From assembly GCA_013822345.1 (NCBI GenBank), contig PNKH01000036.1, forward strand, positions 1 to 62,828: DNA of 62,828 nucleotides, written 5' to 3'. The translations under genes were made by a program, and so were the position numbers. The notes under the pieces were generated by a model, which was not told the origin of the DNA, did not search any database, and was given only the letters and a program-made list of their open reading frames with translations. The stretch comes from Isosphaera sp. (GTDB taxonomy: Bacteria; Planctomycetota; Planctomycetia; Gemmatales; Gemmataceae). Positions 1 through 62,828 of this stretch are shown piece by piece (position 1 is the stretch's first letter; every line of letters begins with the position of its first letter).

Positions 1-805
1 AGTCGATGTCCACCTCGATCGACGGCTCGGTGAACGGGAAGTAGCTCGACCGGATGCGGACCTGGCGGTCCGGGCCGAACATCCGCCGGGCGAACGCCGT
101 GATCGTCCCCTTCAGGTCGGCCATCGTCACCCCCTCGCCGACCACCAGCCCCTCGACCTGCAGGAACTGGATCTCGCTCCGGGTGCTGATCGCCTCGTTC
201 CGGTAGCACATCCCCGGCAGGATCACCCGGATCGGCTTCCCCGCCGCCTCCCGCATGACGTGGATCTGACCGGGGCTGGTGTGCGTCCGCAGTACCACCC
301 CCGGGGTCGTCGTGAAGAACGTGTCCCACATGTCGCGCGCCGGGTGGTGCGCCGGCATGTTCAGCATCTCGAAGTTCAGCTCGTCCGTCTCCACCTCCCG
401 GGTGCGGTAGACGCGGAACCCCAGCTCGGCGAACACGGCCGTGATCTTCCGCAGCACCTGCGTCGCCGGGTGGAGCCGGCCGCGCGGCCGCGGCCGGCCG
501 GGGAGCGTCACGTCGAGCGGGTCGGCCGTCAGGCTCGCCTGAAGCGCCCGCTCTTTGGCGTCGGCGAGGGCCGTGTCGTAGGCCGCGGTCAGCGACTCCT
601 TCAGCTTGTTGACCGCCGCCCCGTAGGCGGCCTTCTGGTCCTTCGGGATGGTGCCGAGCTTGCCGAGCGCCGCCTTCACCAGCCCCTTGTCGCCGAAGTA
701 TTGCGTGTTCCACGCCCGCAGCGCGGCCTCGTCGGCACACTGCCGGAGGTGCGTCAGGGCCTGGCCTTCGAGGGTCTTCAACTCGTCGGTCGCGGCGTCC
801 GGCAT
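1..805 (-). CDS. pheS: Phenylalanyl-tRNA synthetase alpha subunit, C-terminus cut by window edge
   Basis: The first 268 codons of the alpha chain of the alpha2beta2 enzyme that charges tRNA-Phe. The translated part has the N-terminal coiled-coil tRNA-binding arm (about residues 1-90) and then the class II synthetase core. The HTSPGQ signature lies in motif 2, and a PGMCYRNE segment follows it. The catalytic C-terminus runs off the left edge of the window. The start is the ATG at 805-803 (MPDAATDELK). It lies last in infC-rpmI-rplT-pheS, the standard bacterial order; pheT would be expected beyond the edge. The 124-nt gap from rplT contains a GC-rich hairpin, so its expression may be partly uncoupled from the ribosomal genes. 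Confidence 0.95.
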   Translation of the reverse strand, partial: MPDAATDELKTLEGQALTHLRQCADEAALRAWNTQYFGDKGLVKAALGKLGTIPKDQKAAYGAAVNKLKESLTAAYDTALADAKERALQASLTADPLDVTLPGRPRPRGRLHPATQVLRKITAVFAELGFRVYRTREVETDELNFEMLNMPAHHPARDMWDTFFTTTPGVVLRTHTSPGQIHVMREAAGKPIRVILPGMCYRNEAISTRSEIQFLQVEGLVVGEGVTMADLKGTITAFARRMFGPDRQVRIRSSYFPFTEPSIEVDID

Positions 806-880
806 GGGAACGGCTCCGTCGGGCGCGTCGTCAGGGGGACAGGATACGACCGCGGGTGGTTCACGGTCAGGAAACGAAGA

Positions 881-901
881 CGGCCGGGGTGAACCCGGCC
901 G
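881..901 (-). terminator. GC-rich hairpin between rplT and pheS, possible attenuator
   Basis: A perfect 8-bp stem (cggccggg/cccggccg) with a 5-nt loop. On the minus strand it is followed by tcttcgttt, a weak U-rich tract. It lies in the 124-nt gap downstream of rplT. It could be a partial intrinsic terminator or attenuator ahead of pheS. The short U run makes this uncertain. Confidence 0.35.
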
Positions 902-929
902 CTCGCCCGAACAACGGTGCCCGCCGGCG

Positions 930-1319
930 TCACGTCGCCGCGGCCTCCGCCTTCTTGGCCGCGTCGGCGAGGGCCTGGCGGGCGATCCCGACCAGGGTGT
1001 CGAACGTCACCGGGTCGTGGATGGCGATCTCGGACAGCGACTTCCGGTCCAGCGCCACCATCGCCAGCTGCAGCCCGTGCATGAACTCGCTGTACCGGGT
1101 GTCCCGCATCCGGCAGGCGGCGTTGATCCGGACGATCCACAGCCGGCGGAACTGCCGCTTCTTCGCCTTCCGGTCCCGGAACGCGAACCGCCGCGCCCGG
1201 ATGAGCGTCACGATCGCCTGGCGGTACAGGTTGTGCCGGCTGAGGCGGAACCCCTTGGTCAGCTTCCGCGTCCGCTTCTTCCGGGCCGCCGTCGTCGCCT
1301 TGCTGCGCGCGCGAACCAT
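930..1319 (-). CDS. rplT: 50S ribosomal protein L20
   Basis: A 129-aa basic protein of the large ribosomal subunit that binds 23S rRNA early in assembly. The N-terminus (MVRARSKATTAARKKR), the RDRKAKKRQFRRLWI core and the globular C-terminal half ending in an Ala/Lys-rich tail are all typical of L20. The length is slightly above the usual 115-120 aa because of that tail. It lies 53 nt downstream of rpmI in the infC operon. In E. coli and Bacillus, L20 represses its own operon by binding leader RNA; the hairpin upstream of rpmI here is a possible target, but that is inference. Confidence 0.98.
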   Translation of the reverse strand: MVRARSKATTAARKKRTRKLTKGFRLSRHNLYRQAIVTLIRARRFAFRDRKAKKRQFRRLWIVRINAACRMRDTRYSEFMHGLQLAMVALDRKSLSEIAIHDPVTFDTLVGIARQALADAAKKAEAAAT

Positions 1320-1372
1320 GGCCGTGATCCCCCAGATGAGTTAGTGGAACAAGTGAGTGCGTCGCCGGGGTG

Positions 1373-1579
1373 TCACAGCACGCCGAGGGCGATCTGGTAC
1401 TTCTTCTGCACCTTCGGCCGGTCGCCGATCACCCCGGCGGTGCGGAGCTGCCGCTTCCGCTTCGCCGTCATGTGGGCGTTCAGGTGCCGGCGGCCGACCT
1501 TGGCGTACTTCAGCTTGCCGGTGCCGGTCACCTTGACCCGCTTCTTGACGCTCTTGTTCGTCTTGTTCCGGGTTGCCAT
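1373..1579 (-). CDS. rpmI: 50S ribosomal protein L35
   Basis: A 68-aa basic ribosomal protein. The sequence starts MATRNKTNKSVKKRVKVTGTG and has the HLNAHMTAKRKRQLR core that is diagnostic of L35, at the usual family length of about 65 aa. It is the second gene of the infC-rpmI-rplT-pheS operon, 207 nt downstream of infC. That gap is long for this operon and contains a perfect 10-bp hairpin. Confidence 0.98.
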   Translation of the reverse strand: MATRNKTNKSVKKRVKVTGTGKLKYAKVGRRHLNAHMTAKRKRQLRTAGVIGDRPKVQKKYQIALGVL

Positions 1580-1702
1580 GGGGGGTCACACGGGGTTCGC
1601 GCGGGGGGGCGGGCCTCGGTCGGAGGCGCCGGCTTGGGGTCCCCCCGTCACTGGGGTGCCGCGGGAAGGTCCCGGGCGGCGGGAACGGGCCGCGGAACGC
1701 GA

Positions 1703-1726
1703 GGAACCCGGGGTGACCCGGGTTCC
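1703..1726 (-). promoter_or_regulatory. Perfect 10-bp hairpin in the infC-rpmI gap
   Basis: Arms ggaacccggg and cccgggttcc with a 4-nt loop, inside the 207-nt spacer between infC and rpmI. In other bacteria this spacer, or the operon leader, holds structured RNA bound by L20 as autogenous repressor. The position fits, but I see no base-level match to known L20 sites, so a plain spacer hairpin is equally possible. Confidence 0.3.
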
Positions 1727-1786
1727 GAGCGGTGCGCCGTTCGGTGAGCGGTGATTGTAGCGGCCGGCCGCGGCGGCGGGAAGGGG

Positions 1787-2530
1787 TCAGGCGGTCGGCT
1801 TCGGGGCGGCGGGCGGCTTGGGCGGCGGGGCCTTGGTCAGGGTCGGCACCGGGCCCGGGGCCGGCTTCGGCGGCGCCGCGGGAACCGGGGCGGGGGCCGC
1901 CGGGGCGGCGTCCGTCTTCGGGGCGGCTGGCCTCGGGGCGGGCGGCGGCTTGGGGGCGGCCGACTTCGGGGCGGACCCGGGGGCGGCCTTCCCGCCGGTC
2001 GACTTCGGGGCCAGGAGGGCGACCATCCGCTTCCCCTCCATCCGGGCCGGGGACTCGACCTTGCAGTCGTTCACCAGGGCCTCCAGCACCTGGTTCATGA
2101 CCCGCTGGCCCTCCTCGATGTGCTGCATCTCGCGGCCGCGGAACAGGACGTTCACCTGCACCTTGTCGTTGTGCTCCAGGAACTGCCGGGCCTGGGCGAT
2201 CTTGGTGTTGATGTCGTGGTCCCCGGTCTTCGGCCGGACCCGGATCTCCTTCAGCTTCTGCTGGTGCGTCTTCTGGTGCGCCTTCTTGGACTGGGCGTAC
2301 TTGAACTTCCCGTAGTCCATGATCTTGCACACCGGCGGCCGCTCCTTGTCGGCCACCTCGACGAGGTCGAGCCCGGCCTCCCGGGCCATGTCCAGGGCCT
2401 GCTGGGTCGGGACGATGCCGTGCTGCTCGCCCTCGGCGCCGATGAGACGGATGGGACTGATCCGGATCTGCTCGTTCATCCGCGGCCCGGTCGGGCCGCG
2501 GGGCGGGGCGCTGCGGTCGAATGGGGGGAT
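1787..2530 (-). CDS. infC: Translation initiation factor IF-3, probable ATC start and Pro/Ala-rich tail
   Basis: IF-3 binds the 30S subunit and proofreads initiator tRNA and start codons. Both domains are present: an N-domain with [14 protein letters not shown] and a C-domain with FRGREMQH and [12 protein letters not shown]. Counting from the first ATG (2479-2477, MNEQIR), the core ends at residue 160 and a 70-residue Pro/Ala/Lys-rich tail follows. That ATG has no good ribosome site and gives a truncated N-terminus. Seventeen codons upstream an in-frame ATC at 2530-2528 is preceded by AGGAGA at 7-nt spacing and restores an N-terminus of E. coli-like length. Many infC genes use AUU or AUC starts for autoregulation, so I start the gene at 2530. 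The ATG start remains the conventional alternative. Confidence 0.9.
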
Positions 2531-2640
2531 TGCCGCTCTCCTGCACTCAGGATCGGGAGGTTCACCGGCCCGATTAACCCGGCCCCGGGGTCGGGGGGCG
2601 GTCCGCCGCCGCGGCCGGCGCCCCGGGAAGGATCCTTAAC

Positions 2641-2675
2641 ATATCATCACTACCCCGCCGTCCCGACTTCGTCAA
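2641..2675 (-). promoter_or_regulatory. Candidate promoter of the infC operon
   Basis: Minus strand: a TTGACG hexamer at 2675-2670, a 17-nt spacer, then a weak TAGTGA within an AT-richer patch (tagtgatgatatgttaagg). It lies about 110 nt upstream of the proposed ATC start, at the right place for the operon promoter. The -10 match is poor. Confidence 0.3.
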
Positions 2676-2709
2676 CGGCGAGCCGCCGGGAAATGCGGAC
2701 CTTGAACCC

Positions 2710-2737
2710 TTGAGCACGCCCGCGGATCGGTTACACT
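2710..2737 (+). promoter_or_regulatory. Candidate sigma-70-type promoter upstream of the selenoprotein gene
   Basis: TTGAGC at 2710-2715, a 16-nt spacer and TACACT at 2732-2737 on the plus strand. Transcription would start near 2744, about 260 nt ahead of the ATG at 3006. Confidence 0.4.
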
Positions 2738-3005
2738 GCCGGAAGTCGTGGCGATCGCACCCGTGGGCGAAGGCGGCGGGGTGGCGGCGGGCGGACAGAC
2801 CGGCAGGGGCTGGCTGTGACCGGCGCCCGCCTACCGCGATCCCCGCTGGCAGAGGCCGTACGGAGCGGTACGAGAAGAAGGCGCAGACTTTCCCCACCTT
2901 CGCCGCGGGCGCATCCCTCATGGTTCTCCCGCGGTAGACCGGCCGTCGCGAACCACACACCTCGGGTCTTCCGGCCTACGCGGTGTCCCAGAAAGGTATC
3001 CCCTC
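2738..3005 (+). other. Long gene-free leader before the selenoprotein gene
   Basis: No convincing ORF is seen in this stretch. It would be an unusually long 5' leader if the promoter at 2710-2737 is used. Local inverted repeats are present: ccgcggg at 2903-2909 with cccgcgg at 2928-2934, and a small cgtac/gtacg hairpin near 2850. I recognise no known riboswitch or RNA family, and there is no tRNA-like T-loop. Confidence 0.4.
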
Positions 3006-4157
3006 ATGGTCCGATTTCTCCTGGCCGCCATCCTGCTGTGCCCGGCGGCTCGTGCCGCCCCCGGTGCCGAGCGCCGCGTGGTCATCTACGACGGGGCCGC
3101 GACCGCGGTGGGCGCGGCCGGTGATGAGTCGAAAGACCTCTGGCTGACCCTCGCCGACCTCACGGCCGCCACCCGGTTCACGCTCAAGCCGGAGGGCGTC
3201 TGCCGCGACGAGCAGTGCTTCCCGATCCCCGCGGGGCGGGCCAAGGAGTTCGTCGCCCAGCGCGGCGAGGTCACCTGGTTCAACCTGAGCGAGTTCGGCC
3301 GGCTCCTCCAGCAGCCAGTCGCCCACGACGCCAAGCACGGCGTCTGGTGCTTCGGGCCGCGGCCGTCCGTCCAGAACGCCCACGTCGCGTCGCGGGTGGC
3401 GCCGGACTTCACGCTGCCGGACCTGAAGGGGAAGGACCACAAGCTGTCCGACTTCCGCGGCAAGAAGGTGCTCCTCCTGACCTGGGCCTCCTGGTGAGGG
3501 TGTCGGCTCGATTTGCCAGTTTGGCAAACCCTGTACGGCGAGCTGAAGAAGAACAACTTCGAGATCGTCTCCGTCGCCCAGGACACCGGCGGCGCCAAGG
3601 CGGCCGGCCCGTGGGTCGAGAAGGCCAAGCCCGGGTACACCGTCCTGATCGACACCCAACACGAGGTGACCCGGCTGTTCGACATGGTGAACGTGCCGAC
3701 GGCGGTGTGGATCGACGAGAAGGGGCGGATCGCCCGGCCCAACGAGGTCGCCTACGCGGACAACCGCCTCAAGGCGCTCCACGGCCTGGACGCCGAGCCC
3801 TACCTGAAGGGCCTGCGCGACTGGGTCGCCAACGGCGACCGCAGCCCGTTCGTGCTGAGCGACAAGGAGTGGAAGGAGCGGCTGAAGCCGCAGAAGTCGG
3901 ACCACGCGCTGGCGGCGGCGGAGTTCATTCTGGCGGAGTACCTGCACCGCGCCGGCAACCGCGCCGACGCGGTCGCGCACTACAAGGAGGCCCAGCGGCT
4001 GAACCCGGACAGCTGGAACTACAAGCGGCAGGCGTGGGCGCTGGGCGACGCGGAGCGCGACTACGGCACCAACTTCTTCAAGGAGGTCCAGAAGCTGAAC
4101 GGCAAGCCGTACTACGCACCCCGGACGTTGCCGGAACCGAAGGAGAAGAAGAACTGA
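3006..4157 (+). CDS. Secreted thioredoxin-like redoxin, probable selenoprotein (Sec164)
   Basis: The frame runs from ATG 3006 to TGA 4155-4157 (383 residues) with one internal TGA at 3495-3497. Residues 1-18 are a signal peptide (MVRFLLAAILLCPAARA). About 20-120 is an N-terminal region I do not recognise. About 128-275 is a TlpA/redoxin thioredoxin fold (APDFTLPDLKG, SDFRGKKVLLLTWASW). The TGA falls exactly where the active-site Cys belongs: WASW-TGA-G-C-R-L-D-L-P, i.e. Sec164-Gly-Cys166. The frame stays clean for 219 more codons with fold-consistent sequence (VPTAVWIDEKG) and a helical, TPR-like C-terminal region. A hairpin with a GU loop sits 22 nt after the TGA. It probably acts as a periplasmic thiol/selenol oxidoreductase. 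The alternatives, a true nonsense mutation or a sequencing error, are less likely because both the position and the hairpin fit. Confidence 0.8.
3495..3543 (+). promoter_or_regulatory. Putative bacterial SECIS element with Sec UGA
   Basis: The UGA is at 3495-3497. A perfect 6-bp stem (tttgcc 3512-3517, ggcaaa 3523-3528) closes a 5-nt loop agttt containing G3519-U3520. A lower helix can form from gctcg 3506-3510 and cgagc 3539-3543. Bacterial SECIS hairpins lie inside the coding region shortly after the UGA and carry a G or GU in the apical loop for SelB binding; the G here is 22 nt from the UGA. The stem is AT-rich in a very GC-rich gene. Confidence 0.65.
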
Positions 4158-4186
4158 CCGTGGCGTCTCGACCGGGTGGTGAAGGG

Positions 4187-4210
4187 CTCCCGCCCGGCCC
4201 GCGGGAGTTT
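4187..4210 (+). terminator. Hairpin terminator after the selenoprotein gene
   Basis: A 7-bp stem ctcccgc/gcgggag with a 7-nt loop, then ttt, located 30 nt after the stop codon in the 87-nt gap to the convergent DUF1552 gene. A second imperfect inverted repeat (ggggg...ccccc near 4214-4237) faces the other gene. Confidence 0.4.
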
Positions 4211-4244
4211 GAAGGGGGATGTCGACGGGACACCCCCCGGTCCG

Positions 4245-5621
4245 TCACGCCAGCAACTCCGCCACCACGCCCTTCTGGTCCACGTCCTTGAGGCCCGGGT
4301 CGGCGACCCCGAACGTGTCCCGCGGCTTCCCGGCCGCGTGCAGCAGGGTGCAGTACAGGTTCGCCATCGTCCGGTGGGCCTTCTGCCCGTAGGCCGGGAA
4401 CTGCAGGTACCGGCCGCGGGTCTGGAGCTTCCCGCCGAGGTCCCCGATCAGGACCACCGGCCACTCGTGCAGCTGCGGGTGGTGGCCGTCGCCGCTGTCG
4501 CTCAGGTACACGATCACCGTGTTGTCGAGCATGGTGCCGTCGCCCTCCTTGACGGCCGCGAGTTTCGCCGCCAGCCCGGCGACCAACTTGCAGTGGTACT
4601 GGCGGACGGCCACGAAGCACTCCTCCGCCGTCTTCCCAGGCACCCCGCCGCCGTGCCCGTAGTGGTGCCCGCCGATCGGCACCCCGAGGTCCGGGAACGG
4701 CGGGAAGTGCTGCCCGCCGCCGCCGGACGTCAGGGTGACCACGTTCGTCAGCCCGGTGATCAGGGCGGCCGCCGCGATCTCGAACTGCGCCCCGAGCCGG
4801 TTCGTCTCGGTCGGGTTGGCGAGCTGGGCGTCGAGCCTGGGGGCGCGGGCCTTCAGCTCGTCCTTGATGGCGTCGATCTTCCCCTGCCGGTCGCGGAGGT
4901 TCTCGAACGCCTCCAGGTACTGGTCGAACTTCTGCCGCTCGTCCCCGACCAGGCCGTCCCGCGCCCGCCTCACGTCGTCGGCCATGAAGTCGAGGAGGTT
5001 GGTGCGGCGGTCGAACGCGGCCCGGCTGGTCCCGCCGGCGACGCTCCCGAACAGGGCCTTGAACGCCAGCCCTGGGGAGCACTGGATCGGGTTCGCCTTC
5101 CCCGGCCCGGCGGCCGACAGCCGGTAGTTGAGCGTCTCGTCCGGCTTCTCGGCCAGGCCCAGCCCGACGTGCGGGGCGATGCCCGGGATCGCCTCCCCGA
5201 GCGCGCAGTCGATCGTCTGGGCCATCGGCCCCTTGTTCGCCGGGTACGCCCCGAGGGCCCCGTGGTTGGCCGAGTGGTCGCTCAGGGCGATCCGCCCGGA
5301 CAGCCCGCCGAGCAGCGCGAGCCGGTCCTTGAACGGGGTGAGCGGCTCCAGCGCGGCGTGCAGGGTGCGGTCCGCCAGTGACACCTCTTCCAGCTTCTCG
5401 TTCGTGAACTTGCCGCCCTTCGGCCGCGCCACCCCGGACGGCATGAGGTGGGCCGGGCTGAACCCGTTGCACTGGACGACGAACACGACCCGCTTGCGGG
5501 CGGCGGCCTTGTCGCCGGCGGCGTGGGCCGCGAGCTGCCCGAGGACGGGGGTGAGGAGGGTCGCGGCCGAGCCGTACCCGGCAAGCTTCAGGACATCGCG
5601 GCGGGTGGCGTCGGTGGTCAT
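4245..5621 (-). CDS. DUF1552 family secreted protein
   Basis: A 458-aa protein of the DUF1552 family, which is abundant in planctomycetes. The N-terminus carries a Tat-like signal (TRRDVLKLAG followed by a hydrophobic stretch), pointing to export of a folded protein. The body has a sulfatase/alkaline-phosphatase-like flavour, with STLSDHSANHGA-type His/Asp motifs and YLSDSGDGHHP near residue 375. The start at ATG 5621 was chosen over the one at 5660 because it places the twin Arg at residues 7-8. In planctomycetes DUF1552 genes sit beside DUF1592/1588/1585 cytochrome genes, as here (next gene upstream at 5786-7825). The two are presumably cotranscribed on the minus strand despite a palindromic repeat between them. 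The biochemical function is unknown. Confidence 0.88.
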   Translation of the reverse strand: MTTDATRRDVLKLAGYGSAATLLTPVLGQLAAHAAGDKAAARKRVVFVVQCNGFSPAHLMPSGVARPKGGKFTNEKLEEVSLADRTLHAALEPLTPFKDRLALLGGLSGRIALSDHSANHGALGAYPANKGPMAQTIDCALGEAIPGIAPHVGLGLAEKPDETLNYRLSAAGPGKANPIQCSPGLAFKALFGSVAGGTSRAAFDRRTNLLDFMADDVRRARDGLVGDERQKFDQYLEAFENLRDRQGKIDAIKDELKARAPRLDAQLANPTETNRLGAQFEIAAAALITGLTNVVTLTSGGGGQHFPPFPDLGVPIGGHHYGHGGGVPGKTAEECFVAVRQYHCKLVAGLAAKLAAVKEGDGTMLDNTVIVYLSDSGDGHHPQLHEWPVVLIGDLGGKLQTRGRYLQFPAYGQKAHRTMANLYCTLLHAAGKPRDTFGVADPGLKDVDQKGVVAELLA

Positions 5622-5659
5622 CGGGAAGTCCCGGTAGGTGGTGTGAGCCGTGTCGCCCA

Positions 5660-5758
5660 CCCAGGGCGTTGCCCTGGGCTGAGGGAGCCCGCCCCTTCGG
5701 GGCTGTCTGCTGAGGGCCGAAGGCCCGCCCTCCCTCAGCCCAGGCCACCGGCCTGGGT
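5660..5758. repeat. Multi-hairpin palindromic repeat
   Basis: About 99 nt that fold into a cruciform. An outer helix ctgagggag (5679-5687)/ctccctcag (5730-5738) encloses two small hairpins (gccccttcggggc and gggccgaaggccc). Two more hairpins, cccaggg/ccctggg and cccaggcc/ggcctggg, flank the helix. It lies between the DUF1552 and DUF1592 genes and resembles REP/BIME-type elements. Confidence 0.7.
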
Positions 5759-5785
5759 TCCACGTCAGCGGCCGGGGTTGTCGGT

Positions 5786-7825
5786 CTACATCCCGGACCG
5801 GTACAGGAACGAATCACTCGTCAGTAGCGCCATGACCACCGCCTTGAAGCTCCCGCCGCTCTCGGTGTACGCCCGGTCGGCGTCCTGCAGCGCCTTCGCG
5901 TCGGCGAGCGTCTCGTTCCGGCCGAGGAAGTACCGGAAGGCGTGGCGGACGAACACCTGCCGGGCGCGGTCGGACGCGGCGATGCGCCGGACCAGGTCGC
6001 GCGGGTCGGTCACCGGGCCGTCGAGCTTCGGGTCGCCGCTGTCGGCGACCGTCCCGGTGGTGTCGAGCTTCGCGTCGCGGTGGACCGGGCCGAGCGGCTT
6101 CCCTTTCTTGTCGACGTTCTTCGCCGTCGCCTCCGGGTCGAGGACCGGCTCGGCGGTGCGGAACCGGCCGTAGTGGTCGAACTGCTCGAACGGCAGCCCG
6201 AGGTCGTCCATCCGCTGGTGGCACTTCCAGCACGCCGCGTCGCGGGTCACGGTCAGCCGGTCGCGGAACGTCCGGTGCGGGTCGTCCGGGACCTGGGCGG
6301 CGACCCCGATCGGCAGGTCCGGAACGGTCCCGCCGAGCAGCCGCTCCCGGACCCACCGGCCGCGGCGGACCGGGTCGTTGTCGAAGTTCGTGGACCACGC
6401 GGCGAGCCAACTCGGCTGCATCAGGACGCCGAGGCGGGTGTTCGCCGGCAGCGCGGCCGGCTGAACCGCCGGCCATTCCTCCAGCCCGTACACCGACTCG
6501 ACGCCGGCCTGGCCTTTGTTGTTGTTCGGGTTCGGGACGACCGCCCGGGCCGGGTCCTGCTTCCGCGTCTGCTTGTTCTCCTTCGTGGTGTAGTTCACGA
6601 ACGAGACGGGGGTGGTCAGCAGCTCGCGGAACACGTCCCGGTCGGCGGCGAGGACGTGGCGGACGAGCCGGTCGGTGTCGGCGACGAGCTGCCGCGGCTC
6701 GTGGATGAACGTCTTCGGCTTGTCCTTGAACACGTCGGTGGCGTTGTCGTACTCGAAATACTCGCGGAAGAAGCGGAAGACGCGGACCCGGTCGGCTTCC
6801 CGCGGCGAGTCGAGGAGGCGGCCGACGTGGGCCGCGACCTGCTCGCGGGTGGCGAGCTCGCCCTTCGCCGCGGCGGCCGCCAGCCCGGCGTCGCGCTTGT
6901 CGCCGAGGGCCAGGCTCACGGCGGTGACGAGCTCCGCCGGGGCGAGCATCCGCCGGCCTGTCCCGTCCGCCTTCCCGCCGAGTTCCGACCGGTAGACCGC
7001 GTCGGTCTTGAGCAGCACGGCCTGGAGCATCGTCTTCACCGCCCCGGGGCGGTCGCCGGTCCCGGCGCACTTCTCGTACAGCCTGGCGAACCGGGCCGCC
7101 TCGTCGGCGGTCGCCGCCCGGCCGATCGCCATCTTGAACTGGAGCTGGACGGCGGCCTCCAGCTGCACCCGGGTCGGCTCGGCGGTGTTGACGAGGGTGA
7201 CGAACTCGCGGACGCCGTCGTTCTTCGCGGTGGTCTGGGCCTCGACCATCGCCTCGGCGTTCCGGACCAGGATCTCGGTGCTCGGCTCGTCGATCGCGTA
7301 CAGCCCGGCGAAGTCCTTGATGCCTCGCTCCGGGATCAGGGTGAACGGCTGGACGAGGCCGTTCAGTTTGCCGCGGAACACCTGGGAGGCGAAGCCCACG
7401 TAGGCGTCGGGGCTGAGCCGCCAGACGCGCGGGGCGGGGGCGTCGCCGGCGGCCGCCGGCTTGCCGAAGAGGAGTTCGTGGGGGATCAGGTTGCCGCTAT
7501 TCGGGAGGCGGGCGGCCTTCGCGCCGGTGGCCCCGGACACCCACGCGACGACGGCCCGGGCCTGGGCGGCGTCCGGCTTCGGCTCCTTGGCCGGCGGCAT
7601 CAGCCCGTCGCGGACCTGATCGCGGACGGCGGCCCACCGCTCGACATCCTTGGCCGGGTCGGCCGGGAGGTCGTCGAGGCGGACGCCGCCGGCCGGCTTG
7701 TCGGGGCCGTGGCACTTCACGCAATGAGCGGTGAGGAACGGCGCGGCGGTGTCGCGGAAGCCGGTGTCCGCGGCGGAAGCAGAGGTGGCGAGGGCGGGGA
7801 CGAGGGCGAGAACGAGGCGGGTCAT
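5786..7825 (-). CDS. DUF1592/DUF1588/DUF1585 planctomycete cytochrome c protein
   Basis: A 679-aa exported protein with a signal peptide at residues 1-19. A planctomycete-type cytochrome c haem motif CVKCH (Cys35, Cys38, His39) follows. The long body matches the DUF1587/1592/1588/1585 architecture, with a second CWKCH motif near residue 530 followed by the DUF1588 signature DDLGLPFEQFDHYGRFR. The DUF1585-like C-terminus (RYFLGRNETLADAKALQDADRAY) is complete. Such proteins pair with DUF1552 partners, here 164 nt downstream across a palindromic repeat. They are thought to act outside the cytoplasm, possibly as redox or degradative enzymes; the substrate is unknown. Confidence 0.9.
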   Translation of the reverse strand: MTRLVLALVPALATSASAADTGFRDTAAPFLTAHCVKCHGPDKPAGGVRLDDLPADPAKDVERWAAVRDQVRDGLMPPAKEPKPDAAQARAVVAWVSGATGAKAARLPNSGNLIPHELLFGKPAAAGDAPAPRVWRLSPDAYVGFASQVFRGKLNGLVQPFTLIPERGIKDFAGLYAIDEPSTEILVRNAEAMVEAQTTAKNDGVREFVTLVNTAEPTRVQLEAAVQLQFKMAIGRAATADEAARFARLYEKCAGTGDRPGAVKTMLQAVLLKTDAVYRSELGGKADGTGRRMLAPAELVTAVSLALGDKRDAGLAAAAAKGELATREQVAAHVGRLLDSPREADRVRVFRFFREYFEYDNATDVFKDKPKTFIHEPRQLVADTDRLVRHVLAADRDVFRELLTTPVSFVNYTTKENKQTRKQDPARAVVPNPNNNKGQAGVESVYGLEEWPAVQPAALPANTRLGVLMQPSWLAAWSTNFDNDPVRRGRWVRERLLGGTVPDLPIGVAAQVPDDPHRTFRDRLTVTRDAACWKCHQRMDDLGLPFEQFDHYGRFRTAEPVLDPEATAKNVDKKGKPLGPVHRDAKLDTTGTVADSGDPKLDGPVTDPRDLVRRIAASDRARQVFVRHAFRYFLGRNETLADAKALQDADRAYTESGGSFKAVVMALLTSDSFLYRSGM

Positions 7826-7946
7826 GCGGCGGGTCCGGGGGTCAGGCGGGTACAGACGGAACCCCGTCCGGGGCGGCGGCGGACATCGGAATGTTGCACG
7901 GCCGCCCGACGGGTGCGATGATGCCCGCCGTCACGAGGGACTGCCC

Positions 7947-10721
7947 ATGCCCGCCGACGACCCGCGCGAGCCGTACACGATCCCCGAGCCGCCGCGCCCC
8001 GCGCAGCCGGACACCACCCCGGGTGTCGGCGCCGCCGGAACGCCGTCCGGGGCCGACGCGACCGCCCCGCACGAGCCGGCGCCGACCGGCACGGTCGTGC
8101 AGCACGGGATGCCGACGATCCTGCGCGACCCGTCATGGCCGGCGGTGCCCGGGTACGAGATCATCGGGGAGATCGCCCGGGGCGGGATGGGAGTGGTGTA
8201 CGCCGCCCGGGACCTCTCGCTGAACCGCGAGGTGGCGGTCAAGACGGTCCTGCTGCACCTGGCCGGGGATCCGCGGTTCGCGGCCGAGTTCGACCGGGAG
8301 GCGAAGCTGACGGCGCTGCTGACCCACCCGGGGGTACCGCCGGTCCACGCGCTCGGGGTGCTGGCCGACGGGCGGCCATTCCTGGCGATGAAGCTGATCC
8401 GCGGGCAGACCCTGGCGGACGAGCTGAAGGCGGCAGACCTGACGGCGGACCGGGCCCGGCTGGTCGGGGTGTTCGAGGCGATCTGCCACGCGGTCGGGTA
8501 CGCCCACTCCCGGGGGATCGTCCACCGGGACCTGAAGCCGCAGAACGTGATGGTCGGGAGTTTCGGTGAGGTCCAGGTCATGGACTGGGGCCTCGCCAAG
8601 GTCCTGGGAGAGGGGTCCGGTGCGGTTGGCCCGGGCGAACTAACTCCCGTGCCGGCCGACGGTGGCCACACCCGGGCGGGCCAGGTGAAGGGGACGCCGG
8701 CGTACATGCCGCCCGAGCAGGCCCTCGGGGCCTGGGACAAGGTGGACGCCCGGGCCGACGTGTTCGCCCTCGGCGGGATCCTGTGCGCCGTCCTTACCGG
8801 GAGGCCGCCGTACGCCGCGGGCCCGGTGGGGGAGGTGCTGAGGCGGGCGGCGGCCGGGGACATGGCCGACGCCCTCGCCCGGCTCGACGGGTGCGGAGCG
8901 GACGCCGAGTTGGTCGATCTCTGCAAGCGGTGCCTGGCGGCAGACCCGGCGGGCCGGCCGGCGGACGGGCGGGCGGTGGCCGAGGCGGTAGCCGGGTACC
9001 GGGCCGGGGTGGAGGGGCGGGCGCGGAAGGCCGAGGCGGACCGGGCGGCGGCCGCAGCCAAGGCGGAGGAGGAAGCCAACACGCGGCGGGAGGTGGAGGC
9101 CCGGGCGGCGGCCGAGGCGGCGGCCCGGCGGGCGGCCGAGGCCGAGGTCCGGGAGCAGCGGAAGCGGCGGAAAGTGCAGCTGGCGCTGGCGGCCGCCGTC
9201 GGGCTGTTGCTGGTCGGCGGCGGGGCGTTCGCGTGGTGGGTCCAGAAGACCAGGGCAGACCGGGCGGCGGCCGAGACGGAAGAGCGGCTCAAGGCCGACA
9301 ACGCCCGGGAGCGGATCAAGGAGCTGCGCGCGCTGGCGGAACAGCTACGGGAGGAGTACCGGTACGGGGCGGCGGGGAACGCCCTGCGGGGGGCGGAGGA
9401 GTTGGCGGAGAAGTTCGCCCCGGAGTTGTCGGACGTGATCGCCGGGGAGCGGGCCGACTTCGACTTCGTCCGCGACCTCGACGGCATCCGGATGCGGTAC
9501 TGGACGCGGGTCGCGGGGCCGGCCCGGCGGGCGCAGTCGGAGCAAGAGAAGGCCTCCGGGGAGTACCGCGCGGCGTTCGCCGCGCGCGGGCTGGACGTAC
9601 TCGCGAGCCCCGAGTCGGTCGGGGACCGGGTGAAGGCGTCCGGGGTCCGGGCGGAGCTGCTGAGCGCCCTCGACGACTGGGCGGTGCTGGAGCCCGACCC
9701 CGCGGCGGAGGCCCGGATCCTGGCCGCCGCCCGGCGGGCCAACGACAACCCCCGGGCCGCCGGGTACCGCGACCCGGCGGTCTGGAGGAGTAAGGAGAAG
9801 CTCCGCGCACTCGCCGCGGCCGCTGACCCGGCCGAGATGACCCCGGCGGCCGTCGTCGCCCTCGCCGAGCTGATGCGGCGCCGGGACCTCGACCCCCTCC
9901 CCCTACTGCGCCACGCGCTGGCCCTCCGCCCCCGCGACTTCCACCTCGCGTTCGCGCTCGGGCGGACGTTGGAGGTCGAGGTCTGGGGCGCCAAGGAGTC
10001 GGCCGGGGCGTACCGCACCGCCCGCGCGATCCGCCCGGAGGACCCGATCACCCACCTCAACCTCGGCCTCGCCTTGCGGGATCAGGGGGACCGGGCCGGG
10101 GCGCTCGTGGTGCTCCGGGAGGCCGTCCGGCTCGCTCCCGACCTCCCCAACGCGCACCTCGGGCTGGGCCTCGGGTTGTCCGAGTACGGGGACGTGGACG
10201 GGGCGATCGCCTCGTACCGGGAAGCCATCCGCCTCAACCCGGCGTTCGCCAACCCCCACAACGCGCTGGGGTTGGCGCTCCGGCGCAAGGGGGACGCTGA
10301 CGGGGCGGCCGCCGCTTACCGGGAGGCCATCCGCCTGGACCCCGAGTTCTCATACCCGCGGATCAACCTCGCCCTGCTATTGCGCGCGAGAGGGGACCTC
10401 GCCGCCGCCGCCGAGCAACTCGAGATCGCCGTCCGCCACGACGCCCGGTCGGGCGTGCACACCGAGCTGAGCATCACCTACCGCCTCCAACGGCGGTACG
10501 CCGAAGCCGTCACCTCCGCGCGGGACGCGACCAGGATCAACCCCCGGGACTCCGATGCGCAGGTCGCACTCGGGCATGCGCTCCTGGCGACGGGGGAGAG
10601 CGCCCGGGCGGCCGTGGCCTTCGAGCGGGCCGCCGAGTTCAACCCCAGGGAGTACGGACACCTGTTGCACGAGTTCGCCCGGGTCCCGGTCGCCCCGCCG
10701 CCGCGGGAGGTGCGGCCGTAA
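7947..10721 (+). CDS. Transmembrane Ser/Thr protein kinase with C-terminal TPRs
   Basis: A 924-aa Hanks-type kinase. The Pro/Ala-rich N-terminus (1-65) precedes the kinase domain at about 70-340. Visible motifs are the glycine loop GEIARGGMGVVY (74-85), the ATP-anchoring Lys99, HRDLKPQN (193-200) and a DWG in place of DFG (213-215), a variant common in planctomycete kinases. An Ala/Arg/Glu-rich coiled region leads to one membrane helix at about 411-432. The remainder, outside the cytoplasm, has a second coiled segment and at least five TPRs after about residue 690. The start at ATG 7947 (MPADDPRE) was chosen because upstream codons are Arg-rich, non-protein-like sequence. It probably senses an external partner through the TPRs. 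It is followed 70 nt later by an AAA+ ATPase gene. Confidence 0.92.
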   Translation: MPADDPREPYTIPEPPRPAQPDTTPGVGAAGTPSGADATAPHEPAPTGTVVQHGMPTILRDPSWPAVPGYEIIGEIARGGMGVVYAARDLSLNREVAVKTVLLHLAGDPRFAAEFDREAKLTALLTHPGVPPVHALGVLADGRPFLAMKLIRGQTLADELKAADLTADRARLVGVFEAICHAVGYAHSRGIVHRDLKPQNVMVGSFGEVQVMDWGLAKVLGEGSGAVGPGELTPVPADGGHTRAGQVKGTPAYMPPEQALGAWDKVDARADVFALGGILCAVLTGRPPYAAGPVGEVLRRAAAGDMADALARLDGCGADAELVDLCKRCLAADPAGRPADGRAVAEAVAGYRAGVEGRARKAEADRAAAAAKAEEEANTRREVEARAAAEAAARRAAEAEVREQRKRRKVQLALAAAVGLLLVGGGAFAWWVQKTRADRAAAETEERLKADNARERIKELRALAEQLREEYRYGAAGNALRGAEELAEKFAPELSDVIAGERADFDFVRDLDGIRMRYWTRVAGPARRAQSEQEKASGEYRAAFAARGLDVLASPESVGDRVKASGVRAELLSALDDWAVLEPDPAAEARILAAARRANDNPRAAGYRDPAVWRSKEKLRALAAAADPAEMTPAAVVALAELMRRRDLDPLPLLRHALALRPRDFHLAFALGRTLEVEVWGAKESAGAYRTARAIRPEDPITHLNLGLALRDQGDRAGALVVLREAVRLAPDLPNAHLGLGLGLSEYGDVDGAIASYREAIRLNPAFANPHNALGLALRRKGDADGAAAAYREAIRLDPEFSYPRINLALLLRARGDLAAAAEQLEIAVRHDARSGVHTELSITYRLQRRYAEAVTSARDATRINPRDSDAQVALGHALLATGESARAAVAFERAAEFNPREYGHLLHEFARVPVAPPPREVRP

Positions 10722-10791
10722 GCCCCCGCTCCCGCGGGCGTGTTCTAGGCTAGGGCGTGAGCGGTTCAGCCCCGGCCGGAGCCCGCCCCGC

Positions 10792-12441
10792 ATGCGGTTT
10801 ATCATCGCCAACGAGTTCTACCAGCAGATGCTCCAGACCCCGGGGCACACCCCGGACTGCTACGTCCGCCCCGGCGAGTACCTCCACCACATGTACATCG
10901 ACGGCGTCAAGTACGCCATCGCCCCGGCCGTCGCCGACTGCCTCGCCGAGGCCGAATCCAAGGGCGACGCCGAGGCCGTCGCCCACCTCCGCCTCCACCA
11001 GCTCCACTACCAGAGCCTCCTCGCCGACGCCGAGCGCACCGGCACCCTCACCGACGAGGTCACCCTCCTCGGCGACGCCCCGCCGGCCGACGACGAGGGG
11101 ATGCCCCCCGTCGGCAACGCCTACGCCCCCCGCCTCCCCACCCGCTGGGAAGACCTCGGCCTCGAACTCCCGTTCATCTTCGACCTGGCGCTGCGCACCA
11201 TCTACACCCGCGGGCAGACCACCGGCGGCGAACTCGCCAACCTCATGGCCGTCCCGTTCGCGGTCATGAACCCCGTCTTCCAGGCGATGCGGAAGCAGAC
11301 CCTGATCGACATCGTCTCCCAGCGCGGCAACAGCGGAGACGCCGGGTTCGTCTACGAGATCAAGCCCCCAAAGGGCACCGCCGCCCTCCAGGACGCCCTC
11401 GACAAGACCACCTACGTCGGCCCCGCCCCCGTCCCGTTCGCCGACTACGTCGAGAGCGTCCTCGCCCAGACCGTCAAGAAGCTGTGCGTCACCCGCCGGA
11501 GCATCCGCCGGGCGTTCGAGGACCTGGTCGTCACCGAGGACGTGTTCAACGAGATCGGCCCGGCCATCAACTCCGCCCAGAGCATCTTCTTCTTCGGCTA
11601 CCCCGGGAACGGCAAGACGAGCGTCGCCGAGCGGATCACCCGCCTCATGGGCGACGCCATCCACGTCCCGCACGCGGTCGAGGCGAACGGCCAGATCATC
11701 AAGGTGTTCGACCCGATCCAGCACACCCCGGTCGCCGACGACGAGGCCGCCGGCGACGGCACCGAGACGGTGCTGCGGCGCGGCGGGAACTACGACCAGC
11801 GGTTCGTCCGGGTGAAGCGGCCGACGATCGTGGTCGGCGGCGAGCTGACGATGCCGATGCTCGACCTGAAGTTCAACCCGGTCGGCAAGTTCTACGAGGC
11901 CCCGCTCCAGATGAAGGCGAACGGCGGGATCTTCATGATCGACGACTTCGGCCGGCAGCAGGTGCGGGCGATGGACCTGCTGAACCGGTGGATCGTCCCG
12001 CTGGAGAAGAAGTACGACTACCTGAACACGGTGAACGGGACGAAGATCGAGGTGCCGTTCGACCAGGTGCTGATCTTCAGCACCAACCTCGACCCGCACC
12101 AACTCGCCGACGAGGCGTTCCTGCGGCGGATCAAGTTCAAGATCGAGATCCGCGACCCGAGCGAGGAGCAGTACCGCCGCATCTGGGAGCTGGTGTGCCG
12201 GGCGCGGCGGGTGGAGCACGACGAGCGCGGCGTCGACTACCTGGTGCAGAAGTGGTACCGGCCGACGAACCGGCCGTTCCGGATGTGCCAGCCGCGGGAC
12301 ATCCTGGACCAGATGATGTCGATCGCGAAGTACAACATGGAGCGGGTGAACTTCTCCCCGGACCTGATCGACGCGGCGTGCGCGACGTACTTCATCAGCG
12401 CCGAGCAGAAGAACTTCGGGGCCAAGGTGCGGATGGAGTGA
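10792..12441 (+). CDS. AAA+ ATPase
   Basis: A 549-aa cytoplasmic protein. Residues 1-230 form an N-terminal region with mixed helical sequence. An AAA+ module follows, with Walker A GYPGNGKT at 269-276 and Walker B GIFMIDDF at about 379-386, where a second Asp replaces the usual Glu. A sensor-1-like FSTNLDP and an arginine-finger region (FLRRIKFKIEI) are also visible. The C-terminal lid ends QKNFGAKVRME. Similar proteins are annotated in other genomes as ATPases with chaperone activity. The start at ATG 10792 follows the 70-nt gap after the kinase gene, so cotranscription is plausible. The substrate is unknown. Confidence 0.85.
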   Translation: MRFIIANEFYQQMLQTPGHTPDCYVRPGEYLHHMYIDGVKYAIAPAVADCLAEAESKGDAEAVAHLRLHQLHYQSLLADAERTGTLTDEVTLLGDAPPADDEGMPPVGNAYAPRLPTRWEDLGLELPFIFDLALRTIYTRGQTTGGELANLMAVPFAVMNPVFQAMRKQTLIDIVSQRGNSGDAGFVYEIKPPKGTAALQDALDKTTYVGPAPVPFADYVESVLAQTVKKLCVTRRSIRRAFEDLVVTEDVFNEIGPAINSAQSIFFFGYPGNGKTSVAERITRLMGDAIHVPHAVEANGQIIKVFDPIQHTPVADDEAAGDGTETVLRRGGNYDQRFVRVKRPTIVVGGELTMPMLDLKFNPVGKFYEAPLQMKANGGIFMIDDFGRQQVRAMDLLNRWIVPLEKKYDYLNTVNGTKIEVPFDQVLIFSTNLDPHQLADEAFLRRIKFKIEIRDPSEEQYRRIWELVCRARRVEHDERGVDYLVQKWYRPTNRPFRMCQPRDILDQMMSIAKYNMERVNFSPDLIDAACATYFISAEQKNFGAKVRME

Positions 12442-12470
12442 CCCCGGCCGGGCGGCGACCAGGGCGCCGG

Positions 12471-14447
12471 TCACCTCACGTGGTCGATGCCCCAGAGCCG
12501 CACCCCGCCGCGGCGGGAGCCGACGACGAGCTGCTTGCCGTCGGCGGTGTAGCACCCGCTCGTCACCGCACCCTCCGGCTCCTTGAACGACACCAGCACG
12601 GTCCCCTTCTCGGCGTCCCACAGCTTCACCTCGCCGGGGTTGACGAACTCCCCGCCGAAGCTGGCGAGGGTCTTCCCGTCCGGCCCGAAGGCGAGGGCGT
12701 GGACCGGGTGGCGGTGGCCCTTCAGCGTCAGCAGTTCGGTCCCCTTCTCGGCGTCCCACACCTTGATCACCCCCGGGTCCCGGCCGAACTCGCTCCCGGT
12801 GCCGCCGGCGATCCGCCTCCCGTCCGGGCTGACCGCGACCGCCCGGACCGGCGCGTCGCACCCCTCCAGCGACTGCAGCCCGTCCCCGGTCGCCGCCTCC
12901 AGGACCTTCACCGTCTTGTCCGTGCAGGCGGCGACGATCTTCTTGCCGTCCGGGGTGAAGGCGAGGCACTGCGCGGACCCCCGGGACGGGGTGGCGTTCA
13001 CCAACTGCTTCCCGCTCGGCAGGTCCCACACGATCAACTTCCCGCGGCCGTCCGCGGAGGCGAGGCTCTTGCCGTCGGGGCTGAAGGCGATCGCGTCGAC
13101 CCGGGCCCCGTGCCCCTGGAGGGCGGCCGCCTCCTTCCCCGTCGTCACCTCCCACAGCCGGACGACCCCGTCGTCGCCCGCGGCGGCCACCTGCTTGCCG
13201 TCGGGGGCGAAGGCGGCCGCCCGGACCGCCCCCTTGTGGCCCTTCAGGTCGCGGCCCTCGCCCTTGGCGAGGCCCCAGAGCTTCAGCTCGCCGTCCTTGG
13301 TGCCGCTCACCAGGGCCGCCCCGTCCGGGCTGGCGGCCAGTCCGAACACTTCCCCGCGGTTCCCCTCCAGCGCCCGCACGAACCGCGGCACGCGCCTCAG
13401 GTCCCACACCTTGACGACGCCGCCGAAGCTGCCGCCGCCGCTGACGAGGCGGTCGCCGTCCGCTCCGAACGCCACCCCCGCGACCTGGCCCCCGTGTCCG
13501 ACGAGCCGGAACTCCTCCGCGCCCTTCTCGGCGTCCCACACCCGCACCGTCTCGTCCCAGCTCGAGCTCGCGACCCGCTTCCCGTCCGGGCTGACCGCGA
13601 CTTGGGTGACGACGTTCGTGTGCCCCTTCAGCGTCAGCAGCTCGCCGCCCTTCGCGGCGTCCCACACCTTGACGGTGTTCTCCGGGCCGCCGGTGACGAG
13701 CCTCTTCCCGTCCGGGGTGAAGGTGACGCTCAGGCCGAAGTTCCCCTTCGGGATCGTGAACGACACCTTCTCGGCCCCGGTCGCGAGGTCCAACACCTTG
13801 ACCTCGGCCGGGTCGCTGAAGGTCGCGCCGAGGGTGGCGACGGACTTGCCGTCCGGGCTGAGGGCCAGGCCCATCCACCGGTTCTTGTGGGCGTCGACGG
13901 CCCGCACCTCGGTCCCCTGCTCGGCGTCCCAGACCCGGACCTTGCCGTCGAGCGAGCCGGTGAGCAGTTGCTTGCCGTCCGGGGTGAACGCGACGGCGGT
14001 GGCCATGTTCGCGTGCCGGAGGACGAGGACGGGGTCCTTCCCCTTCTCCGGGTCCCACACCTTCACGGTGTGGTCCTGGCTGGCGGTGGCGGCCCGCCTG
14101 CCGTCCGGGCTGAACACGGCCGACGGGATGTGGTTGGCGTGGCCGACGACCGACAGCAGTTCCTTCCCGGTCGCCAGGTCGCGGATCCTGACCTCTCCGG
14201 GGAACGGGTCGGACGGCTTGGCCGGGGTGATGCCGCTGGTGGAGATGACCCGCCTGCCGTCGGGGCTGACCGCGAGGGAGTTGATGAGGCGCGAGTGCCC
14301 TTCGAGGGAGAGGGTTTCCAGGCCCTGGAGGTTGTCCTTCGGGGGCGGCTCGGCCTTCGGCTGGGCGGGGCAGGGGGCCGGGTGGGAGAGTGCGAGCGCC
14401 GCAGCCAGGCACGCCCGGGACACGACGGGACGAAGACGGAGAGACAT
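12471..14447 (-). CDS. Secreted WD40 repeat protein
   Basis: A 658-aa protein with a signal peptide (about residues 1-28, ending PCPAQ). Fourteen WD40-type repeats cover nearly the whole chain, each with a SPDGK/TPDGK turn and many with VWDAEKG. Fourteen repeats would make two seven-bladed propellers. Such proteins are protein-interaction scaffolds; this one acts outside the cytoplasm and no catalytic domain is present. It is convergent with the AAA+ ATPase (29-nt gap) and divergent from queG (105 nt). Confidence 0.9.
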   Translation of the reverse strand: MSLRLRPVVSRACLAAALALSHPAPCPAQPKAEPPPKDNLQGLETLSLEGHSRLINSLAVSPDGRRVISTSGITPAKPSDPFPGEVRIRDLATGKELLSVVGHANHIPSAVFSPDGRRAATASQDHTVKVWDPEKGKDPVLVLRHANMATAVAFTPDGKQLLTGSLDGKVRVWDAEQGTEVRAVDAHKNRWMGLALSPDGKSVATLGATFSDPAEVKVLDLATGAEKVSFTIPKGNFGLSVTFTPDGKRLVTGGPENTVKVWDAAKGGELLTLKGHTNVVTQVAVSPDGKRVASSSWDETVRVWDAEKGAEEFRLVGHGGQVAGVAFGADGDRLVSGGGSFGGVVKVWDLRRVPRFVRALEGNRGEVFGLAASPDGAALVSGTKDGELKLWGLAKGEGRDLKGHKGAVRAAAFAPDGKQVAAAGDDGVVRLWEVTTGKEAAALQGHGARVDAIAFSPDGKSLASADGRGKLIVWDLPSGKQLVNATPSRGSAQCLAFTPDGKKIVAACTDKTVKVLEAATGDGLQSLEGCDAPVRAVAVSPDGRRIAGGTGSEFGRDPGVIKVWDAEKGTELLTLKGHRHPVHALAFGPDGKTLASFGGEFVNPGEVKLWDAEKGTVLVSFKEPEGAVTSGCYTADGKQLVVGSRRGGVRLWGIDHVR

Positions 14448-14541
14448 CGTGGCCTCTTGGGATGGGTCGTCGTGGGAGTGGCGCTGGGCCCCCAGACACG
14501 ATACCGCTTCCCCCCGGTCGTTGTCGATGGCCGCCGGCCGT

Positions 14542-14547
14542 TAAACT
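14542..14547 (+). promoter_or_regulatory. Candidate -10 element of queG, near-leaderless
   Basis: TAAACT ends 5 nt before the queG ATG at 14553, with a TTGTCG at 14521-14526 (15-nt spacer). If used, transcription would start at or next to the start codon. Confidence 0.3.
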
Positions 14548-14552
14548 GGTGT

Positions 14553-15644
14553 ATGGCCTCGATCGAGTCACGCCTGAAGGCCCGCGCCGCCGAGCTCGGG
14601 TTCGCGCTGTCCGGGGTCGCCCCGGCGACGGACGCGGACGGGTTCCCGCGGTTCCGCGACTGGCTGGCCCGCGGGTACGCCGGCGAGATGGCGTACCTGC
14701 ACGCGCAGGGTGAGGCCCGCCGCCACCCGCGCAGCATCCTCGACGACGTGCGGTCGGTGGTGATGCTCGGGATGGAGTACTCCGGGCGAACCGCGACCGT
14801 CAGGGAGCGGGTGCCGGCGGGCGACCCGGAACACCCGCTCCCTGACGGTCGCGGTTCGCCCGGCCGGGTCGCCGCCTACGCCGCCGGCCCCGACTACCAC
14901 CGCTTCGTCTGGGACCGGATCAACGCCCTCGCCGCCTGGCTCGAGGCCGAGGTGCCGGGCTGCCGCACCGAGGCGGTCGCCGACACCGCCCCGCTGCTGG
15001 AGCGCGACTTCGCCCGCCGGGCCGGCCTCGGGTGGGTCGGCAAGAACACGATGCTGCTCCACCCCCGGCGCGGCAGCTTCTTCTTCCTCGCCGCGATCCT
15101 CACCGACCTCGACCTCGCCCCGGACGACCCGTTCGCCGCGTCGCACTGTGGCACCTGCACCGCCTGCCTCGACGCCTGCCCGACCGCGGCGTTCCCCGAG
15201 CCGTTCGTCCTCGACGCCACGAAGTGCGTCAGCTACCTGACGATCGAGCTGCGCTCGCCGATCCCGACCGACTTGCGCCCGGGCGTCGGGGACTGGCTGT
15301 GGGGCTGCGACGTGTGCCAGGACGTGTGCCCATGGAACCGCCGGCCGTCGCCGGGGCCGGTCGGGTTCCCGCACGATCCCGCCTTGGAATGGCTCGACCC
15401 GGCGGAGTTGCTGGGCCTCGACGCGGACGCCTTCCGGGAGCGGTTCAAGCGGACGTCGCTGTGGCGGAACCGGCGGGCCGGGCTGCTGCGGAACGCGGCG
15501 GTGGTGCTGGGGAACGTCGGGGACGGGCGGGCACTGCCGGCGCTGGAGCGGGCGCTGGCCGACCCGGAGGAGGTGGTCCGCGAGGCCGCCGCGTGGGCGC
15601 TCGACCGCGTCCGTCAGCGCATCTCGAGCGTGAACCGCGGGTGA
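14553..15644 (+). CDS. queG: Epoxyqueuosine reductase QueG with in-frame palindromic insert
   Basis: A 363-aa cytoplasmic enzyme that reduces epoxyqueuosine in tRNA to queuosine using cobalamin and two 4Fe-4S clusters. The cluster motifs are visible: CGTCTACLDACP (Cys199, 202, 205, 209) and CDVCQDVCPWN (Cys252, 255, 259), plus the KCVSYLTIE segment. The C-terminus has a HEAT-like stretch (PALERALADPEEVVREAAAWAL). Residues about 78-103, GRTATVRERV to HPLPDGRGSP, are not part of the family. They are encoded by a perfect 30-bp inverted repeat that also occurs in purL. The reading frame is intact. The last 31 nt overlap the convergent Uma2 gene. Confidence 0.93.
   Translation: MASIESRLKARAAELGFALSGVAPATDADGFPRFRDWLARGYAGEMAYLHAQGEARRHPRSILDDVRSVVMLGMEYSGRTATVRERVPAGDPEHPLPDGRGSPGRVAAYAAGPDYHRFVWDRINALAAWLEAEVPGCRTEAVADTAPLLERDFARRAGLGWVGKNTMLLHPRRGSFFFLAAILTDLDLAPDDPFAASHCGTCTACLDACPTAAFPEPFVLDATKCVSYLTIELRSPIPTDLRPGVGDWLWGCDVCQDVCPWNRRPSPGPVGFPHDPALEWLDPAELLGLDADAFRERFKRTSLWRNRRAGLLRNAAVVLGNVGDGRALPALERALADPEEVVREAAAWALDRVRQRISSVNRG
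14784..14861. repeat. 30-bp inverted repeat inserted in queG
   Basis: Arms at 14784-14813 and 14832-14861 are perfect reverse complements (gggcgaaccgcgaccgtcag and ten more bases), with an 18-nt loop. The arms are identical in sequence to those at 48600-48668 in purL. Total length 78 nt, a multiple of three, so the frame is kept. Confidence 0.95.
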
Positions 15645-16288
15645 CCGCTCGCCGACTCCGTCCGCACCAGCCGGAACGACCGACCGAAGACCGGCGACTT
15701 CACCCACCCGGCCGCCTTGCGGACCGGCAGGTATTCCTTCGCCGCGCGGCGGTAGATGTCGAGACGAAGGTCGTCCTCGTCCCGGGCGTCGATCACCCAA
15801 TACTCGGTGACCCCGGCGTTGTGGTACGCGGACATCAGCCACGCCACGTCCACGTCCTCCGAGCTCGGGCTGACGACCTCGACCACCAGGTCCGGGGAGC
15901 CGACCACCCGGGTCGCCACCGCCCCCCGCTTCTTCCCGGCCGTGAACCGGACCCGGCCGGAGCGGAGGGACGCGTTCGACAGGAACATCGCGTCGGGTTC
16001 GGTCGCCAGGTCCGCGTCCCCGTTCGCGAGCAGCATCCCGTCCGGGACGTACATCCCGAGGTCCCCGTTCTCGATCAGGTCCCCGAGGGCGAGCCCGAGG
16101 GCGGACTTGATCCGGCTGTGCGAGAACATTTCTTCCATGAGGTCCACCCACACCTCGCCCATGTGGAACCGGACCGGCAGCTTCTCCGGCAGGTCGGTCG
16201 TGTCGATCCAGTCGAGGAACGCGGCGAGCGTCGTCAGCCCGTCCGGGATGTGAATCTTCCCAAACACGTCGGACTTCACCATCGGCAT
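15614..16288 (-). CDS. Uma2 family (DUF820) endonuclease-like protein
   Basis: A 224-aa protein of the Uma2/DUF820 family, which has a PD-(D/E)XK nuclease fold and is expanded in planctomycetes and cyanobacteria. Visible family motifs are YVPDGMLL, EPDAMFL and the catalytic-type stretch GSPDLVVEVVSPSS (D..EV), followed by YHNAGVTEYWVID. The length is slightly above the usual 190 aa. The physiological role is not known for most members. The gene overlaps queG tail to tail by 31 nt. Confidence 0.85.
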   Translation of the reverse strand: MPMVKSDVFGKIHIPDGLTTLAAFLDWIDTTDLPEKLPVRFHMGEVWVDLMEEMFSHSRIKSALGLALGDLIENGDLGMYVPDGMLLANGDADLATEPDAMFLSNASLRSGRVRFTAGKKRGAVATRVVGSPDLVVEVVSPSSEDVDVAWLMSAYHNAGVTEYWVIDARDEDDLRLDIYRRAAKEYLPVRKAAGWVKSPVFGRSFRLVRTESASGHPRFTLEMR

Positions 16289-16464
16289 GCGACCGCCCTC
16301 CCTCGCGGCACTTTACCCACCACCGGCACAACCCGCCACGCCAGCCCAGACCTGCCGCCCGCGCCGGCCGCAAAGCCGTACCGCTTGCCCCGTTTCAGCA
16401 GTTTCTCATTCCCACCCGCCTAGAATCGGGTACGCTCGACCGGAGACCGCCACACGGGACCGCC

Positions 16465-18231
16465 ATGCAGTTGCTCGCCACCCTCGCCGCCCGCGGCCTC
16501 CTCTCCGACGCCGACCGCCCCCGCGCCGCCGAGGCCATCAAGGCCGCCCCCGAGTTCCCCCCTCACCAGGTTCTCATCGACAAGGGCTTCCTCAAGGAGG
16601 AGGTCGTCCTCCCCGTCCTGGCCGAGGAGTTCGGCCTCGAGCTCGTCGACCTGAGCCACGCGGCGATCGAGCCCGGCGTCCTCACCGCGATGCCGCAGAA
16701 GCTCGTCCACCGCAAGAACCTGATGCCGATCGCCCGGAACAACGGCACCCTCGTCGTCGCCACCGGCGACCCGTTCGACGCCTACGCCCTCGACGAGTTG
16801 CAGACCCTCACCGGCCTGCACGTCATGCCGGTCCTCGCCCCGCGGCACGAGATCGCCCGCCTCCGCAAGCAGCACTTCGGGGTCGGCGGCGACACCGTCG
16901 CGGCCCTCGCCGAAGAAGCCAAGGCGGCCGACGACGACATCGAGTTCCTGGAGGGGATCGAGGCCGACGACTCGGAACTCGCCAAGCAGGCGCAGGAGGC
17001 GTCCGTCGTCCGCCTGGTGAACCAGATCCTGGTCGAGGCGGCGAACGAGCGGGCGTCCGACATCCACGTCGAGTGCGAGGAGAAGGGGATCCGCATCCGG
17101 TACCGGATCGACGGCCTCCTCCAGGTCCAGAACCTCCCCCCGGAGATCAACCGGTTCCAGCTCGCGATCATCAGCCGGATCAAGATCATGGCCCGGCTGA
17201 ACATCGCCGAGAAGCGGCTCCCGCAGGACGGTCGGATCAAGATGAAGGTGCAGGGCCGGGAGATCGACGTCCGCGTCTCGATCATCCCGATGACCCACGG
17301 CGAGGGCGTCGTCATGCGGCTCCTCGACAAGGGCCGGATGAAGTTCGACCTGGCCGCCACCGGGATGCTCCCGGATGTTTACAACACCTTCAAGCAACTG
17401 ATCGACCGGCCGCACGGGATCGTCCTGGTCACCGGCCCGACCGGGTCCGGGAAGTCGACCACCCTGTACTCGGCCCTGAACGAGATCAAGGACGAGGTGA
17501 CGAAGATCATCACCGTCGAGGATCCGGTCGAGTACCACCAGGACGGCATCTCGCAGATCCAGACGCACGCCAAGATCGGCCTGACCTTCGCCCACGCCCT
17601 CCGCTCGATCCTCCGGCACGACCCGGACGTGATCCTCGTCGGGGAAATCCGCGACCTCGAAACGGCCGAGATGGCGATCCAGGCGTCGCTGACCGGCCAC
17701 ATGGTCTTCAGCACCCTCCACACCAACGACGCCCCGAGCGCGTTCACCCGGATGGTCGACATGGGTGTCGAGCCGTTCCTCGTCTCCTCGACCGTCGAAG
17801 GGGTCATGGCCCAGCGGCTGGTGCGGACCGTCTGCCCGGAGTGCCGGGTCCAGTTCGTCCCGGACCCGGACACCCTGCCGCTCGACTTCCCGCTCCGCCG
17901 CGGCGGGGTGAAGCCGGCCCCGGACATCGCCATCCAGCAGGGCCTGGTCGAGCTGATGGACGGGGAGCACGACGGCAAGCTGTGGAAGGGGACCGGGTGC
18001 CGGGCGTGCCGCCAGAGCGGGTTCCGCGGCCGGACCGGGATCCACGAGCTGCTGGTCAACAACGACGTGATCAAGGAGCTGGTGTCGCAGCGGGTGAACT
18101 CCGGGGTGATCCGGCTGGAGGCGCTGAAGACCGGGATGATCACCCTCCGGCAGGACGGGTGGCGGAAGGTCATGAGCGGCACCACCACCGTCGACGAGGT
18201 CACCCGCACCACCGCCGGGGACATCAGCTGA
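16465..18231 (+). CDS. gspE: Type II secretion ATPase GspE
   Basis: A 588-aa hexameric traffic ATPase that powers pseudopilus assembly at the inner membrane. An N-terminal T2SSE_N/MshEN-like domain (1-150) is followed by the GspE/PilB core, with Walker A GPTGSGKST at 324-332, an Asp box and LVGEIRDLETAEMA (Walker B). A C-terminal zinc-binding loop carries CPEC (Cys457, 460) and CRAC (Cys512, 515). It is the first gene of the E-F-G-H-I-J-K-L-M-D cluster. A TAGAAT at 16421-16426 could be the -10 of the operon promoter, but no clear -35 is seen. Confidence 0.95.
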   Translation: MQLLATLAARGLLSDADRPRAAEAIKAAPEFPPHQVLIDKGFLKEEVVLPVLAEEFGLELVDLSHAAIEPGVLTAMPQKLVHRKNLMPIARNNGTLVVATGDPFDAYALDELQTLTGLHVMPVLAPRHEIARLRKQHFGVGGDTVAALAEEAKAADDDIEFLEGIEADDSELAKQAQEASVVRLVNQILVEAANERASDIHVECEEKGIRIRYRIDGLLQVQNLPPEINRFQLAIISRIKIMARLNIAEKRLPQDGRIKMKVQGREIDVRVSIIPMTHGEGVVMRLLDKGRMKFDLAATGMLPDVYNTFKQLIDRPHGIVLVTGPTGSGKSTTLYSALNEIKDEVTKIITVEDPVEYHQDGISQIQTHAKIGLTFAHALRSILRHDPDVILVGEIRDLETAEMAIQASLTGHMVFSTLHTNDAPSAFTRMVDMGVEPFLVSSTVEGVMAQRLVRTVCPECRVQFVPDPDTLPLDFPLRRGGVKPAPDIAIQQGLVELMDGEHDGKLWKGTGCRACRQSGFRGRTGIHELLVNNDVIKELVSQRVNSGVIRLEALKTGMITLRQDGWRKVMSGTTTVDEVTRTTAGDIS

Positions 18232-18335
18232 TTGGTCCTTGGTCATTAGTCATTAGTCAGTGGTGGCCCGACCGGCTCACTCAGGACTCGTGACGGATGA
18301 CCAAGGACTAATGACCATGGACCAGGGACCATGCC
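18232..18335. repeat. Short-period repeat between gspE and gspF
   Basis: Low-complexity sequence built of variants of ggtccttggtcattagtca, partly repeated in inverse (gaccaaggactaatgaccatgg) before the gspF start. It is AT-richer than its surroundings. The gspF ATG lies within the last unit (gggaccATG). A related ctgaccactgaccactgacc run occurs at 26059-26086. Confidence 0.6.
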
Positions 18336-19545
18336 CGACTTCACCTACGAAGCCCTCGCCCGGACGGGCACCAAGTCGAACGGGACGCTGACCGCCAACA
18401 GCGAGCGGGAGGCGGCCCTGATCCTCGACGGCCGCGGGCTGTTCCCGGTCAAGATCTACCTCGCCCGGAACCAGGCGGCTGGCGGCGGCGGGTGGTTCCA
18501 GAAGAAGGTCAGCGGGCGGCAGCTCGCGACCATGTACTCGCAGCTCGCCGACCTCCTCAACGCCGGCGTCCCGCTCCTGCGGTCGCTGGAGTTGCTGGAG
18601 CGGCAGAGCAGCAACCCGACGCTCCAGGCGGTCGTCCGGGACGTGCGGGCGAAGGTGGCCGACGGGACCGGGCTGGCCCAGGCGATGGGCCAGCACCCGC
18701 ACGTGTTCAACGACCTCGCCGTCAGCATGATCCGGGCCGGCCAGGAGGGCGGGTTCCTGGAGGACGTGCTCAAGCGGATCGCCTCCTTCGTCGAGCACCA
18801 GGAGGACCTGAAGGCGAAGGTGATCGGGGCCCTCGCCTACCCGGTCTTCCTCGCCGCCGCCGGGTTCCTCGTCCTGAACGTCCTGGTCATCTTCTTCGTC
18901 CCGAAGTTCGCCAAGATCTTCGACAAGCTCCGGGAGAAGGGCGAGCTCCCGGTCCTGACCACCTACCTGATGAACTTCAGCGAGTTCCTCCAGACCTACT
19001 GGTGGGGGCTGCTGATCGCCGGGTTCGGGGCCATCATCCTGTTCCGTCGGTGGGCCCGGTCCCCGGACGGCCGGCTGACGATCGACCGGACGAAGATCCG
19101 GCTGCCGATGCTCGGCCCGATCTTCCTGAGCCTGGCCCTGTCCCGGTTCTGCCGGATCCTCGGGACGATGCTGCACAACGGCATCCCGATCCTGAAGGCC
19201 CTGCACATCGCCAAGGACTCGACCGGCAACCGGGTGCTGTCGGCGGCGATCGCGAAGTCCGCCGAGAACGTGACGGCCGGGCAGAAGCTGGCCGACCCGC
19301 TGCGGCGGAGCGGGTACTTCCCGGCGGACGTGGTGGAGATGATCACCATCGCGGAAGAGGCGAACAGCCTCGAAACGGTGCTGGTGAGCGTCGCCGACAG
19401 CCTGGACAAGCGGACCGCCCGGAACCTCGACCTGATGGTCAAGCTGCTCGAGCCGGTGATGCTGCTGGTGATGGCCGCGGTCACCCTGCTGATCGTCGCC
19501 GGGCTGCTGCTGCCGGTGTTCAAGATGGGCAGCGCGGTGAGCTGA
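18331..19545 (+). CDS. gspF: Type II secretion inner-membrane platform protein GspF
   Basis: A 404-aa polytopic protein with two GspF domains (about 65-190 and 270-395). Three membrane segments are visible: about 168-195 (YPVFLAAAGFLVLNVLVIFF), about 214-233 and 375-398. The family signature AGVPLLRSLELLERQ and its second-half counterpart NGIPILKALHIAKD are present. It anchors the GspE ATPase and works with GspL and GspM. Its length is normal for the family. Confidence 0.95.
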   Translation: MPDFTYEALARTGTKSNGTLTANSEREAALILDGRGLFPVKIYLARNQAAGGGGWFQKKVSGRQLATMYSQLADLLNAGVPLLRSLELLERQSSNPTLQAVVRDVRAKVADGTGLAQAMGQHPHVFNDLAVSMIRAGQEGGFLEDVLKRIASFVEHQEDLKAKVIGALAYPVFLAAAGFLVLNVLVIFFVPKFAKIFDKLREKGELPVLTTYLMNFSEFLQTYWWGLLIAGFGAIILFRRWARSPDGRLTIDRTKIRLPMLGPIFLSLALSRFCRILGTMLHNGIPILKALHIAKDSTGNRVLSAAIAKSAENVTAGQKLADPLRRSGYFPADVVEMITIAEEANSLETVLVSVADSLDKRTARNLDLMVKLLEPVMLLVMAAVTLLIVAGLLLPVFKMGSAVS

Positions 19546-19563
19546 AGTGTCGGGCCTCTGAGC

Positions 19564-19615
19564 GGGGGCGTAAGCCCCCTGAGTGCCTGAGCGACACAGG
19601 GGGCTTACGCCCCCC
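19564..19615. repeat. Palindrome in the gspF-gspG gap
   Basis: About 18-bp arms (gggggcgtaagccccctg and its complement) separated by 15 nt, just after the gspF stop. It could act as a transcription attenuator between gspF and the pseudopilin genes. Confidence 0.75.
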
Positions 19616-19679
19616 GTTCGGGGCGGGATTCGAGACCCGAATACCGGCCCTCTCATAACTGGTTAAGCCCCGACCCGGA

Positions 19680-19746
19680 TATACTTAGGACACGGATTCG
19701 GCCCGGTCCGCCGCCGCCCGCCGCCGCGGGCAGACCACCCAAGGAG
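19680..19746 (+). promoter_or_regulatory. Candidate -10 and ribosome site ahead of gspG
   Basis: TATACT at 19680-19685 is a good -10-like hexamer with no clear -35. AAGGAG at 19741-19746 is a strong ribosome site, 8 nt from the ATG at 19755, and sets the gspG start there rather than at the GTG at 19746. The major pseudopilin may be transcribed separately from gspEF. Confidence 0.4.
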
Positions 19747-19754
19747 TGACCGCG

Positions 19755-20216
19755 ATGCTACTCTCGACCGCCCGCCTCGACCGCCGCGGCGCCGCCCGCC
19801 GGGCCGGGTTCACCCTCCTCGAAGTCCTCGTCGTGGTCGCCATCCTGGTGATCCTCGCCGGGGTCGCGTCGGTCGCCACCCTCCGGTACCTGGACAACGC
19901 CAAGAAGAGCCGGGCCCAGCTCCAGGCGAAGACCATCGCCCAGGCCGTCCAGGCGTACATCACCGACCCGCAGAACCCGAGCAACGAGCCGCCGCAGAGC
20001 CTGGAGGTCCTCGCCCAGACCGGGACCGGCGGCACCGCGTTCCTCAAGGACGGGGCCGAGAGCCTCATCGACCCGTGGGGCCAGCAGTTCCAGGTGAAGG
20101 CGATCCAGGGCCGGGACGGGGCGCCCGACTACCTGATCTACACCGTCGCGAAGAACGACGGCACCCCGATCAGCCAGTACGGGGTCGGGGCGGCACTCTC
20201 ACGGGTGAACGAGTAG
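19755..20216 (+). CDS. gspG: Major pseudopilin GspG
   Basis: A 153-aa type II secretion major pseudopilin. The class III prepilin signal reads AG|FTLLEVLVVVAIL, with cleavage after Gly and Glu at +5, followed by a hydrophobic helix. The GspG C-terminal signature DPWGQQFQVKAI and a DYLIYT strand are present. Length and motifs are typical. The start is set by AAGGAG at 8-nt spacing. It is a substrate of the prepilin peptidase GspO, which is not encoded in the window. Confidence 0.95.
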   Translation: MLLSTARLDRRGAARRAGFTLLEVLVVVAILVILAGVASVATLRYLDNAKKSRAQLQAKTIAQAVQAYITDPQNPSNEPPQSLEVLAQTGTGGTAFLKDGAESLIDPWGQQFQVKAIQGRDGAPDYLIYTVAKNDGTPISQYGVGAALSRVNE

Positions 20217-20233
20217 CCGTCACCCCCGCCGCC

Positions 20234-20290
20234 GGAGTCCCGGCTTCAGCCGGTGCTTCCCGCCCCCAGACCGGCTGAAGCCGGGACTCC
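20234..20290. repeat. 21-bp perfect inverted repeat between gspG and gspH
   Basis: Arms at 20234-20254 and 20270-20290 (ggagtcccggcttcagccgg plus one base) with a 15-nt loop, in a 98-nt gap. Confidence 0.9.
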
Positions 20291-20314
20291 AACCACCGCC
20301 CCCCCGGTGCCGCC

Positions 20315-20881
20315 GTGACCCGCCGACCCGCCGCCCGCCGCCGACCCGGGTACACGCTCTTCGAGCTGCTCGTCGTCCTGGCCGTCCTCATCCTCCTCGC
20401 GGTGCTCGTGATCCCGAGCACCGAGTCGCTGTACGGGAACACCCGGGCGAAGGGGGCGGGCGACCAGGTCCGCGGGGAACTCGCCGCCGCCCGGGCGTGG
20501 GCCATGGAGGAGGGCCGGCCGTACCGGGTCGGGGTGTCGGAGGACGGGCGGAAGATCCGCCGGGCACCGGAAGACGAGTTCGACCAGCCGGCCGCCGGCG
20601 AGGCGAACCCGGGCGCCCGGCGGGTCGAGTTCGGGTTCGACCGGGTGACCGCCAAGGTCCAGGCCGACGGCGACGAGGCCCCGCAGGCCGAGAACGGGTG
20701 GGTGACGGCCGCCGTCTTCCTCCCGGACGGGACGTGCCGGACGGCCCCCGGGTCGAACCCGACCGCCGCCGTCGTCCTGACCGACGAGGGGAAGACCAAC
20801 CCGGCCCTGCGGGTGACCGTCCGGTCGCTGACCGGGCACACCCGGGTCGCCGCCCAGCCCAAGGCCGGGGGGTCGCCGTGA
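20315..20881 (+). CDS. gspH: Minor pseudopilin GspH
   Basis: A 188-aa minor pseudopilin beginning at GTG 20315. The prepilin motif is PG|YTLFELLVVLAVL. The globular part has the GspH-like segment QVRGELAAARAWAMEEGRPYRVGV and a FLPDGTC strand. It belongs to the tip complex of the pseudopilus together with GspI, GspJ and GspK. Its stop is followed by a palindromic insert that occupies the expected gspI start region. Confidence 0.85.
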   Translation: MTRRPAARRRPGYTLFELLVVLAVLILLAVLVIPSTESLYGNTRAKGAGDQVRGELAAARAWAMEEGRPYRVGVSEDGRKIRRAPEDEFDQPAAGEANPGARRVEFGFDRVTAKVQADGDEAPQAENGWVTAAVFLPDGTCRTAPGSNPTAAVVLTDEGKTNPALRVTVRSLTGHTRVAAQPKAGGSP

Positions 20882-20910
20882 GAAGGCGTTTGGAAACCAA
20901 GGGGCGCGGG

Positions 20911-20944
20911 TCTTCCACCTCTCCCCGCTGGGGAGAGGTGAAGA
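20911..20944. repeat. Hairpin repeat between gspH and gspI
   Basis: tcttccacctctcccc / ggggagaggtgaaga with a 3-nt loop and one bulged base. It lies between the gspH stop and the gspI start region and leaves gspI without an obvious ATG or GTG start. Confidence 0.75.
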
Positions 20945-20975
20945 CAAAAGCCCGCCCCGGGCTTCCGCACACCTC

Positions 20976-21398
20976 CTGAGGTCACGCCGCCCGCGCCGCG
21001 GGCTCACCCTCGTCGAGGTGCTCCTGTCCCTGGCCATCATGGTCATGGCCCTGGCCGCGCTCGGCCGGCTGGTGGACATCGGCACCGACCGGGAGCTGGC
21101 CGCCCGGCAGCACGCGACCGCCGCCCGGCTCGCCCAGAGCAAGCTGGCCGAGGTCGAGGCCGGGGTGCTCGGTCTCGCCTCCGACACCGGGTCGTTCGAC
21201 GGGTCCGACGCCGGGTGGACGTGGCAGGTGACGGCCGAGGTGCAGACGATCAACCTGTACCTGGTGACGGTGACGGTCAGCCGGGAGGCGGCCGGCAAGC
21301 CGTTCTCGCTGAAGCTGGCGCAGATGGTCCTCGACCCGGCGGCCAAGGGGACGGCCGCCGAGGCCGCCCGGCCCGACCCCAGCGGAGGAGCGCCGTGA
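20976..21398 (+). CDS. gspI: Minor pseudopilin GspI, start uncertain
   Basis: The frame encodes RRG|LTLVEVLLSLAIMVMALAAL, a textbook prepilin cleavage site with Glu at +5, then a GspI-like body (QHATAARLAQSKLAEVEAGV, WTWQVTAEV). The first ATG or GTG in frame (GTG 21018) falls inside the cleavage motif and cannot be the start. The best in-frame candidate upstream is CTG at 20976, which would give a leader of nine residues ending in Gly; no clear ribosome site precedes it. Translation may couple to gspH. The stop overlaps the gspJ start (GTGA at 21395-21398). Confidence 0.8.
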   Translation: MRSRRPRRGLTLVEVLLSLAIMVMALAALGRLVDIGTDRELAARQHATAARLAQSKLAEVEAGVLGLASDTGSFDGSDAGWTWQVTAEVQTINLYLVTVTVSREAAGKPFSLKLAQMVLDPAAKGTAAEAARPDPSGGAP

Positions 21399-22600
21399 CC
21401 GCGTCCCGCCCGACCCCGCCCCGGTCCGGGTTCACCCTGCTCGAGCTGCTCCTCGCGCTCGGGCTCGGGGTGATCCTCCTCGGGGGCCTGTACGTCGCCC
21501 TCCAGACCACCGTCCAGCAGACCCAGGTGAGCCGCGACGCGGCCGACATCGAGGGGCTGTCCCGGGCGGTGTTCGGCAAGGTCGGGACGGACCTGTCGAA
21601 CGTCCTCGGCCCGCCCCCGCCGAAGTCCGGCGGCGGGGTCCCGGACACCGCGGCCGCCCCGACGACGACCCCGTCCGCGACCACCCCGGCGCCGATGGCC
21701 ACCACCCCGGCGGCGCCGGCTGCCGACGCGGCCGCGGACCCGGAGGCCGAGCCCGCGGCGGAGCCGGCGGACGCCGAGGCGACCCAGGGGGCGGCGACCC
21801 TGCCGCTGCAGCTCGGGGTGTTCGGCGACGCCACCCGGCTGTCGGTGTTCGCCAGCCGGGTGCCGGGGGCGTTCGCCCCGGGCGGGCGGACGGCCGAGGG
21901 GCAGCAGCAGCCGGCCGACCTGGTCCGGATCGACTACTGGCTGGGGTCCGGCGGCGGGCTGTGCCGGAAGGAGTCGCTGTGGGTGACCGCCCAGGGGGTG
22001 TGGGACTCGGCCACCCCGGACATGTCGACCGAGGCGGCCGACGTGATCGCCGAGGAGGTGACCGGGGTGACGTTCGAGTACCACGACGGGACCGACTGGA
22101 CGGAGTCGTGGAGCGGCGGGAGCGGGTCGGTCCCGGCCCCGCCGCGGGCCGTCCGGGTGACCCTGTCGTTCTCGTTCGCCAACCCCCGCGGCGGGGACCG
22201 GATCGAGCGGACGGTGTCGCAGGTGCTGGCGGTCCGGACCGCCCCGGGGTCCGCCGTCCCGACCCTCACCGACCCGGTCGCGTCGAGCGGCGAGATGCCG
22301 GCGGAGCAGGGCGGGGGGACGGGCTCGGGCACGTCCGGGAGCGGGACCGGTTCCGGCGGGGCGAGCTCCGGCTCGTCCGGCGGCAAGACCGGCGCGAGTT
22401 CCGGGGGTGGGGCTTCGGGCGCGAAGAGCCCGAGCAGCGGCGGTTCCAGCGGCGGGAGCACCGGCACCGGCGGGAGGAGCACCGGCGGCACGACGGGCGG
22501 CGGTGGCACCGGTGGCGGCGCGACGGGCGGGGGGATGGGCGGCGGGTCCGGGACGACCGGGGGCGGCGGAACCGGCGGCGCCAAGGGGGGTGGCCGGTGA
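21395..22600 (+). CDS. gspJ: Minor pseudopilin GspJ with long Gly/Ser/Thr tail
   Basis: 401 aa from GTG 21395 with an upstream GGAGGAG. The prepilin motif is SG|FTLLELLLALGLGVIL. The globular GspJ domain contains a Pro/Ala/Thr-rich insertion at about 75-130. From about residue 305 to the end it becomes a low-complexity Gly/Ser/Thr tail of about 95 residues. E. coli-type GspJ is about 190-200 aa, so this protein is twice the usual size. It is translationally coupled on both sides: GTGA overlaps with gspI and with gspK. Confidence 0.88.
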   Translation: MTASRPTPPRSGFTLLELLLALGLGVILLGGLYVALQTTVQQTQVSRDAADIEGLSRAVFGKVGTDLSNVLGPPPPKSGGGVPDTAAAPTTTPSATTPAPMATTPAAPAADAAADPEAEPAAEPADAEATQGAATLPLQLGVFGDATRLSVFASRVPGAFAPGGRTAEGQQQPADLVRIDYWLGSGGGLCRKESLWVTAQGVWDSATPDMSTEAADVIAEEVTGVTFEYHDGTDWTESWSGGSGSVPAPPRAVRVTLSFSFANPRGGDRIERTVSQVLAVRTAPGSAVPTLTDPVASSGEMPAEQGGGTGSGTSGSGTGSGGASSGSSGGKTGASSGGGASGAKSPSSGGSSGGSTGTGGRSTGGTTGGGGTGGGATGGGMGGGSGTTGGGGTGGAKGGGR

Positions 22601-24189
22601 TCCTGACCCCCGACTCCCGACTCCCGACCCCCGACCCCCGCCGGCCGGGGTACGTCCTGCTGGTGGTGCTGATCGTGATCGTCGTCCTGTCCCTGGCCGC
22701 GTACCGGTTCACCGACGCGATGACCGGGGAGTTCCGGGCGGCGGTCCGCACCTCGGACGCGGCCCAGTCCCGGGCGGCCGCGGTGTCCGGGGTGTACTAC
22801 GTCGCCGACCTGCTCGCCGACCCGGACCGGGTCAAGACCGAGCTGAACTCCGACCCGACGGTCGACAACACGGCGGCGTTCGGCGAGCGGGTGGTCCGGG
22901 CGGGGGACGAGACGGCACGGGAGGCCCGGTTCCGGATCGTGTCGGTCGCCCTGCTCGACGGCGGGCAGTACGAGCAGCGGGCGGCCCTGACCGACGAGGG
23001 CGGGAAGCTGAACGTCAACGCCCTGATGGCCCAGGACAAGACCGGGGCGGTGCTGTACGCCGCCCTGATGCAACTGCCGGGGATGACCGAGGACGTGGCG
23101 GACGGGATCGTCGACTGGGTGGACGCGGACGAGACCCCGCGGCCGACCGGGGCGGAGAACACCTACTACCAGGCCCTGGCCAGCCCGTACCGGTGCAAGA
23201 ACGGCCCGCTCAACTCGCTGGACGAGCTGCTCCTGGTCAAGGGGGTGACCCCGCAGCTCCTGTACGGCAACGACCGGAACCGGAACGGGGTGCAGGACCC
23301 GGGCGAGGGCGAGGGGGCGTTCGACCGCGGGCTGGCGGACTACCTGACGGTGTACGGCCGGGCGGTCGCGGTCGACTCGTCCGGGACGACGCTGAAGGTG
23401 TACATCAACGGCCCGGACCTGAAGGCGGTGGCGACCGGCCTCGCCCAGTCCGGCATCGGCGAGGAGATGACGACGTACATCCTGGCCGCCAAGCTGCTCG
23501 GCTCCCCCACCCGGCTGGACGCGAACGGCAACCCGCCGGCCCAGGGGAAGGGCCCGCCCCGCCCGACCCGGCCGGCGTCGCTGGCCGAGCTGGCCGCGGC
23601 GGTCGACGCCCGGCTCCAGACCGAGCTCGGCGGCGGGCGGGCGGTGAACTCGGTCCTCGACCTGGTGAACACCCGGATGACGCTCCCCGGCAGCGGCGTC
23701 TCGAAGGACGGGAAGCAGGAGCCGGACCCGGTGTTCAACTGCCCGCTGAACGACCCGGGGCGGCTGGCCGAGCTCCTCCCGGCCCTGCTCGACAAGGTGG
23801 CGACGAGGGAGGCGGTCGAGGCGGTGCCGCGGCTGAACGTGAACACCGCCCCGCGGGAGGTGCTGCTCGGGCTCCCCGGGCTCACCCCGGCGGACGTGGA
23901 CGCGATCTTCGGGGCCCGCCCGGGGCTGGTCGCCGGCACCCCGGCGCACGCCACCGGGGCGTGGCTGGTGACCGACGCGAAGGTCAGCCCGCAGGTGTTC
24001 CGGCAGCTCGAGCGGTACGTCACCGGGACCTCGTCGGTGTACCGGGTGCAGGCCGTCGGCTACCTGGCCGGGGGCGGGACGGCGTCCCGGGTCGAGGCGG
24101 TGATCGACGTGAACCTCGGGGCCCCGCGGGTGGTGTACTTCCGCGACCTCGGCGACCTCGACACCCCCCGCGGGTTCGAGACGAAGTAG
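22597..24189 (+). CDS. gspK: Minor pseudopilin GspK
   Basis: 530 aa from GTG 22597, which overlaps the gspJ stop. The N-terminus has a prepilin-like hydrophobic helix (PGYVLLVVLIVIVVLSLAAYRF) preceded by a leader encoded by a ctcccgactcccgacccccg run. The body has GspK features: GKLNVNALMAQDKTG, the helix-hairpin-helix LPGMTEDVADGIVDWVDADE with NTYYQ, and a second SAM-like part (GLPGLTPADVDAIF). It caps the pseudopilus tip. The TAG stop is supplied by the left arm of a 40-bp palindrome. Confidence 0.92.
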   Translation: MILTPDSRLPTPDPRRPGYVLLVVLIVIVVLSLAAYRFTDAMTGEFRAAVRTSDAAQSRAAAVSGVYYVADLLADPDRVKTELNSDPTVDNTAAFGERVVRAGDETAREARFRIVSVALLDGGQYEQRAALTDEGGKLNVNALMAQDKTGAVLYAALMQLPGMTEDVADGIVDWVDADETPRPTGAENTYYQALASPYRCKNGPLNSLDELLLVKGVTPQLLYGNDRNRNGVQDPGEGEGAFDRGLADYLTVYGRAVAVDSSGTTLKVYINGPDLKAVATGLAQSGIGEEMTTYILAAKLLGSPTRLDANGNPPAQGKGPPRPTRPASLAELAAAVDARLQTELGGGRAVNSVLDLVNTRMTLPGSGVSKDGKQEPDPVFNCPLNDPGRLAELLPALLDKVATREAVEAVPRLNVNTAPREVLLGLPGLTPADVDAIFGARPGLVAGTPAHATGAWLVTDAKVSPQVFRQLERYVTGTSSVYRVQAVGYLAGGGTASRVEAVIDVNLGAPRVVYFRDLGDLDTPRGFETK

Positions 24190-24281
24190 GGTGGGCCGAG
24201 CCCGGCTCCGCCGGGCGAGTCCCACCCCGCCGCCTACGCCCGGTGGGACTCGCCCGGCGGAGCCGGGCTCGGCCCACCCTA
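24187..24281. repeat. 40-bp perfect inverted repeat after gspK
   Basis: Arms at 24187-24226 and 24242-24281 are perfect complements, with a 15-nt loop. The outer part (tagggtgggccgag ... cgagtcccacc) is shared with the element at 43766-43858. The gspK stop codon is its first three bases. Confidence 0.95.
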
Positions 24282-24330
24282 CACGACGACAAGACGACAC
24301 GACGGGATCGGTCCGGCAACCGGGGGCGGC

Positions 24331-25989
24331 ATGTCCAAGTTCATCGCGATCGACCTCGACCCGCAGGGGGTGTTCGCCGTCGCCGGGGCGGCCCGCGGCG
24401 GGAAGGCCGCCGTCGACCAGGCCGTCGCCTGGGACGGACCGGAGGCCGCCGGCGGCCCGCCCGCCCTCACCCTGGAGACCGCGAGGCGGGTCGGCGAGCA
24501 GCTCCGCGACCGGCTCAAGGCGGCCGGCATCGCCGCGGCACCGGCCCTCGTCGCCATCCCCCGCGACCGGGTCATCCTGAAGGAACTCCGGTACCCGCCG
24601 GTGCCGCCGGCCGAGGAGCCGAACCTCGTCCGGTTCCAGGCGATCAAGGAGCTGTCCGACTCCCCGGACGAGGTCGTCCTCGACTACGTCCCGCTGTCCG
24701 GGGCGGCCGACGGGGAGCGGCGGAGCATGGCCGTCGCGGTCCGCAAGGACCTGTACGCCGCCGTCCAGGCGATGTGCGCCGCCGCCGGCCTGCGGCTGGC
24801 CGCCGTCACCCCGCGGCCGTACGCGGTGGCCGCCGGGCTGGCCCGGGCGGCGGTCGCCGACGGGGCCCCGGCCGGGGCGGTCGCGGCGCTGACCGTCGGG
24901 CCGGGCGGCGGGGAGTTCACCGTCGCGTCCGGCGGGGAGGTGACGTTCGCCCGCACCGTCCCCGGGCCGCTGGTCGCCAGCGCCCCGATGCTGCTGGCCG
25001 AGGTGCGGCGGAACCTGACCGTGTACGCCGGGGCGAACCCGGGGCGGCCGGTCGAGGCGGTGTACGTCGCCGAGGTGGACGGCCCGTGGGCCCGGCGGCT
25101 CGGGGACGCCCTGGGGCTGCCGGTCCGGGCGTACGACCCGCTGGCCGGGGCGGCCCCGGCCGTCACCGGGCCGGCCCGCGGGCGGTTCGCCGGGGCCGCC
25201 GGGCTCCTCGCCGCCCGGGCCGCCGGCGACCCGCCGATCAACTTCGCCGCCCCGCGCCAGCCGCGGGCCGAGGCCGACCCGAACCGGAGCCGGGTCCTCC
25301 TGGCGGTGCTCGCCGCCCTCGTGCTGCTGGCCGCCGGCGGGGCGTACGGGTACTTCACCCTCGACTCGGCCGACGCCGAGGTGGACCGGCTGACGGCCGA
25401 CCGGGACGCGGCGAAGAAGCGGTGGGAGGGGCTGGAGCCGGAGGCGAAGCGGCTGGCCGCGGCCGACGGGTGGAAGGCCCGGCGGGTGGTCTGGCTGGAC
25501 GAGCTGTACGACATGACCGACCGGTTCCCGGTGGCCGGCGGGTTCCACGCCAAGAGCTTCACCGGCAAGGCCCCGGCCGCCGACCCGAAGCCGGACCCGA
25601 AGGGGAAGGCCCGGCCGGACCTGCCCGGGTCGATCGACCTGAAGGTGGCGACCCGGGACCCGGGGCCGGTGATGCAGCTGCTGGACGCGATCAACCGGGA
25701 CGCCGTCGACCCGGCCCCGAAGGACCCGAAGAACCCGAAGAAGTTCTACGACAAGGCGAACCACATCCTCAACGCCAAGGACGACACGGCCACGGTTGCC
25801 ACCGAGCTGGCCTCGCGGCCGCCGGAGAAGTTCGTCCGGGCCCCGGCGCAGTTCACCCCGCCGTCGCGGAAGAACTACCCGCCGCCGCCTGCGGCGAAGG
25901 AGCCGCCGAAGGAGAAGGAGCCGGAGCCGGCGAAGGATCCGGCCCCCGCCCCGGCCCCGAAGGCGAAGGACGCCGCCGCCGGGGGCTGA
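24331..25989 (+). CDS. GspL/PilM-like assembly platform protein
   Basis: A 552-aa protein. Residues 1-310 form an actin-like ATPase domain of the PilM/GspL kind (MSKFIAIDLDPQGVFAV start, VLDYVPLSG, AVRKDLYAAV). One membrane helix follows at about 319-342 (LLAVLAALVLLAAGGAYGYF). A periplasmic part contains a ferredoxin-like stretch and a Pro/Lys/Ala-rich C-terminal tail (about 515-552). The position between gspK and the GspM-like gene supports a GspL role linking GspE to the inner-membrane platform. Sequence similarity to classic GspL is weak, so no symbol is given. Confidence 0.78.
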   Translation: MSKFIAIDLDPQGVFAVAGAARGGKAAVDQAVAWDGPEAAGGPPALTLETARRVGEQLRDRLKAAGIAAAPALVAIPRDRVILKELRYPPVPPAEEPNLVRFQAIKELSDSPDEVVLDYVPLSGAADGERRSMAVAVRKDLYAAVQAMCAAAGLRLAAVTPRPYAVAAGLARAAVADGAPAGAVAALTVGPGGGEFTVASGGEVTFARTVPGPLVASAPMLLAEVRRNLTVYAGANPGRPVEAVYVAEVDGPWARRLGDALGLPVRAYDPLAGAAPAVTGPARGRFAGAAGLLAARAAGDPPINFAAPRQPRAEADPNRSRVLLAVLAALVLLAAGGAYGYFTLDSADAEVDRLTADRDAAKKRWEGLEPEAKRLAAADGWKARRVVWLDELYDMTDRFPVAGGFHAKSFTGKAPAADPKPDPKGKARPDLPGSIDLKVATRDPGPVMQLLDAINRDAVDPAPKDPKNPKKFYDKANHILNAKDDTATVATELASRPPEKFVRAPAQFTPPSRKNYPPPPAAKEPPKEKEPEPAKDPAPAPAPKAKDAAAGG

Positions 25990-26104
25990 GCCGCCGGGGA
26001 GGACCCGCCAGGGGCCGGGGGCCTGGCGGACGCGTCTGCGACGCGTCGCCAACCGGTGCCGACTGACCACTGACCACTGACCACCCGCCGAAGGGCCCGC
26101 ACCG

Positions 26105-27766
26105 ATGACCTCCCGCGAGCGCACCCTGGCCGTTGCCGCGTCCGCCGTCATCCTGATCGGCGGGGGCGGGGCGCTCGCGTACCAGTTCGTCCTCACCCCG
26201 CTGTGGGAGAAGCAGGCGGCGGCCGACGCCCTGCGGGCCGAGGTCGAGGACCTGGAGGCCAAGGCCCGGACCGTGGCCGCCGCCCGGGTCCGGATCGCCG
26301 AGGCGAAGCGGCAGAGCCTCCCGCCGGACCCGAACCTCGCCCGGGCCGAGTACAAGTTCCTGCTGGAGCGGCTCCTCAAGACGGCCAACATCAAGGAGTA
26401 CAAGTTCTCCCCGGACCGGGTGCTGGAGGCCAAGGCCCCGGCCCACCCGGAGCTGCGGCCGAAGCAGCCGGCGTACACCCGGCTGGAGTTCACCCTGGAC
26501 GCGTTCAACGCCGACGTCTGGCAGCTGGCCGACTTCCTCGGGGCGTTCCACCGGGTCGACCTGCTCCACCAGATCACCACCCTGACCGTTACCCGGGAGG
26601 ACCGGGTGGTCGAGACCCGCAACGGGCTGAACGTCCGGCTGGTGATCGAGGCGATCATCCTCGACGGGGCGGAGCCGCGGGCGTCGCTGTTCCCGGTCAC
26701 CAACGCGGTCGCGGCGGCCGGCGGCAACCCGGCCGCCCTGGCCGTCGCCCGCAAGCCCGAGGCGGTCCGCGGGCTGACCCCGGCCCCGGCCGCCCCGGTC
26801 CTGTCCCCGCGGAACCGGGACTACTCGTACCTGGCGTGGAAGGACATCTTCTACGGCCTCCTGCCGGACCCGAAGAAGCCGACCCCGCTGTCCGTCGACA
26901 AGCTCACGGACGTGGTTCTGAACCGGGGGGAGGAGAAGGGGGCCGAAGTGCGGGTCCGGCTCCGCGGGGACGGGGCGACCGGGGCGACCGTCACCGCCAC
27001 CGCCGCCGGCGCCCTGATCCCGCCCGGGCCGCTCAAGGTCGACCCGAAGACGTTCGTTGTGTCCGTCCCGCCGATCCCGTACGAGGACACCCCGGACGAC
27101 GCGAGCTCGACCGTGTCGGTCGTCGCCACCACCCCGGACGGGCAGTCGGCGACCGGGAAGTTCGCGGTGTCGGTGGCCAAGCCGAAGGAGGCCCCGCCGC
27201 AGCCGCCGGCGCTGGACATCGCCGGGTTCATCAAGCTGACTGGCCTGGTCCGGCGGTCCGACGACACCGTCCTGGCGATCATCCACGACCACGCCAACCC
27301 GTACCGGTACGAGGTGACCGCCGGCCCGGCCCGAGTCGAGGTGGTGAAGTACAAGCCGGCCGGCGGGAAGAGCCGGGTGGCGGCCGAGGCGTGGCGGAAG
27401 GACCGGGATTACGAGCACCCGGACGGGGTGTTGGCGTTCGCCGACGACATCTCCGGGACGAAGCGGACGTTCCGGGTGGTGGCGTTCGAGGCGGACGGGC
27501 TGGTCCTGTCGGAGGCGGTCCGGGCGGAGCCGCCGAAGGAGGCCCCGAAGGGCCCGCGGCCGCCGCGGCCGAAGCAGGGCCCGGCCGCCCCGCTGTCCGC
27601 CCTGACCGGTGCGGCGGCGACCGCCGCCCCGCCCCCGGTCTTCTACCGGTGGGGGTTCGGCAAGTCGCTGAAGGAGTTGACGAAGCTCACCCCGGGCGAG
27701 GCGGGGAAGGTGCTCAAGCGGGTCGCCGACGGCGGCCCACTGGCGGCCGCCCCGACCGGGGGGTGA
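26105..27766 (+). CDS. GspM/PilO-like inner-membrane protein
   Basis: A 553-aa single-pass protein. A membrane helix lies at about residues 8-28, then a coiled coil (LWEKQAAADALRAEVEDLEAKARTV), then a ferredoxin-like fold typical of PilO/GspM (RLEFTLDAFNADVWQLADFLGAFHRVDLLHQITTL, of which the FLGAFHRV stretch is the best match). The C-terminal 300 residues are Pro/Ala-rich and extend far beyond the usual GspM length of about 170 aa. Placement directly after the GspL-like gene supports the assignment. The stop is next to a 31-bp palindrome. Confidence 0.7.
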   Translation: MTSRERTLAVAASAVILIGGGGALAYQFVLTPLWEKQAAADALRAEVEDLEAKARTVAAARVRIAEAKRQSLPPDPNLARAEYKFLLERLLKTANIKEYKFSPDRVLEAKAPAHPELRPKQPAYTRLEFTLDAFNADVWQLADFLGAFHRVDLLHQITTLTVTREDRVVETRNGLNVRLVIEAIILDGAEPRASLFPVTNAVAAAGGNPAALAVARKPEAVRGLTPAPAAPVLSPRNRDYSYLAWKDIFYGLLPDPKKPTPLSVDKLTDVVLNRGEEKGAEVRVRLRGDGATGATVTATAAGALIPPGPLKVDPKTFVVSVPPIPYEDTPDDASSTVSVVATTPDGQSATGKFAVSVAKPKEAPPQPPALDIAGFIKLTGLVRRSDDTVLAIIHDHANPYRYEVTAGPARVEVVKYKPAGGKSRVAAEAWRKDRDYEHPDGVLAFADDISGTKRTFRVVAFEADGLVLSEAVRAEPPKEAPKGPRPPRPKQGPAAPLSALTGAAATAAPPPVFYRWGFGKSLKELTKLTPGEAGKVLKRVADGGPLAAAPTGG

Positions 27767-27767
27767 G

Positions 27768-27836
27768 CGGCGAGCCGGGAGCGTGAGCGACCGGAGGGCG
27801 CCGACCCCTCCGGTCGCTCACGCTCCCGGCTCGCCG
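27768..27836. repeat. 31-bp perfect inverted repeat after the gspM-like gene
   Basis: Arms at 27768-27798 and 27806-27836 with a 7-nt loop. The core gagccgggagcgtgagcgac is shared, with one base changed, with the palindrome inside the helicase gene (39556-39624) and more loosely with that at 35461-35530. Confidence 0.95.
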
Positions 27837-28107
27837 CGCCCGCCCACCTCACCTCTCATCCCGATCTCACTCCCACCCGGCGCGCGGGGTGCGTTAAACT
27901 GGGTGGTGGTGGGGGTGATTAAAATGGCCTTGCGTCGCCGGTTTTTCGTTGCCCGCCCGGCGAGCGGACGGTATCAGCCCGCTTCTTGTGCGTGACCACC
28001 GTCGGCGGAACGGCGGGCGACCCGTGGGGGAACGGGCGCCCGCTCCCGGCGGCCGCCCACCCGGCGGCCCCCGCCCCGGCGGCGGCCCGCGACCTTGGGG
28101 GACGACC
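27837..28107 (+). other. Gene-free leader of the secretin gene
   Basis: No ORF with protein-like composition is seen. A TAAAAT at 27920-27925 in an AT-richer patch is a possible -10 element without a clear -35, so the giant secretin may have its own transcript with a leader of about 180 nt. Confidence 0.35.
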
Positions 28108-31100
28108 ATGCGACCGCGCCTCGGCACCCACGCGGGTGCACCCCCCCGGAAGCCCCGGGGGTGGCTGCTGTCCGCCGCCGCCCTCGCCGGGCTGACCGGG
28201 TGGGCCGCCGCCCAGCCGCCCGTCCTCGAGCCGCCGGCCGCCGGCCGGCCGATGCCCGCCCCGAGCCAGCCCGGGGCCGTCGTCCCGGCCGCCGGCGGGG
28301 CCGGCCAGGTCGCGACCCCGGCCGCGGCCCCCGAGAAGACCGTCACCGTCATGTTCGACCGGGCGGACTGGGAGTCCGTCCTGTCCTGGTTCGCCGCCGA
28401 GAGCGGGCTCACCCCGATCTACGCCGTCAAGCCGACCGGCAGCGTCACCCTCAAGTCGCCCAAGGACCGCAAGCTCACCATGAGCGAGGTGGTCGACCTC
28501 TTGAACGACGCGATGATGCAGCAGAAGTTCATCCTGGTCCGCCGCCGGGTGTCGTTCACCATCCTCCCGAGCGACGAGAAGGTGGACGGGTCGGCGATCC
28601 CGCGGATCGAGCTCGGCGAGCTGTCCAGGCGGGGGACGACGGAACTCGTCCAGGTGCTCCTGCCGCTGAAGACCCTGGCGGTCGAGGAGACGGCCCCCGA
28701 AGTGCAGAAGATGCTGACCCCGTTCGGCCAGGTGTCCATGCTGGTGAAGATGAACACCCTGATCATCATGGACACGGCCGGGAACATCAACCGGATCGTC
28801 CAGACCCTGCAGAAGGTCGAGGAGGGGAACGACGGGGACATCCTGACCCACAAGTTCGTGTACCGGAAGGCGACGGAGGAGGCGGAGCGGCTCAAGACCC
28901 TGCTCACCGACAAGGACAGCACCGTCACCGTGGGCGGGACCCCCGGGACTGCCCCGCCCGCCTCCCCGTACTACTCCCCCTACGGCGGCGGGTACTACGA
29001 CCCCCGGAACGACCCCCGCAACCAGCAGCGGACCGGCGGGGCGACCGGGCGGGTGAAGAACGTCGCCATCACCGTCGACGTGAAGAGCAACTCGGTCACC
29101 ATCACCGCCCCGCCGGAGAAGATTGCCCTGGCCAAGCGGATCATCGAGGAGAACGACAAGCCGCAGTATCAGGGCCAGCCGCCCATCAAGATCTCCGACC
29201 CGGAGCTGCGGAAGTATGCCGTCCCGGCCGGGACGGCCGACGCCTTGTCCAAGGCGATCGGGGAGAAGAACCCGTCCATCCGGATCGTCCCGCTCGTCCC
29301 GTCGAGCGAGATCCTGGTGTACGCCACCCCGGAGGACCACATCCTGGTCGCCAACCAGCTGCGGGGCATGGTCGAGGGCGGCAGCACCGGCCCGGAAACG
29401 GTCGTCATCCCGCTCGCCAGCACCGACCCGGCCGAGATGGCGGCCAAGCTGGTCAAGCTGTTCCCGACCACCGCCGGCGGGGCCGCCATGATCGAGCCCC
29501 AGACCGGAGGCCAACCCGGGATCATCGTCAAGGGGACCCGGGCGCAGATCGAGGAGATCCGCAAGGCGGTCGTCGAGATCGAGGGCGGGCCGGCCGGGCG
29601 GGCCGGGCTGGACCCGAGGACCCGGACCATCATCATCCAGGACGGCAGCAGCTCCGTCCTGGCCGAGCACCTCGGCCGGGTGATGAACAGCCTCGGCCGG
29701 CCGACCACCGTGGTCGACCCGAACAACCTGCCGAAGCCGGTCATCCCGGTCCCGCCGAAGCTCGCCCCGGAGCCGAAGGGGAAGGAGCCGGGCAAGCCGC
29801 TGTCGTCCGGGGCGCGGGAGGCGCTGCCGGGGCGCGACATCCGCCTGGCCGCGGCCCAGATCACCGACCCGGAGAAGAAGGACAAGAAGGCGGTCACCAT
29901 CCAGGTGATCGGGAACCGGCTGATCGTCACGAGTGACGACCCGGAGTCGCTCGACCTGCTCGCCGGGCTGATCCAGTACTACAAGCAGGGCGGGGCGCCG
30001 CAGGAGAACCTGTTCAAGGTGATCCGGCTGAAGAACGTGGCGGCGGCGGACGCGGCCAAGGAGATCACCGAGATCTTCAACGGCCCGCAGCAGCAGCAGC
30101 AGGGCGGGCAGCGCGGCGGCGGGGGGATCGCCGGCCTGCTCGGCGGCGGGGGCGGGCCCGGCGGGCTGCTCGGCAGCCTGCTCGGCGGCGGGGGCGGGGC
30201 GGCCCCGGCGTCGGGGGCGACCCCGAACCGGGTCCGGGTGGTGGCCGAGACGGCCAGCAACTCGCTGGTCGTGGTCAAGGCCAGCCCGATCGACCTGCTC
30301 ACCATCGAGAAGCTCCTCCGGGACTACATCGACGGCGGGCCGAGCGAGGACGCCCTGACCCTGAAGACGCACATCATCAAGGTGCGGAACGCGGACGCCG
30401 CCCAGATGGCGGCCGTCGTCCGGGAGGTGTACCGGTCGGCCACCGCGAGCGGGTCGGCCGGGCAGAGCGTGGCGGTCAACCCGTTCCTCCCGTTCGCCCC
30501 TCAGCCGCAGCAGCAGCAGCAGAAGCCGCCGGCCCTGACGGTCAGCGTGGACGACCGGAGCAACAGCCTCATCCTGATGAGCACCGACCTGATGGCGGCC
30601 GAGGTGGAGACGCTCGTCAACACCCTGGACGAGGCCCAGGTGAGCACCACCGAGGTGGTCCGGCTGGTCCAGCTCAAGGGCGTCGACCCGGCCCTGGTGC
30701 AGCAGGCGGTGTACGCCATCCAGGGGCGGCAGGTGCCGACCGCCGGGCGGACCGGCGGGTTCGGGGGCGGCCTCGGCGGCGGCCAGGGCGGGTTCGGGGG
30801 CGGCCAGGGCGGGCTCGGCCAGGGCGGCTTCGGCGGCCTCGGCGGGATCAACTTCGGCGGGCTGGGCGGTGGCCTCGGGGGCGGGCTCGGCGGGATCCGC
30901 CAGGGGGGCGGTGCCGGGCTCGGCGGGTTCGGCGGCGGCCGCGGCACCGGCGGGGGGATGACGGCCCCGCGGGGCGGGGGGGGCGGCGGGACACGCGGGG
31001 GCGGGGGCCGCCAGGCGAACGCCGGCGGGACGGAGGGCCCCTTAAATTTTGACTACCGGGGCAAGGACGCCCCTCCGGCCCGGGTCTCCAAGACCCTCTA

Positions 31101-34100
31101 CGACCCGGCCCTCGAGGCCGGGTCCGACGACAACGCCATCGTGCCGATCGCCCACCAGTTCGGGCCGGCCGCCGGGCAGCCCCCGGCGGGCGGCCAGCCC
31201 CCCGGCAGCGTCCAGGCCCCGCGCCAGCCGGCCGAGATCCAGATCCTCCCGGGCCTCGACACCGCCGTCCTTCGGGCGGGCGACGCCCAGGATCTGCAGC
31301 TCATCCTCGACCTGATCGAGATCCTCCGGGAGCAGGCGAAGACCGCCCGCCCGCGGCTGGAGATCGTCCCGCTCGAGTACGCCGACTGCAACGCCCTCGC
31401 CAACTTCCTGACCGCCTTCTTCTCCCGGGTGCTGATCGCCGGGCCGGGCGGGAACTACCTGGCCCAGCCGGGGGTCGCCGGCCAGCAGGGGATCGGCGGC
31501 GTCCTCGGCCAGGGGTTCGGCCAGCAGCAGCAGCAGGTGCAGAACCGCGGGGTGTTCCTGCTCGCCCTGCCGCGGCAGAACGCCATCCTCGTCGCCGCCC
31601 CGGAGAGCCGGTTCGGGGACGTGCTGAAGGAGATCCGCCGGTACGACGTCCGGAACTCGGACGCGGTCCTGCCGAAGCCGTTCCCGCTGAAGAAGGCGTC
31701 GGCCCAGATCGCGGCGACCCAGATCCAGCAGTTCTGGAACGCCCGGTACCCGGGCGAGACGCTGGCCCTGAACCAGTTCCGGGTGACGTTCGACGCGGCC
31801 AGCAACACGGTGTACGTCCAGGGGAGCCGGGCGGACCTGGAGGACGTGGAGGCCCTGCTCCGGGAGTGGGACACGTCCGAGTCGAAGGCGGTCCACGAGG
31901 TCCGCACCTTCCCGCTGCGGAACGCGGTGGCGTCGGAGTTGGCCCAGGTGATCAGCAACGCCATCACGGCGCAGGTGCTGAACCCGCTGACCCAGGCCCA
32001 GTTCACCAACGTCCAGGCCCCGGCGGCGGGCGGGACGGCCCAGCTCGGGCTGGGGACCGGGCAGACCGGGCTCGGCGGCGGGCAGAATGTGATCGGCGGG
32101 GCGCTCGGCGGGGCCCTCGGGGGCGGGGCGCCGGGGGCCCTGGGCGGGGCGCTCGGGGCGGCCCTCGGGCAGCAGGGCGGGACGCTCCCGGGCGGGCTCG
32201 GGGCGACCTCGCAGATCCAGGCCCAGATCCCGCAGATCGGGGTCGGGATCGCCGGCGGGCTGGTGACCAAGAGCACGAGCCTGCGGCTGTACTCGGTCCG
32301 GGACGGGCAGGTGATCGAGACCGGGCAGTTCGCCGACGTCCACCTGGTCCCGAACGTCCGGACGAACGCGATCATCGTCACCGCCCCCGAGAAGACGATG
32401 CGGCTGATCGCCGCCCTGATCGACCAGCTCGACACGGTGGCGGCGGCGGCGGCGTTCGTGAACGTGTTCGAGCTGCGGCGGGCGGACGCGACCCTGACGG
32501 CGAACCTGCTCCGGCAGCTGTTCGGCAGCCAGACCCAGGCCGGCGGCCTCGGCGGGCTGGGCGGCCAGCTCGGCGGCCAGTTCGGGCAGGGCGGGCTCGG
32601 GGCGGCCCAGCAGGGCGGCGTCCGGCCGATCCTGACCGTGTCCGGGGACCCGTCCCCGGGGGCGAACCTGATCGACCTGCGGATCTCGGTCGACGACCGG
32701 ACCAACTCGATCATCGTGGCCGGCAGCCAGAACGACCTGGAGACGATCCGGGCGATCATCCTGCGGCTGGAGGGGTCGGACACCCCGCAGCGGTACAACG
32801 AGGTGTACAAGCTGCGGAACGCGGCCGCGGCGGACGTGGCGACGGCGGTCCAGACGTTCGTGACCAACTCGCTGAACGTCCTGTCGGGGGCGAACTTCCT
32901 GTCGGCGTACCAGACCCTGCAGCGGCAGGTGGTGGTGGTGGCCGAGCCGGTGAGTAACACCCTGCTGGTGAGCGCCACCCCGCAGTACTTCGGGGAGATC
33001 AAGCGGCTGATCGAGAAGGTGGACGCCCAGCCGCCGCAGGTGATGATCCAGGTGACGATCGTGGACGTGCAGCTGAACAACGCGGAGGAGTTCGGGGTCG
33101 AGTTCGGGATCCAGAGCCCGGTGCTGTTCGCCCGCGGGCAGCTCGGCACCCCGGTGACCACCAACGGGGTGACGAACGCGGCCGTCCCGGGGTTCAACTT
33201 CAACACGACGGCCCCGCTCGGGAACAGCAACATCGTCCAGCAGCAGACGGTCGGGTTCCAGGGGCTGTCGCAGCTCGGGGTCGGGCGGGTCGGGACGCAG
33301 GGGTTCGGGGGGTTCGTCTTCTCGGCCGCGAGCGACTCGTTCAACCTGCTGATCCGGGCGCTGAAGGCGCAGGGGCGGGTGGAGATCCTGAGCCGGCCGC
33401 AGATCCAGGTGGCGGACAACCAGACCGGGTTCGTGCAGGTCGGGCAGGACTTCCCGTTCCTGGACCAGAGCAACGTGACGGCGACCGGGATCGCGAGCCA
33501 GTCGGTGCAGTACCGGCCGATCGGGGTGACGATGCGGGTGACCCCGCGGGTGAACCCGGACGGGAAGGTGCTGATGCGGGTCGAGCCGACGGTGTCGAGC
33601 GTCAGCCCGAACTCGATCAACCTGGGCAACGGCATCCTGGCCCCGGTGTTCAACAACCAGACGGTGCAGACCACGGTGCTGGCGTCGGACGGGGAGACGA
33701 TCGTGCTGGGCGGGCTGATCTCGAAGACCGACCAGCGGAACGAGAACGGGTACCCGTTCCTGAAGGACATCCCGTACGTCGGGGCGCTGTTCCGGTACCG
33801 GACGCACTCGGTCCAGCGGCGCGAGGTGCTGGTCATCATGACCCCGCACATCGTCCGGAGCGAGGCGGACCAGGCCCGGCTCCTGGCCGAGGAGTCGCAG
33901 CGGATGCACTGGTGCGTGCCGGAGATCGCCCGGGCGCACGGGCACGGGATCGAGGTGATCGGGCCGGCGATGGACGGGGCCCGCCCGGTCCCGGTCCCCG
34001 GCCCGGCCCCGTACACCCCCGGCCCGTACTACTACAACCCGGGGACGGTGCCGCCGGAGGGCGGCATGACCCCGCCGGCCGGGGCGCCGCCGTACCTGCC

Positions 34101-34536
34101 GCCGGCCCCGCAGCAGCCGCAGCCGTACAACCCGGGTGTCGCCCCGCCGCCGGGCGGGATGACGCCGATGCCGCCGCCGGCGCCGGGGGTGTCGCCGGCC
34201 GGGTGGCCGGTCGGCCCGGCCGCGGCGGCGGTCCCGCCGCCGCCGCACACGGCGTACTCGGTCCCGCCGGCGGGGCCGACGGTCACCCGCCCGGGGTACC
34301 AGATGGTGCTGCCGGACGGGCGGGTGGTCCTGCCCCCGGGGACGCCCGTTCCCACCCCGCCGTCGCCGACCGCGCACCGCGGGTTCACGATGCAGCAGCC
34401 GGCCGGCGGGGTGCCCGCCGGACAGCCGGCCCGGACCGGGGACGGAGCCCCGCCGGCGGACGACCGGAAGACCCGCGCCACGGAGGGCGAGCCATGGAAG
34501 TCGGCGGTGTTCGGGCAAAGAATGTTCGGGCGCTGA
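28108..34536 (+). CDS. gspD: Giant type II secretion secretin GspD
   Basis: A 2142-aa outer-membrane secretin, about three times the usual 650-700 aa. After a signal region (AAALAGLTGWAAAQ) comes an N0-like domain (about 80-165). A long series of about ten N1/secretin_N modules follows, each with a ...VVKIIRLKNA... strand and an ...SNSLIV... strand. Modules are separated by Gly-rich loops at about 670-700, 880-985, 1310-1365 and 1475-1510. The pore-forming secretin domain is at about 1640-1925 (IQVTIVDVQLNN, RPQIQVADNQ, TVLASDGETIVLGGLI, DIPYVGALFR). A Pro-rich tail of about 215 residues ends the protein. The start ATG 28108 precedes the signal peptide. The extra modules could lengthen the periplasmic channel. 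Confidence 0.92.
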   Translation: MRPRLGTHAGAPPRKPRGWLLSAAALAGLTGWAAAQPPVLEPPAAGRPMPAPSQPGAVVPAAGGAGQVATPAAAPEKTVTVMFDRADWESVLSWFAAESGLTPIYAVKPTGSVTLKSPKDRKLTMSEVVDLLNDAMMQQKFILVRRRVSFTILPSDEKVDGSAIPRIELGELSRRGTTELVQVLLPLKTLAVEETAPEVQKMLTPFGQVSMLVKMNTLIIMDTAGNINRIVQTLQKVEEGNDGDILTHKFVYRKATEEAERLKTLLTDKDSTVTVGGTPGTAPPASPYYSPYGGGYYDPRNDPRNQQRTGGATGRVKNVAITVDVKSNSVTITAPPEKIALAKRIIEENDKPQYQGQPPIKISDPELRKYAVPAGTADALSKAIGEKNPSIRIVPLVPSSEILVYATPEDHILVANQLRGMVEGGSTGPETVVIPLASTDPAEMAAKLVKLFPTTAGGAAMIEPQTGGQPGIIVKGTRAQIEEIRKAVVEIEGGPAGRAGLDPRTRTIIIQDGSSSVLAEHLGRVMNSLGRPTTVVDPNNLPKPVIPVPPKLAPEPKGKEPGKPLSSGAREALPGRDIRLAAAQITDPEKKDKKAVTIQVIGNRLIVTSDDPESLDLLAGLIQYYKQGGAPQENLFKVIRLKNVAAADAAKEITEIFNGPQQQQQGGQRGGGGIAGLLGGGGGPGGLLGSLLGGGGGAAPASGATPNRVRVVAETASNSLVVVKASPIDLLTIEKLLRDYIDGGPSEDALTLKTHIIKVRNADAAQMAAVVREVYRSATASGSAGQSVAVNPFLPFAPQPQQQQQKPPALTVSVDDRSNSLILMSTDLMAAEVETLVNTLDEAQVSTTEVVRLVQLKGVDPALVQQAVYAIQGRQVPTAGRTGGFGGGLGGGQGGFGGGQGGLGQGGFGGLGGINFGGLGGGLGGGLGGIRQGGGAGLGGFGGGRGTGGGMTAPRGGGGGGTRGGGGRQANAGGTEGPLNFDYRGKDAPPARVSKTLYDPALEAGSDDNAIVPIAHQFGPAAGQPPAGGQPPGSVQAPRQPAEIQILPGLDTAVLRAGDAQDLQLILDLIEILREQAKTARPRLEIVPLEYADCNALANFLTAFFSRVLIAGPGGNYLAQPGVAGQQGIGGVLGQGFGQQQQQVQNRGVFLLALPRQNAILVAAPESRFGDVLKEIRRYDVRNSDAVLPKPFPLKKASAQIAATQIQQFWNARYPGETLALNQFRVTFDAASNTVYVQGSRADLEDVEALLREWDTSESKAVHEVRTFPLRNAVASELAQVISNAITAQVLNPLTQAQFTNVQAPAAGGTAQLGLGTGQTGLGGGQNVIGGALGGALGGGAPGALGGALGAALGQQGGTLPGGLGATSQIQAQIPQIGVGIAGGLVTKSTSLRLYSVRDGQVIETGQFADVHLVPNVRTNAIIVTAPEKTMRLIAALIDQLDTVAAAAAFVNVFELRRADATLTANLLRQLFGSQTQAGGLGGLGGQLGGQFGQGGLGAAQQGGVRPILTVSGDPSPGANLIDLRISVDDRTNSIIVAGSQNDLETIRAIILRLEGSDTPQRYNEVYKLRNAAAADVATAVQTFVTNSLNVLSGANFLSAYQTLQRQVVVVAEPVSNTLLVSATPQYFGEIKRLIEKVDAQPPQVMIQVTIVDVQLNNAEEFGVEFGIQSPVLFARGQLGTPVTTNGVTNAAVPGFNFNTTAPLGNSNIVQQQTVGFQGLSQLGVGRVGTQGFGGFVFSAASDSFNLLIRALKAQGRVEILSRPQIQVADNQTGFVQVGQDFPFLDQSNVTATGIASQSVQYRPIGVTMRVTPRVNPDGKVLMRVEPTVSSVSPNSINLGNGILAPVFNNQTVQTTVLASDGETIVLGGLISKTDQRNENGYPFLKDIPYVGALFRYRTHSVQRREVLVIMTPHIVRSEADQARLLAEESQRMHWCVPEIARAHGHGIEVIGPAMDGARPVPVPGPAPYTPGPYYYNPGTVPPEGGMTPPAGAPPYLPPAPQQPQPYNPGVAPPPGGMTPMPPPAPGVSPAGWPVGPAAAAVPPPPHTAYSVPPAGPTVTRPGYQMVLPDGRVVLPPGTPVPTPPSPTAHRGFTMQQPAGGVPAGQPARTGDGAPPADDRKTRATEGEPWKSAVFGQRMFGR

Positions 34537-35456
34537 CCGCGGCCGCGGCCCTGGTCCTGTCGGCCGGGTGCCGGACCGGCGGGTCGGCTTCGACCGCGCC
34601 CCTGGCGACCACCCCGAACGGGGCGGTGGTGCCGGCGGCGGCGTCGGCCCCGGCCGACCCGGGGCCGGGGTGGGGGTTGCCGGCCCTGCCCGGGTTCGGG
34701 AAGCCGGCGAAGCCGCAGGCCGCGCCGCCGGGCACCCTGGTGGTGCTGTGGCGGAACAAGATCGACTACCTGCCGGACCCGGGGCGGAACGGGGAGATGA
34801 GCCCCGGCCTGGTCGGGCAGATGTTCCTGCTCGGGGCGCGGGACCAGTTCGTCCCGGCCGACGGGACCCTGACCGTCGCCCTGTACGACGAGAGCCCGCG
34901 GCCGCCGGGGCAGCCGGCGAACCTGCCGGAGGGGTGGGAGTTCAAGAAGGAGGCGCTGCGCGGCCTGCGGACCCAGGACGAGCGGTTCGGGCTGAGCTAC
35001 GCCGTGTTCCTGCCGTGGCCGACGTACCGCCCGGACGTGACCCGGGTGCGGATCGCCGCCAAGTTCGAGCCGGACGGCGGGGGCCCGCTGTGGGCCCAGG
35101 AGATCCGGATCACGATCGACACGTCCGCCCCGGGGGCGGGCGGCGGGATGTCGGCCGGGGCGGTGCCGCCGGTCGGGCCGGCGGTGCCGGCCGCGGCTTG
35201 GGGCCCGACCGGCGGCCCGCCGCCGTCCGCCGCGGGCGGGCCGGGTCAGGGGGTGACGGTGACCGGGGCGCGGGCCCCGGCGCCGCCGGCCGCGCCGGTG
35301 GTGCCGCTGCCCCCGCCGACCGCGACGCTCGACCGGGCGCCGGCGAACTACGGGTCGCTGTCCCCGCCGGGTCCGGTGGCGCCGGTCGGGCCCGGCCCGC
35401 TGCCGCCGGGCCTGCCGCCGATCGTGATCACCGCCGGCCGGCCGAACGGGCCGTGA
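34494..35456 (+). CDS. Lipoprotein coupled to the secretin gene
   Basis: A 320-aa predicted lipoprotein. The signal peptide ends in LSAGC (Cys26). A single folded domain at about 68-215 (LVVLWRNKIDYLPDPGRNGEM, LPWPTYRPDVTRVRIAAKFEPDGG) is followed by a Pro/Ala/Gly-rich disordered tail. The start ATG 34494 has GGAGG at good spacing and overlaps the end of gspD by 43 nt, so the two are translationally coupled. I do not recognise the family. The position suggests an accessory of the secretin, for example in outer-membrane targeting as pilotins do, but that is inference from context only. Confidence 0.8.
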   Translation: MEVGGVRAKNVRALTAAAALVLSAGCRTGGSASTAPLATTPNGAVVPAAASAPADPGPGWGLPALPGFGKPAKPQAAPPGTLVVLWRNKIDYLPDPGRNGEMSPGLVGQMFLLGARDQFVPADGTLTVALYDESPRPPGQPANLPEGWEFKKEALRGLRTQDERFGLSYAVFLPWPTYRPDVTRVRIAAKFEPDGGGPLWAQEIRITIDTSAPGAGGGMSAGAVPPVGPAVPAAAWGPTGGPPPSAAGGPGQGVTVTGARAPAPPAAPVVPLPPPTATLDRAPANYGSLSPPGPVAPVGPGPLPPGLPPIVITAGRPNGP

Positions 35457-35460
35457 CGCG

Positions 35461-35530
35461 TGCCGTCCGAGCCGGACGCGTGAGCGACGGGTCTTCCCTT
35501 CCGTCGCTCACGCGTCCGGCTCGGACGGCA
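35461..35530. repeat. 30-bp perfect inverted repeat
   Basis: Arms at 35461-35490 and 35501-35530 (tgccgtccgagccggacgcg and ten more) with a 10-nt loop, directly after the lipoprotein gene. A likely transcription end for the secretion operon. Confidence 0.92.
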
Positions 35531-35537
35531 ATTTCTG

Positions 35538-35567
35538 TTGGCGGTCCGACCGTCCGGCTGGTAGACT
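35538..35567 (+). promoter_or_regulatory. Candidate promoter of the DUF1501 gene
   Basis: TTGGCG at 35538-35543, an 18-nt spacer and TAGACT at 35562-35567; the ATG follows at 35605. Confidence 0.4.
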
Positions 35568-35604
35568 TCGGGCACCTGCCAGTCCTCCCCGCCGGTGCCC
35601 CGCC

Positions 35605-36990
35605 ATGCTCGCACTTCACTCCGGTCCCGCCGCCCGCAACTGCTCCGGCGCCACCCGCCGGGCCGCCCTGAAGGTCGGGTTCCTCGGGGCCGCCGGCCTC
35701 GGCCTGTCCGACTACCTCCGGGCGAAGGCGTCCCAGCCGGCCGCCGGGAGCGGCGAGAAGTCGGTCATCCTCATCTGGCTGGACGGCGGGCCGAGCCAGC
35801 TCGAGACCTTCGACCCGAAGCCGGACGCCCCGGCGGAGTTCCGCGGCCCGTTCGGCGTCGCGAAGACGCGCGCCCCGGGCGTGTTCGTCAGCGAGCTGAT
35901 GCCGGGCCTCGCCGACCGGTTCGACAAGCTCTCCGTTGTCCGGTCGCTGCACCACGACAACGGCGACCACTTCGCCGCCGCCCACTGGATGACGACCGGC
36001 CGGTTCGGTTCGACGAGCGTCAGCCAGACGCAGAAGTACCCGTCGGTCGGCTCCTACGTGTCCCGGGTGAAGGGGGCGAACCGGCCGGGGCTGCCGGCGT
36101 ACGTCGGGCTGCCGTCGGCCGAGACGGTGTACCTGTTCCCGGGGTACATGGGGGCGGCGTACCTGGGGGCGGCGTACAACCCGTTCGACGTGGACCGGGA
36201 CCGGAAGTACCTGTCGGCCTACGACACGACGCGGGTGCGGTCGCCGAAGTGGCTGTCGAACCTGGCCGGGACGCGGGAGGCGGTGGAGAACACGGCGGGG
36301 AAGACATCCCTGCTGGCGCAGTTGGACACGGCGCGGCGGGACGCGGACCGGAGCGGGGTGATGGCGACGATGGACCAGTTCCAGCGGCAGGCGCTAGACA
36401 TGGTGCTGGGGAGCGAGGCGCGGGCGGCGTTCGACCTGGACCGGGAGGACCCGAAGACCGCAGACCGGTACGGGCAGACGCCGTGGGGCCGGTACACGCT
36501 GATGGCCCGGCGGCTGGTGGAGGCGGGGGTGTCGTTCGTGACGGTGGACATGCCGCACTGGGACGACCACAGCAGCCTGGTGAAGTCGCACGCCCCGAAG
36601 GTGCGGATGGTGGACAAGGTGGTGTCGGCGCTCCTGGACGACCTGTCGGAGCGGGGCTTGCTGGGGAAGGTGCTGGTGGTGGTGATGGGGGAGTTCGGGC
36701 GGACGCCGAAGATCAACGACGGCCAGCCGGGGATCCCGGTGCCGGGCCGGGACCACTGGGGGAACGCGATCTCGGCGCTGGTGGCGGGCGGCGGGGTGCC
36801 GGGCGGGGTGGTGGTGGGGCGGACGAACGCGCGGGCGGAGCACCCGGTGGAGCGGGCGCTGAAGCCGGGGGCGCTGTTGGCGACGGTGTACCACCACCTC
36901 GGGGTCGACGCGACCGAGACGTTCAAGGACCACGGCGGCCGGCCGCACCCGATCCTCGACGACCCGACCCCGATCCGCGAACTGGTGTGA
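35605..36990 (+). CDS. DUF1501 family exported protein
   Basis: A 461-aa DUF1501 protein, a sulfatase/phosphatase-superfamily relative greatly expanded in planctomycetes. The N-terminus has a Tat-like pattern (ATRRAALKVGFLGAAGLGL). The family stretches SVILIWLDGGPSQLETFDPK, VVRSLHHDNGDHFAAAHWMTTG and VVVMGEFGRTPKIN with GRDHWGNA are all present, so it looks complete and functional. It stands alone between the secretion locus and a minus-strand pair. Members often pair with DUF1549/DUF1553 cytochrome-like proteins, but no such partner is adjacent here. The substrate is unknown. Confidence 0.92.
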   Translation: MLALHSGPAARNCSGATRRAALKVGFLGAAGLGLSDYLRAKASQPAAGSGEKSVILIWLDGGPSQLETFDPKPDAPAEFRGPFGVAKTRAPGVFVSELMPGLADRFDKLSVVRSLHHDNGDHFAAAHWMTTGRFGSTSVSQTQKYPSVGSYVSRVKGANRPGLPAYVGLPSAETVYLFPGYMGAAYLGAAYNPFDVDRDRKYLSAYDTTRVRSPKWLSNLAGTREAVENTAGKTSLLAQLDTARRDADRSGVMATMDQFQRQALDMVLGSEARAAFDLDREDPKTADRYGQTPWGRYTLMARRLVEAGVSFVTVDMPHWDDHSSLVKSHAPKVRMVDKVVSALLDDLSERGLLGKVLVVVMGEFGRTPKINDGQPGIPVPGRDHWGNAISALVAGGGVPGGVVVGRTNARAEHPVERALKPGALLATVYHHLGVDATETFKDHGGRPHPILDDPTPIRELV

Positions 36991-37009
36991 TCGGAGCCGG
37001 GCGAGTGGT

Positions 37010-37555
37010 CTACCGGTCCTGGTCGTAAAGGGTACACGACTCGAGCACCATCTTCTCGTACCCGTTCTTCTCGGTCCGGGTGAACGACGTCGGGCGGCTC
37101 GGGTAGTTCCCGTCGTCCCGGGGGGCCTCGTACCCCCGAGTCGAGGTGACAACCACAAGCTTCTGCCCATCGAACCGGAAGATCCCCGGTGTGACGAGAA
37201 CCTTCTTCTCGTCCCCTTCTTCCCGCGTGGTCAGGAAGTCGATCCGCATCGGGTCGGCGGCCGGGTCGAGTCGGACGCCGACCGAGGGCCCCTTACCCAA
37301 GCCGCTCAGTTCCCCGCGCCGGCACCAGACCTCGAACCCGTCCGCGGCCAAGCTGTACCCGAACAACTTTTGCGGGTCCTCGATCACCCCGGCCGCCGAC
37401 TCCCGCCGGACCTCCTTCCAGGACCCGTACACCCGCTTCTTGACCTCCTCGACGTTGACCTGAGTGGACCCCTTCGGCACCGGGGCGGCTGGCCAGAGCG
37501 GGACCTGAACGGCACCGAGCACGACCAGGGCGAGCGGAGTGGAGCGGTGGGTCAT
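37010..37555 (-). CDS. TIGR03067-like exported protein
   Basis: A 181-aa protein with a signal peptide (MTHRSTPLALVVLGAVQVPLWPA). The body resembles the TIGR03067 domain, a planctomycete paralogous family: KKRVYGSWKEVRRE near the start, RIDFLTTREEGDEKKV, GIFRFDGQKLVVV and SRPTSFTRT near the end. The function is unknown; related domains occur in lipocalin-like or sigma-factor-associated proteins. The gene begins 46 nt downstream of a truncated toxin remnant, suggesting a recombination junction just upstream. Confidence 0.75.
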   Translation of the reverse strand: MTHRSTPLALVVLGAVQVPLWPAAPVPKGSTQVNVEEVKKRVYGSWKEVRRESAAGVIEDPQKLFGYSLAADGFEVWCRRGELSGLGKGPSVGVRLDPAADPMRIDFLTTREEGDEKKVLVTPGIFRFDGQKLVVVTSTRGYEAPRDDGNYPSRPTSFTRTEKNGYEKMVLESCTLYDQDR

Positions 37556-37559
37556 GTTG

Positions 37560-37601
37560 AGTCATCGCCGGGCACACGGACGGGTCGAACAGGAGCTTCA
37601 T
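37560..37601 (-). pseudogene. Truncated remnant of a DUF5615-type toxin
   Basis: An ATG at 37601-37599 overlaps the DUF433 stop as ATGA, the usual antitoxin-toxin arrangement. It encodes MKLLFD, the invariant beginning of DUF5615 PIN-like toxins, then PSVCPAM. The frame then runs into out-of-frame sequence of the next gene's start. Only about ten toxin codons survive. Confidence 0.55.
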
Positions 37602-37825
37602 CCGGGGCCGAGGACCCACAGCCGCCGCTCGCGGTCGGCGGCGAACGCCAGGCACGCCCGGATGTCGTCGGCGGTCAGGTCCGGGAAGTCGGCGAGGATC
37701 TCGTCCGCGGTCATCCCGCCGGCGAGGCACTCGAGCACGTCACGGACGGTCATCCGCAGCCCGCGGATACACGGCTGGCCGCTCCGCTTGTTCGGCTCGA
37801 TCGTGATCAGGCGGGCGTAGTCCAT
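37598..37825 (-). CDS. DUF433 family antitoxin, orphaned
   Basis: A 75-aa DUF433 protein (ITIEPNKRSGQPCIRGLRMTV, DVLECLAGGMTADEILADFPDLT, DIRACLAFAADRE), a winged-helix-like antitoxin family. The gene is intact, at the usual length and with the expected ATGA overlap to a downstream partner. That partner, a DUF5615 toxin, is reduced to its first codons. DUF433 proteins normally neutralise the toxin and may bind the operon promoter; here the antitoxin stands alone. Confidence 0.88.
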   Translation of the reverse strand: MDYARLITIEPNKRSGQPCIRGLRMTVRDVLECLAGGMTADEILADFPDLTADDIRACLAFAADRERRLWVLGPG

Positions 37826-37856
37826 GCCCCCACCGTACCCCGCCCGGGGGCGGCCG

Positions 37857-37943
37857 TCAACGCGGCGGGAGCGCCCACGCCGGCAGCGGCGTCCCCTTCT
37901 CCTCCCACGCCTGCCACGCGTTCACCAGGTCGTGGTACTTCAC
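37857..37943 (-). other. Short ORF with protein-like composition
   Basis: A 28-codon frame starting at GTG 37943 reads VKYHDLVNAWQAWEEKGTP and then LPAWALPPR before a stop. The Trp, Tyr, Asn and Lys content is far more protein-like than random frames in this GC-rich DNA. It may be the surviving C-terminus of a lost gene, since no usable start lies further upstream before a stop. Confidence 0.25.
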
Positions 37944-38036
37944 CGCCCGCCCCGCCGGCGGCCGCCCCCGGGTCGAAACCCCCGGCGAACACCCCGGGCC
38001 GGTTTGCTACACTGCACGCTCCCCCGAGGCCCCCGC

Positions 38037-40412
38037 ATGACCCCGGCCGAGCAGCGGTCCGACCTGGCGTCGGAGTACCTGGACCAACTCCCGTACCCGC
38101 CGTACCCGGTGCAGGAGGAGGCCCTCCTGGCGTGGTTCACCGCCGAGAAGGGGGTGCTCGTCTGCGCCCCGACCGGGACCGGCAAGACGATGATCGCCCA
38201 GGCGGCCCTGTTCGAGGCCCTGCACACGAACACCGTCGCCTACTACACCACCCCGCTCATCGCCCTGACCGAGCAGAAGTTCGCCGAGATGCAGGCGACG
38301 GCCGTCCGCTGGGGGTTCCGGGCCGACGACGTCGGCCTGGTCACCGGGAACCGGAAGGTGAACCCGAACGCCCGCGTCCTGGTCGTCGTCGCGGAGATCC
38401 TCCTGAACCGCCTCCTCCACGCCGACGGGTACGACTTCTCGCACGTCTCGGCGGTGGTGATGGACGAGTTCCACAGCTTCGCCGACCCGGAGCGCGGGAT
38501 CGTCTGGGAGCTGTCGCTGAACATGCTCCCGCCGCACGTCCGGCTGCTCCTCCTGTCCGCGACGGTCGGGAACTCGGTCGAGTTCGTGAACTGGCTGGAC
38601 CGGGTCCACGGCCGGCAGATCGAGCTGGTCGAGGGCCGCGAGCGGAAGGTGCCGCTGACGTACCGGTGGGTGCCGGACCAGTTCCTGAACGAGCTGCTGG
38701 TGGACATGGCGAAGGGGGACGAGGCGACGCGGAAGACGCCGGCCCTGGTGTTCGCGTTCAACCGGGACGAGTGCTGGAGCGTGGCCGAGCAGCTGAAGGG
38801 CCTCGACCTGATGACGCCGGCGCAGAAGGCGGAGCTGAACAAGGCGTGCGACAAGCTGGAGTGGCCGCACGGGGTCGGGCCGAAGCTGAAGCAGATGCTC
38901 CGCCGCGGGGTCGGGGTCCACCACGCCGGGCTCTTGCCGAAGTACCGGCGGGCCGTCGAGGACCTGTTCGAGAAGAAGCTGCTGTCGGTGGCGCTGTGCA
39001 CCGAGACGCTGGCGGCCGGGATCAACCTGCCGGCCCGGTCGGTGGTGATGACGAGCCTGGTGAAGGGGCCGTTCGGGAAGGAGAAGCCGATCGAGCCGAG
39101 CACCGCCCACCAGATCTTCGGCCGGGCCGGCCGGCCGCAGTTCGACACGGAGGGCTTCGTCTTCGCCTACCCGCACGAGGACGATGTCCGGATCCTGCGG
39201 TGGAAGCAGCAGTACGACCAGATCCCGGAGAACACGAAGGACCCGGGGCTGCTGAAGAAGAAGAAGGATTTGGTGCGGAAGAAGCCGACGCGGAACTCGC
39301 AGAAGAAGTACTGGACCGAGGCCGACTTCGACCGGCTGAAGGCCGCCGCCCCGGCCCGGCTGTACAGCAAGGGGCCGCTCCCGTGGCGGCTGCTGGCGTA
39401 CCTGCTGAAGGTGTCCCCGGACGTGGAGAAGATCCGGAGCGTGGTGCGGAAGCGGCTGCTCGACCAGCCGCGGATCGAGGCGGGGCTGAAGCAGCTGAAC
39501 CGGATGCTGCTGACGCTCCACGAGAAGGGGTACGTGAAGCTGGAGCCGCAGCCGCCCGGCGAGCCGGGAGCGTCAGCGACCGGAGGAAGTCCGACTCCGG
39601 TCGCTGACGCTCCCGGCTCGCCGGCTTACCAACCCGTCACCGCCACCCCGACCGCGGTGCTCGACAAGCTGCTCGTGTTCCGGGCGTGCCACCCGTTGTA
39701 CGGGGCGTTCCTCGTCGACCTGATGGCGACCGCCAGCCGCGACGAGCGGGTTCAACTCCTCGAAAGTGTCCTCGAACTGCCGAAACCGCTGCTGCGGTTC
39801 GTCCGGGTGCCGTGGGACATGACGCCGGGCCCGCTCCAGACCGAGAGGCTCGACCCCGAACTGGTCGCGAAGGGGCTGATCGTCGCGAAGCCGCCGAAGG
39901 CGGAGGGCGAGGAGGACGAGGAAGAGGAGTGGGTGCCGTGGGACGAGCGGCCGCCGGTGCTCGCCCAGAAGGCCCGGCTGCTGTTCGACGCCCACTACCC
40001 CGAGGTCGGCGACTTCAACACCGAGGCGGTGTGGGCGGCCGGCGAGATCCTGAGCTACGGCAACTTCAACACCTACGTCACGTCGAAGGACCTGACCAAG
40101 CAGGAGGGGCTGATCTTCCGCCACCTGCTGCGGATGATCCTGCTGACCGACGAGTTCGAGCAACTGACCCCGCCGGGGGTCGAGGCGGATGTCTGGAAGG
40201 CGGACCTGAAGGAGGTCGCCGACAAGCTGACCGAGATCTGCCGGGCGGTCGACCCGACGAGCACCGAGGCGACGATCAAGCAGGCGCACGCGGCCGACGT
40301 GGTCGAGGGCGAGGACCCGGCCAAGGTGACGACCGCAGCCGAGCCGCCCCCGCCGGCGGCCGGGCTGACCGACGCCGAGGCCGGCGAGTTCGGGGCGGGG
40401 CTGGTCGACTGA
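38037..40412 (+). CDS. Ski2-like DEAD/DEAH-box helicase with in-frame palindromic insert
   Basis: A 791-aa superfamily 2 helicase. Motif I APTGTGKT is at 44-51, motif II DEFH at 143-146 (Ski2/Brr2-like DExH), motif III LLSATVGN follows, and motif VI is FGRAGRPQFD. The HHAGLLPKYRR segment and the long C-terminal helical region are also Ski2-like. It probably remodels RNA or nucleic-acid structures in the cytoplasm. Residues about 507-530 (PGEPGASATGGSP to VADAPGSPA) are encoded by a 29-bp inverted repeat and look like an insert in a linker before the C-terminal domain. The start ATG 38037 has a weak gagg site; TACACT at 38008-38013 is a possible -10. Confidence 0.88.
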   Translation: MTPAEQRSDLASEYLDQLPYPPYPVQEEALLAWFTAEKGVLVCAPTGTGKTMIAQAALFEALHTNTVAYYTTPLIALTEQKFAEMQATAVRWGFRADDVGLVTGNRKVNPNARVLVVVAEILLNRLLHADGYDFSHVSAVVMDEFHSFADPERGIVWELSLNMLPPHVRLLLLSATVGNSVEFVNWLDRVHGRQIELVEGRERKVPLTYRWVPDQFLNELLVDMAKGDEATRKTPALVFAFNRDECWSVAEQLKGLDLMTPAQKAELNKACDKLEWPHGVGPKLKQMLRRGVGVHHAGLLPKYRRAVEDLFEKKLLSVALCTETLAAGINLPARSVVMTSLVKGPFGKEKPIEPSTAHQIFGRAGRPQFDTEGFVFAYPHEDDVRILRWKQQYDQIPENTKDPGLLKKKKDLVRKKPTRNSQKKYWTEADFDRLKAAAPARLYSKGPLPWRLLAYLLKVSPDVEKIRSVVRKRLLDQPRIEAGLKQLNRMLLTLHEKGYVKLEPQPPGEPGASATGGSPTPVADAPGSPAYQPVTATPTAVLDKLLVFRACHPLYGAFLVDLMATASRDERVQLLESVLELPKPLLRFVRVPWDMTPGPLQTERLDPELVAKGLIVAKPPKAEGEEDEEEEWVPWDERPPVLAQKARLLFDAHYPEVGDFNTEAVWAAGEILSYGNFNTYVTSKDLTKQEGLIFRHLLRMILLTDEFEQLTPPGVEADVWKADLKEVADKLTEICRAVDPTSTEATIKQAHAADVVEGEDPAKVTTAAEPPPPAAGLTDAEAGEFGAGLVD
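39556..39624. repeat. 29-bp inverted repeat inserted in the helicase gene
   Basis: Perfect arms at 39556-39584 and 39596-39624 with an 11-nt loop; 69 nt in all, a multiple of three. The same family as the intergenic palindrome at 27768-27836 (core gagccgggagcgt-agcgaccgg). Confidence 0.93.
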
Positions 40413-40443
40413 GGACGCGGTGGCGGACCGCCCGCGGCCGGAC

Positions 40444-40449
40444 TATGAT
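40444..40449 (+). promoter_or_regulatory. Candidate -10 of the permease operon, near-leaderless
   Basis: TATGAT ends 8 nt before the permease ATG at 40458, so transcription would begin within about 2 nt of the start codon. No clear -35 and no ribosome site are visible. Confidence 0.3.
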
Positions 40450-40457
40450 CGCACCTC

Positions 40458-41957
40458 ATGCAGCCCGCACCGCAACCATCGCTGCCGCGCGTCCTCGGGG
40501 TGTGGGTCGCCGCCGCCGTCGTCGTCGGCACGGTGATCGGGTCCGGCGTGTTCAAGAAGGGGCGGAACGTCGCCGAGAACGTCCCGGAGGTCGGGCTGGC
40601 GATGGGGGTGTGGGTGCTCGGCGGGGTGCTCGCCCTGCTCGGGGCGCTGGCCCTCGCCGAGGTCGCGGTGCTGTTCCCCCGCGCCGGCGGGAACTACGTC
40701 TTCCTCCGCGAGGGGTACGGCCGGATGGCCGGGTTCCTGTGGGGGTGGGTCGAGTTCTGGATTATCCGGTCGGCGTCGATCGCGGCCCTGGCCACGATGT
40801 TCACCGAGTCGGTCCACGACGTCCTGCGGCTGTCGCTGAACCCCGGGACCGGCGCCGAGGTGCTGGCGTTCTGGCCGCGGCAGCTGCTGACGTGCCTGGT
40901 CATCGCCGCTCTGGCGGCGGTGAACGCCCGCGGCACCCGGATCGGCGGCGGGCTGCAATTCTTTCTGACGTGCCTCAAGGTTGCGTCGCTCCTGTTCATC
41001 ATCGTCCTGCCGTTCGCGGTGTACGCGGCGGTGGCCGCGCCGACCCACCCGCCGCGCGCCGAGAACCTGAGCCCGGCCTGGCCGGCGGACCTCGGGGCGG
41101 TGAACTGGGGCGGGTTCGGGGCGGCGCTGATCGGGGTGCTGTGGGCGTACCACGGGTGGATGAACGTCGCCCCGATCGCCGGCGAGGTCCGCGACCCGAA
41201 CCGCACCATCCCGCGCGCCCTGCTCGGCGGGGTGCTCGTGCTCATCGGCCTGTACTGCGGGGCGAACCTGGCGTACCACCTCGTCCTGCCGCGGGAGGCG
41301 ATCGTCGCCAGGAACGCCGCCGGGGAGCTGTCGAACACCCCGGTCGCCACCGAGTTCTGCCTGGCCCTGCTCGGCCCGGTCGGCGGGCTGGTGGCGTCGG
41401 CGATCCTGATGACCTCGGTGTTCGGGTCGCTGAACGGGAACATCCTGGTCGGCCCGCGGCTGCTGTACGCGATGGGCGAGGACCGGCTCGCCCCGGCCGG
41501 GCTGGCGGCGGTCCACCCGCGCTACCGCACCCCGGTCGCGGCGACGGCGGCGCTGGCCGGGTGGGCGTGCCTGCTGGTCGTCGGCCTCGGCGTGCTGCTG
41601 CAGAGTGACCTCGGGCTGTTCGACACCGGGAAGTTCGGCCCGGACGGCCGGCCGGTGAAGAAGTCGCCGTTCGACGTGGTGACGGACTTCGCGATGTTCG
41701 GGGCGGTGACGTTCGAGACGCTGGCGGTGGCGTCGATCTTCGTATTCCGGTGGCGGATCCCGGCGACGCCCGAGAACCGCCCGTACCGCTGCTGGGGCTA
41801 CCCGGCGGTGCCGGTGGCGTACGTCGCCCTGATGGCCGCGGTCCTCGTGACGTTCTTCGCCACCCCGCAGCAGCGCGGCGAGGCGTTCATCGGCCTCGGC
41901 TTCATCGGCCTCGGGGCGGTCGTGTACCTCGCCGTGTACCGCGGGCGGCAGGCATGA
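40458..41957 (+). CDS. APC-family amino acid permease
   Basis: A 499-aa polytopic transporter of the amino acid-polyamine-organocation superfamily with about 12 predicted helices. The first-helix motif VVVGTVIGSGVFKK matches the substrate-binding GSG(I/V)F element, and LFPRAGGNYVFLREGYG and ANLAYHLVLP follow the family pattern. It imports or exchanges amino acids across the inner membrane; the specific substrate cannot be read from the sequence. The stop overlaps the next start (ATGA at 41954-41957), so it is coupled to the dioxygenase and peptidase genes that follow. Confidence 0.9.
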   Translation: MQPAPQPSLPRVLGVWVAAAVVVGTVIGSGVFKKGRNVAENVPEVGLAMGVWVLGGVLALLGALALAEVAVLFPRAGGNYVFLREGYGRMAGFLWGWVEFWIIRSASIAALATMFTESVHDVLRLSLNPGTGAEVLAFWPRQLLTCLVIAALAAVNARGTRIGGGLQFFLTCLKVASLLFIIVLPFAVYAAVAAPTHPPRAENLSPAWPADLGAVNWGGFGAALIGVLWAYHGWMNVAPIAGEVRDPNRTIPRALLGGVLVLIGLYCGANLAYHLVLPREAIVARNAAGELSNTPVATEFCLALLGPVGGLVASAILMTSVFGSLNGNILVGPRLLYAMGEDRLAPAGLAAVHPRYRTPVAATAALAGWACLLVVGLGVLLQSDLGLFDTGKFGPDGRPVKKSPFDVVTDFAMFGAVTFETLAVASIFVFRWRIPATPENRPYRCWGYPAVPVAYVALMAAVLVTFFATPQQRGEAFIGLGFIGLGAVVYLAVYRGRQA

Positions 41958-42679
41958 CGGACTGGCGCGAGCAACTCGACGCCGACGGGTTCGCCGTGCT
42001 CGCCGGGGTACTGTCCCCGGCGGAGGTGGCGGCGGCCCTCGCCGAGTGGGCGGATGTCTGCCGGGCGAACGCGGCCGACCCGTCGATCCTGGCGAACGAC
42101 GGCCCGGCGTACGGCGCCCGCAACCTCCTGCAGCTGTGGCCCGGCGTGGTCGACCTGGCCCGCCGGCCGGGGCTGCTCGGCCCGCTGCTCGACGCGCTCG
42201 GCCCAGCCGCCGGCGTGGTGCGGGTGCTGTTCTTCGACAAGCCGCCGGGCCACTCGTGGGCCTTGCCGTGGCACAAGGACTACAACGTCGCCGTGGCGGA
42301 GCATCGCGGCGGCCAGGTGTTCACGAGGCCGACGACGAAGGCCGGCGTGCCGCACGTCGTCGCCCCGGCCGCGGTACTCTGCGGGATGCTCACCGCCCGG
42401 GTTGCCCTCGACGACGTGACCGAGGCGAACGGCCCGCTGCGGGTGGTGCCCGGGTCGCACCGGTTCTACGATTCGGGCCAGGACGAAGCCCGCGAGCCGG
42501 TGGCGGTCCATTGCCGGGCCGGGGACGTGGTGCTGATGAGGCCGCTCCTGACCCACTCGAGCGGGCACAGCACGTCCGATGCGGGCCACCGCCGGACGGT
42601 CCACCTGGAGTGCGCCGCGTCGCCCGAGTTGCCCGACGGGTACCGGTGGCACACGTTCGTCCCGCTCACCCCGGAGTGA
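41954..42679 (+). CDS. Phytanoyl-CoA dioxygenase (PhyH) family protein
   Basis: A 241-aa Fe(II)/2-oxoglutarate-dependent oxygenase-like protein. The metal triad is visible: His107-Lys-Asp109 (WHKDYN) and a distal His201 (LLTHSSGHS). An Arg in GHRRTVHLE could bind 2-oxoglutarate, and GPLRVVPGSHRF is a family hallmark. PhyH relatives hydroxylate many small molecules, including amino acids. Sitting between an amino acid permease (4-nt overlap) and an M24 peptidase (4-nt gap), it may hydroxylate an imported amino acid or peptide product; this is inferred from context. Confidence 0.87.
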   Translation: MTDWREQLDADGFAVLAGVLSPAEVAAALAEWADVCRANAADPSILANDGPAYGARNLLQLWPGVVDLARRPGLLGPLLDALGPAAGVVRVLFFDKPPGHSWALPWHKDYNVAVAEHRGGQVFTRPTTKAGVPHVVAPAAVLCGMLTARVALDDVTEANGPLRVVPGSHRFYDSGQDEAREPVAVHCRAGDVVLMRPLLTHSSGHSTSDAGHRRTVHLECAASPELPDGYRWHTFVPLTPE

Positions 42680-42683
42680 CCCC

Positions 42684-43757
42684 ATGTTGACCGCCGAAGG
42701 CTGCCGGGCCCGCCGGCAGCGCCTGCTCGACCGGCTCAAGCCGTCGCACCCGCTGGTGCTGGCGGACCCGCTGAACCTGCGGTACTTCGCGAACTTCGTC
42801 GTCGACCCGGTGAGCCAGCACGCCGACTTCCCCGGGCTGCTCGTCGTCCGGCCGGACGGCCACGCGGCCCTGTTCCACGACGCGAAGACGGCGAAGTCGG
42901 TGGAACTGGCCCACGCGGACGAGCGGACCCCGGTGCCGTGGTACGCGGGGCAGGAGCCGGGGAAGGGGCCGCGGCGGACGGTGCTGCGGCCGGTGCTGGA
43001 GGCGAACGGCGGCCGCGTCCACGACGGCCTGGCCGACCCGCTCGCCCCGCAACTGTGGGATGTCGTGAGCGAGTTCCGGCGGCAGAAGGACCCGGACGAG
43101 GTGGAGCTGCTGAAGACGTGCATGCGGGCGGCGGACGCCGGCCACGCCTGGGCGCGGGCGAACGTCAAGCCCGGGATGACCGAGTTGGAGGCGTACGCGG
43201 GGACTGCGGCCGCGTGCTACGCCGCCCTCGGGCACTTCGCGGTGGTGTACGGCGACTTCACCGTCATCAACGGGACGAAGCGCGGCGGGCCGCCGACCCC
43301 GCACGTCCTGGCCAAGGGCGAGACGTTCATCCTCGACTACTCCGTGGTGGTGCAGGGGTATCGGAGCGACTTCACGAACACGCTGGTGGTCGGCGGCGAC
43401 CCGTCGGCGGAGCAGCGGCGGCTGTTCGGGCTGTGCGCGATGGCGATGGCGGCGGGGGAGGGGAAGTTGCGGGCCGGGGCGACGTGCCAGGCCGTGTACG
43501 ATGCGGTCCGCGGGGTGTTCGAGGCGGCCGGGGTGGCGGACCACTTCCCGCACCACGCCGGGCACGGGCTGGGGATCTCCCACCCGGAAGCCCCGTTCCT
43601 CGTCCGCCACTCGACCGAGACGCTCGTCGCCGGGGACGTGGTCACGCTGGAGCCGGGGCTGTACGTCGGGGACAGCGGCGTTCGGATCGAGCACAACTAC
43701 CTGATCACGGACGCCGGGTACGAGCGGCTCAGCAACCACGTCATCTCGCTGACGTGA
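42684..43757 (+). CDS. M24 family metallopeptidase (Xaa-Pro peptidase-like)
   Basis: A 357-aa cytoplasmic peptidase. An N-terminal creatinase-like domain (1-145) precedes the pita-bread catalytic domain. All five dinuclear metal ligands are present: Asp218, Asp229, His294 (HHAGHGLG), Glu323 (LEPG) and Glu336 (IEHNY). The family includes Xaa-Pro dipeptidases and aminopeptidase P, which cut X-Pro bonds; exact specificity is not readable. It is the third gene of the permease-PhyH-M24 operon. Confidence 0.9.
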   Translation: MLTAEGCRARRQRLLDRLKPSHPLVLADPLNLRYFANFVVDPVSQHADFPGLLVVRPDGHAALFHDAKTAKSVELAHADERTPVPWYAGQEPGKGPRRTVLRPVLEANGGRVHDGLADPLAPQLWDVVSEFRRQKDPDEVELLKTCMRAADAGHAWARANVKPGMTELEAYAGTAAACYAALGHFAVVYGDFTVINGTKRGGPPTPHVLAKGETFILDYSVVVQGYRSDFTNTLVVGGDPSAEQRRLFGLCAMAMAAGEGKLRAGATCQAVYDAVRGVFEAAGVADHFPHHAGHGLGISHPEAPFLVRHSTETLVAGDVVTLEPGLYVGDSGVRIEHNYLITDAGYERLSNHVISLT

Positions 43758-43765
43758 GGCCCGGG

Positions 43766-43858
43766 GTAGGGTGGGCCGAGGTCCGCTTCGGACCGAGTCC
43801 CACCTTCTGCGGGGCGTGGTGGGACTCGCCGGCGAGGCGCCGGCTCGGCCCACCCTAC
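43766..43858. repeat. Composite palindrome in the M24-DUF1080 gap
   Basis: Outer arms gtagggtgggccgag (43766-43780) and ctcggcccaccctac (43844-43858), middle arms cgagtcccacc (43794-43804)/ggtgggactcg (43818-43828), and two small hairpins between them. The arms match the element at 24187-24281, but the inner hairpins differ. The DUF1080 stop codon lies in the right outer arm. Confidence 0.93.
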
Positions 43859-44517
43859 TTCAGCGGCTTGAGCACGATGTCCTTGAACTCGACCGGGGCG
43901 CCCTCGGACTGCAGCGCGATCCGCCCCTTGGTCAGGTTCCCGTTCTTCCCCTCGTTCACCTTCACCCCGTTCACCACCAGCGTGATGTCGCCGCCCTTGC
44001 AGGTGATCTCGTACTCGTTCCACTCGCCCAGCTTCTTCTCCGGCGACTCCTTCGTCTCCATCCGGAAGTAGTGCCGGGCCTGCTTCGGGTCCTGACGCTT
44101 CGGGTCGACCTCCAGCTTCACGTCCGGCGGGGTGATGAGCCAGAAGTCGCCGGCCCGGCCGGAGAAGAGCTGGGCCTCGACCGACGTGGGCCACACCTTC
44201 TCGTCCTGGGCGTGGAGCAGCACCCCGCTGTTCCCGCCCTTGCCGTCGGCCGGGAACCGCCACTTCAGCTTCAGCACGTAGTCGCCGTACGCCTTCTCGG
44301 TGACGACGCACCCGTTCGGCTTGCCGGTGCAGCGGAGGACGCCGTCGGCGACGGACCACGTGTCCTTCGGGTCGGCCTTCTTCCCGTCCTTGTCCGCCTT
44401 GACGAGGAACGTCCACCCGGCGGTGGACTTCCCGTCGAACAGCGGGGTGAAGTCGGAGTCGGCGGCCGGGGCGGGCGCGACGAGCGCGACGCCGGCGAGC
44501 AGGAGAGCGGAGCGCAT
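43855..44517 (-). CDS. DUF1080 (3-keto-disaccharide hydrolase-like) secreted protein
   Basis: A 220-aa exported protein with a signal peptide of about 18 residues (MRSALLLAGVALVAPAPA). The rest is one DUF1080 jelly-roll domain: FTPLFDGKSTAGW at the start, YVLKLKWRFP, NSGVLLHAQ, WNEYEITCKGGDITLVVNG and GRIALQSEGAPVEFKDI at the end. The family includes 3-keto-glycoside hydrolases and concanavalin-like sugar-binding proteins. The gene lies 20 nt downstream of a DUF1501 gene, so the two are probably cotranscribed. Confidence 0.92.
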   Translation of the reverse strand: MRSALLLAGVALVAPAPAADSDFTPLFDGKSTAGWTFLVKADKDGKKADPKDTWSVADGVLRCTGKPNGCVVTEKAYGDYVLKLKWRFPADGKGGNSGVLLHAQDEKVWPTSVEAQLFSGRAGDFWLITPPDVKLEVDPKRQDPKQARHYFRMETKESPEKKLGEWNEYEITCKGGDITLVVNGVKVNEGKNGNLTKGRIALQSEGAPVEFKDIVLKPLK

Positions 44518-44537
44518 GGGGACCTCGGTCCGGGGGG

Positions 44538-45911
44538 TCAGCCGAACAGCTTCGTGACCGGGTGACCCGTGGTCACCCGGTACGGCCGGTCGGTGGCGTC
44601 GGTGTAGTGGGCGTCGGCCGGGACGCCCAGCGCGTGGAACAGCGTCGCGGCCAGGTCGCCGGGGGTGGTCGGGTCGGCCTGCGGGTACGCGGCGTGCCGG
44701 TCCGACGACCCGACCACCGCCCCGGCCGCCACCCCCGCCCCGGCGAGCACCACCGAGTAGCACGCGGCCCAGTGCTTCCGCCCCGGCGACGTACCCTCGA
44801 AGTTCTTCTCCAGCGCCACCAGCGGCGCCCGCCCGAACTCGCCCATCACCACCACCAGCGTCGTGTCGAGCAGCCCGCGCTGGGCGAGGTCCTCGAGCAG
44901 CCCCGACAGGCTGTGGTCGAACCGCGGCAGCAGGTGCGTCCGCATCGCGTCGAAGATGTCGTTGTGGGTGTCCCACCCGTAGGCGTCGGTGTCGTCCGGG
45001 GCGTCGTCCTGCCCGCGGATGCCGTGGTTGAAGAACACCGTCACCCACGGGACGCCGGCCTCCACCAGCCGCCGGGCCATCAGGCACGCCTGCCCGGACC
45101 GGTGCCGCCCGTACCGGTCGCGGACCCGCTCCGGCTCCCGGCCGAGGTCGAGGGCGGTGCGGACGTGCGGGGCGTTCACCAGGTCGAACGCCCGCCGGGC
45201 GAGCGGGTCGGCGACCGCGGCCGGGTCGAGGGTGCCGAGCAACCCCTTGCGGGCCGCGAGGCGGTCGGGCGGCACGTCGGCGGGGAGGTCGAGGGTGTCG
45301 AGCAGCCGGCCGGCCTGGAGGACGTTCCCGAGTTCCGCCGGCTCGTACGCCCGGCCGAGGAACCCGCCGTACTGCCCGGGCGACTCTTCCCTCGGGGCGA
45401 GGAGCGGGCCGTTGACGTGGACGGCGGTGTGCGGAAAGTTCTTGGCCGGGCGGTGGCGCGTCAGCACCGCCCCGAGGGCGGGGAAGTCGGTCGGCCGGGG
45501 CGGCGGGTTGGACGACTTCCGCGGGTGGAACTGGCCGGTCAGGGCGAGGTAGCACGCCGACCCGTGGTCGAGGTCGTCGTGGGTCATCGACCGGAGTACC
45601 GCGTACCGGCCGGCGAGGGCGGCGAGGCGCGGCAGGTGCTCGCAGACGCGCAACCCGGGGACGGCGGTCTGGGTGGTGGCGAACGCCCCACGGACCTCCT
45701 CCGGGGCGGCCGGCTTCGGGTCCCAGGTGTCGAGCTGGCTCTGCCCGCCGCTGGTGAACACGACCACCACCGACTTCGCCCGCCCGAACCCGGCCCCGCG
45801 CCCGACCGCCGGCGCCCCGCGGACCGCCCCGGCGCCGAACAGCACGGGGACGCCGATCCGGAGCCAGTCGCGGCGGGTGGGGAGGCCGGCGGTGCGGGTG
45901 GTTCCGGGCAT
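44538..45911 (-). CDS. DUF1501 family exported protein
   Basis: 457 aa when started at ATG 45911 (MPGTTRTAGL), which places a Tat-like TRRDWLRIG after a short N-terminus; an ATG 12 codons upstream is the alternative. The family stretches KSVVVVFTSGGQSQLDTWDPK, VLRSMTHDDLDHGSACYLALTG, GYD/HNDIFD-like GWDTHNDIFD and VVVMGEFGRAP are present. It is distinct in sequence from the DUF1501 protein at 35605. It pairs with a DUF1080 gene 20 nt downstream, suggesting a joint extracytoplasmic function on a carbohydrate or sulfated/phosphorylated substrate; this is inference. Confidence 0.92.
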   Translation of the reverse strand: MPGTTRTAGLPTRRDWLRIGVPVLFGAGAVRGAPAVGRGAGFGRAKSVVVVFTSGGQSQLDTWDPKPAAPEEVRGAFATTQTAVPGLRVCEHLPRLAALAGRYAVLRSMTHDDLDHGSACYLALTGQFHPRKSSNPPPRPTDFPALGAVLTRHRPAKNFPHTAVHVNGPLLAPREESPGQYGGFLGRAYEPAELGNVLQAGRLLDTLDLPADVPPDRLAARKGLLGTLDPAAVADPLARRAFDLVNAPHVRTALDLGREPERVRDRYGRHRSGQACLMARRLVEAGVPWVTVFFNHGIRGQDDAPDDTDAYGWDTHNDIFDAMRTHLLPRFDHSLSGLLEDLAQRGLLDTTLVVVMGEFGRAPLVALEKNFEGTSPGRKHWAACYSVVLAGAGVAAGAVVGSSDRHAAYPQADPTTPGDLAATLFHALGVPADAHYTDATDRPYRVTTGHPVTKLFG

Positions 45912-45970
45912 CAATCCCGTTATCCCCGGCGGTCGGGCGGCGGGCAAGGGGTTTCCGGCCGGCGGGCCCT

Positions 45971-45976
45971 TATAAT
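45971..45976 (+). promoter_or_regulatory. Consensus -10 immediately before tyrA, near-leaderless
   Basis: A perfect TATAAT ends 6 nt before the tyrA ATG at 45983. Transcription from it would start at about the A of the start codon, giving a leaderless mRNA. The -35 region is poor. Confidence 0.4.
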
Positions 45977-45982
45977 CACCCC

Positions 45983-46831
45983 ATGCGCTGGGACCAGGTG
46001 ACCGTGGTCGGGGTCGGGCTGATCGGCGGGTCCGTCGGGATGGCGGCCCGGGCGCGGCGGGTCGCCGGGCGGGTGGTCGGGGTCGGCCGCGACCACCGCA
46101 CCCTAGCTCGGGCGGTCGAACTCGGGGCGATCGACGCGGCCACGACCGACCTCGCCGACGGGGTGAAGGACGCCGACCTCGTCGTCGTCTGCACCCCGGT
46201 CGACCGGATCGCCGAGACCGTCCTCGCCGCCGCCGCGCGCTGCCGCCCCGGGACGATCTTCACCGACGCCGGGAGCACGAAGGGGAACGTGGTCGAGGGC
46301 GTGGGCGGGAAACTGCCGGCCGGTGTCCACTTCGTTCCCGCCCACCCGATCGCCGGGTCTGAGAAGGCCGGGGTCGAACACGCCACCGCCGACCTGTTCG
46401 ACGGCCGGGTGACGGTCGTCACCGAGATGTACGGCGGGGTGGCCCCGGACGCCCGGGCCCGTGTCGAGGGGTTCTGGCGGGCGCTCGGGTCGCGGGTCGT
46501 GTACATGATGTCGCCGGGGGACCACGACCGGGCCCTCGCGGTCACCAGCCACCTGCCGCACGCCGTGGCGGCCGCGCTGGCCGACATCGTCCCGCCCGAC
46601 TGGCTCACGGTCGCCGGGCCCGGGTTCCGAGACGCCACCCGGATCGCCGCCGGCGACCCCGGCCTGTGGGCCGCGATCTTCCTGGCCAACCGGGTCCCGG
46701 TCCTGTCGGCGGTGAACGCCTTCCGGGACAAGCTCGCCGAGTTCTACCAACTGCTGGACGCCGGGGACGGGGCGGGTCTCGTCGCCTGGCTGGCCGAGGC
46801 GAAGAGGGGGCGCGATGCTCTGGGACGTTGA
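45983..46831 (+). CDS. tyrA: Prephenate/arogenate dehydrogenase
   Basis: A 282-aa NAD(P)-dependent enzyme of tyrosine synthesis that oxidatively decarboxylates prephenate (or arogenate). The Rossmann motif VVGVGLIGGSVGMAAR starts at residue 8, and TDAGSTKGNV, PAHPIAGSEKAG (catalytic His) and VTSHLPHAVA complete the family pattern. No chorismate mutase domain is fused. The gene overlaps purL by 17 nt, which joins amino acid and purine synthesis in one transcript. Confidence 0.93.
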   Translation: MRWDQVTVVGVGLIGGSVGMAARARRVAGRVVGVGRDHRTLARAVELGAIDAATTDLADGVKDADLVVVCTPVDRIAETVLAAAARCRPGTIFTDAGSTKGNVVEGVGGKLPAGVHFVPAHPIAGSEKAGVEHATADLFDGRVTVVTEMYGGVAPDARARVEGFWRALGSRVVYMMSPGDHDRALAVTSHLPHAVAAALADIVPPDWLTVAGPGFRDATRIAAGDPGLWAAIFLANRVPVLSAVNAFRDKLAEFYQLLDAGDGAGLVAWLAEAKRGRDALGR

Positions 46832-49724
46832 GGTCCGCCCGCTCGGCCGGGACGCCGAGCGGGAGCGGGTGTGCGACGAGTTCGACCTGCTCACCCACGC
46901 CGCCCGCGGCGGCGACCTCGTCACCGCCTCCGCCCGCGGGTTCCTCCTCGAAGGCGACCTCTCCCCCGCCCACCTCGACCGGCTGCTGTCTGAGGTGCTG
47001 ATCGACCCGCTGGTGGAGGCCGGCACCGCCGCCCCGCCCGCCGACCGGCCCGGCCACTCCTACACCGTCCTGCCGAAGCCCGGGGTGACCGATCCGGTCG
47101 CCCAGACCGTCCTCGACGCCGCCCGGATGCTCGGCATCCCGGTGGCCGCCGCCCGCACGTTCCGCCGGTACTTCGGCCCGCCGGAGGCGTCGTCGCCGGA
47201 CCGCGACGTGCTGTTCCGCCGGGTGCTGGCGAACGACGCGGTCGAGCAGGTCGTCGTCGGGCCGGTCCGGGCCGACCACCTCGGCGTCGGCTCGGCGTAC
47301 ACGTTCAAGCTCGTCACCGTCCCACTCGCGGCGCTCGACGACGCCGGCCTGGTCAAGCTCAGCAAGGACGGCCTCCTCGCGCTGACGCTCGACGAGATGC
47401 GGGCGGTCCAGGCCCACTTCCGCGGCCTCGGCCGGGAGCCGACCGACTGCGAGCTGGAGACGATCGCCCAGACGTGGTCCGAGCACTGCTCGCACAAGAC
47501 GCTCAAGGGCACCATCACCCTCCACGACCGCACGACCGGCGCGACGCGGACCTACCAGAACCTGCTGAAGGAGACCGTCTTCGCGGCGACGGAGACGATC
47601 CGCGCGCGGCTCGGGGCCGACGACTGGTGCGTGAGCGTGTTCGCGGACAACGCCGGGGTGGTGAAGTTCGACGCCGACCACCACCTGTGCTTCAAGGTCG
47701 AGACGCACAACCACCCGTCGGCGATCGAGCCGTACGGCGGGGCGAACACCGGCCTCGGCGGCGTCATCCGCGACGTGCTCGGGACCGGCCTCGGGGCCAA
47801 ACCGATCTGCAACACCGACGTGTTCTGCTTCGCCCCGCCGGACTTCGACCCGGGGCGGCTGCCGCAGGGCGTCTTGCACCCGCGGCGGGTGATGCAGGGG
47901 GTCGTCGCCGGCGTCCGCGACTACGGCAACCGCATGGGCATCCCGACGGTGAACGGGGCGGTCCTGTTCGACGAGCGTTACCTGGCGAACCCGCTCGTCT
48001 TCTGCGGCACGGTCGGGCTGCTGCCCGCCGACAAGGCGTTCAAGCGGGTGAACCCCGGCGACCTGGTCGTGGCCGTCGGCGGGCGGACCGGGCGGGACGG
48101 CGTCCACGGGGCGACGTTCTCCAGCCTGGAACTGACACACGAGTCGGAGACGGTCAGCGGCGGGGCGGTGCAGATCGGCGACGCGATCACCGAGAAGAAG
48201 GTTGCCGACGTGCTCCTGCAGGCCCGCGACCGCGGGCTGTTCACCGCCGTCACCGACTGCGGGGCCGGCGGGTTCTCGTCCGCCGTCGGCGAGATGGGGG
48301 CCGACCTCGGGGCGACGGTCGAACTCGCGAACGCCCCGCTGAAGTACGCCGGGCTGACCTACACCGAGATCTGGATCAGCGAGTCGCAGGAGCGGATGGT
48401 GCTCTCCGTGCCGCCCGCGAAGTGGCCGGAGCTGCGGGCGCTGTGCGAGGCGGAGGACGTGGAGGCGGTCGCCCTCGGGACGTTCGAGCCGACCGGGCGG
48501 CTGAGGCTCGCGTACCACGGGAACGTGGTCGCCGATCTCGACATGCACTTCCTGCACGAGGGGCGGCCGCAGGTCGTGCGGGAGGCGGAGTGGGGTGCCG
48601 GGCGAACCGCGACCGTCAGGGAGCGGGTGTCCCCCGAACACCCGCTCCCTGACGGTCGCGGTTCGCCCGACCCGACCTCCGCACTCCTCGCCATCCTCGC
48701 CGCGCCCACCGTCTGCTCGAAGGAGTGGGTGATCCGCCAGTACGACCACGAGGTGCAGGGCGGGAGCGTGGTCAAGCCGCTGGTCGGGGTCGCCAACGAC
48801 GGGCCGTCGGACGCGGCCGTCGTGATGCCGGTACTCGGGTCGTGGGCCGGGGCGGCGGTCGGGTGCGGGATCAACCCGCGGTACGCCGACCTCGACCCGT
48901 ACCACATGGCCGCGGCCGCGATCGACGAGGCGGTCCGGAACGTCGTCGCCGTCGGGGCCGACCCGAAGCGGGTCGCCATCCTCGACAACTTCTGCTGGGG
49001 GAACGTCAACGACCCGGCGGTGCTCGGGGCGCTGGTCCGGACCGCCGAGGCGTGCCGGGACGTGGCGGTGGCGTTCGGGACGCCGTTCGTCAGCGGCAAG
49101 GACAGCCTGAACAACACCTACGCCGGCAAGGACGGGAAGCGGCTCGACATCCCGCACACGCTGCTGGTGTCCGCCCTCGGCCACGTCCCGGACGTGCGGA
49201 AGTGCGTTACGATGGACCTGAAGGCGGCCGGCAACCACCTCTACCTGGTCGGGGCGACGCGGGACGAGCTCGGCGGGTCGTACTACCACCTCGTGACGGG
49301 GCAGGGCGGAGGCCACGTCCCGACGGTCGATCTCGACATTGCCCCGCGCATCTTCGCCGCCGTCCACGCCGCGATCACCGGCGGACACGTCCGGGCGTGC
49401 CATGATCTGGGCGAGGGCGGGCTGGCGGTCGCGGCCGCGGAGATGGCGTTCGCCGGCGGGGTCGGGGCCGATCTTACCGACCTGTCCGGCGACCTGCCGG
49501 ACGAGGTGAAGCTGTTCAGCGAGACGCCGACGCGGTTCCTGGTCGAGGTGGAGCCCGGCCGGGCGGCGGCGTTCGAGGCGTGTTTCACGGGTCTGCCGCT
49601 GGCGAAGGTCGGGGTGACGGTCGCGGAGCCGCGGCTGCGGGTCGCCGGGGCCGGCGGCGAGTGGCTCGTGTGGGCGAAGCTGGCGGAGCTGAAGGAGGCG
49701 TGGCAGAAGCCCCTGCGGTGGTGA
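46815..49724 (+). CDS. purL: Phosphoribosylformylglycinamidine synthase PurL with in-frame palindromic insert
   Basis: A 969-aa purine-synthesis enzyme that converts FGAR to FGAM with ATP and glutamine-derived ammonia. Residues about 1-175 are PurS-like (two repeats), fused ahead of the synthetase. The core has the active-site stretch TWSEHCSHKTLKG, VETHNHPSAIEPYGGANTG, DCGAGGFSSAVGEMG and, in the second half, HDLGEGGLAVAAAEMAF. No glutaminase domain is present, so a separate PurQ is needed. Residues about 596-618 (GRTATVRERV to HPLPDGRGSP) are an in-frame palindrome insert between the two AIRS-like halves. The start overlaps tyrA. Confidence 0.94.
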   Translation: MLWDVEVRPLGRDAERERVCDEFDLLTHAARGGDLVTASARGFLLEGDLSPAHLDRLLSEVLIDPLVEAGTAAPPADRPGHSYTVLPKPGVTDPVAQTVLDAARMLGIPVAAARTFRRYFGPPEASSPDRDVLFRRVLANDAVEQVVVGPVRADHLGVGSAYTFKLVTVPLAALDDAGLVKLSKDGLLALTLDEMRAVQAHFRGLGREPTDCELETIAQTWSEHCSHKTLKGTITLHDRTTGATRTYQNLLKETVFAATETIRARLGADDWCVSVFADNAGVVKFDADHHLCFKVETHNHPSAIEPYGGANTGLGGVIRDVLGTGLGAKPICNTDVFCFAPPDFDPGRLPQGVLHPRRVMQGVVAGVRDYGNRMGIPTVNGAVLFDERYLANPLVFCGTVGLLPADKAFKRVNPGDLVVAVGGRTGRDGVHGATFSSLELTHESETVSGGAVQIGDAITEKKVADVLLQARDRGLFTAVTDCGAGGFSSAVGEMGADLGATVELANAPLKYAGLTYTEIWISESQERMVLSVPPAKWPELRALCEAEDVEAVALGTFEPTGRLRLAYHGNVVADLDMHFLHEGRPQVVREAEWGAGRTATVRERVSPEHPLPDGRGSPDPTSALLAILAAPTVCSKEWVIRQYDHEVQGGSVVKPLVGVANDGPSDAAVVMPVLGSWAGAAVGCGINPRYADLDPYHMAAAAIDEAVRNVVAVGADPKRVAILDNFCWGNVNDPAVLGALVRTAEACRDVAVAFGTPFVSGKDSLNNTYAGKDGKRLDIPHTLLVSALGHVPDVRKCVTMDLKAAGNHLYLVGATRDELGGSYYHLVTGQGGGHVPTVDLDIAPRIFAAVHAAITGGHVRACHDLGEGGLAVAAAEMAFAGGVGADLTDLSGDLPDEVKLFSETPTRFLVEVEPGRAAAFEACFTGLPLAKVGVTVAEPRLRVAGAGGEWLVWAKLAELKEAWQKPLRW
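48600..48668. repeat. 30-bp inverted repeat inserted in purL
   Basis: Arms at 48600-48629 and 48639-48668 with a 9-nt loop. The arms are identical base for base to those in queG (14784-14861); only the loop differs. Total 69 nt, keeping the frame. Confidence 0.95.
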
Positions 49725-49736
49725 CCAGCCCCGCTC

Positions 49737-49820
49737 GTTTAGCCGCGACCCGGAGTCCGCGGAGGGGAGCGCGGCGCAGACCCCGCGCTCCCCTCCGCGG
49801 ACTCCGGGTCGCGGCTAAAC
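49737..49820. repeat. 38-bp perfect inverted repeat after purL
   Basis: Arms at 49737-49774 and 49783-49820 with an 8-nt loop, ending gtttagccgcgac / gtcgcggctaaac. The same family as 54250-54332. It starts 12 nt after the purL stop and may end the tyrA-purL transcript. A TACAAT at 49834-49839 beyond it is a possible -10 of the next gene. Confidence 0.95.
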
Positions 49821-49906
49821 TTGGTTGCTCGACTACAATCCGCCCCGGCGCCGTGCGAATAATGGGTTCGGCGGGGTGCGCCCCGCCCCGTCCCCGGAGG
49901 GCCGCC

Positions 49907-52471
49907 ATGTCCCGGTTCCTGCTCCCCGCCGCGTTCGCCCTGGCCCTCGGCCTGGTGCCGACCGTCCCGACCCCCCCGGCCGCGGCCGCCGCCCCGCCGC
50001 CGAAGGTCGAGGAGGAGCTGGTCGAGAAGGTGCGGAAGGCGATCGACAACGGGGTCCGCTACCTGAAGAAGCAGCAGAACCCGCAGGGGAACTGGGAGGG
50101 GATCGTCCTCGGCACCCTCGCCGACCTGGAGGGCGGGACCACCGCCCTGGTCACCCTCGCCCTGCTCAACTGCGGGGTGAAGCCGGACGACCCGGCCCTG
50201 GTCAAGCCGATGGACTACCTCCGCCAGCTGTCCAAGAATCCGAAGAAGACGTACGTCGTCGCCCTGTGCAACCTGGTGTTCGCCGAGGCCCGGGACCCGA
50301 AGGACCTGCCGCTGGTCCAGCGGAACGCCGACTGGCTGATCCGCACCGCCCTCGGGTGGGAGGTCGACGCCGTCACCGGGGTGCCGGCCGGGACCCTCCG
50401 CGGGTGGAGCTACCCGCAGAACGCGATCGCCGACAACTCGAACACCCAGTACGCCCTGCTCGGGCTGTACGCGGCCAAGCAGGCCGGGGCCAAGGTCCCG
50501 GAGGCGGCGTGGCGCGGGGTCCAGGAGTTCTACGCCCGCACCCAGCTGACCCCGCCGGACAACCCCCAGGCCGGGTACTGGAAGTACTACAACGGGATGG
50601 CCGGGGAGGGGATGCCGGAGAGCATCAGCATGTCGGTGGCCGGGGTGTGCGGGCTGCTGATCGCCCGGATGGGGCTGGACGCCAGCGAGCAGAAGCTGGA
50701 CCCGGCGACCGGGGTGGCCCGGAACTGCGGGGACTACGGGGCGGGGCAGAACGCCGCCCTGGCCCGCGGGATGAACTGGGTGGCCGAGAAGTTCCGGTTC
50801 GAGTCGCCCAAGAGCACGTTCTACAACGTGTACGGGATCGAGCGGCTCGGGCGGCTGTCCGGGCAGCGGTTCCTCGGGGCCCACGACTGGTACCGCGAGG
50901 GGTGCGAGATGCTCGTCCGGATCCAGGAGCAGGGGTCGGACGGGTCGATCAGCCGGGGGAAGAGCATCGACGGGACGGCCCACCTGTCGACCGCGTTCGC
51001 CCTGCTGTTCCTGTCCAAGGGGCGGACCCCGGTGCTGGTCAGCAAGTTCGCCTGGGGCGACAAGCAGGACCTGGGGAACGGGGTGCTGGTCGAGGTCCCG
51101 CACCCGGACCACAAGCCGCCGGCGGGCGCCGCGAACTGGAACCGGAAGCACAGTGACGCCCGCCACGTCGTCGAGTTCTCCGCCCGGGAGGTGTTCGGCA
51201 ACGCCCCCCTGGCCTGGCAGGTGTACGACGCCCGCCGGCGGCGGTTCGACGACGACGGCGGGCCGAACGGCCGGTCCGGGAAGGAGAAGGTCCTGGAGGA
51301 GGTCGGGGTCCTGCTCCAGTCCCCGGTCCTGTACCTGAACGGGCACGGCCCGCTCGTCCTCACCCCGGCCCAGGAGGAGATCCTCAAGCTGTACGTCGAG
51401 GAGGGCGGGTTCCTGGTCGGCGAGGCGTGCTGCGGCGACCCGGCGTTCGCCCGGTCGTTCCGGGCCCTGGTGAAGAAGCTGTTCGAGGGGACCGAGCTGC
51501 GGAAGATGCCGCCGGAGCACGCCATCTGGCGGATGTTCCCGGGGGTGCTGCCGACCGACTTCCCGGACCTGGAGGTGCTCGACCGCGGGTGCCGGACGGT
51601 GGCCGTGTTCAGCCCGTCCCCGCTCGCCGGGTACTGGGAGGAGGCGAAGTACATGCCGAAGGACGCCACCCGCCCGGCGAACCGCGGGGAGAAGGCGTTC
51701 TGCCTGGCCCGGAACGTCGTCGCCTACGCCACCGGGATGGAGCTGCCGAAGCCGAAGCTGAGCAAGACGGTAATCGTCAAGGGGGCCGAGACCGGGGTGA
51801 CCCGGAGCCACTTCCGGCCGGTGCAGTTGAAGATCGCCGGGGACCCGGAGCCGGCCCCGGGCGCGCTGAAGAACCTGATGGGCTACCTGCGGGACAACGC
51901 CCGGCTCGAGGTCGCGCTCACGAGCGCCGTCCTGCCGCCGTCGGACGTGGACCAGTTGGCGAACTTCAAGTTCATGTACCTGCACGGCCGGAAGCCGCTC
52001 GCCCTGACCGACGAGGAGGTCGAGAACCTGCAGGGGAACCTGCAGACCGGCGGGCTGCTCCTGGCGGACGCGGCGTGCGGCGGGTTCGACCAGTGGCAGG
52101 CGTTCGACAAGTCGTTCCGGGAGACGTGTGCCCGGCTGTTCCCGGACCGGAAGCTGGAGCTGATCCAGCCGAGGACGAAGGACGACAAGGAAGACCCGCT
52201 GTTCAAGGTGGCCCGGGAGGCGAACCTCAACATCGGGACGGTGCGGTGCCGGCGCGAGTTGCCGGGCGGGAAGGGGGCCGAGCCGGAGCTGCGGAACCAC
52301 CCGCTCCACCTGGAAGGGATCAAGATCGACGGGCGGTGGGCGGTGGTCTACAGCAAGTACGACATCGGGTGCGCGATCGAGGGGCACAAGGCGGCCGACT
52401 GCCTCGGGCACGACAAGGACAGCGCCATCCGGGTCGCGTCGGCGGTGGTGCTGTACTCGCTGAAGCGCTAA
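49907..52471 (+). CDS. Secreted prenyltransferase-like repeat protein with DUF4159 domains
   Basis: An 854-aa exported protein. The signal peptide is at about 1-29. Residues about 35-390 form an alpha/alpha toroid of the prenyltransferase/squalene-cyclase repeat type (GVRYLKKQQNPQGNWEG, YALLGLYAAKQAGAKV, GSISRGKSIDGTAHLSTAFALLFLSKG). Two DUF4159-like modules follow: LNGHGPLVLTPAQEEILKLYV with GGFLVGEACCG, and MYLHGRKPLALTDEEVENL with GGLLLADAACGG. No DxDD cyclase motif was noticed, so terpene cyclase activity is unlikely. The start ATG 49907 has GGAGG at 49896-49900. The combination is common in planctomycetes; the function is unknown. Confidence 0.85.
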   Translation: MSRFLLPAAFALALGLVPTVPTPPAAAAAPPPKVEEELVEKVRKAIDNGVRYLKKQQNPQGNWEGIVLGTLADLEGGTTALVTLALLNCGVKPDDPALVKPMDYLRQLSKNPKKTYVVALCNLVFAEARDPKDLPLVQRNADWLIRTALGWEVDAVTGVPAGTLRGWSYPQNAIADNSNTQYALLGLYAAKQAGAKVPEAAWRGVQEFYARTQLTPPDNPQAGYWKYYNGMAGEGMPESISMSVAGVCGLLIARMGLDASEQKLDPATGVARNCGDYGAGQNAALARGMNWVAEKFRFESPKSTFYNVYGIERLGRLSGQRFLGAHDWYREGCEMLVRIQEQGSDGSISRGKSIDGTAHLSTAFALLFLSKGRTPVLVSKFAWGDKQDLGNGVLVEVPHPDHKPPAGAANWNRKHSDARHVVEFSAREVFGNAPLAWQVYDARRRRFDDDGGPNGRSGKEKVLEEVGVLLQSPVLYLNGHGPLVLTPAQEEILKLYVEEGGFLVGEACCGDPAFARSFRALVKKLFEGTELRKMPPEHAIWRMFPGVLPTDFPDLEVLDRGCRTVAVFSPSPLAGYWEEAKYMPKDATRPANRGEKAFCLARNVVAYATGMELPKPKLSKTVIVKGAETGVTRSHFRPVQLKIAGDPEPAPGALKNLMGYLRDNARLEVALTSAVLPPSDVDQLANFKFMYLHGRKPLALTDEEVENLQGNLQTGGLLLADAACGGFDQWQAFDKSFRETCARLFPDRKLELIQPRTKDDKEDPLFKVAREANLNIGTVRCRRELPGGKGAEPELRNHPLHLEGIKIDGRWAVVYSKYDIGCAIEGHKAADCLGHDKDSAIRVASAVVLYSLKR

Positions 52472-52499
52472 CGGACCTGCCTTCCGGCCCGGAGGGATG

Positions 52500-53342
52500 T
52501 CACACCCCGTTCGCCGGGACCACCGTCAGCCGGACCTCCTTGCCGTCGCGGGTGACCACCACCGCCGCCTTCCGCCCCGGCTTCACCAGGCTGGCGGCGG
52601 TGAACGTGTCGGCGACCGAGTCGGTCCACCGCCCGTCGAGGGTCAGCAGCCGGTCCCCGGCCTTCAGCCCGGCGGCGGCCGCCGGCGACCCGGCCAGCAC
52701 CTCCGTCACCTTCACCCCGGCCTCCTCGTCGGCCTCGGCCTTGTCGACGGTGAAGCCCCAGACGGCGGCCGGGGCGACCACCCGCGGCTCCGGCTTCTTC
52801 CCCCCGCCGCCCATCATCTTCTGCATCAGGGCCTGCATCACGTCCGCCGGCTCGTACCCGTTCGGGGTGAACGTCAGCTCCTTCTTCTGGTAGTCGACCG
52901 TCGTCTTGTACCGGGCGAAGAACGGGAACCCGACGATCCCGTCGATCGGCCCGAGGGCGTTCGACATGGCGGTCACCGTCGGGTGGTCCATCACCATCAC
53001 CGGCACCTTCTCCAGTTTCACGCCCCCGATGGCGAGGCTGTCGAGGGTCTTGGCACCCCCCATCCCGAACAGCGGCAGGGCCGGGGCGTCGCCCTTCTTC
53101 AGCACCCCGGCGTCCTTCGCCAGCCGGTTGTTCACCAGGTTGGTCGGGGCCCCGGTGTCGAAGATCAGCCGGTACGGCCCCTTCCCGTTCACCATCACCT
53201 GGACGGCCATGTGCCGGGACGAGAGCAGCTCGAACGGCACGACGACCGGCTTCCCGTCCGCCTTCGGCGGGTCCGTCTTGTCCTGGGCCGGGGCGAACGC
53301 GGCCAACCCGGCCAGTAGCAGCAGCGTGCACGCGGCGCGCAT
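52500..53342 (-). CDS. Retropepsin-like aspartic protease with PDZ domain
   Basis: A 280-aa exported protein. The signal peptide (MRAACTLLLLAGLAAFAPAQ) is followed by a single retroviral-type aspartic protease domain with FDTGAPTNLV (Asp62) and a GIVGFPFF flap-like stretch. A PDZ domain occupies about 195-280 (VLAGSPAAAAGLKAGDRLLTLDG). Such single-domain proteases must dimerise. Its paralogue lies 2 nt upstream with the same layout and the same 280-aa length, so the pair arose by tandem duplication. The periplasmic substrate is unknown. Confidence 0.85.
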   Translation of the reverse strand: MRAACTLLLLAGLAAFAPAQDKTDPPKADGKPVVVPFELLSSRHMAVQVMVNGKGPYRLIFDTGAPTNLVNNRLAKDAGVLKKGDAPALPLFGMGGAKTLDSLAIGGVKLEKVPVMVMDHPTVTAMSNALGPIDGIVGFPFFARYKTTVDYQKKELTFTPNGYEPADVMQALMQKMMGGGGKKPEPRVVAPAAVWGFTVDKAEADEEAGVKVTEVLAGSPAAAAGLKAGDRLLTLDGRWTDSVADTFTAASLVKPGRKAAVVVTRDGKEVRLTVVPANGV

Positions 53343-53344
53343 GG

Positions 53345-54187
53345 TCACAGCCCCCTCCCGAGTTCGACGGTCAGTTCCTTGGCCTTCCCGCCGCGCTTCA
53401 CCGTGAACGTCAGCCTCGTCCCGGTCCCGGCCTTGGCCAGGGCCGCGGCGAGGGCCTTGTTCGTGGTCACCTCGGCCGCCTTCACCGACTCGATCACGTC
53501 CCCGGCCTCGAACCCGGCCTTCGCCGCCGGGCTCCCGGCGAGCACCTTCCTCACCACGACCGCCCCGTTCGCCTCCTCCGCCTCGACCCCGACGAACCCG
53601 CGCGGGACGACCTCGAAGTTCGGCCGCAGCCCGGTCAGGGCGGCGAGCATCTTGAGCATCGGGCCCATGCTCTGGATGTCGTCCCCGCCCTTGGCGTCGA
53701 TCTTCATCGGGGCCGGCGGGTCGAACCCGGGCAGCTCCTCGAACGCCAGCTTGTCGGCGGTGAAGTCGTAGGCGATCCGGAACTTCGCCAGCACGTTGTA
53801 CCCGACCACCCCGTGCAGCTCGACGCCGGCCAGCCCCATGCTGTTCATCCCCTCGATCTGCACCAGGTCCTCGACCCGCGTCTTGACCTTGTCCAGCTTC
53901 ACCCCGCCCTCGAGCTCGAACGCCCCGAACGTCCCCCACCCCTTGTCGTCCAGCTCCACCCCGGCCTTCTTCGCCACCGCCTTGGTGACGAACACCGCCG
54001 GGGCCCCGGTGTCGAGGATCAGGTTGAACGGGCCCTTCCCGTTCATCTTCGCCCGGACCAGGATGTGCTTGGTGTCGGTCAGCCGGTACGGCACGTCGTG
54101 CGTCTTCGCGGCCGGCTTCTCCGGCGGCCGGGCCGCGAGGAACGGGGCGAGGCCCAGGCACAGTGCCAGGGCGGCGAGGCGTCTCAT
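53345..54187 (-). CDS. Retropepsin-like aspartic protease with PDZ domain, paralogue
   Basis: A 280-aa exported protein with a signal peptide (MRRLAALALCLGLAPFLAA). The protease domain carries LDTGAPAVFV (Asp59) and GVVGYNVL; a PDZ domain is at about 195-280 (VLAGSPAAKAGFEAGDVIESV). It has the same architecture as the next gene downstream but has diverged widely outside the motifs. A 2-nt spacing to that gene means the two are cotranscribed and probably translationally coupled. Confidence 0.85.
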   Translation of the reverse strand: MRRLAALALCLGLAPFLAARPPEKPAAKTHDVPYRLTDTKHILVRAKMNGKGPFNLILDTGAPAVFVTKAVAKKAGVELDDKGWGTFGAFELEGGVKLDKVKTRVEDLVQIEGMNSMGLAGVELHGVVGYNVLAKFRIAYDFTADKLAFEELPGFDPPAPMKIDAKGGDDIQSMGPMLKMLAALTGLRPNFEVVPRGFVGVEAEEANGAVVVRKVLAGSPAAKAGFEAGDVIESVKAAEVTTNKALAAALAKAGTGTRLTFTVKRGGKAKELTVELGRGL

Positions 54188-54249
54188 GGGGGGTACCTTT
54201 CGCGTGAGGTGGGTACGGTGAAGGATTGTACCCTGGCGGGCGCGGAAAA

Positions 54250-54332
54250 GTTTAGCCGCGACGCGGAGTCCTCGGAGCGGAGCGCGGAAAGCTCCCGCGC
54301 TCCGCTCCGAGGACTCCGCGTCGCGGCTAAAC
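54250..54332. repeat. 38-bp perfect inverted repeat
   Basis: Arms at 54250-54287 and 54295-54332 with a 7-nt loop, ending gtttagccgcgac / gtcgcggctaaac like the element at 49737-49820. It lies between the aspartic protease pair and the redoxin-copper protein gene. Confidence 0.95.
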
Positions 54333-54346
54333 GCCGCGGGCTGGGG

Positions 54347-56269
54347 TCACTTCTTGTTCGGGTCCGTCCGGACGAACCGCGGCCGCTCGCCGCCGGCGGG
54401 GGTGGCCCCGAGGAACCCGAACAGCATCTCGTTCGTCGTCTCCTCCCCGAAGCTGATGTTCCGCGGCGGGTGGAACGGGTTGTGCGGGTTCTTCTCCGAG
54501 TTGTCGTACACCGCCTCCACGTCGAACCGGGTCCCGGCCTTGGCCCGGATCGGGTCCTTGAACCAGTACGTCTCCTGCCAGTTGTAGTCCCAGTCCTTGA
54601 TGTCCACGAGCACCACCGGGTCCTGGCCCGGCGCGGTCATGGTCACCTTGATCTGCCGCCCGACCAGGTGCATGTGCGGCAGGACGCTGTGGACGGTCGC
54701 GTCGGCGGTCAGCCACGCCGACCCCTTCGCCTTGTACGCCGGGTCGCCCTTCGGGATCGAGTTGAAGAACGACAGCCCGCCGACGGTCAGGGTGACGAAC
54801 GGCTTCTCGACCGGCTTCTTGGCGAAGTAGACGCCGATCCGGGTGCGGTCGGCCTCGGCCTTGCCGGTCCGGTGGTAGTGGACCTGGAGGACCACGTCCG
54901 CCCCCTTCGGCAGGAGCACCCCGGACCCCTCCGGGAACTTCGTGGCGAGTTGCCCGGGGGCCCACCCGCCGAACGTCCCGATCGGCGGGACGCCGGGCCG
55001 CGCCCCGGCCCCGGTCGGGACGAACCCGATCCCCATCCCGACCGAGTACCCGGGGCCGCGGTCCGGCTCGTCCGCCGCCTTCTTCCGGTCCTTCTCCTTC
55101 TGCTCCAGCTCCCGGGCCCGGCCGGTGGTGTCGAAGAAGTTCAGGGCGTGGTGGACGACCGCGGCGTTCCCCGGCCTCACCTCGTAGGCGACGATGTACT
55201 TGTCCTCGGTCGTGTTGGTCGGCAGGACGAAGCACCGGAACAGGTCCTTCCCGCCGGCCGCGACGTGCATCTCCTCCGGGACGGTCAGCACCAGGTCCGG
55301 CTCGCCGAGCTGCCAGCCCTCGGGGAACTTGACCGGCGGCGGGGCGTCCTTCGGGTCGCCCTCGGGGCACCCGGCCTTGTCCCAGGCGGCGAGGGTGTCG
55401 ATCTCGCGGAGGGTGAGCGACCGGGCGTTGGCGAACGGCACCCCGGCCGCCGGCTTCCACGGCGGCATCTCCCGGCTGGCGGTGTAGTGGACCATGTCGG
55501 CGGACCAGTTCTGCGCCTGCTTGTACGTCATCAGGGAGAACGGGCCGACCTCGCCGGGGCGGTGGCAACTCTGGCAGTGCTTCTGGAGGATCGGCAGCAC
55601 GTCGCGGTGGTAGGTGACGGCGGCGTTCGGGTCCGGCTTCGCGTCCTTCGCCAGGACGTGGCACCCGACCGGGACGGTCGCCGGGACGGTCACGTCCTTG
55701 CCGGCGAGCAGCTCCTCGACGGCGTTCTTCAGGTCGGTCTCGGTGACCCGCGGGTTCCGCTTCAGCCGGGCGTGCCAGGCGTTGTCGACCCGGCCGCGGT
55801 ACCGCAGGACGGCGTTGTGGTCGAGGACGAACGCCTCGGGGGTGGTGGTCGCCTTGAACGCGTCGGCGGCGGCGAGCTTCGGGTCGGTGGCGACCGGGAA
55901 CGGGAGCTTGAACTCGGCGACCCGCTTCGCCACCGCCGCCCGGTCGTCCTCGCCCGGGACGACGCCGACGACGGCCACGCCCTTGGCGGCGTACGCGGCG
56001 TGCATCTCGGTGAGGGTGGCGGCGTAGGAGTTCGAGACCGGGCAGTCGAACGACAGGAAGACGACGACGGTCGCGGCCTTGCCGTGCCAGTCCTTGAGCG
56101 AGACCGGCTTGCCGTCGGGTCCGGTGAGGGTGACGCCCTCGACCGCCTTGTTCAGCTTGTCGGTGACCGGCTTCGGGTCGGCGGCCCGGCCGGTCCGGGG
56201 GTCGGGGGACAGGAGCCCGGCCGCGAGGACGGTCAGGGCCAGGCCGACGAGGGATCCCACCCGCAGCAT
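54347..56269 (-). CDS. Redoxin, cytochrome c and copper monooxygenase-like fusion
   Basis: A 640-aa exported protein with three parts. Residues 35-190 form an AhpC/TSA-type redoxin with FDCPVSN, where the peroxidatic-type Cys76 is followed by Ser at the second position. Residues 215-320 carry a cytochrome c motif CQSCH (Cys232, Cys235, His236). Residues 340-640 resemble a copper type II, ascorbate-dependent monooxygenase: VVHHALNF, LQVHYHRTG and LPHMHLVGR provide His pairs like those binding the two coppers. The start ATG 56269 has GGAGG about 5 nt upstream. It probably performs periplasmic oxidation chemistry with its own electron relay; the substrate is unknown. Confidence 0.85.
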   Translation of the reverse strand: MLRVGSLVGLALTVLAAGLLSPDPRTGRAADPKPVTDKLNKAVEGVTLTGPDGKPVSLKDWHGKAATVVVFLSFDCPVSNSYAATLTEMHAAYAAKGVAVVGVVPGEDDRAAVAKRVAEFKLPFPVATDPKLAAADAFKATTTPEAFVLDHNAVLRYRGRVDNAWHARLKRNPRVTETDLKNAVEELLAGKDVTVPATVPVGCHVLAKDAKPDPNAAVTYHRDVLPILQKHCQSCHRPGEVGPFSLMTYKQAQNWSADMVHYTASREMPPWKPAAGVPFANARSLTLREIDTLAAWDKAGCPEGDPKDAPPPVKFPEGWQLGEPDLVLTVPEEMHVAAGGKDLFRCFVLPTNTTEDKYIVAYEVRPGNAAVVHHALNFFDTTGRARELEQKEKDRKKAADEPDRGPGYSVGMGIGFVPTGAGARPGVPPIGTFGGWAPGQLATKFPEGSGVLLPKGADVVLQVHYHRTGKAEADRTRIGVYFAKKPVEKPFVTLTVGGLSFFNSIPKGDPAYKAKGSAWLTADATVHSVLPHMHLVGRQIKVTMTAPGQDPVVLVDIKDWDYNWQETYWFKDPIRAKAGTRFDVEAVYDNSEKNPHNPFHPPRNISFGEETTNEMLFGFLGATPAGGERPRFVRTDPNKK

Positions 56270-56367
56270 GGTCGCCTCCGCTGGAACCGATCGAGGGGGG
56301 TGAGATGATTATACCCGCGGCCGCGGCGGAGGTTTCACGCCTCACGGAACACTCACGGGACAGCCGC

Positions 56368-56497
56368 ACGAAGCGATCGGAACGCGGATCAAGAGGATGA
56401 AAGACGGGATCGAGAGGATCAGACGAAAATCAATGTCCTGGTCTGATCCTCTTGATCCGGGTTTTGATCCTCTTGATCCGCGTTCCGATCGCTTCGT
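56368..56497. repeat. Long inverted repeat built of gatcctcttgatcc units
   Basis: Perfect 31-bp outer arms at 56368-56398 and 56467-56497 (acgaagcgatcggaacgcgg and more). Inside are a second pair (ggatcagac/gtctgatcc) and tandem tgatcctcttgatcc units. It fills most of the 299-nt divergent gap between the redoxin fusion gene and the large membrane protein. The AT-rich centre aaaatcaatgtcctg differs from the GC-rich surroundings. Confidence 0.9.
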
Positions 56498-56568
56498 CTT
56501 CGCCGCTCTTGACGGCCCGACCGCATCCCCGAAGATCGACCGTGCTCTCCGCCGCGCCGAGGAAACCC

Positions 56569-59500
56569 GTGGCACACGACGCGAGCCTGGAGCCGGTCCT
56601 GCGGGCGGTCGAGCCGGCCGCCCGGCTCGTCCCCGAGCGGTACCTCCGGCACGTCGCCCACTTCCTGTCCGACACCGGCCATCCCGTCCCGACCAACCCC
56701 GACCTCCCGCTCTGGGTGTCGCGGCAGGCCCTCGCCGCCGCGGACGTCCTCCCGCCCCGGGCGATGGCCGGGACCGAGCCCGACCTCCTGCTGGTCACCG
56801 ACCCCGACGACCGGATGATCGAGCGGCTCCCGCGCGGGGAGCAGCTCCGGGTGTACTGGCGGGTCCTGTACCGGGCCGCGGTGATGCGGGCCGTCGACCT
56901 GGCCTGGGAGGCCGGCGTCCTCGCCCCGGCCGAGTGCCGCGACCGGCTCCTGGCGCTCGGGCCGACGGCCGCCCGGGAGGTGCGGGCCGTCCTGGAGGCC
57001 GAGCACCTGGTCGTCCCCGGGGCGGACGACGCGGCCGTGTTCCGGGCGTTCGCCGCCGTCTACCTCGACCTCCGGGCGTTCGACCGGCACGCGGCCGAGG
57101 ACTACTTCCCGAGCCTGCCGCACGGCCCCGGCGTCGCCCAATCCCTCGCGGAAGTCGTGGACGCCGCCGGGCTGCTGGCGCAGTCCCGGCCGGCCGGGGC
57201 GGACGACCCGCCGGCCGACCCGGAGCCGCACGAGCAGTGGCCGGAAACGGCCGCCGCCCCGGCGCCGCCGGCGGTCGCGCCGGCCGACCCCGGCGGGCTG
57301 CTCGCCAAGGCCCGGGACGCGGAGGGGAAGGGGAACCACGTCCGGGCCGCGATCCTCCGGGCGCAGCTGGCGGCGGCCGGCGGGCGGGGCCTGGCCGAGA
57401 CGGGGGCGCTGGCCGCCCTCGACAAGGTGGTGGACGAACTCGGCCGGCTGCTCGGGTGGGACGGCCCGACCCGGCGGGAGTGGCGGCAGGCCCTCGCCCC
57501 GCTCCTCGGGCCGGCCGCCGCCGGGGTGTGGCCGCGGGCCGCCCGCGGCCTGTACGAGCTGCAGAAGCTGCCGGCCGACCTCGGCCGGGAGGTGTTCGCG
57601 GTCGACCTGCCGGAGGCGATCCGGACGCTCGGCCGGCGGCCGGTCAAGCGGCCGCTGCCGCGGGCCCGGCGGGTGCTCCTGCTGATGGGGCTGAAGCGGG
57701 CCCAGGCCCAGCTCCTCCGGGCCGGGCTGCCGGCCCCGGCCCACCTCCGCCTCGACCGCCTGTTCCACCACGAGACGCACCGGGCCGAGGGCGAGATCCG
57801 GGCCGAGCTCACCCCGGTCGTCGCCGCCGCCCTGGCCGCGGCCGGCCTCGTCCCGACGACCACGGTCGAGGAGGTCGGGCGCGACAAGCTGGTGGCCGAG
57901 TTGCTGGACCGGGTGTGCGACCGCGGGTACCTGCGGTTCGGCGACCTGCGGGACGCGGTCGCCCGGAACCGGCTGAAGCTGCCGGACCTCCGCGGGCCGG
58001 GCGAGTTGCTCCGCGGCGACCCGCTGCTGCGGGCCGACGACCACCTGTCCGAGGCGCTGGACGGAGTCTACCGGCGGGGCGAGTTCTACCTCCGTTGGCT
58101 GCAGCGCGGCAGCTCGGTGTTCTTCGCCGGCCCGGTCGGGCGTGCGCTGTTCCTGTACCTGCTGCTGCCGTTCGCCGGGGCGTTCATGACGGTGGTGTTC
58201 GCCATCGAGATGGCGCACATCGGGTCGGACGCCTACGCGTTCGTCGCCAAGCGGGCGACGAAGAAGCCGCCGCCGGCCCCGGACCCCGCCCGGGCCGCGG
58301 CGGCCGACGGGGTGGAGTACGACGAGGAGACGAACACCATCTGGTGGTCCCACGACGAGGCGGCCGACCTGGCGAAGCAGGTGTTCACCTCGAAGCCGGG
58401 CGGGTTCCACGTCCCGTGGGGGTGGGTCGGCGGGCTGGCGGTGTTCCTGTTCCTGGTGCTGCACGTCCCGCCGTTCCGCCGGGCGGTCGGGGAGGCGTTC
58501 CGGTACGCGTGGCTTCTGGTCCGCGGGGTGGTGTGGGACCTGCCGGTCGGGGTGTGGCGGTCCGGCCTGGTCCGGCGGCTGCGGCTGAGCCGGCCGGCCC
58601 GGCTCCTCGGCCGGCACTTCGCGACCCCGCTGTTGCTGACCGCACTGGTGTTCGGGCTGATGGTGCTGTTCGGGGTGAGCCCGCGGTTCCTGCTCCGGTG
58701 GGGGTGGGCGGTCTGGGCCGGGCTGACGGTGGCGTACAACACCCCGTGGGGGTGGGTGGCCCAGGACCGCCTGGCCGAGATGCTGTCCGACTGGTGGCGG
58801 GTGGTCCGGGTGAACCTGATCCCCGGGCTGATCGCCACGGTCGTCGACTGGTGCCGGGCCCTGGCGAACTGGGTGGAGCGGCGGCTGTACGCGGTGGACG
58901 AGCGGCTGCGGTTCCGCGGCGGGGACTCGGGCGGGTCGCTGGCGGTGAAGGCGGTGCTCGGGCTCTTGTGGTTCCCGGTCGCGTACCTGACGCGGTTCGC
59001 CTTCTACCTGCTGCTCGAGCCGCAGATCAACCCGGTGAAGCACTTCCCGGTGGTGACGGTGTCGCACAAGCTGCTGCTCCCGCTGGTGGTGGTGGGGGAC
59101 CCGGCGAACGAGCTGTCGTCGTTCGGCGGGGTGGTGGCGTCGGTGACCGGGTGGGGGGTGGCGAAGGCGAACGTGTGGGCGTTCACGATCGTGGCGTGCG
59201 TCCCGGGGGTGTTCGGGTTCATCGCCTGGGAGCTGTTGGCGAACTGGCGGCTGTACCGGGCGAACCGGTCGCCGCGGCTGAACCCGGTGACGATCGGGTC
59301 GCACGGGGAGTCGATGCGCGGGCTCTTGCGGCCGGGGTTCCACTCGGGGACGGTGCCGCGGCTGTTCCGGAAGCTGCGGCGGGCGGGCCCGGCGAAGGCC
59401 GGGCGACTGCACCACGACCTGGCCCACGCGGCGGAGGGGGTGCACCGGTTCGTGGACCGGGAGCTGGTCGACCTGCTGGACCGGACCCCGGGGTGGGGCG

Positions 59501-59844
59501 GGGTGCGGGTGGCGGTCGGGGCGGTGCGGTTCGGGTGTCAGCGGGCGGTGGTGGAGTTGACGGCGCCGGCGCTGGGCGGGGACGCGTTCGCCCTGTCGTT
59601 CGAGAACGTGGGCGGGCGGATCGCGGCGGCGGTGGAGCAGGCCGGCTGGGCGGACAAGCTGACCGGGCCGCAGGCGGAGGTGTTCGTCGCGGCCCTGCGG
59701 GGGCTGCTGGACATGGCGGCGGCGGAGCGGGTGGACGGGCGGGAGCGGTCGGCGGACGCGGCCGGCGGGCCGGGGTTCGCGGACCTGGCCCGGACGGTCG
59801 GGTCGGACGAGTGGGCCGGGCGGTGGGGCGCGGCGGGGGCGTGA
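56569..59844 (+). CDS. Large membrane protein of unknown family
   Basis: 1091 aa from GTG 56569 (GAGGAAACCC just upstream); GTG 56542 is an alternative. Residues 1-470 are soluble, Ala/Arg/Leu-rich and helical. A first hydrophobic segment is at about 520-550 (FLYLLLPFAGAFMTVVFAIEM). More follow at about 620-640, 680-715, 800-830 and 860-890. Between them is an acidic-lysine linker with VEYDEETNTIWWSHDEAADLAK. The C-terminal 200 residues are soluble again. I recognise no domain. Transcription is divergent from the redoxin fusion gene across a long inverted repeat. It may be specific to planctomycetes. Confidence 0.85.
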   Translation: MAHDASLEPVLRAVEPAARLVPERYLRHVAHFLSDTGHPVPTNPDLPLWVSRQALAAADVLPPRAMAGTEPDLLLVTDPDDRMIERLPRGEQLRVYWRVLYRAAVMRAVDLAWEAGVLAPAECRDRLLALGPTAAREVRAVLEAEHLVVPGADDAAVFRAFAAVYLDLRAFDRHAAEDYFPSLPHGPGVAQSLAEVVDAAGLLAQSRPAGADDPPADPEPHEQWPETAAAPAPPAVAPADPGGLLAKARDAEGKGNHVRAAILRAQLAAAGGRGLAETGALAALDKVVDELGRLLGWDGPTRREWRQALAPLLGPAAAGVWPRAARGLYELQKLPADLGREVFAVDLPEAIRTLGRRPVKRPLPRARRVLLLMGLKRAQAQLLRAGLPAPAHLRLDRLFHHETHRAEGEIRAELTPVVAAALAAAGLVPTTTVEEVGRDKLVAELLDRVCDRGYLRFGDLRDAVARNRLKLPDLRGPGELLRGDPLLRADDHLSEALDGVYRRGEFYLRWLQRGSSVFFAGPVGRALFLYLLLPFAGAFMTVVFAIEMAHIGSDAYAFVAKRATKKPPPAPDPARAAAADGVEYDEETNTIWWSHDEAADLAKQVFTSKPGGFHVPWGWVGGLAVFLFLVLHVPPFRRAVGEAFRYAWLLVRGVVWDLPVGVWRSGLVRRLRLSRPARLLGRHFATPLLLTALVFGLMVLFGVSPRFLLRWGWAVWAGLTVAYNTPWGWVAQDRLAEMLSDWWRVVRVNLIPGLIATVVDWCRALANWVERRLYAVDERLRFRGGDSGGSLAVKAVLGLLWFPVAYLTRFAFYLLLEPQINPVKHFPVVTVSHKLLLPLVVVGDPANELSSFGGVVASVTGWGVAKANVWAFTIVACVPGVFGFIAWELLANWRLYRANRSPRLNPVTIGSHGESMRGLLRPGFHSGTVPRLFRKLRRAGPAKAGRLHHDLAHAAEGVHRFVDRELVDLLDRTPGWGGVRVAVGAVRFGCQRAVVELTAPALGGDAFALSFENVGGRIAAAVEQAGWADKLTGPQAEVFVAALRGLLDMAAAERVDGRERSADAAGGPGFADLARTVGSDEWAGRWGAAGA

Positions 59845-59855
59845 GGGGGTCGGCC

Positions 59856-60152
59856 TCAGAGTGCCCGCAGGGCTGCCGTGTACCGCGCCTCGTCGAACGG
59901 CCGGCGGGCGCGGAGCACCGCGAGCATCTCCGCCTCGACCGCCCCGGCGATCGTCTCGACCGCCTGCTCCCGTGAGTACCCGCCGGCCACCAACCGGTCC
60001 AGTGTCGCCCGGGTTTCCGGTGGGGTGCCGTCGCGGAGCTGGTTGTGGACGACCTCCGGCAGGGCCCGCCGGTACTCCGGGCTGCGCGAATCGGCCACGG
60101 CATCGTCCCCCGACGGCGGCCGCGACCGGGAGAGCCCGAACCCCGACACCAC
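59856..60152 (-). CDS. Small conserved protein, function unknown
   Basis: 98 aa from ATG 60152, or about 80 aa from a GTG near 60098 where conserved sequence seems to begin. The core PEVVHNQLRDGTPPETRATLDRLVAGGYSREQAVETIAG followed by a second helix with RRPFDEARYTAAL resembles a small helical domain found in many bacteria (NQL.DxxPPE...GY...A...I pattern). No function is known to me. It overlaps nothing and lies 45 nt from the transglutaminase gene on the same strand. Confidence 0.65.
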   Translation of the reverse strand: MVSGFGLSRSRPPSGDDAVADSRSPEYRRALPEVVHNQLRDGTPPETRATLDRLVAGGYSREQAVETIAGAVEAEMLAVLRARRPFDEARYTAALRAL

Positions 60153-60197
60153 CCGGTGCCGCCGCGGCCGGGTGCGGCGTTCGGTCCGGCGGCCCGC

Positions 60198-61472
60198 TCA
60201 CCGGTTTCGGTCCTTCGCCTCCCTCGGCACGATCCGGACCGCCGACGTGTAGACCACCGGCATCGCGCCGCTCTCGCTGGCGACGAACGGGACGTAGCGG
60301 CTGTCGCAGCCCGCGCCCGCCACCGGGTCGACCTGGCGCCACCCCTTCCCCTCGACGAGCACCTCCGCCCAGACGTGTCCGTCGAGCGCGTGCACCCAGC
60401 CGTACACCTGGCGGCACGGCACGCCCGCGGCCCGGCACAGGGTGACGAAACAGTCGGAGTAGTCCCAGCACATCCCGTATCGCTGGCGGAGCGCCGCCTT
60501 CACCCCGTACCGGGAACCCGGGATCCGCCCGTCGGGTTTGAAGTTCGTGTCGTCGGAGAACCACGCCAGCAGGGCCGCGACCTTGTCGGCGGCGGCGGTG
60601 CCCGGGCCGGTGATCCGCCGGGCCAGGGCGACGATCTCCTCGTCCGCGCTCGGCCAGAACTCGGTCGCCCCGAGCAGCTCCTTCCCGGCCTTGCGGGTGC
60701 TGGGCGTGACGGCGAACGCCTCGGAGGTGATCTCCGCCGACACGCCGACCTGCGGGACGCCGAACGTCGAGGCGAGGCCGGCGAACGTGTGGGCCGTGAT
60801 CTCGCCGTCCGCCTCGGGTTTGCTGTCCGTCGGCTTGGTCCCGAACACGAACGCCGACCTCTCGGCCCCCAGGCCGTGGGTCCTCAGGCGGATCTGGTCG
60901 CCGAACGTGAAGCCCTTCGACAGGGCGCGGATCGCCGCCTCGTCCGGCTCCTTGCGGAGGAACGCGACGTACATCCTGTTCCACTCCATCGGCTCGCACC
61001 GGGTGATCGGCGTCGCCCGGAACGACACGTCGTAGGTGACCGCCGGCGGCTTGAACCCGAGTTCCAGGTAGGCCCGCTCGACGGGGGCCCGGGTCGGCGC
61101 GCGCAACTCGAACACCACCCTCCCCTCCCGGGGGCAGCGCACGCGGTCCCCGCCGTGCAAGCGCAGCAGCGCCGCCTGCACGCGGACCGCGTCCTCGACC
61201 GTCGGGCAGGTGAGGACGTTCACCTGGAGCGACCGGTTGTCCACGGACAGGTACGTGTTGGCGTTCCGGACGATCTGGCCGCCGAGGTTCTTGCTCATCG
61301 CGGCCAGGTCCCGGGGGGGAACGACCACGGTCTTCTCGACGGCCCACCCCTTCGGCAGGTCACGGAACCGGGTCGAGCCGTCGTCCTGCGCCGACGCCGC
61401 GCCGGCGGCGCCGCACCCGGTGAGGGCGATCGCCGCCAGCCTCATCAGGCCCGATCCGGTCGTGGGGTGCAT
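60198..61472 (-). CDS. Transglutaminase-like lipoprotein
   Basis: A 424-aa predicted lipoprotein: the signal ends IALTGC with Cys20. Residues about 40-260 are unassigned. A transglutaminase-like domain at about 285-395 has the full catalytic triad: Cys335 (GMCWDYSD), His366 (GHVWAEV) and Asp382 (QVDPV). Family members are cysteine proteases or amidases, or cross-linking enzymes acting on proteins or peptidoglycan in the envelope. The start ATG 61472 places the lipobox correctly. It lies next to the remnant of an insertion sequence. Confidence 0.87.
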   Translation of the reverse strand: MHPTTGSGLMRLAAIALTGCGAAGAASAQDDGSTRFRDLPKGWAVEKTVVVPPRDLAAMSKNLGGQIVRNANTYLSVDNRSLQVNVLTCPTVEDAVRVQAALLRLHGGDRVRCPREGRVVFELRAPTRAPVERAYLELGFKPPAVTYDVSFRATPITRCEPMEWNRMYVAFLRKEPDEAAIRALSKGFTFGDQIRLRTHGLGAERSAFVFGTKPTDSKPEADGEITAHTFAGLASTFGVPQVGVSAEITSEAFAVTPSTRKAGKELLGATEFWPSADEEIVALARRITGPGTAAADKVAALLAWFSDDTNFKPDGRIPGSRYGVKAALRQRYGMCWDYSDCFVTLCRAAGVPCRQVYGWVHALDGHVWAEVLVEGKGWRQVDPVAGAGCDSRYVPFVASESGAMPVVYTSAVRIVPREAKDRNR

Positions 61473-61517
61473 CGCTCGCCCTCGGCTTGGGACAGTCACT
61501 ACCGCCGAACGCCCCCG

Positions 61518-61542
61518 CTCAGCAGCGGCGGCCGCTGCTGAG
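61518..61542. repeat. 12-bp palindrome at the IS remnant border
   Basis: ctcagcagcggc/gccgctgctgag with a single-base centre, just beyond the 3' end of the decayed transposase. It may be a terminator of the element or a target palindrome. Confidence 0.6.
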
Positions 61543-61551
61543 GCGTTGAAC

Positions 61552-62415
61552 TCACGAAAGCCGAAACGCGGCCGCCGGCTCCTGCGGCGACCAGGTCCTA
61601 TGGGCGTTCGCGAGGCGTCGGAGCCGGACGAACCCGAGGGCCAGGTGGCCCACGCCGAGGAACGTCGCCCGCAGCTTCTCGTACCGGGTGGCCGCCCGGC
61701 GGAACTGCTTGGCCTTGGCGAACAGCCGCTCCACCGTGTTTCGGGCCCGGTACGCCGCCTTGTCCAGCGGCCACGGCCCGGTACCGCCCGCTCGGGATGT
61801 CCGCCGCCACGTCCCGGTCGACGCGCGCGTGCCGCTGCGGGTCCCCGTCGAACCCCCGGTCCCCGACCAGCTCGTCCACCACCGGCACCCGGGCCGGGGT
61901 CCGGTCGAGCATCCGCCCCGGGTGCGGGGCGTCGTGGGCTGCCCGGGCAGGACATCGACGGCGAGAGCCGTGTCCTCGTCGGCCGCGGTCGGGATCACCT
62001 TGGTCGTCAGCCCGTCACGGCCCCGGCCGAGCGCCCGCTCCCGCGCCGACCGGGCCGCCCCGACTTTTTCCCCCGCCGCCGGGCCCCGGCGGCGTGCGGG
62101 TGGGCGCGGACGGCGGTCGCGTCGACCAGCACCCGCCGGACCTCCCCCAGGTCGGGGTCGGCGGTGAGCAGGTCGAACAGGGACTTGAGGCTGCCGGAGG
62201 ACACCCACCGGCGGAGCCGGTTGTACACCGCGTCCCACGCCCCGAACTCGGCCGGCCGGTCCCGCCACGGGACCCCGGTCCTCACCCCGGACAGGACGGC
62301 CTCGAAGAACACCCGGTCGGACACCTGCGGCTTCTGCCCGCCCGGTGCCGCTTGGCCCGCTCGACCAGCGGCCCCATCGCCGCCCAGAGGTCGTCCGTGA
62401 GCATGTGCCGCATGG
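61552..62415 (-). pseudogene. Decayed IS5-family transposase
   Basis: On the minus strand the pieces of one IS5/IS427-type DDE transposase lie in order but in different frames. They are MLTDDLWAAMGPLVERAKRH near 62400, VFFEAVLSGVRTGVPWRDRP near 62310, VLVDATAVRAHPH near 62110, TTKVIPTAADEDTALAVDVLPGQ near 61960, VVDELVGDRGFDGD near 61860 and YRARNTVERLFAKAKQFRR near 61720. At least four frame changes are needed, more than the single programmed shift known in this group, so it is not functional. I could not identify convincing terminal inverted repeats. Confidence 0.8.
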
Positions 62416-62530
62416 CGTCCGGGCCTCGCGGAGGGGTGGGAGCCGGCGCAACAGTATCAGCCGCAACCGCCCCGAACGTCAACAGGACCTGGTCCGGCCG
62501 GGTCCTCACCGGGGGCGCACCGCCCGCCGC

Positions 62531-62803
62531 CTACCAGAACCGCCACCACGCCCACCGTGGCCGCCCCGCTCGCTGATAGGGGTTGTCGGCCAGAGCAAAG
62601 TCGGCGGGCCGTGACACGGCGAGGTCCGCCGGGCGCTCCTCGACGGGCACGAACCCCGACAGACCGATGAGGTGGCAACTCTTGTCACGGGGGCATGTGA
62701 CGACCAGCGGGCCGTGCGCGTCGGGCGGCCCCTCGATCGCGACGCAGACACGCTTCCGAAACTCGCACTGCGGGCAGAAGATCCAGCCCACCAGAAGCGG
62801 CAT
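62531..62803 (-). CDS. Small Cys-containing protein, function unknown
   Basis: 90 aa with a CPQCEF pair at residues 10-13 and further Cys at positions 20, 38 and 43, suggesting a small zinc-ribbon-like fold. The C-terminus is Arg/Trp-rich (GRPRWAWWRFW). A ggtaaggggtgccag stretch precedes the ATG at 62803. The family is not recognised. It lies upstream of the decayed transposase at the window edge. Confidence 0.6.
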   Translation of the reverse strand: MPLLVGWIFCPQCEFRKRVCVAIEGPPDAHGPLVVTCPRDKSCHLIGLSGFVPVEERPADLAVSRPADFALADNPYQRAGRPRWAWWRFW

Positions 62804-62828
62804 CTGGCACCCCTTACCGGAACATCGA

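Follow-up and report, generated by a model that had tools for sequence, protein, structure and literature searches.

The locus and its reading frame

The window, meaning the whole stretch of 62,828 nucleotides from Isosphaera sp. that was analysed, carries at 3006-4157 on the forward strand a reading frame that starts with ATG at 3006, terminates with TGA at 4155-4157 and is interrupted only once, by a TGA at the codon for residue 164 (Table 1). The original prediction had described a frame of 383 residues with a single TGA, set in a redoxin active site (WASW-TGA-GC) and followed by 219 further codons in frame. This description holds in each part: coordinates and motif are as given there, the 219-codon continuation is borne out by the count and by conserved sequence, and domain matches place the motif, read as WASW-U-G-C, in the active site of a redoxin.

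Table 1. Features of the selenoprotein candidate and their positions in the window
Feature	Position	Strand	Evidence or detail
Read-through CDS, predicted selenoprotein	3006..4157	+	383 residues plus stop; homology over near-full length
Signal-peptide-like N-terminus, residues 1-21	3006..3068	+	hydrophobic stretch, best 12-residue mean hydropathy 2.55
N-terminal domain, residues 22-125, holding C66 and C71	3069..3380	+	AF2 mean pLDDT 91.5
C-x4-C (Cys66 codon 3201-3203, Cys71 codon 3216-3218)	3201..3218	+	29/29 rows holding the region
AhpC-TSA/Redoxin thioredoxin-fold domain, residues 131-244	3396..3737	+	PF00578 71.4 bits, PF08534 56.3 bits
In-frame TGA, Sec164 (strongly supported)	3495..3497	+	frame reading; same codon TGA in relatives
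Cys166 of U-G-C, presumed resolving	3501..3503	+	30/30 rows
Asp169	3510..3512	+	aligned with ResA Glu80 (1st9); 29/30 rows
Bacterial SECIS-like hairpin	3512..3528	+	stem 3512-3517 / 3523-3528, loop AGTTT 3518-3522, G second in loop
TPR-like helical repeat, residues 306-335	3921..4010	+	PF07719 19.9 bits, below cut-off 27

The G+C content of the whole window is 72.7%, and in such DNA an open frame is weak evidence by itself, because, when the sequence downstream of the TGA is shuffled by mononucleotide, 96 of 20,000 versions stay open for 219 codons, and of its five alternative frames two are likewise open. The frame is instead settled as genuine by homology in both halves together with TGA at the same codon in 27 relatives. 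The alignment with one relative (L005) covers residues 4-377 of 384, on both sides of the TGA, and the AhpC-TSA and Redoxin matches of the read-through protein span it.

The redoxin gene is flanked by infC/rplT and, at its opposite end, by a DUF1552/DUF1592 pair, neighbours with which it seems to have no connection; one neighbour protein carries planctomycete-named domains such as PSCyt1. At eight congener loci with the DUF1552/DUF1592 pair no redoxin gene lies within approximately 1.5 kb beside the pair. No widely shared partner gene was found across the window and 29 related loci, the largest shared cluster comprising three loci, within flanks of approximately 0.1 to 6 kb that would miss partners further off, and within these flanks no conserved neighbour hints at a substrate. 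Between the DUF1552 and DUF1592 genes the window also contains an Acido-Lenti-1 RNA (RF01687) at 5660-5704 on the forward strand, scoring 38.3 bits against a gathering score of 37.

Relatives and selenocysteine machinery

The original prediction had proposed two checks, namely a search for homologues with U or Cys at residue 164 and a search of the genome for selA, selB, selC and selD. A contig scan of named genomes gave 24 relatives, of which 23 have TGA at the residue-164 codon and one, from a member of the Dehalococcoidia (L093, genome G062), has TGC. TGA also occupies this codon in four additional same-phylum relatives; L005 (genome G039, 42% identity), the sole full-length relative among the 40 other genomes compared, is a Cys form. 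The homologue check therefore comes to 28 rows with TGA, the window included, and two with Cys.

All four components of the machinery are present in the window genome (7.47 Mb in 226 contigs, 95.2% complete). The tRNA-Sec match scores 79.6 bits, the runner-up match in the same genome reaching 47.6, and ARAGORN reports a tRNA-SeC with anticodon tca. SelA (553.7 bits, cut-off 267.9), SelB (365 bits, cut-off 242.25) and SelD (384 bits, cut-off 125) all lie well clear of their thresholds. Weak matches to tRNA-Sec and SelB occur in all 14 control genomes, so only strong machinery matches were counted; above cut-off the controls yield tRNA-Sec in five genomes, SelB in two, SelA in one and SelD in two.

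Among 41 genomes, tRNA-Sec at 63.9 bits or more is found in 29, including 16 of 18 congeners. In the genomes that carry the family, SelB is above cut-off in 19 of the 24 named carriers; when G039 is added to these, 21 of the 25 have tRNA-Sec at E <= 1e-9. One or other component is present in 22 of the 23 named genomes with a TGA form. The exception, G045, lacks a tRNA-Sec match, and its SelB is just a C-terminal fragment, a gap that is perhaps due to incompleteness of the genome. Neither Cys-form genome (G039, G062) has SelB above cut-off or tRNA-Sec at E <= 1e-9. One Acidobacteria genome contains two adjacent tRNA-Sec genes with equal scores (G046:C465:6472-6566 and 6731-6825).

The distribution of the family is patchy. 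No full-length relative was found in the 18 congeners, three of which are represented by genomes only 65-82% complete, and a search across the phylum (392 genomes), keeping only matches at E <= 1e-40, gave at least five carriers including the window genome, all five with TGA. In the tree the window gene groups among Acidobacteriota rows (support 88/96). We considered a recent transfer from Acidobacteriota, which is weakened, despite this placement, by an AU test in which holding the window gene with the same-phylum rows is not rejected (p 0.357); we therefore state the patchy distribution alone, which is new within the evidence of this analysis. No match was found in a plasmid collection at E <= 1e-20 or in a phage collection at E <= 1e-10. 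The result is a well-supported selenoprotein added to a genus where tRNA-Sec is common but the family is otherwise missing from the 18 congeners compared.

Other redoxins with in-frame TGA codons were seen in passing. A second group of TlpA-like redoxins in the same order comprises ten genes with WGxWU, six of them with WGxWUGPC, at L104 (G031), L105 (G024, three in tandem), L109-L111 and L113 (G027), L112 (G022) and L114 (G019); all model matches of one member, P0002, fall under their cut-offs, and the nearest copy in the window genome is a Cys form. A related redoxin (L107, G003:C463) has two in-frame TGA codons in WSEFULTU, a possible UxxU, and a redoxin from a congener (L103, G006:C440) has FASWUAGCR, with TGA first in UxxC.

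A conserved hairpin beside the TGA

The hairpin begins 14 nt past the TGA. It was compared in 28 TGA-form genes (the window, 23 named and four same-phylum), which align without gaps over the 60 nt from the TGA. Of the 168 cells of the 6-bp stem 167 are paired, where shuffling gives a mean of 92.4%, and both sides have changed in 20 cells; RNAalifold, unprompted, gives the same helix and just that one. In a codon alignment of 27 genes (L094 excluded) this placement ranks first of 6,372 when 6-bp stems with loops of 3-9 nt are compared. The compensating stem changes are synonymous: Leu CUG/UUG is matched with Gln CAG/CAA in 28 of 28 genes (21 C-G, 7 U-A) and Asp GAC/GAU with the base opposite in 27 genes, in a comparison whose Fisher p values ignore relatedness. 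The second loop base is G throughout. In both Cys forms the stem is broken, the 17 nt folding at -3.3 and -2.1 kcal/mol, compared with -5.3 to -10.4 kcal/mol for the hairpin in TGA forms. The family offers a clear case of codon-level selection for a SECIS hairpin, with the stem lost in the forms that have Cys instead of Sec.

The available part of PMC13188914 describes a bSECIS by a loop of 3-9 nt, an upper stem of 4-16 bp, a G within the first two loop positions, a distance of 16-37 nt from the UGA and an MFE of -7.5 or lower. The window hairpin falls within these rules as given there, with a stem of 6-7 bp, a loop of 3-5 nt, a spacing of 20 nt and G second in the 5-nt loop (28/28); the 40 nt past the TGA fold at -11.2, stem included, and the 17-nt hairpin by itself at -6.4. 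When each gene is folded singly over 60 nt, the hairpin is part of the MFE structure in 18 of the 28; over 40 nt this falls to 10, the window being among those that have it. A fold of 81 nt starting at the window TGA shows no gain in stability over shuffled sequence (z -0.37). With no excess stability and patchy single-sequence folds, the hairpin stands out by comparison only. On the tree there are just three or four changes per stem column. The independent change pairs on supported branches number two and three, a sample too small for the sign test to reach significance, and one of these pairs lacks a partner change; of the six stem pairs two vary and three never do.

Two other readings of the TGA bear on this interpretation. 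It could simply terminate translation, or be a mutation that disables the gene, leaving a truncated product of 163 residues or a pseudogene, and a table 11 frame does stop at this codon in G+C-rich DNA where open frames come cheaply. We consider this very improbable, given that 27 relatives from Acidobacteriota, Chloroflexota, Binatota, Myxococcota and the same phylum have TGA at the same codon, that the sequence after it is conserved and that it runs without any further in-frame stop. Still less probable is a general recoding of UGA in the window genome, for example to Trp, for which we found no supporting point: the terminator of the window frame is itself TGA, as are those of 10 of 29 other extracted genes (taken by script as the first stop after residue 164), and the two relatives from genomes lacking Sec machinery have Cys, not Trp, at residue 164.

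We therefore identify 3006-4157 with high confidence as the gene for a selenoprotein that belongs to the WAxxUGC_long family (NF041054), with selenocysteine at residue 164 strongly supported. In the proposed decoding, which is supported indirectly, SelB and tRNA-Sec would read UGA164 as selenocysteine and the hairpin just 3' of it would direct the insertion; that the protein contains Sec is an inference. The central proposal of the original prediction, a Sec-containing thioredoxin-like protein, is thus supported by the machinery, the conservation of the TGA, the hairpin and the family match.

Proposed redox function and comparison with known systems

The predicted structure of the whole protein has a mean pLDDT of 89.1. 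Given its signal-peptide-like N-terminus, the protein is probably exported. A hydrophobic start is also present in same-phylum and Acidobacteriota rows, with starts chosen by script, except in L080, where the chosen start lies too late. Ten rows from Chloroflexota, Binatota and Myxococcota that include the N-terminus (L083-L090, L092, L093) have no such start, so the family may act on both sides of the membrane.

The N-terminal domain reaches no Pfam family cut-off and has no Foldseek PDB match at E <= 0.001; an initial guess that it is copper-amine-oxidase-like found no support. This domain with its invariant C-x4-C is new within the evidence of this analysis, a conserved dithiol domain with no counterpart in the libraries searched. 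In the 30 aligned rows W163, U/C164, C166, W173 and P231 are invariant. At the C-terminal end a TPR_2 match at E <= 0.01 is found in 25 of 30 members, and the repeat is followed by WNYxRQxW (residues 337-344), the fixed letters of which are identical in all 30 rows.

The mature protein, if exported, would thus have three parts: the C-x4-C domain, a ResA/TlpA-like fold with U-G-C and the TPR-like C-terminus. It would most likely reduce disulfides or oxidised thiols of the cell envelope. The Sec164 selenolate would attack the disulfide or oxidised thiol, Cys166 would resolve the mixed selenenylsulfide and Asp169 would assist, in the role ascribed to Glu80 of ResA. Judging from fold and motif, we put the chance that the WAxxUGC protein is a disulfide reductase at about even.

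It could alternatively be a selenoprotein with peroxidase activity, peroxiredoxin- or GPx-like. The top Pfam match is AhpC-TSA, the PRK09437 thiol peroxidase model matches 23 of 30 members and GSHPx 27 of 30, and a group is named 'Prx-like (UGC-containing)' in the part of PMC2398784 available. The best PDB folds from Foldseek are nevertheless those of ResA (2f9s, 1st9), DsbE and similar reductases, with TlpA lower and 3gl3 also matched, and Asp169 occupies the place of ResA Glu80. Peroxiredoxins carry the signature PxxxTxxC, which is missing here: position -3 is Ala in all 29 rows with a letter (A161 in the window protein) and position -7 is Leu or Ile (L157). On this evidence we regard a peroxidase as unlikely.

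The N-terminal C-x4-C might serve as a further redox centre. C66, C71, U164 and C166 are the sole Cys or Sec residues of the protein in 9 of 29 rows, although for one of the nine (L080) the start was picked too late. We tentatively suggest a two-centre redox protein in which C66-x4-C71 would exchange electrons with U164-G-C166 within one chain, a DsbD-like relay with a selenium terminus, extracytoplasmic in planctomycetes and Acidobacteriota and cytoplasmic in Chloroflexota, Binatota and Myxococcota; we think this unlikely.

The protein belongs to a family already in databases and is not a new kind of system. It matches NF041054 (WAxxUGC_long, 'ResA-like WAxxUGC motif-containing protein') at 324.7 bits against a curated cut-off of 300 and contains the motif as WASWUGC, U being the in-frame TGA. 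The model is matched at E <= 0.001 by every one of the 30 alignment rows. Its cut-off is reached by two of the five phylum carriers, L100-L102 falling below it in the genome search. There is no difference of substance from the family, apart from the genus of the window member otherwise containing no full-length relative (0/18). The original prediction was right that U-x-C is unlike CxxC, though this spacing is the signature of the curated family rather than an oddity of the window protein, and is in print. Literature searches on the WAxxUGC name and close wordings found no paper, and among the papers listed by other searches none dealt with how the family functions. Under other names, the available parts of three papers list a 'Prx-like (UGC-containing)' selenoprotein in 2008 (PMC2398784), a 'UGC-containing Prx-like protein' in 2022 (PMC9312934) and a 'UGC-containing TlpA disulfide reductase family protein' in 2026 (PMC13188914). 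As described there, these share the UGC motif, the AhpC-TSA/TlpA-like fold and a predicted Sec with the window protein, and they are likely to be NF041054.

Compared with ResA, TlpA and DsbE, the protein shares the fold, the Trp before the nucleophile and the loop Pro at the ResA position. Like ResA it has an acidic residue three past the second Cys, Asp169 corresponding to Glu80, and a profile alignment sets U-G-C on the ResA C-E-P-C with one gap. Unlike all three it has U-x-C in place of CxxC, an extra N-terminal domain and a TPR-like tail. The ResA model NF002854 gives 72.5 bits against a cut-off of 170 and CxxC is absent, placing the protein outside that family, although it may work like ResA.
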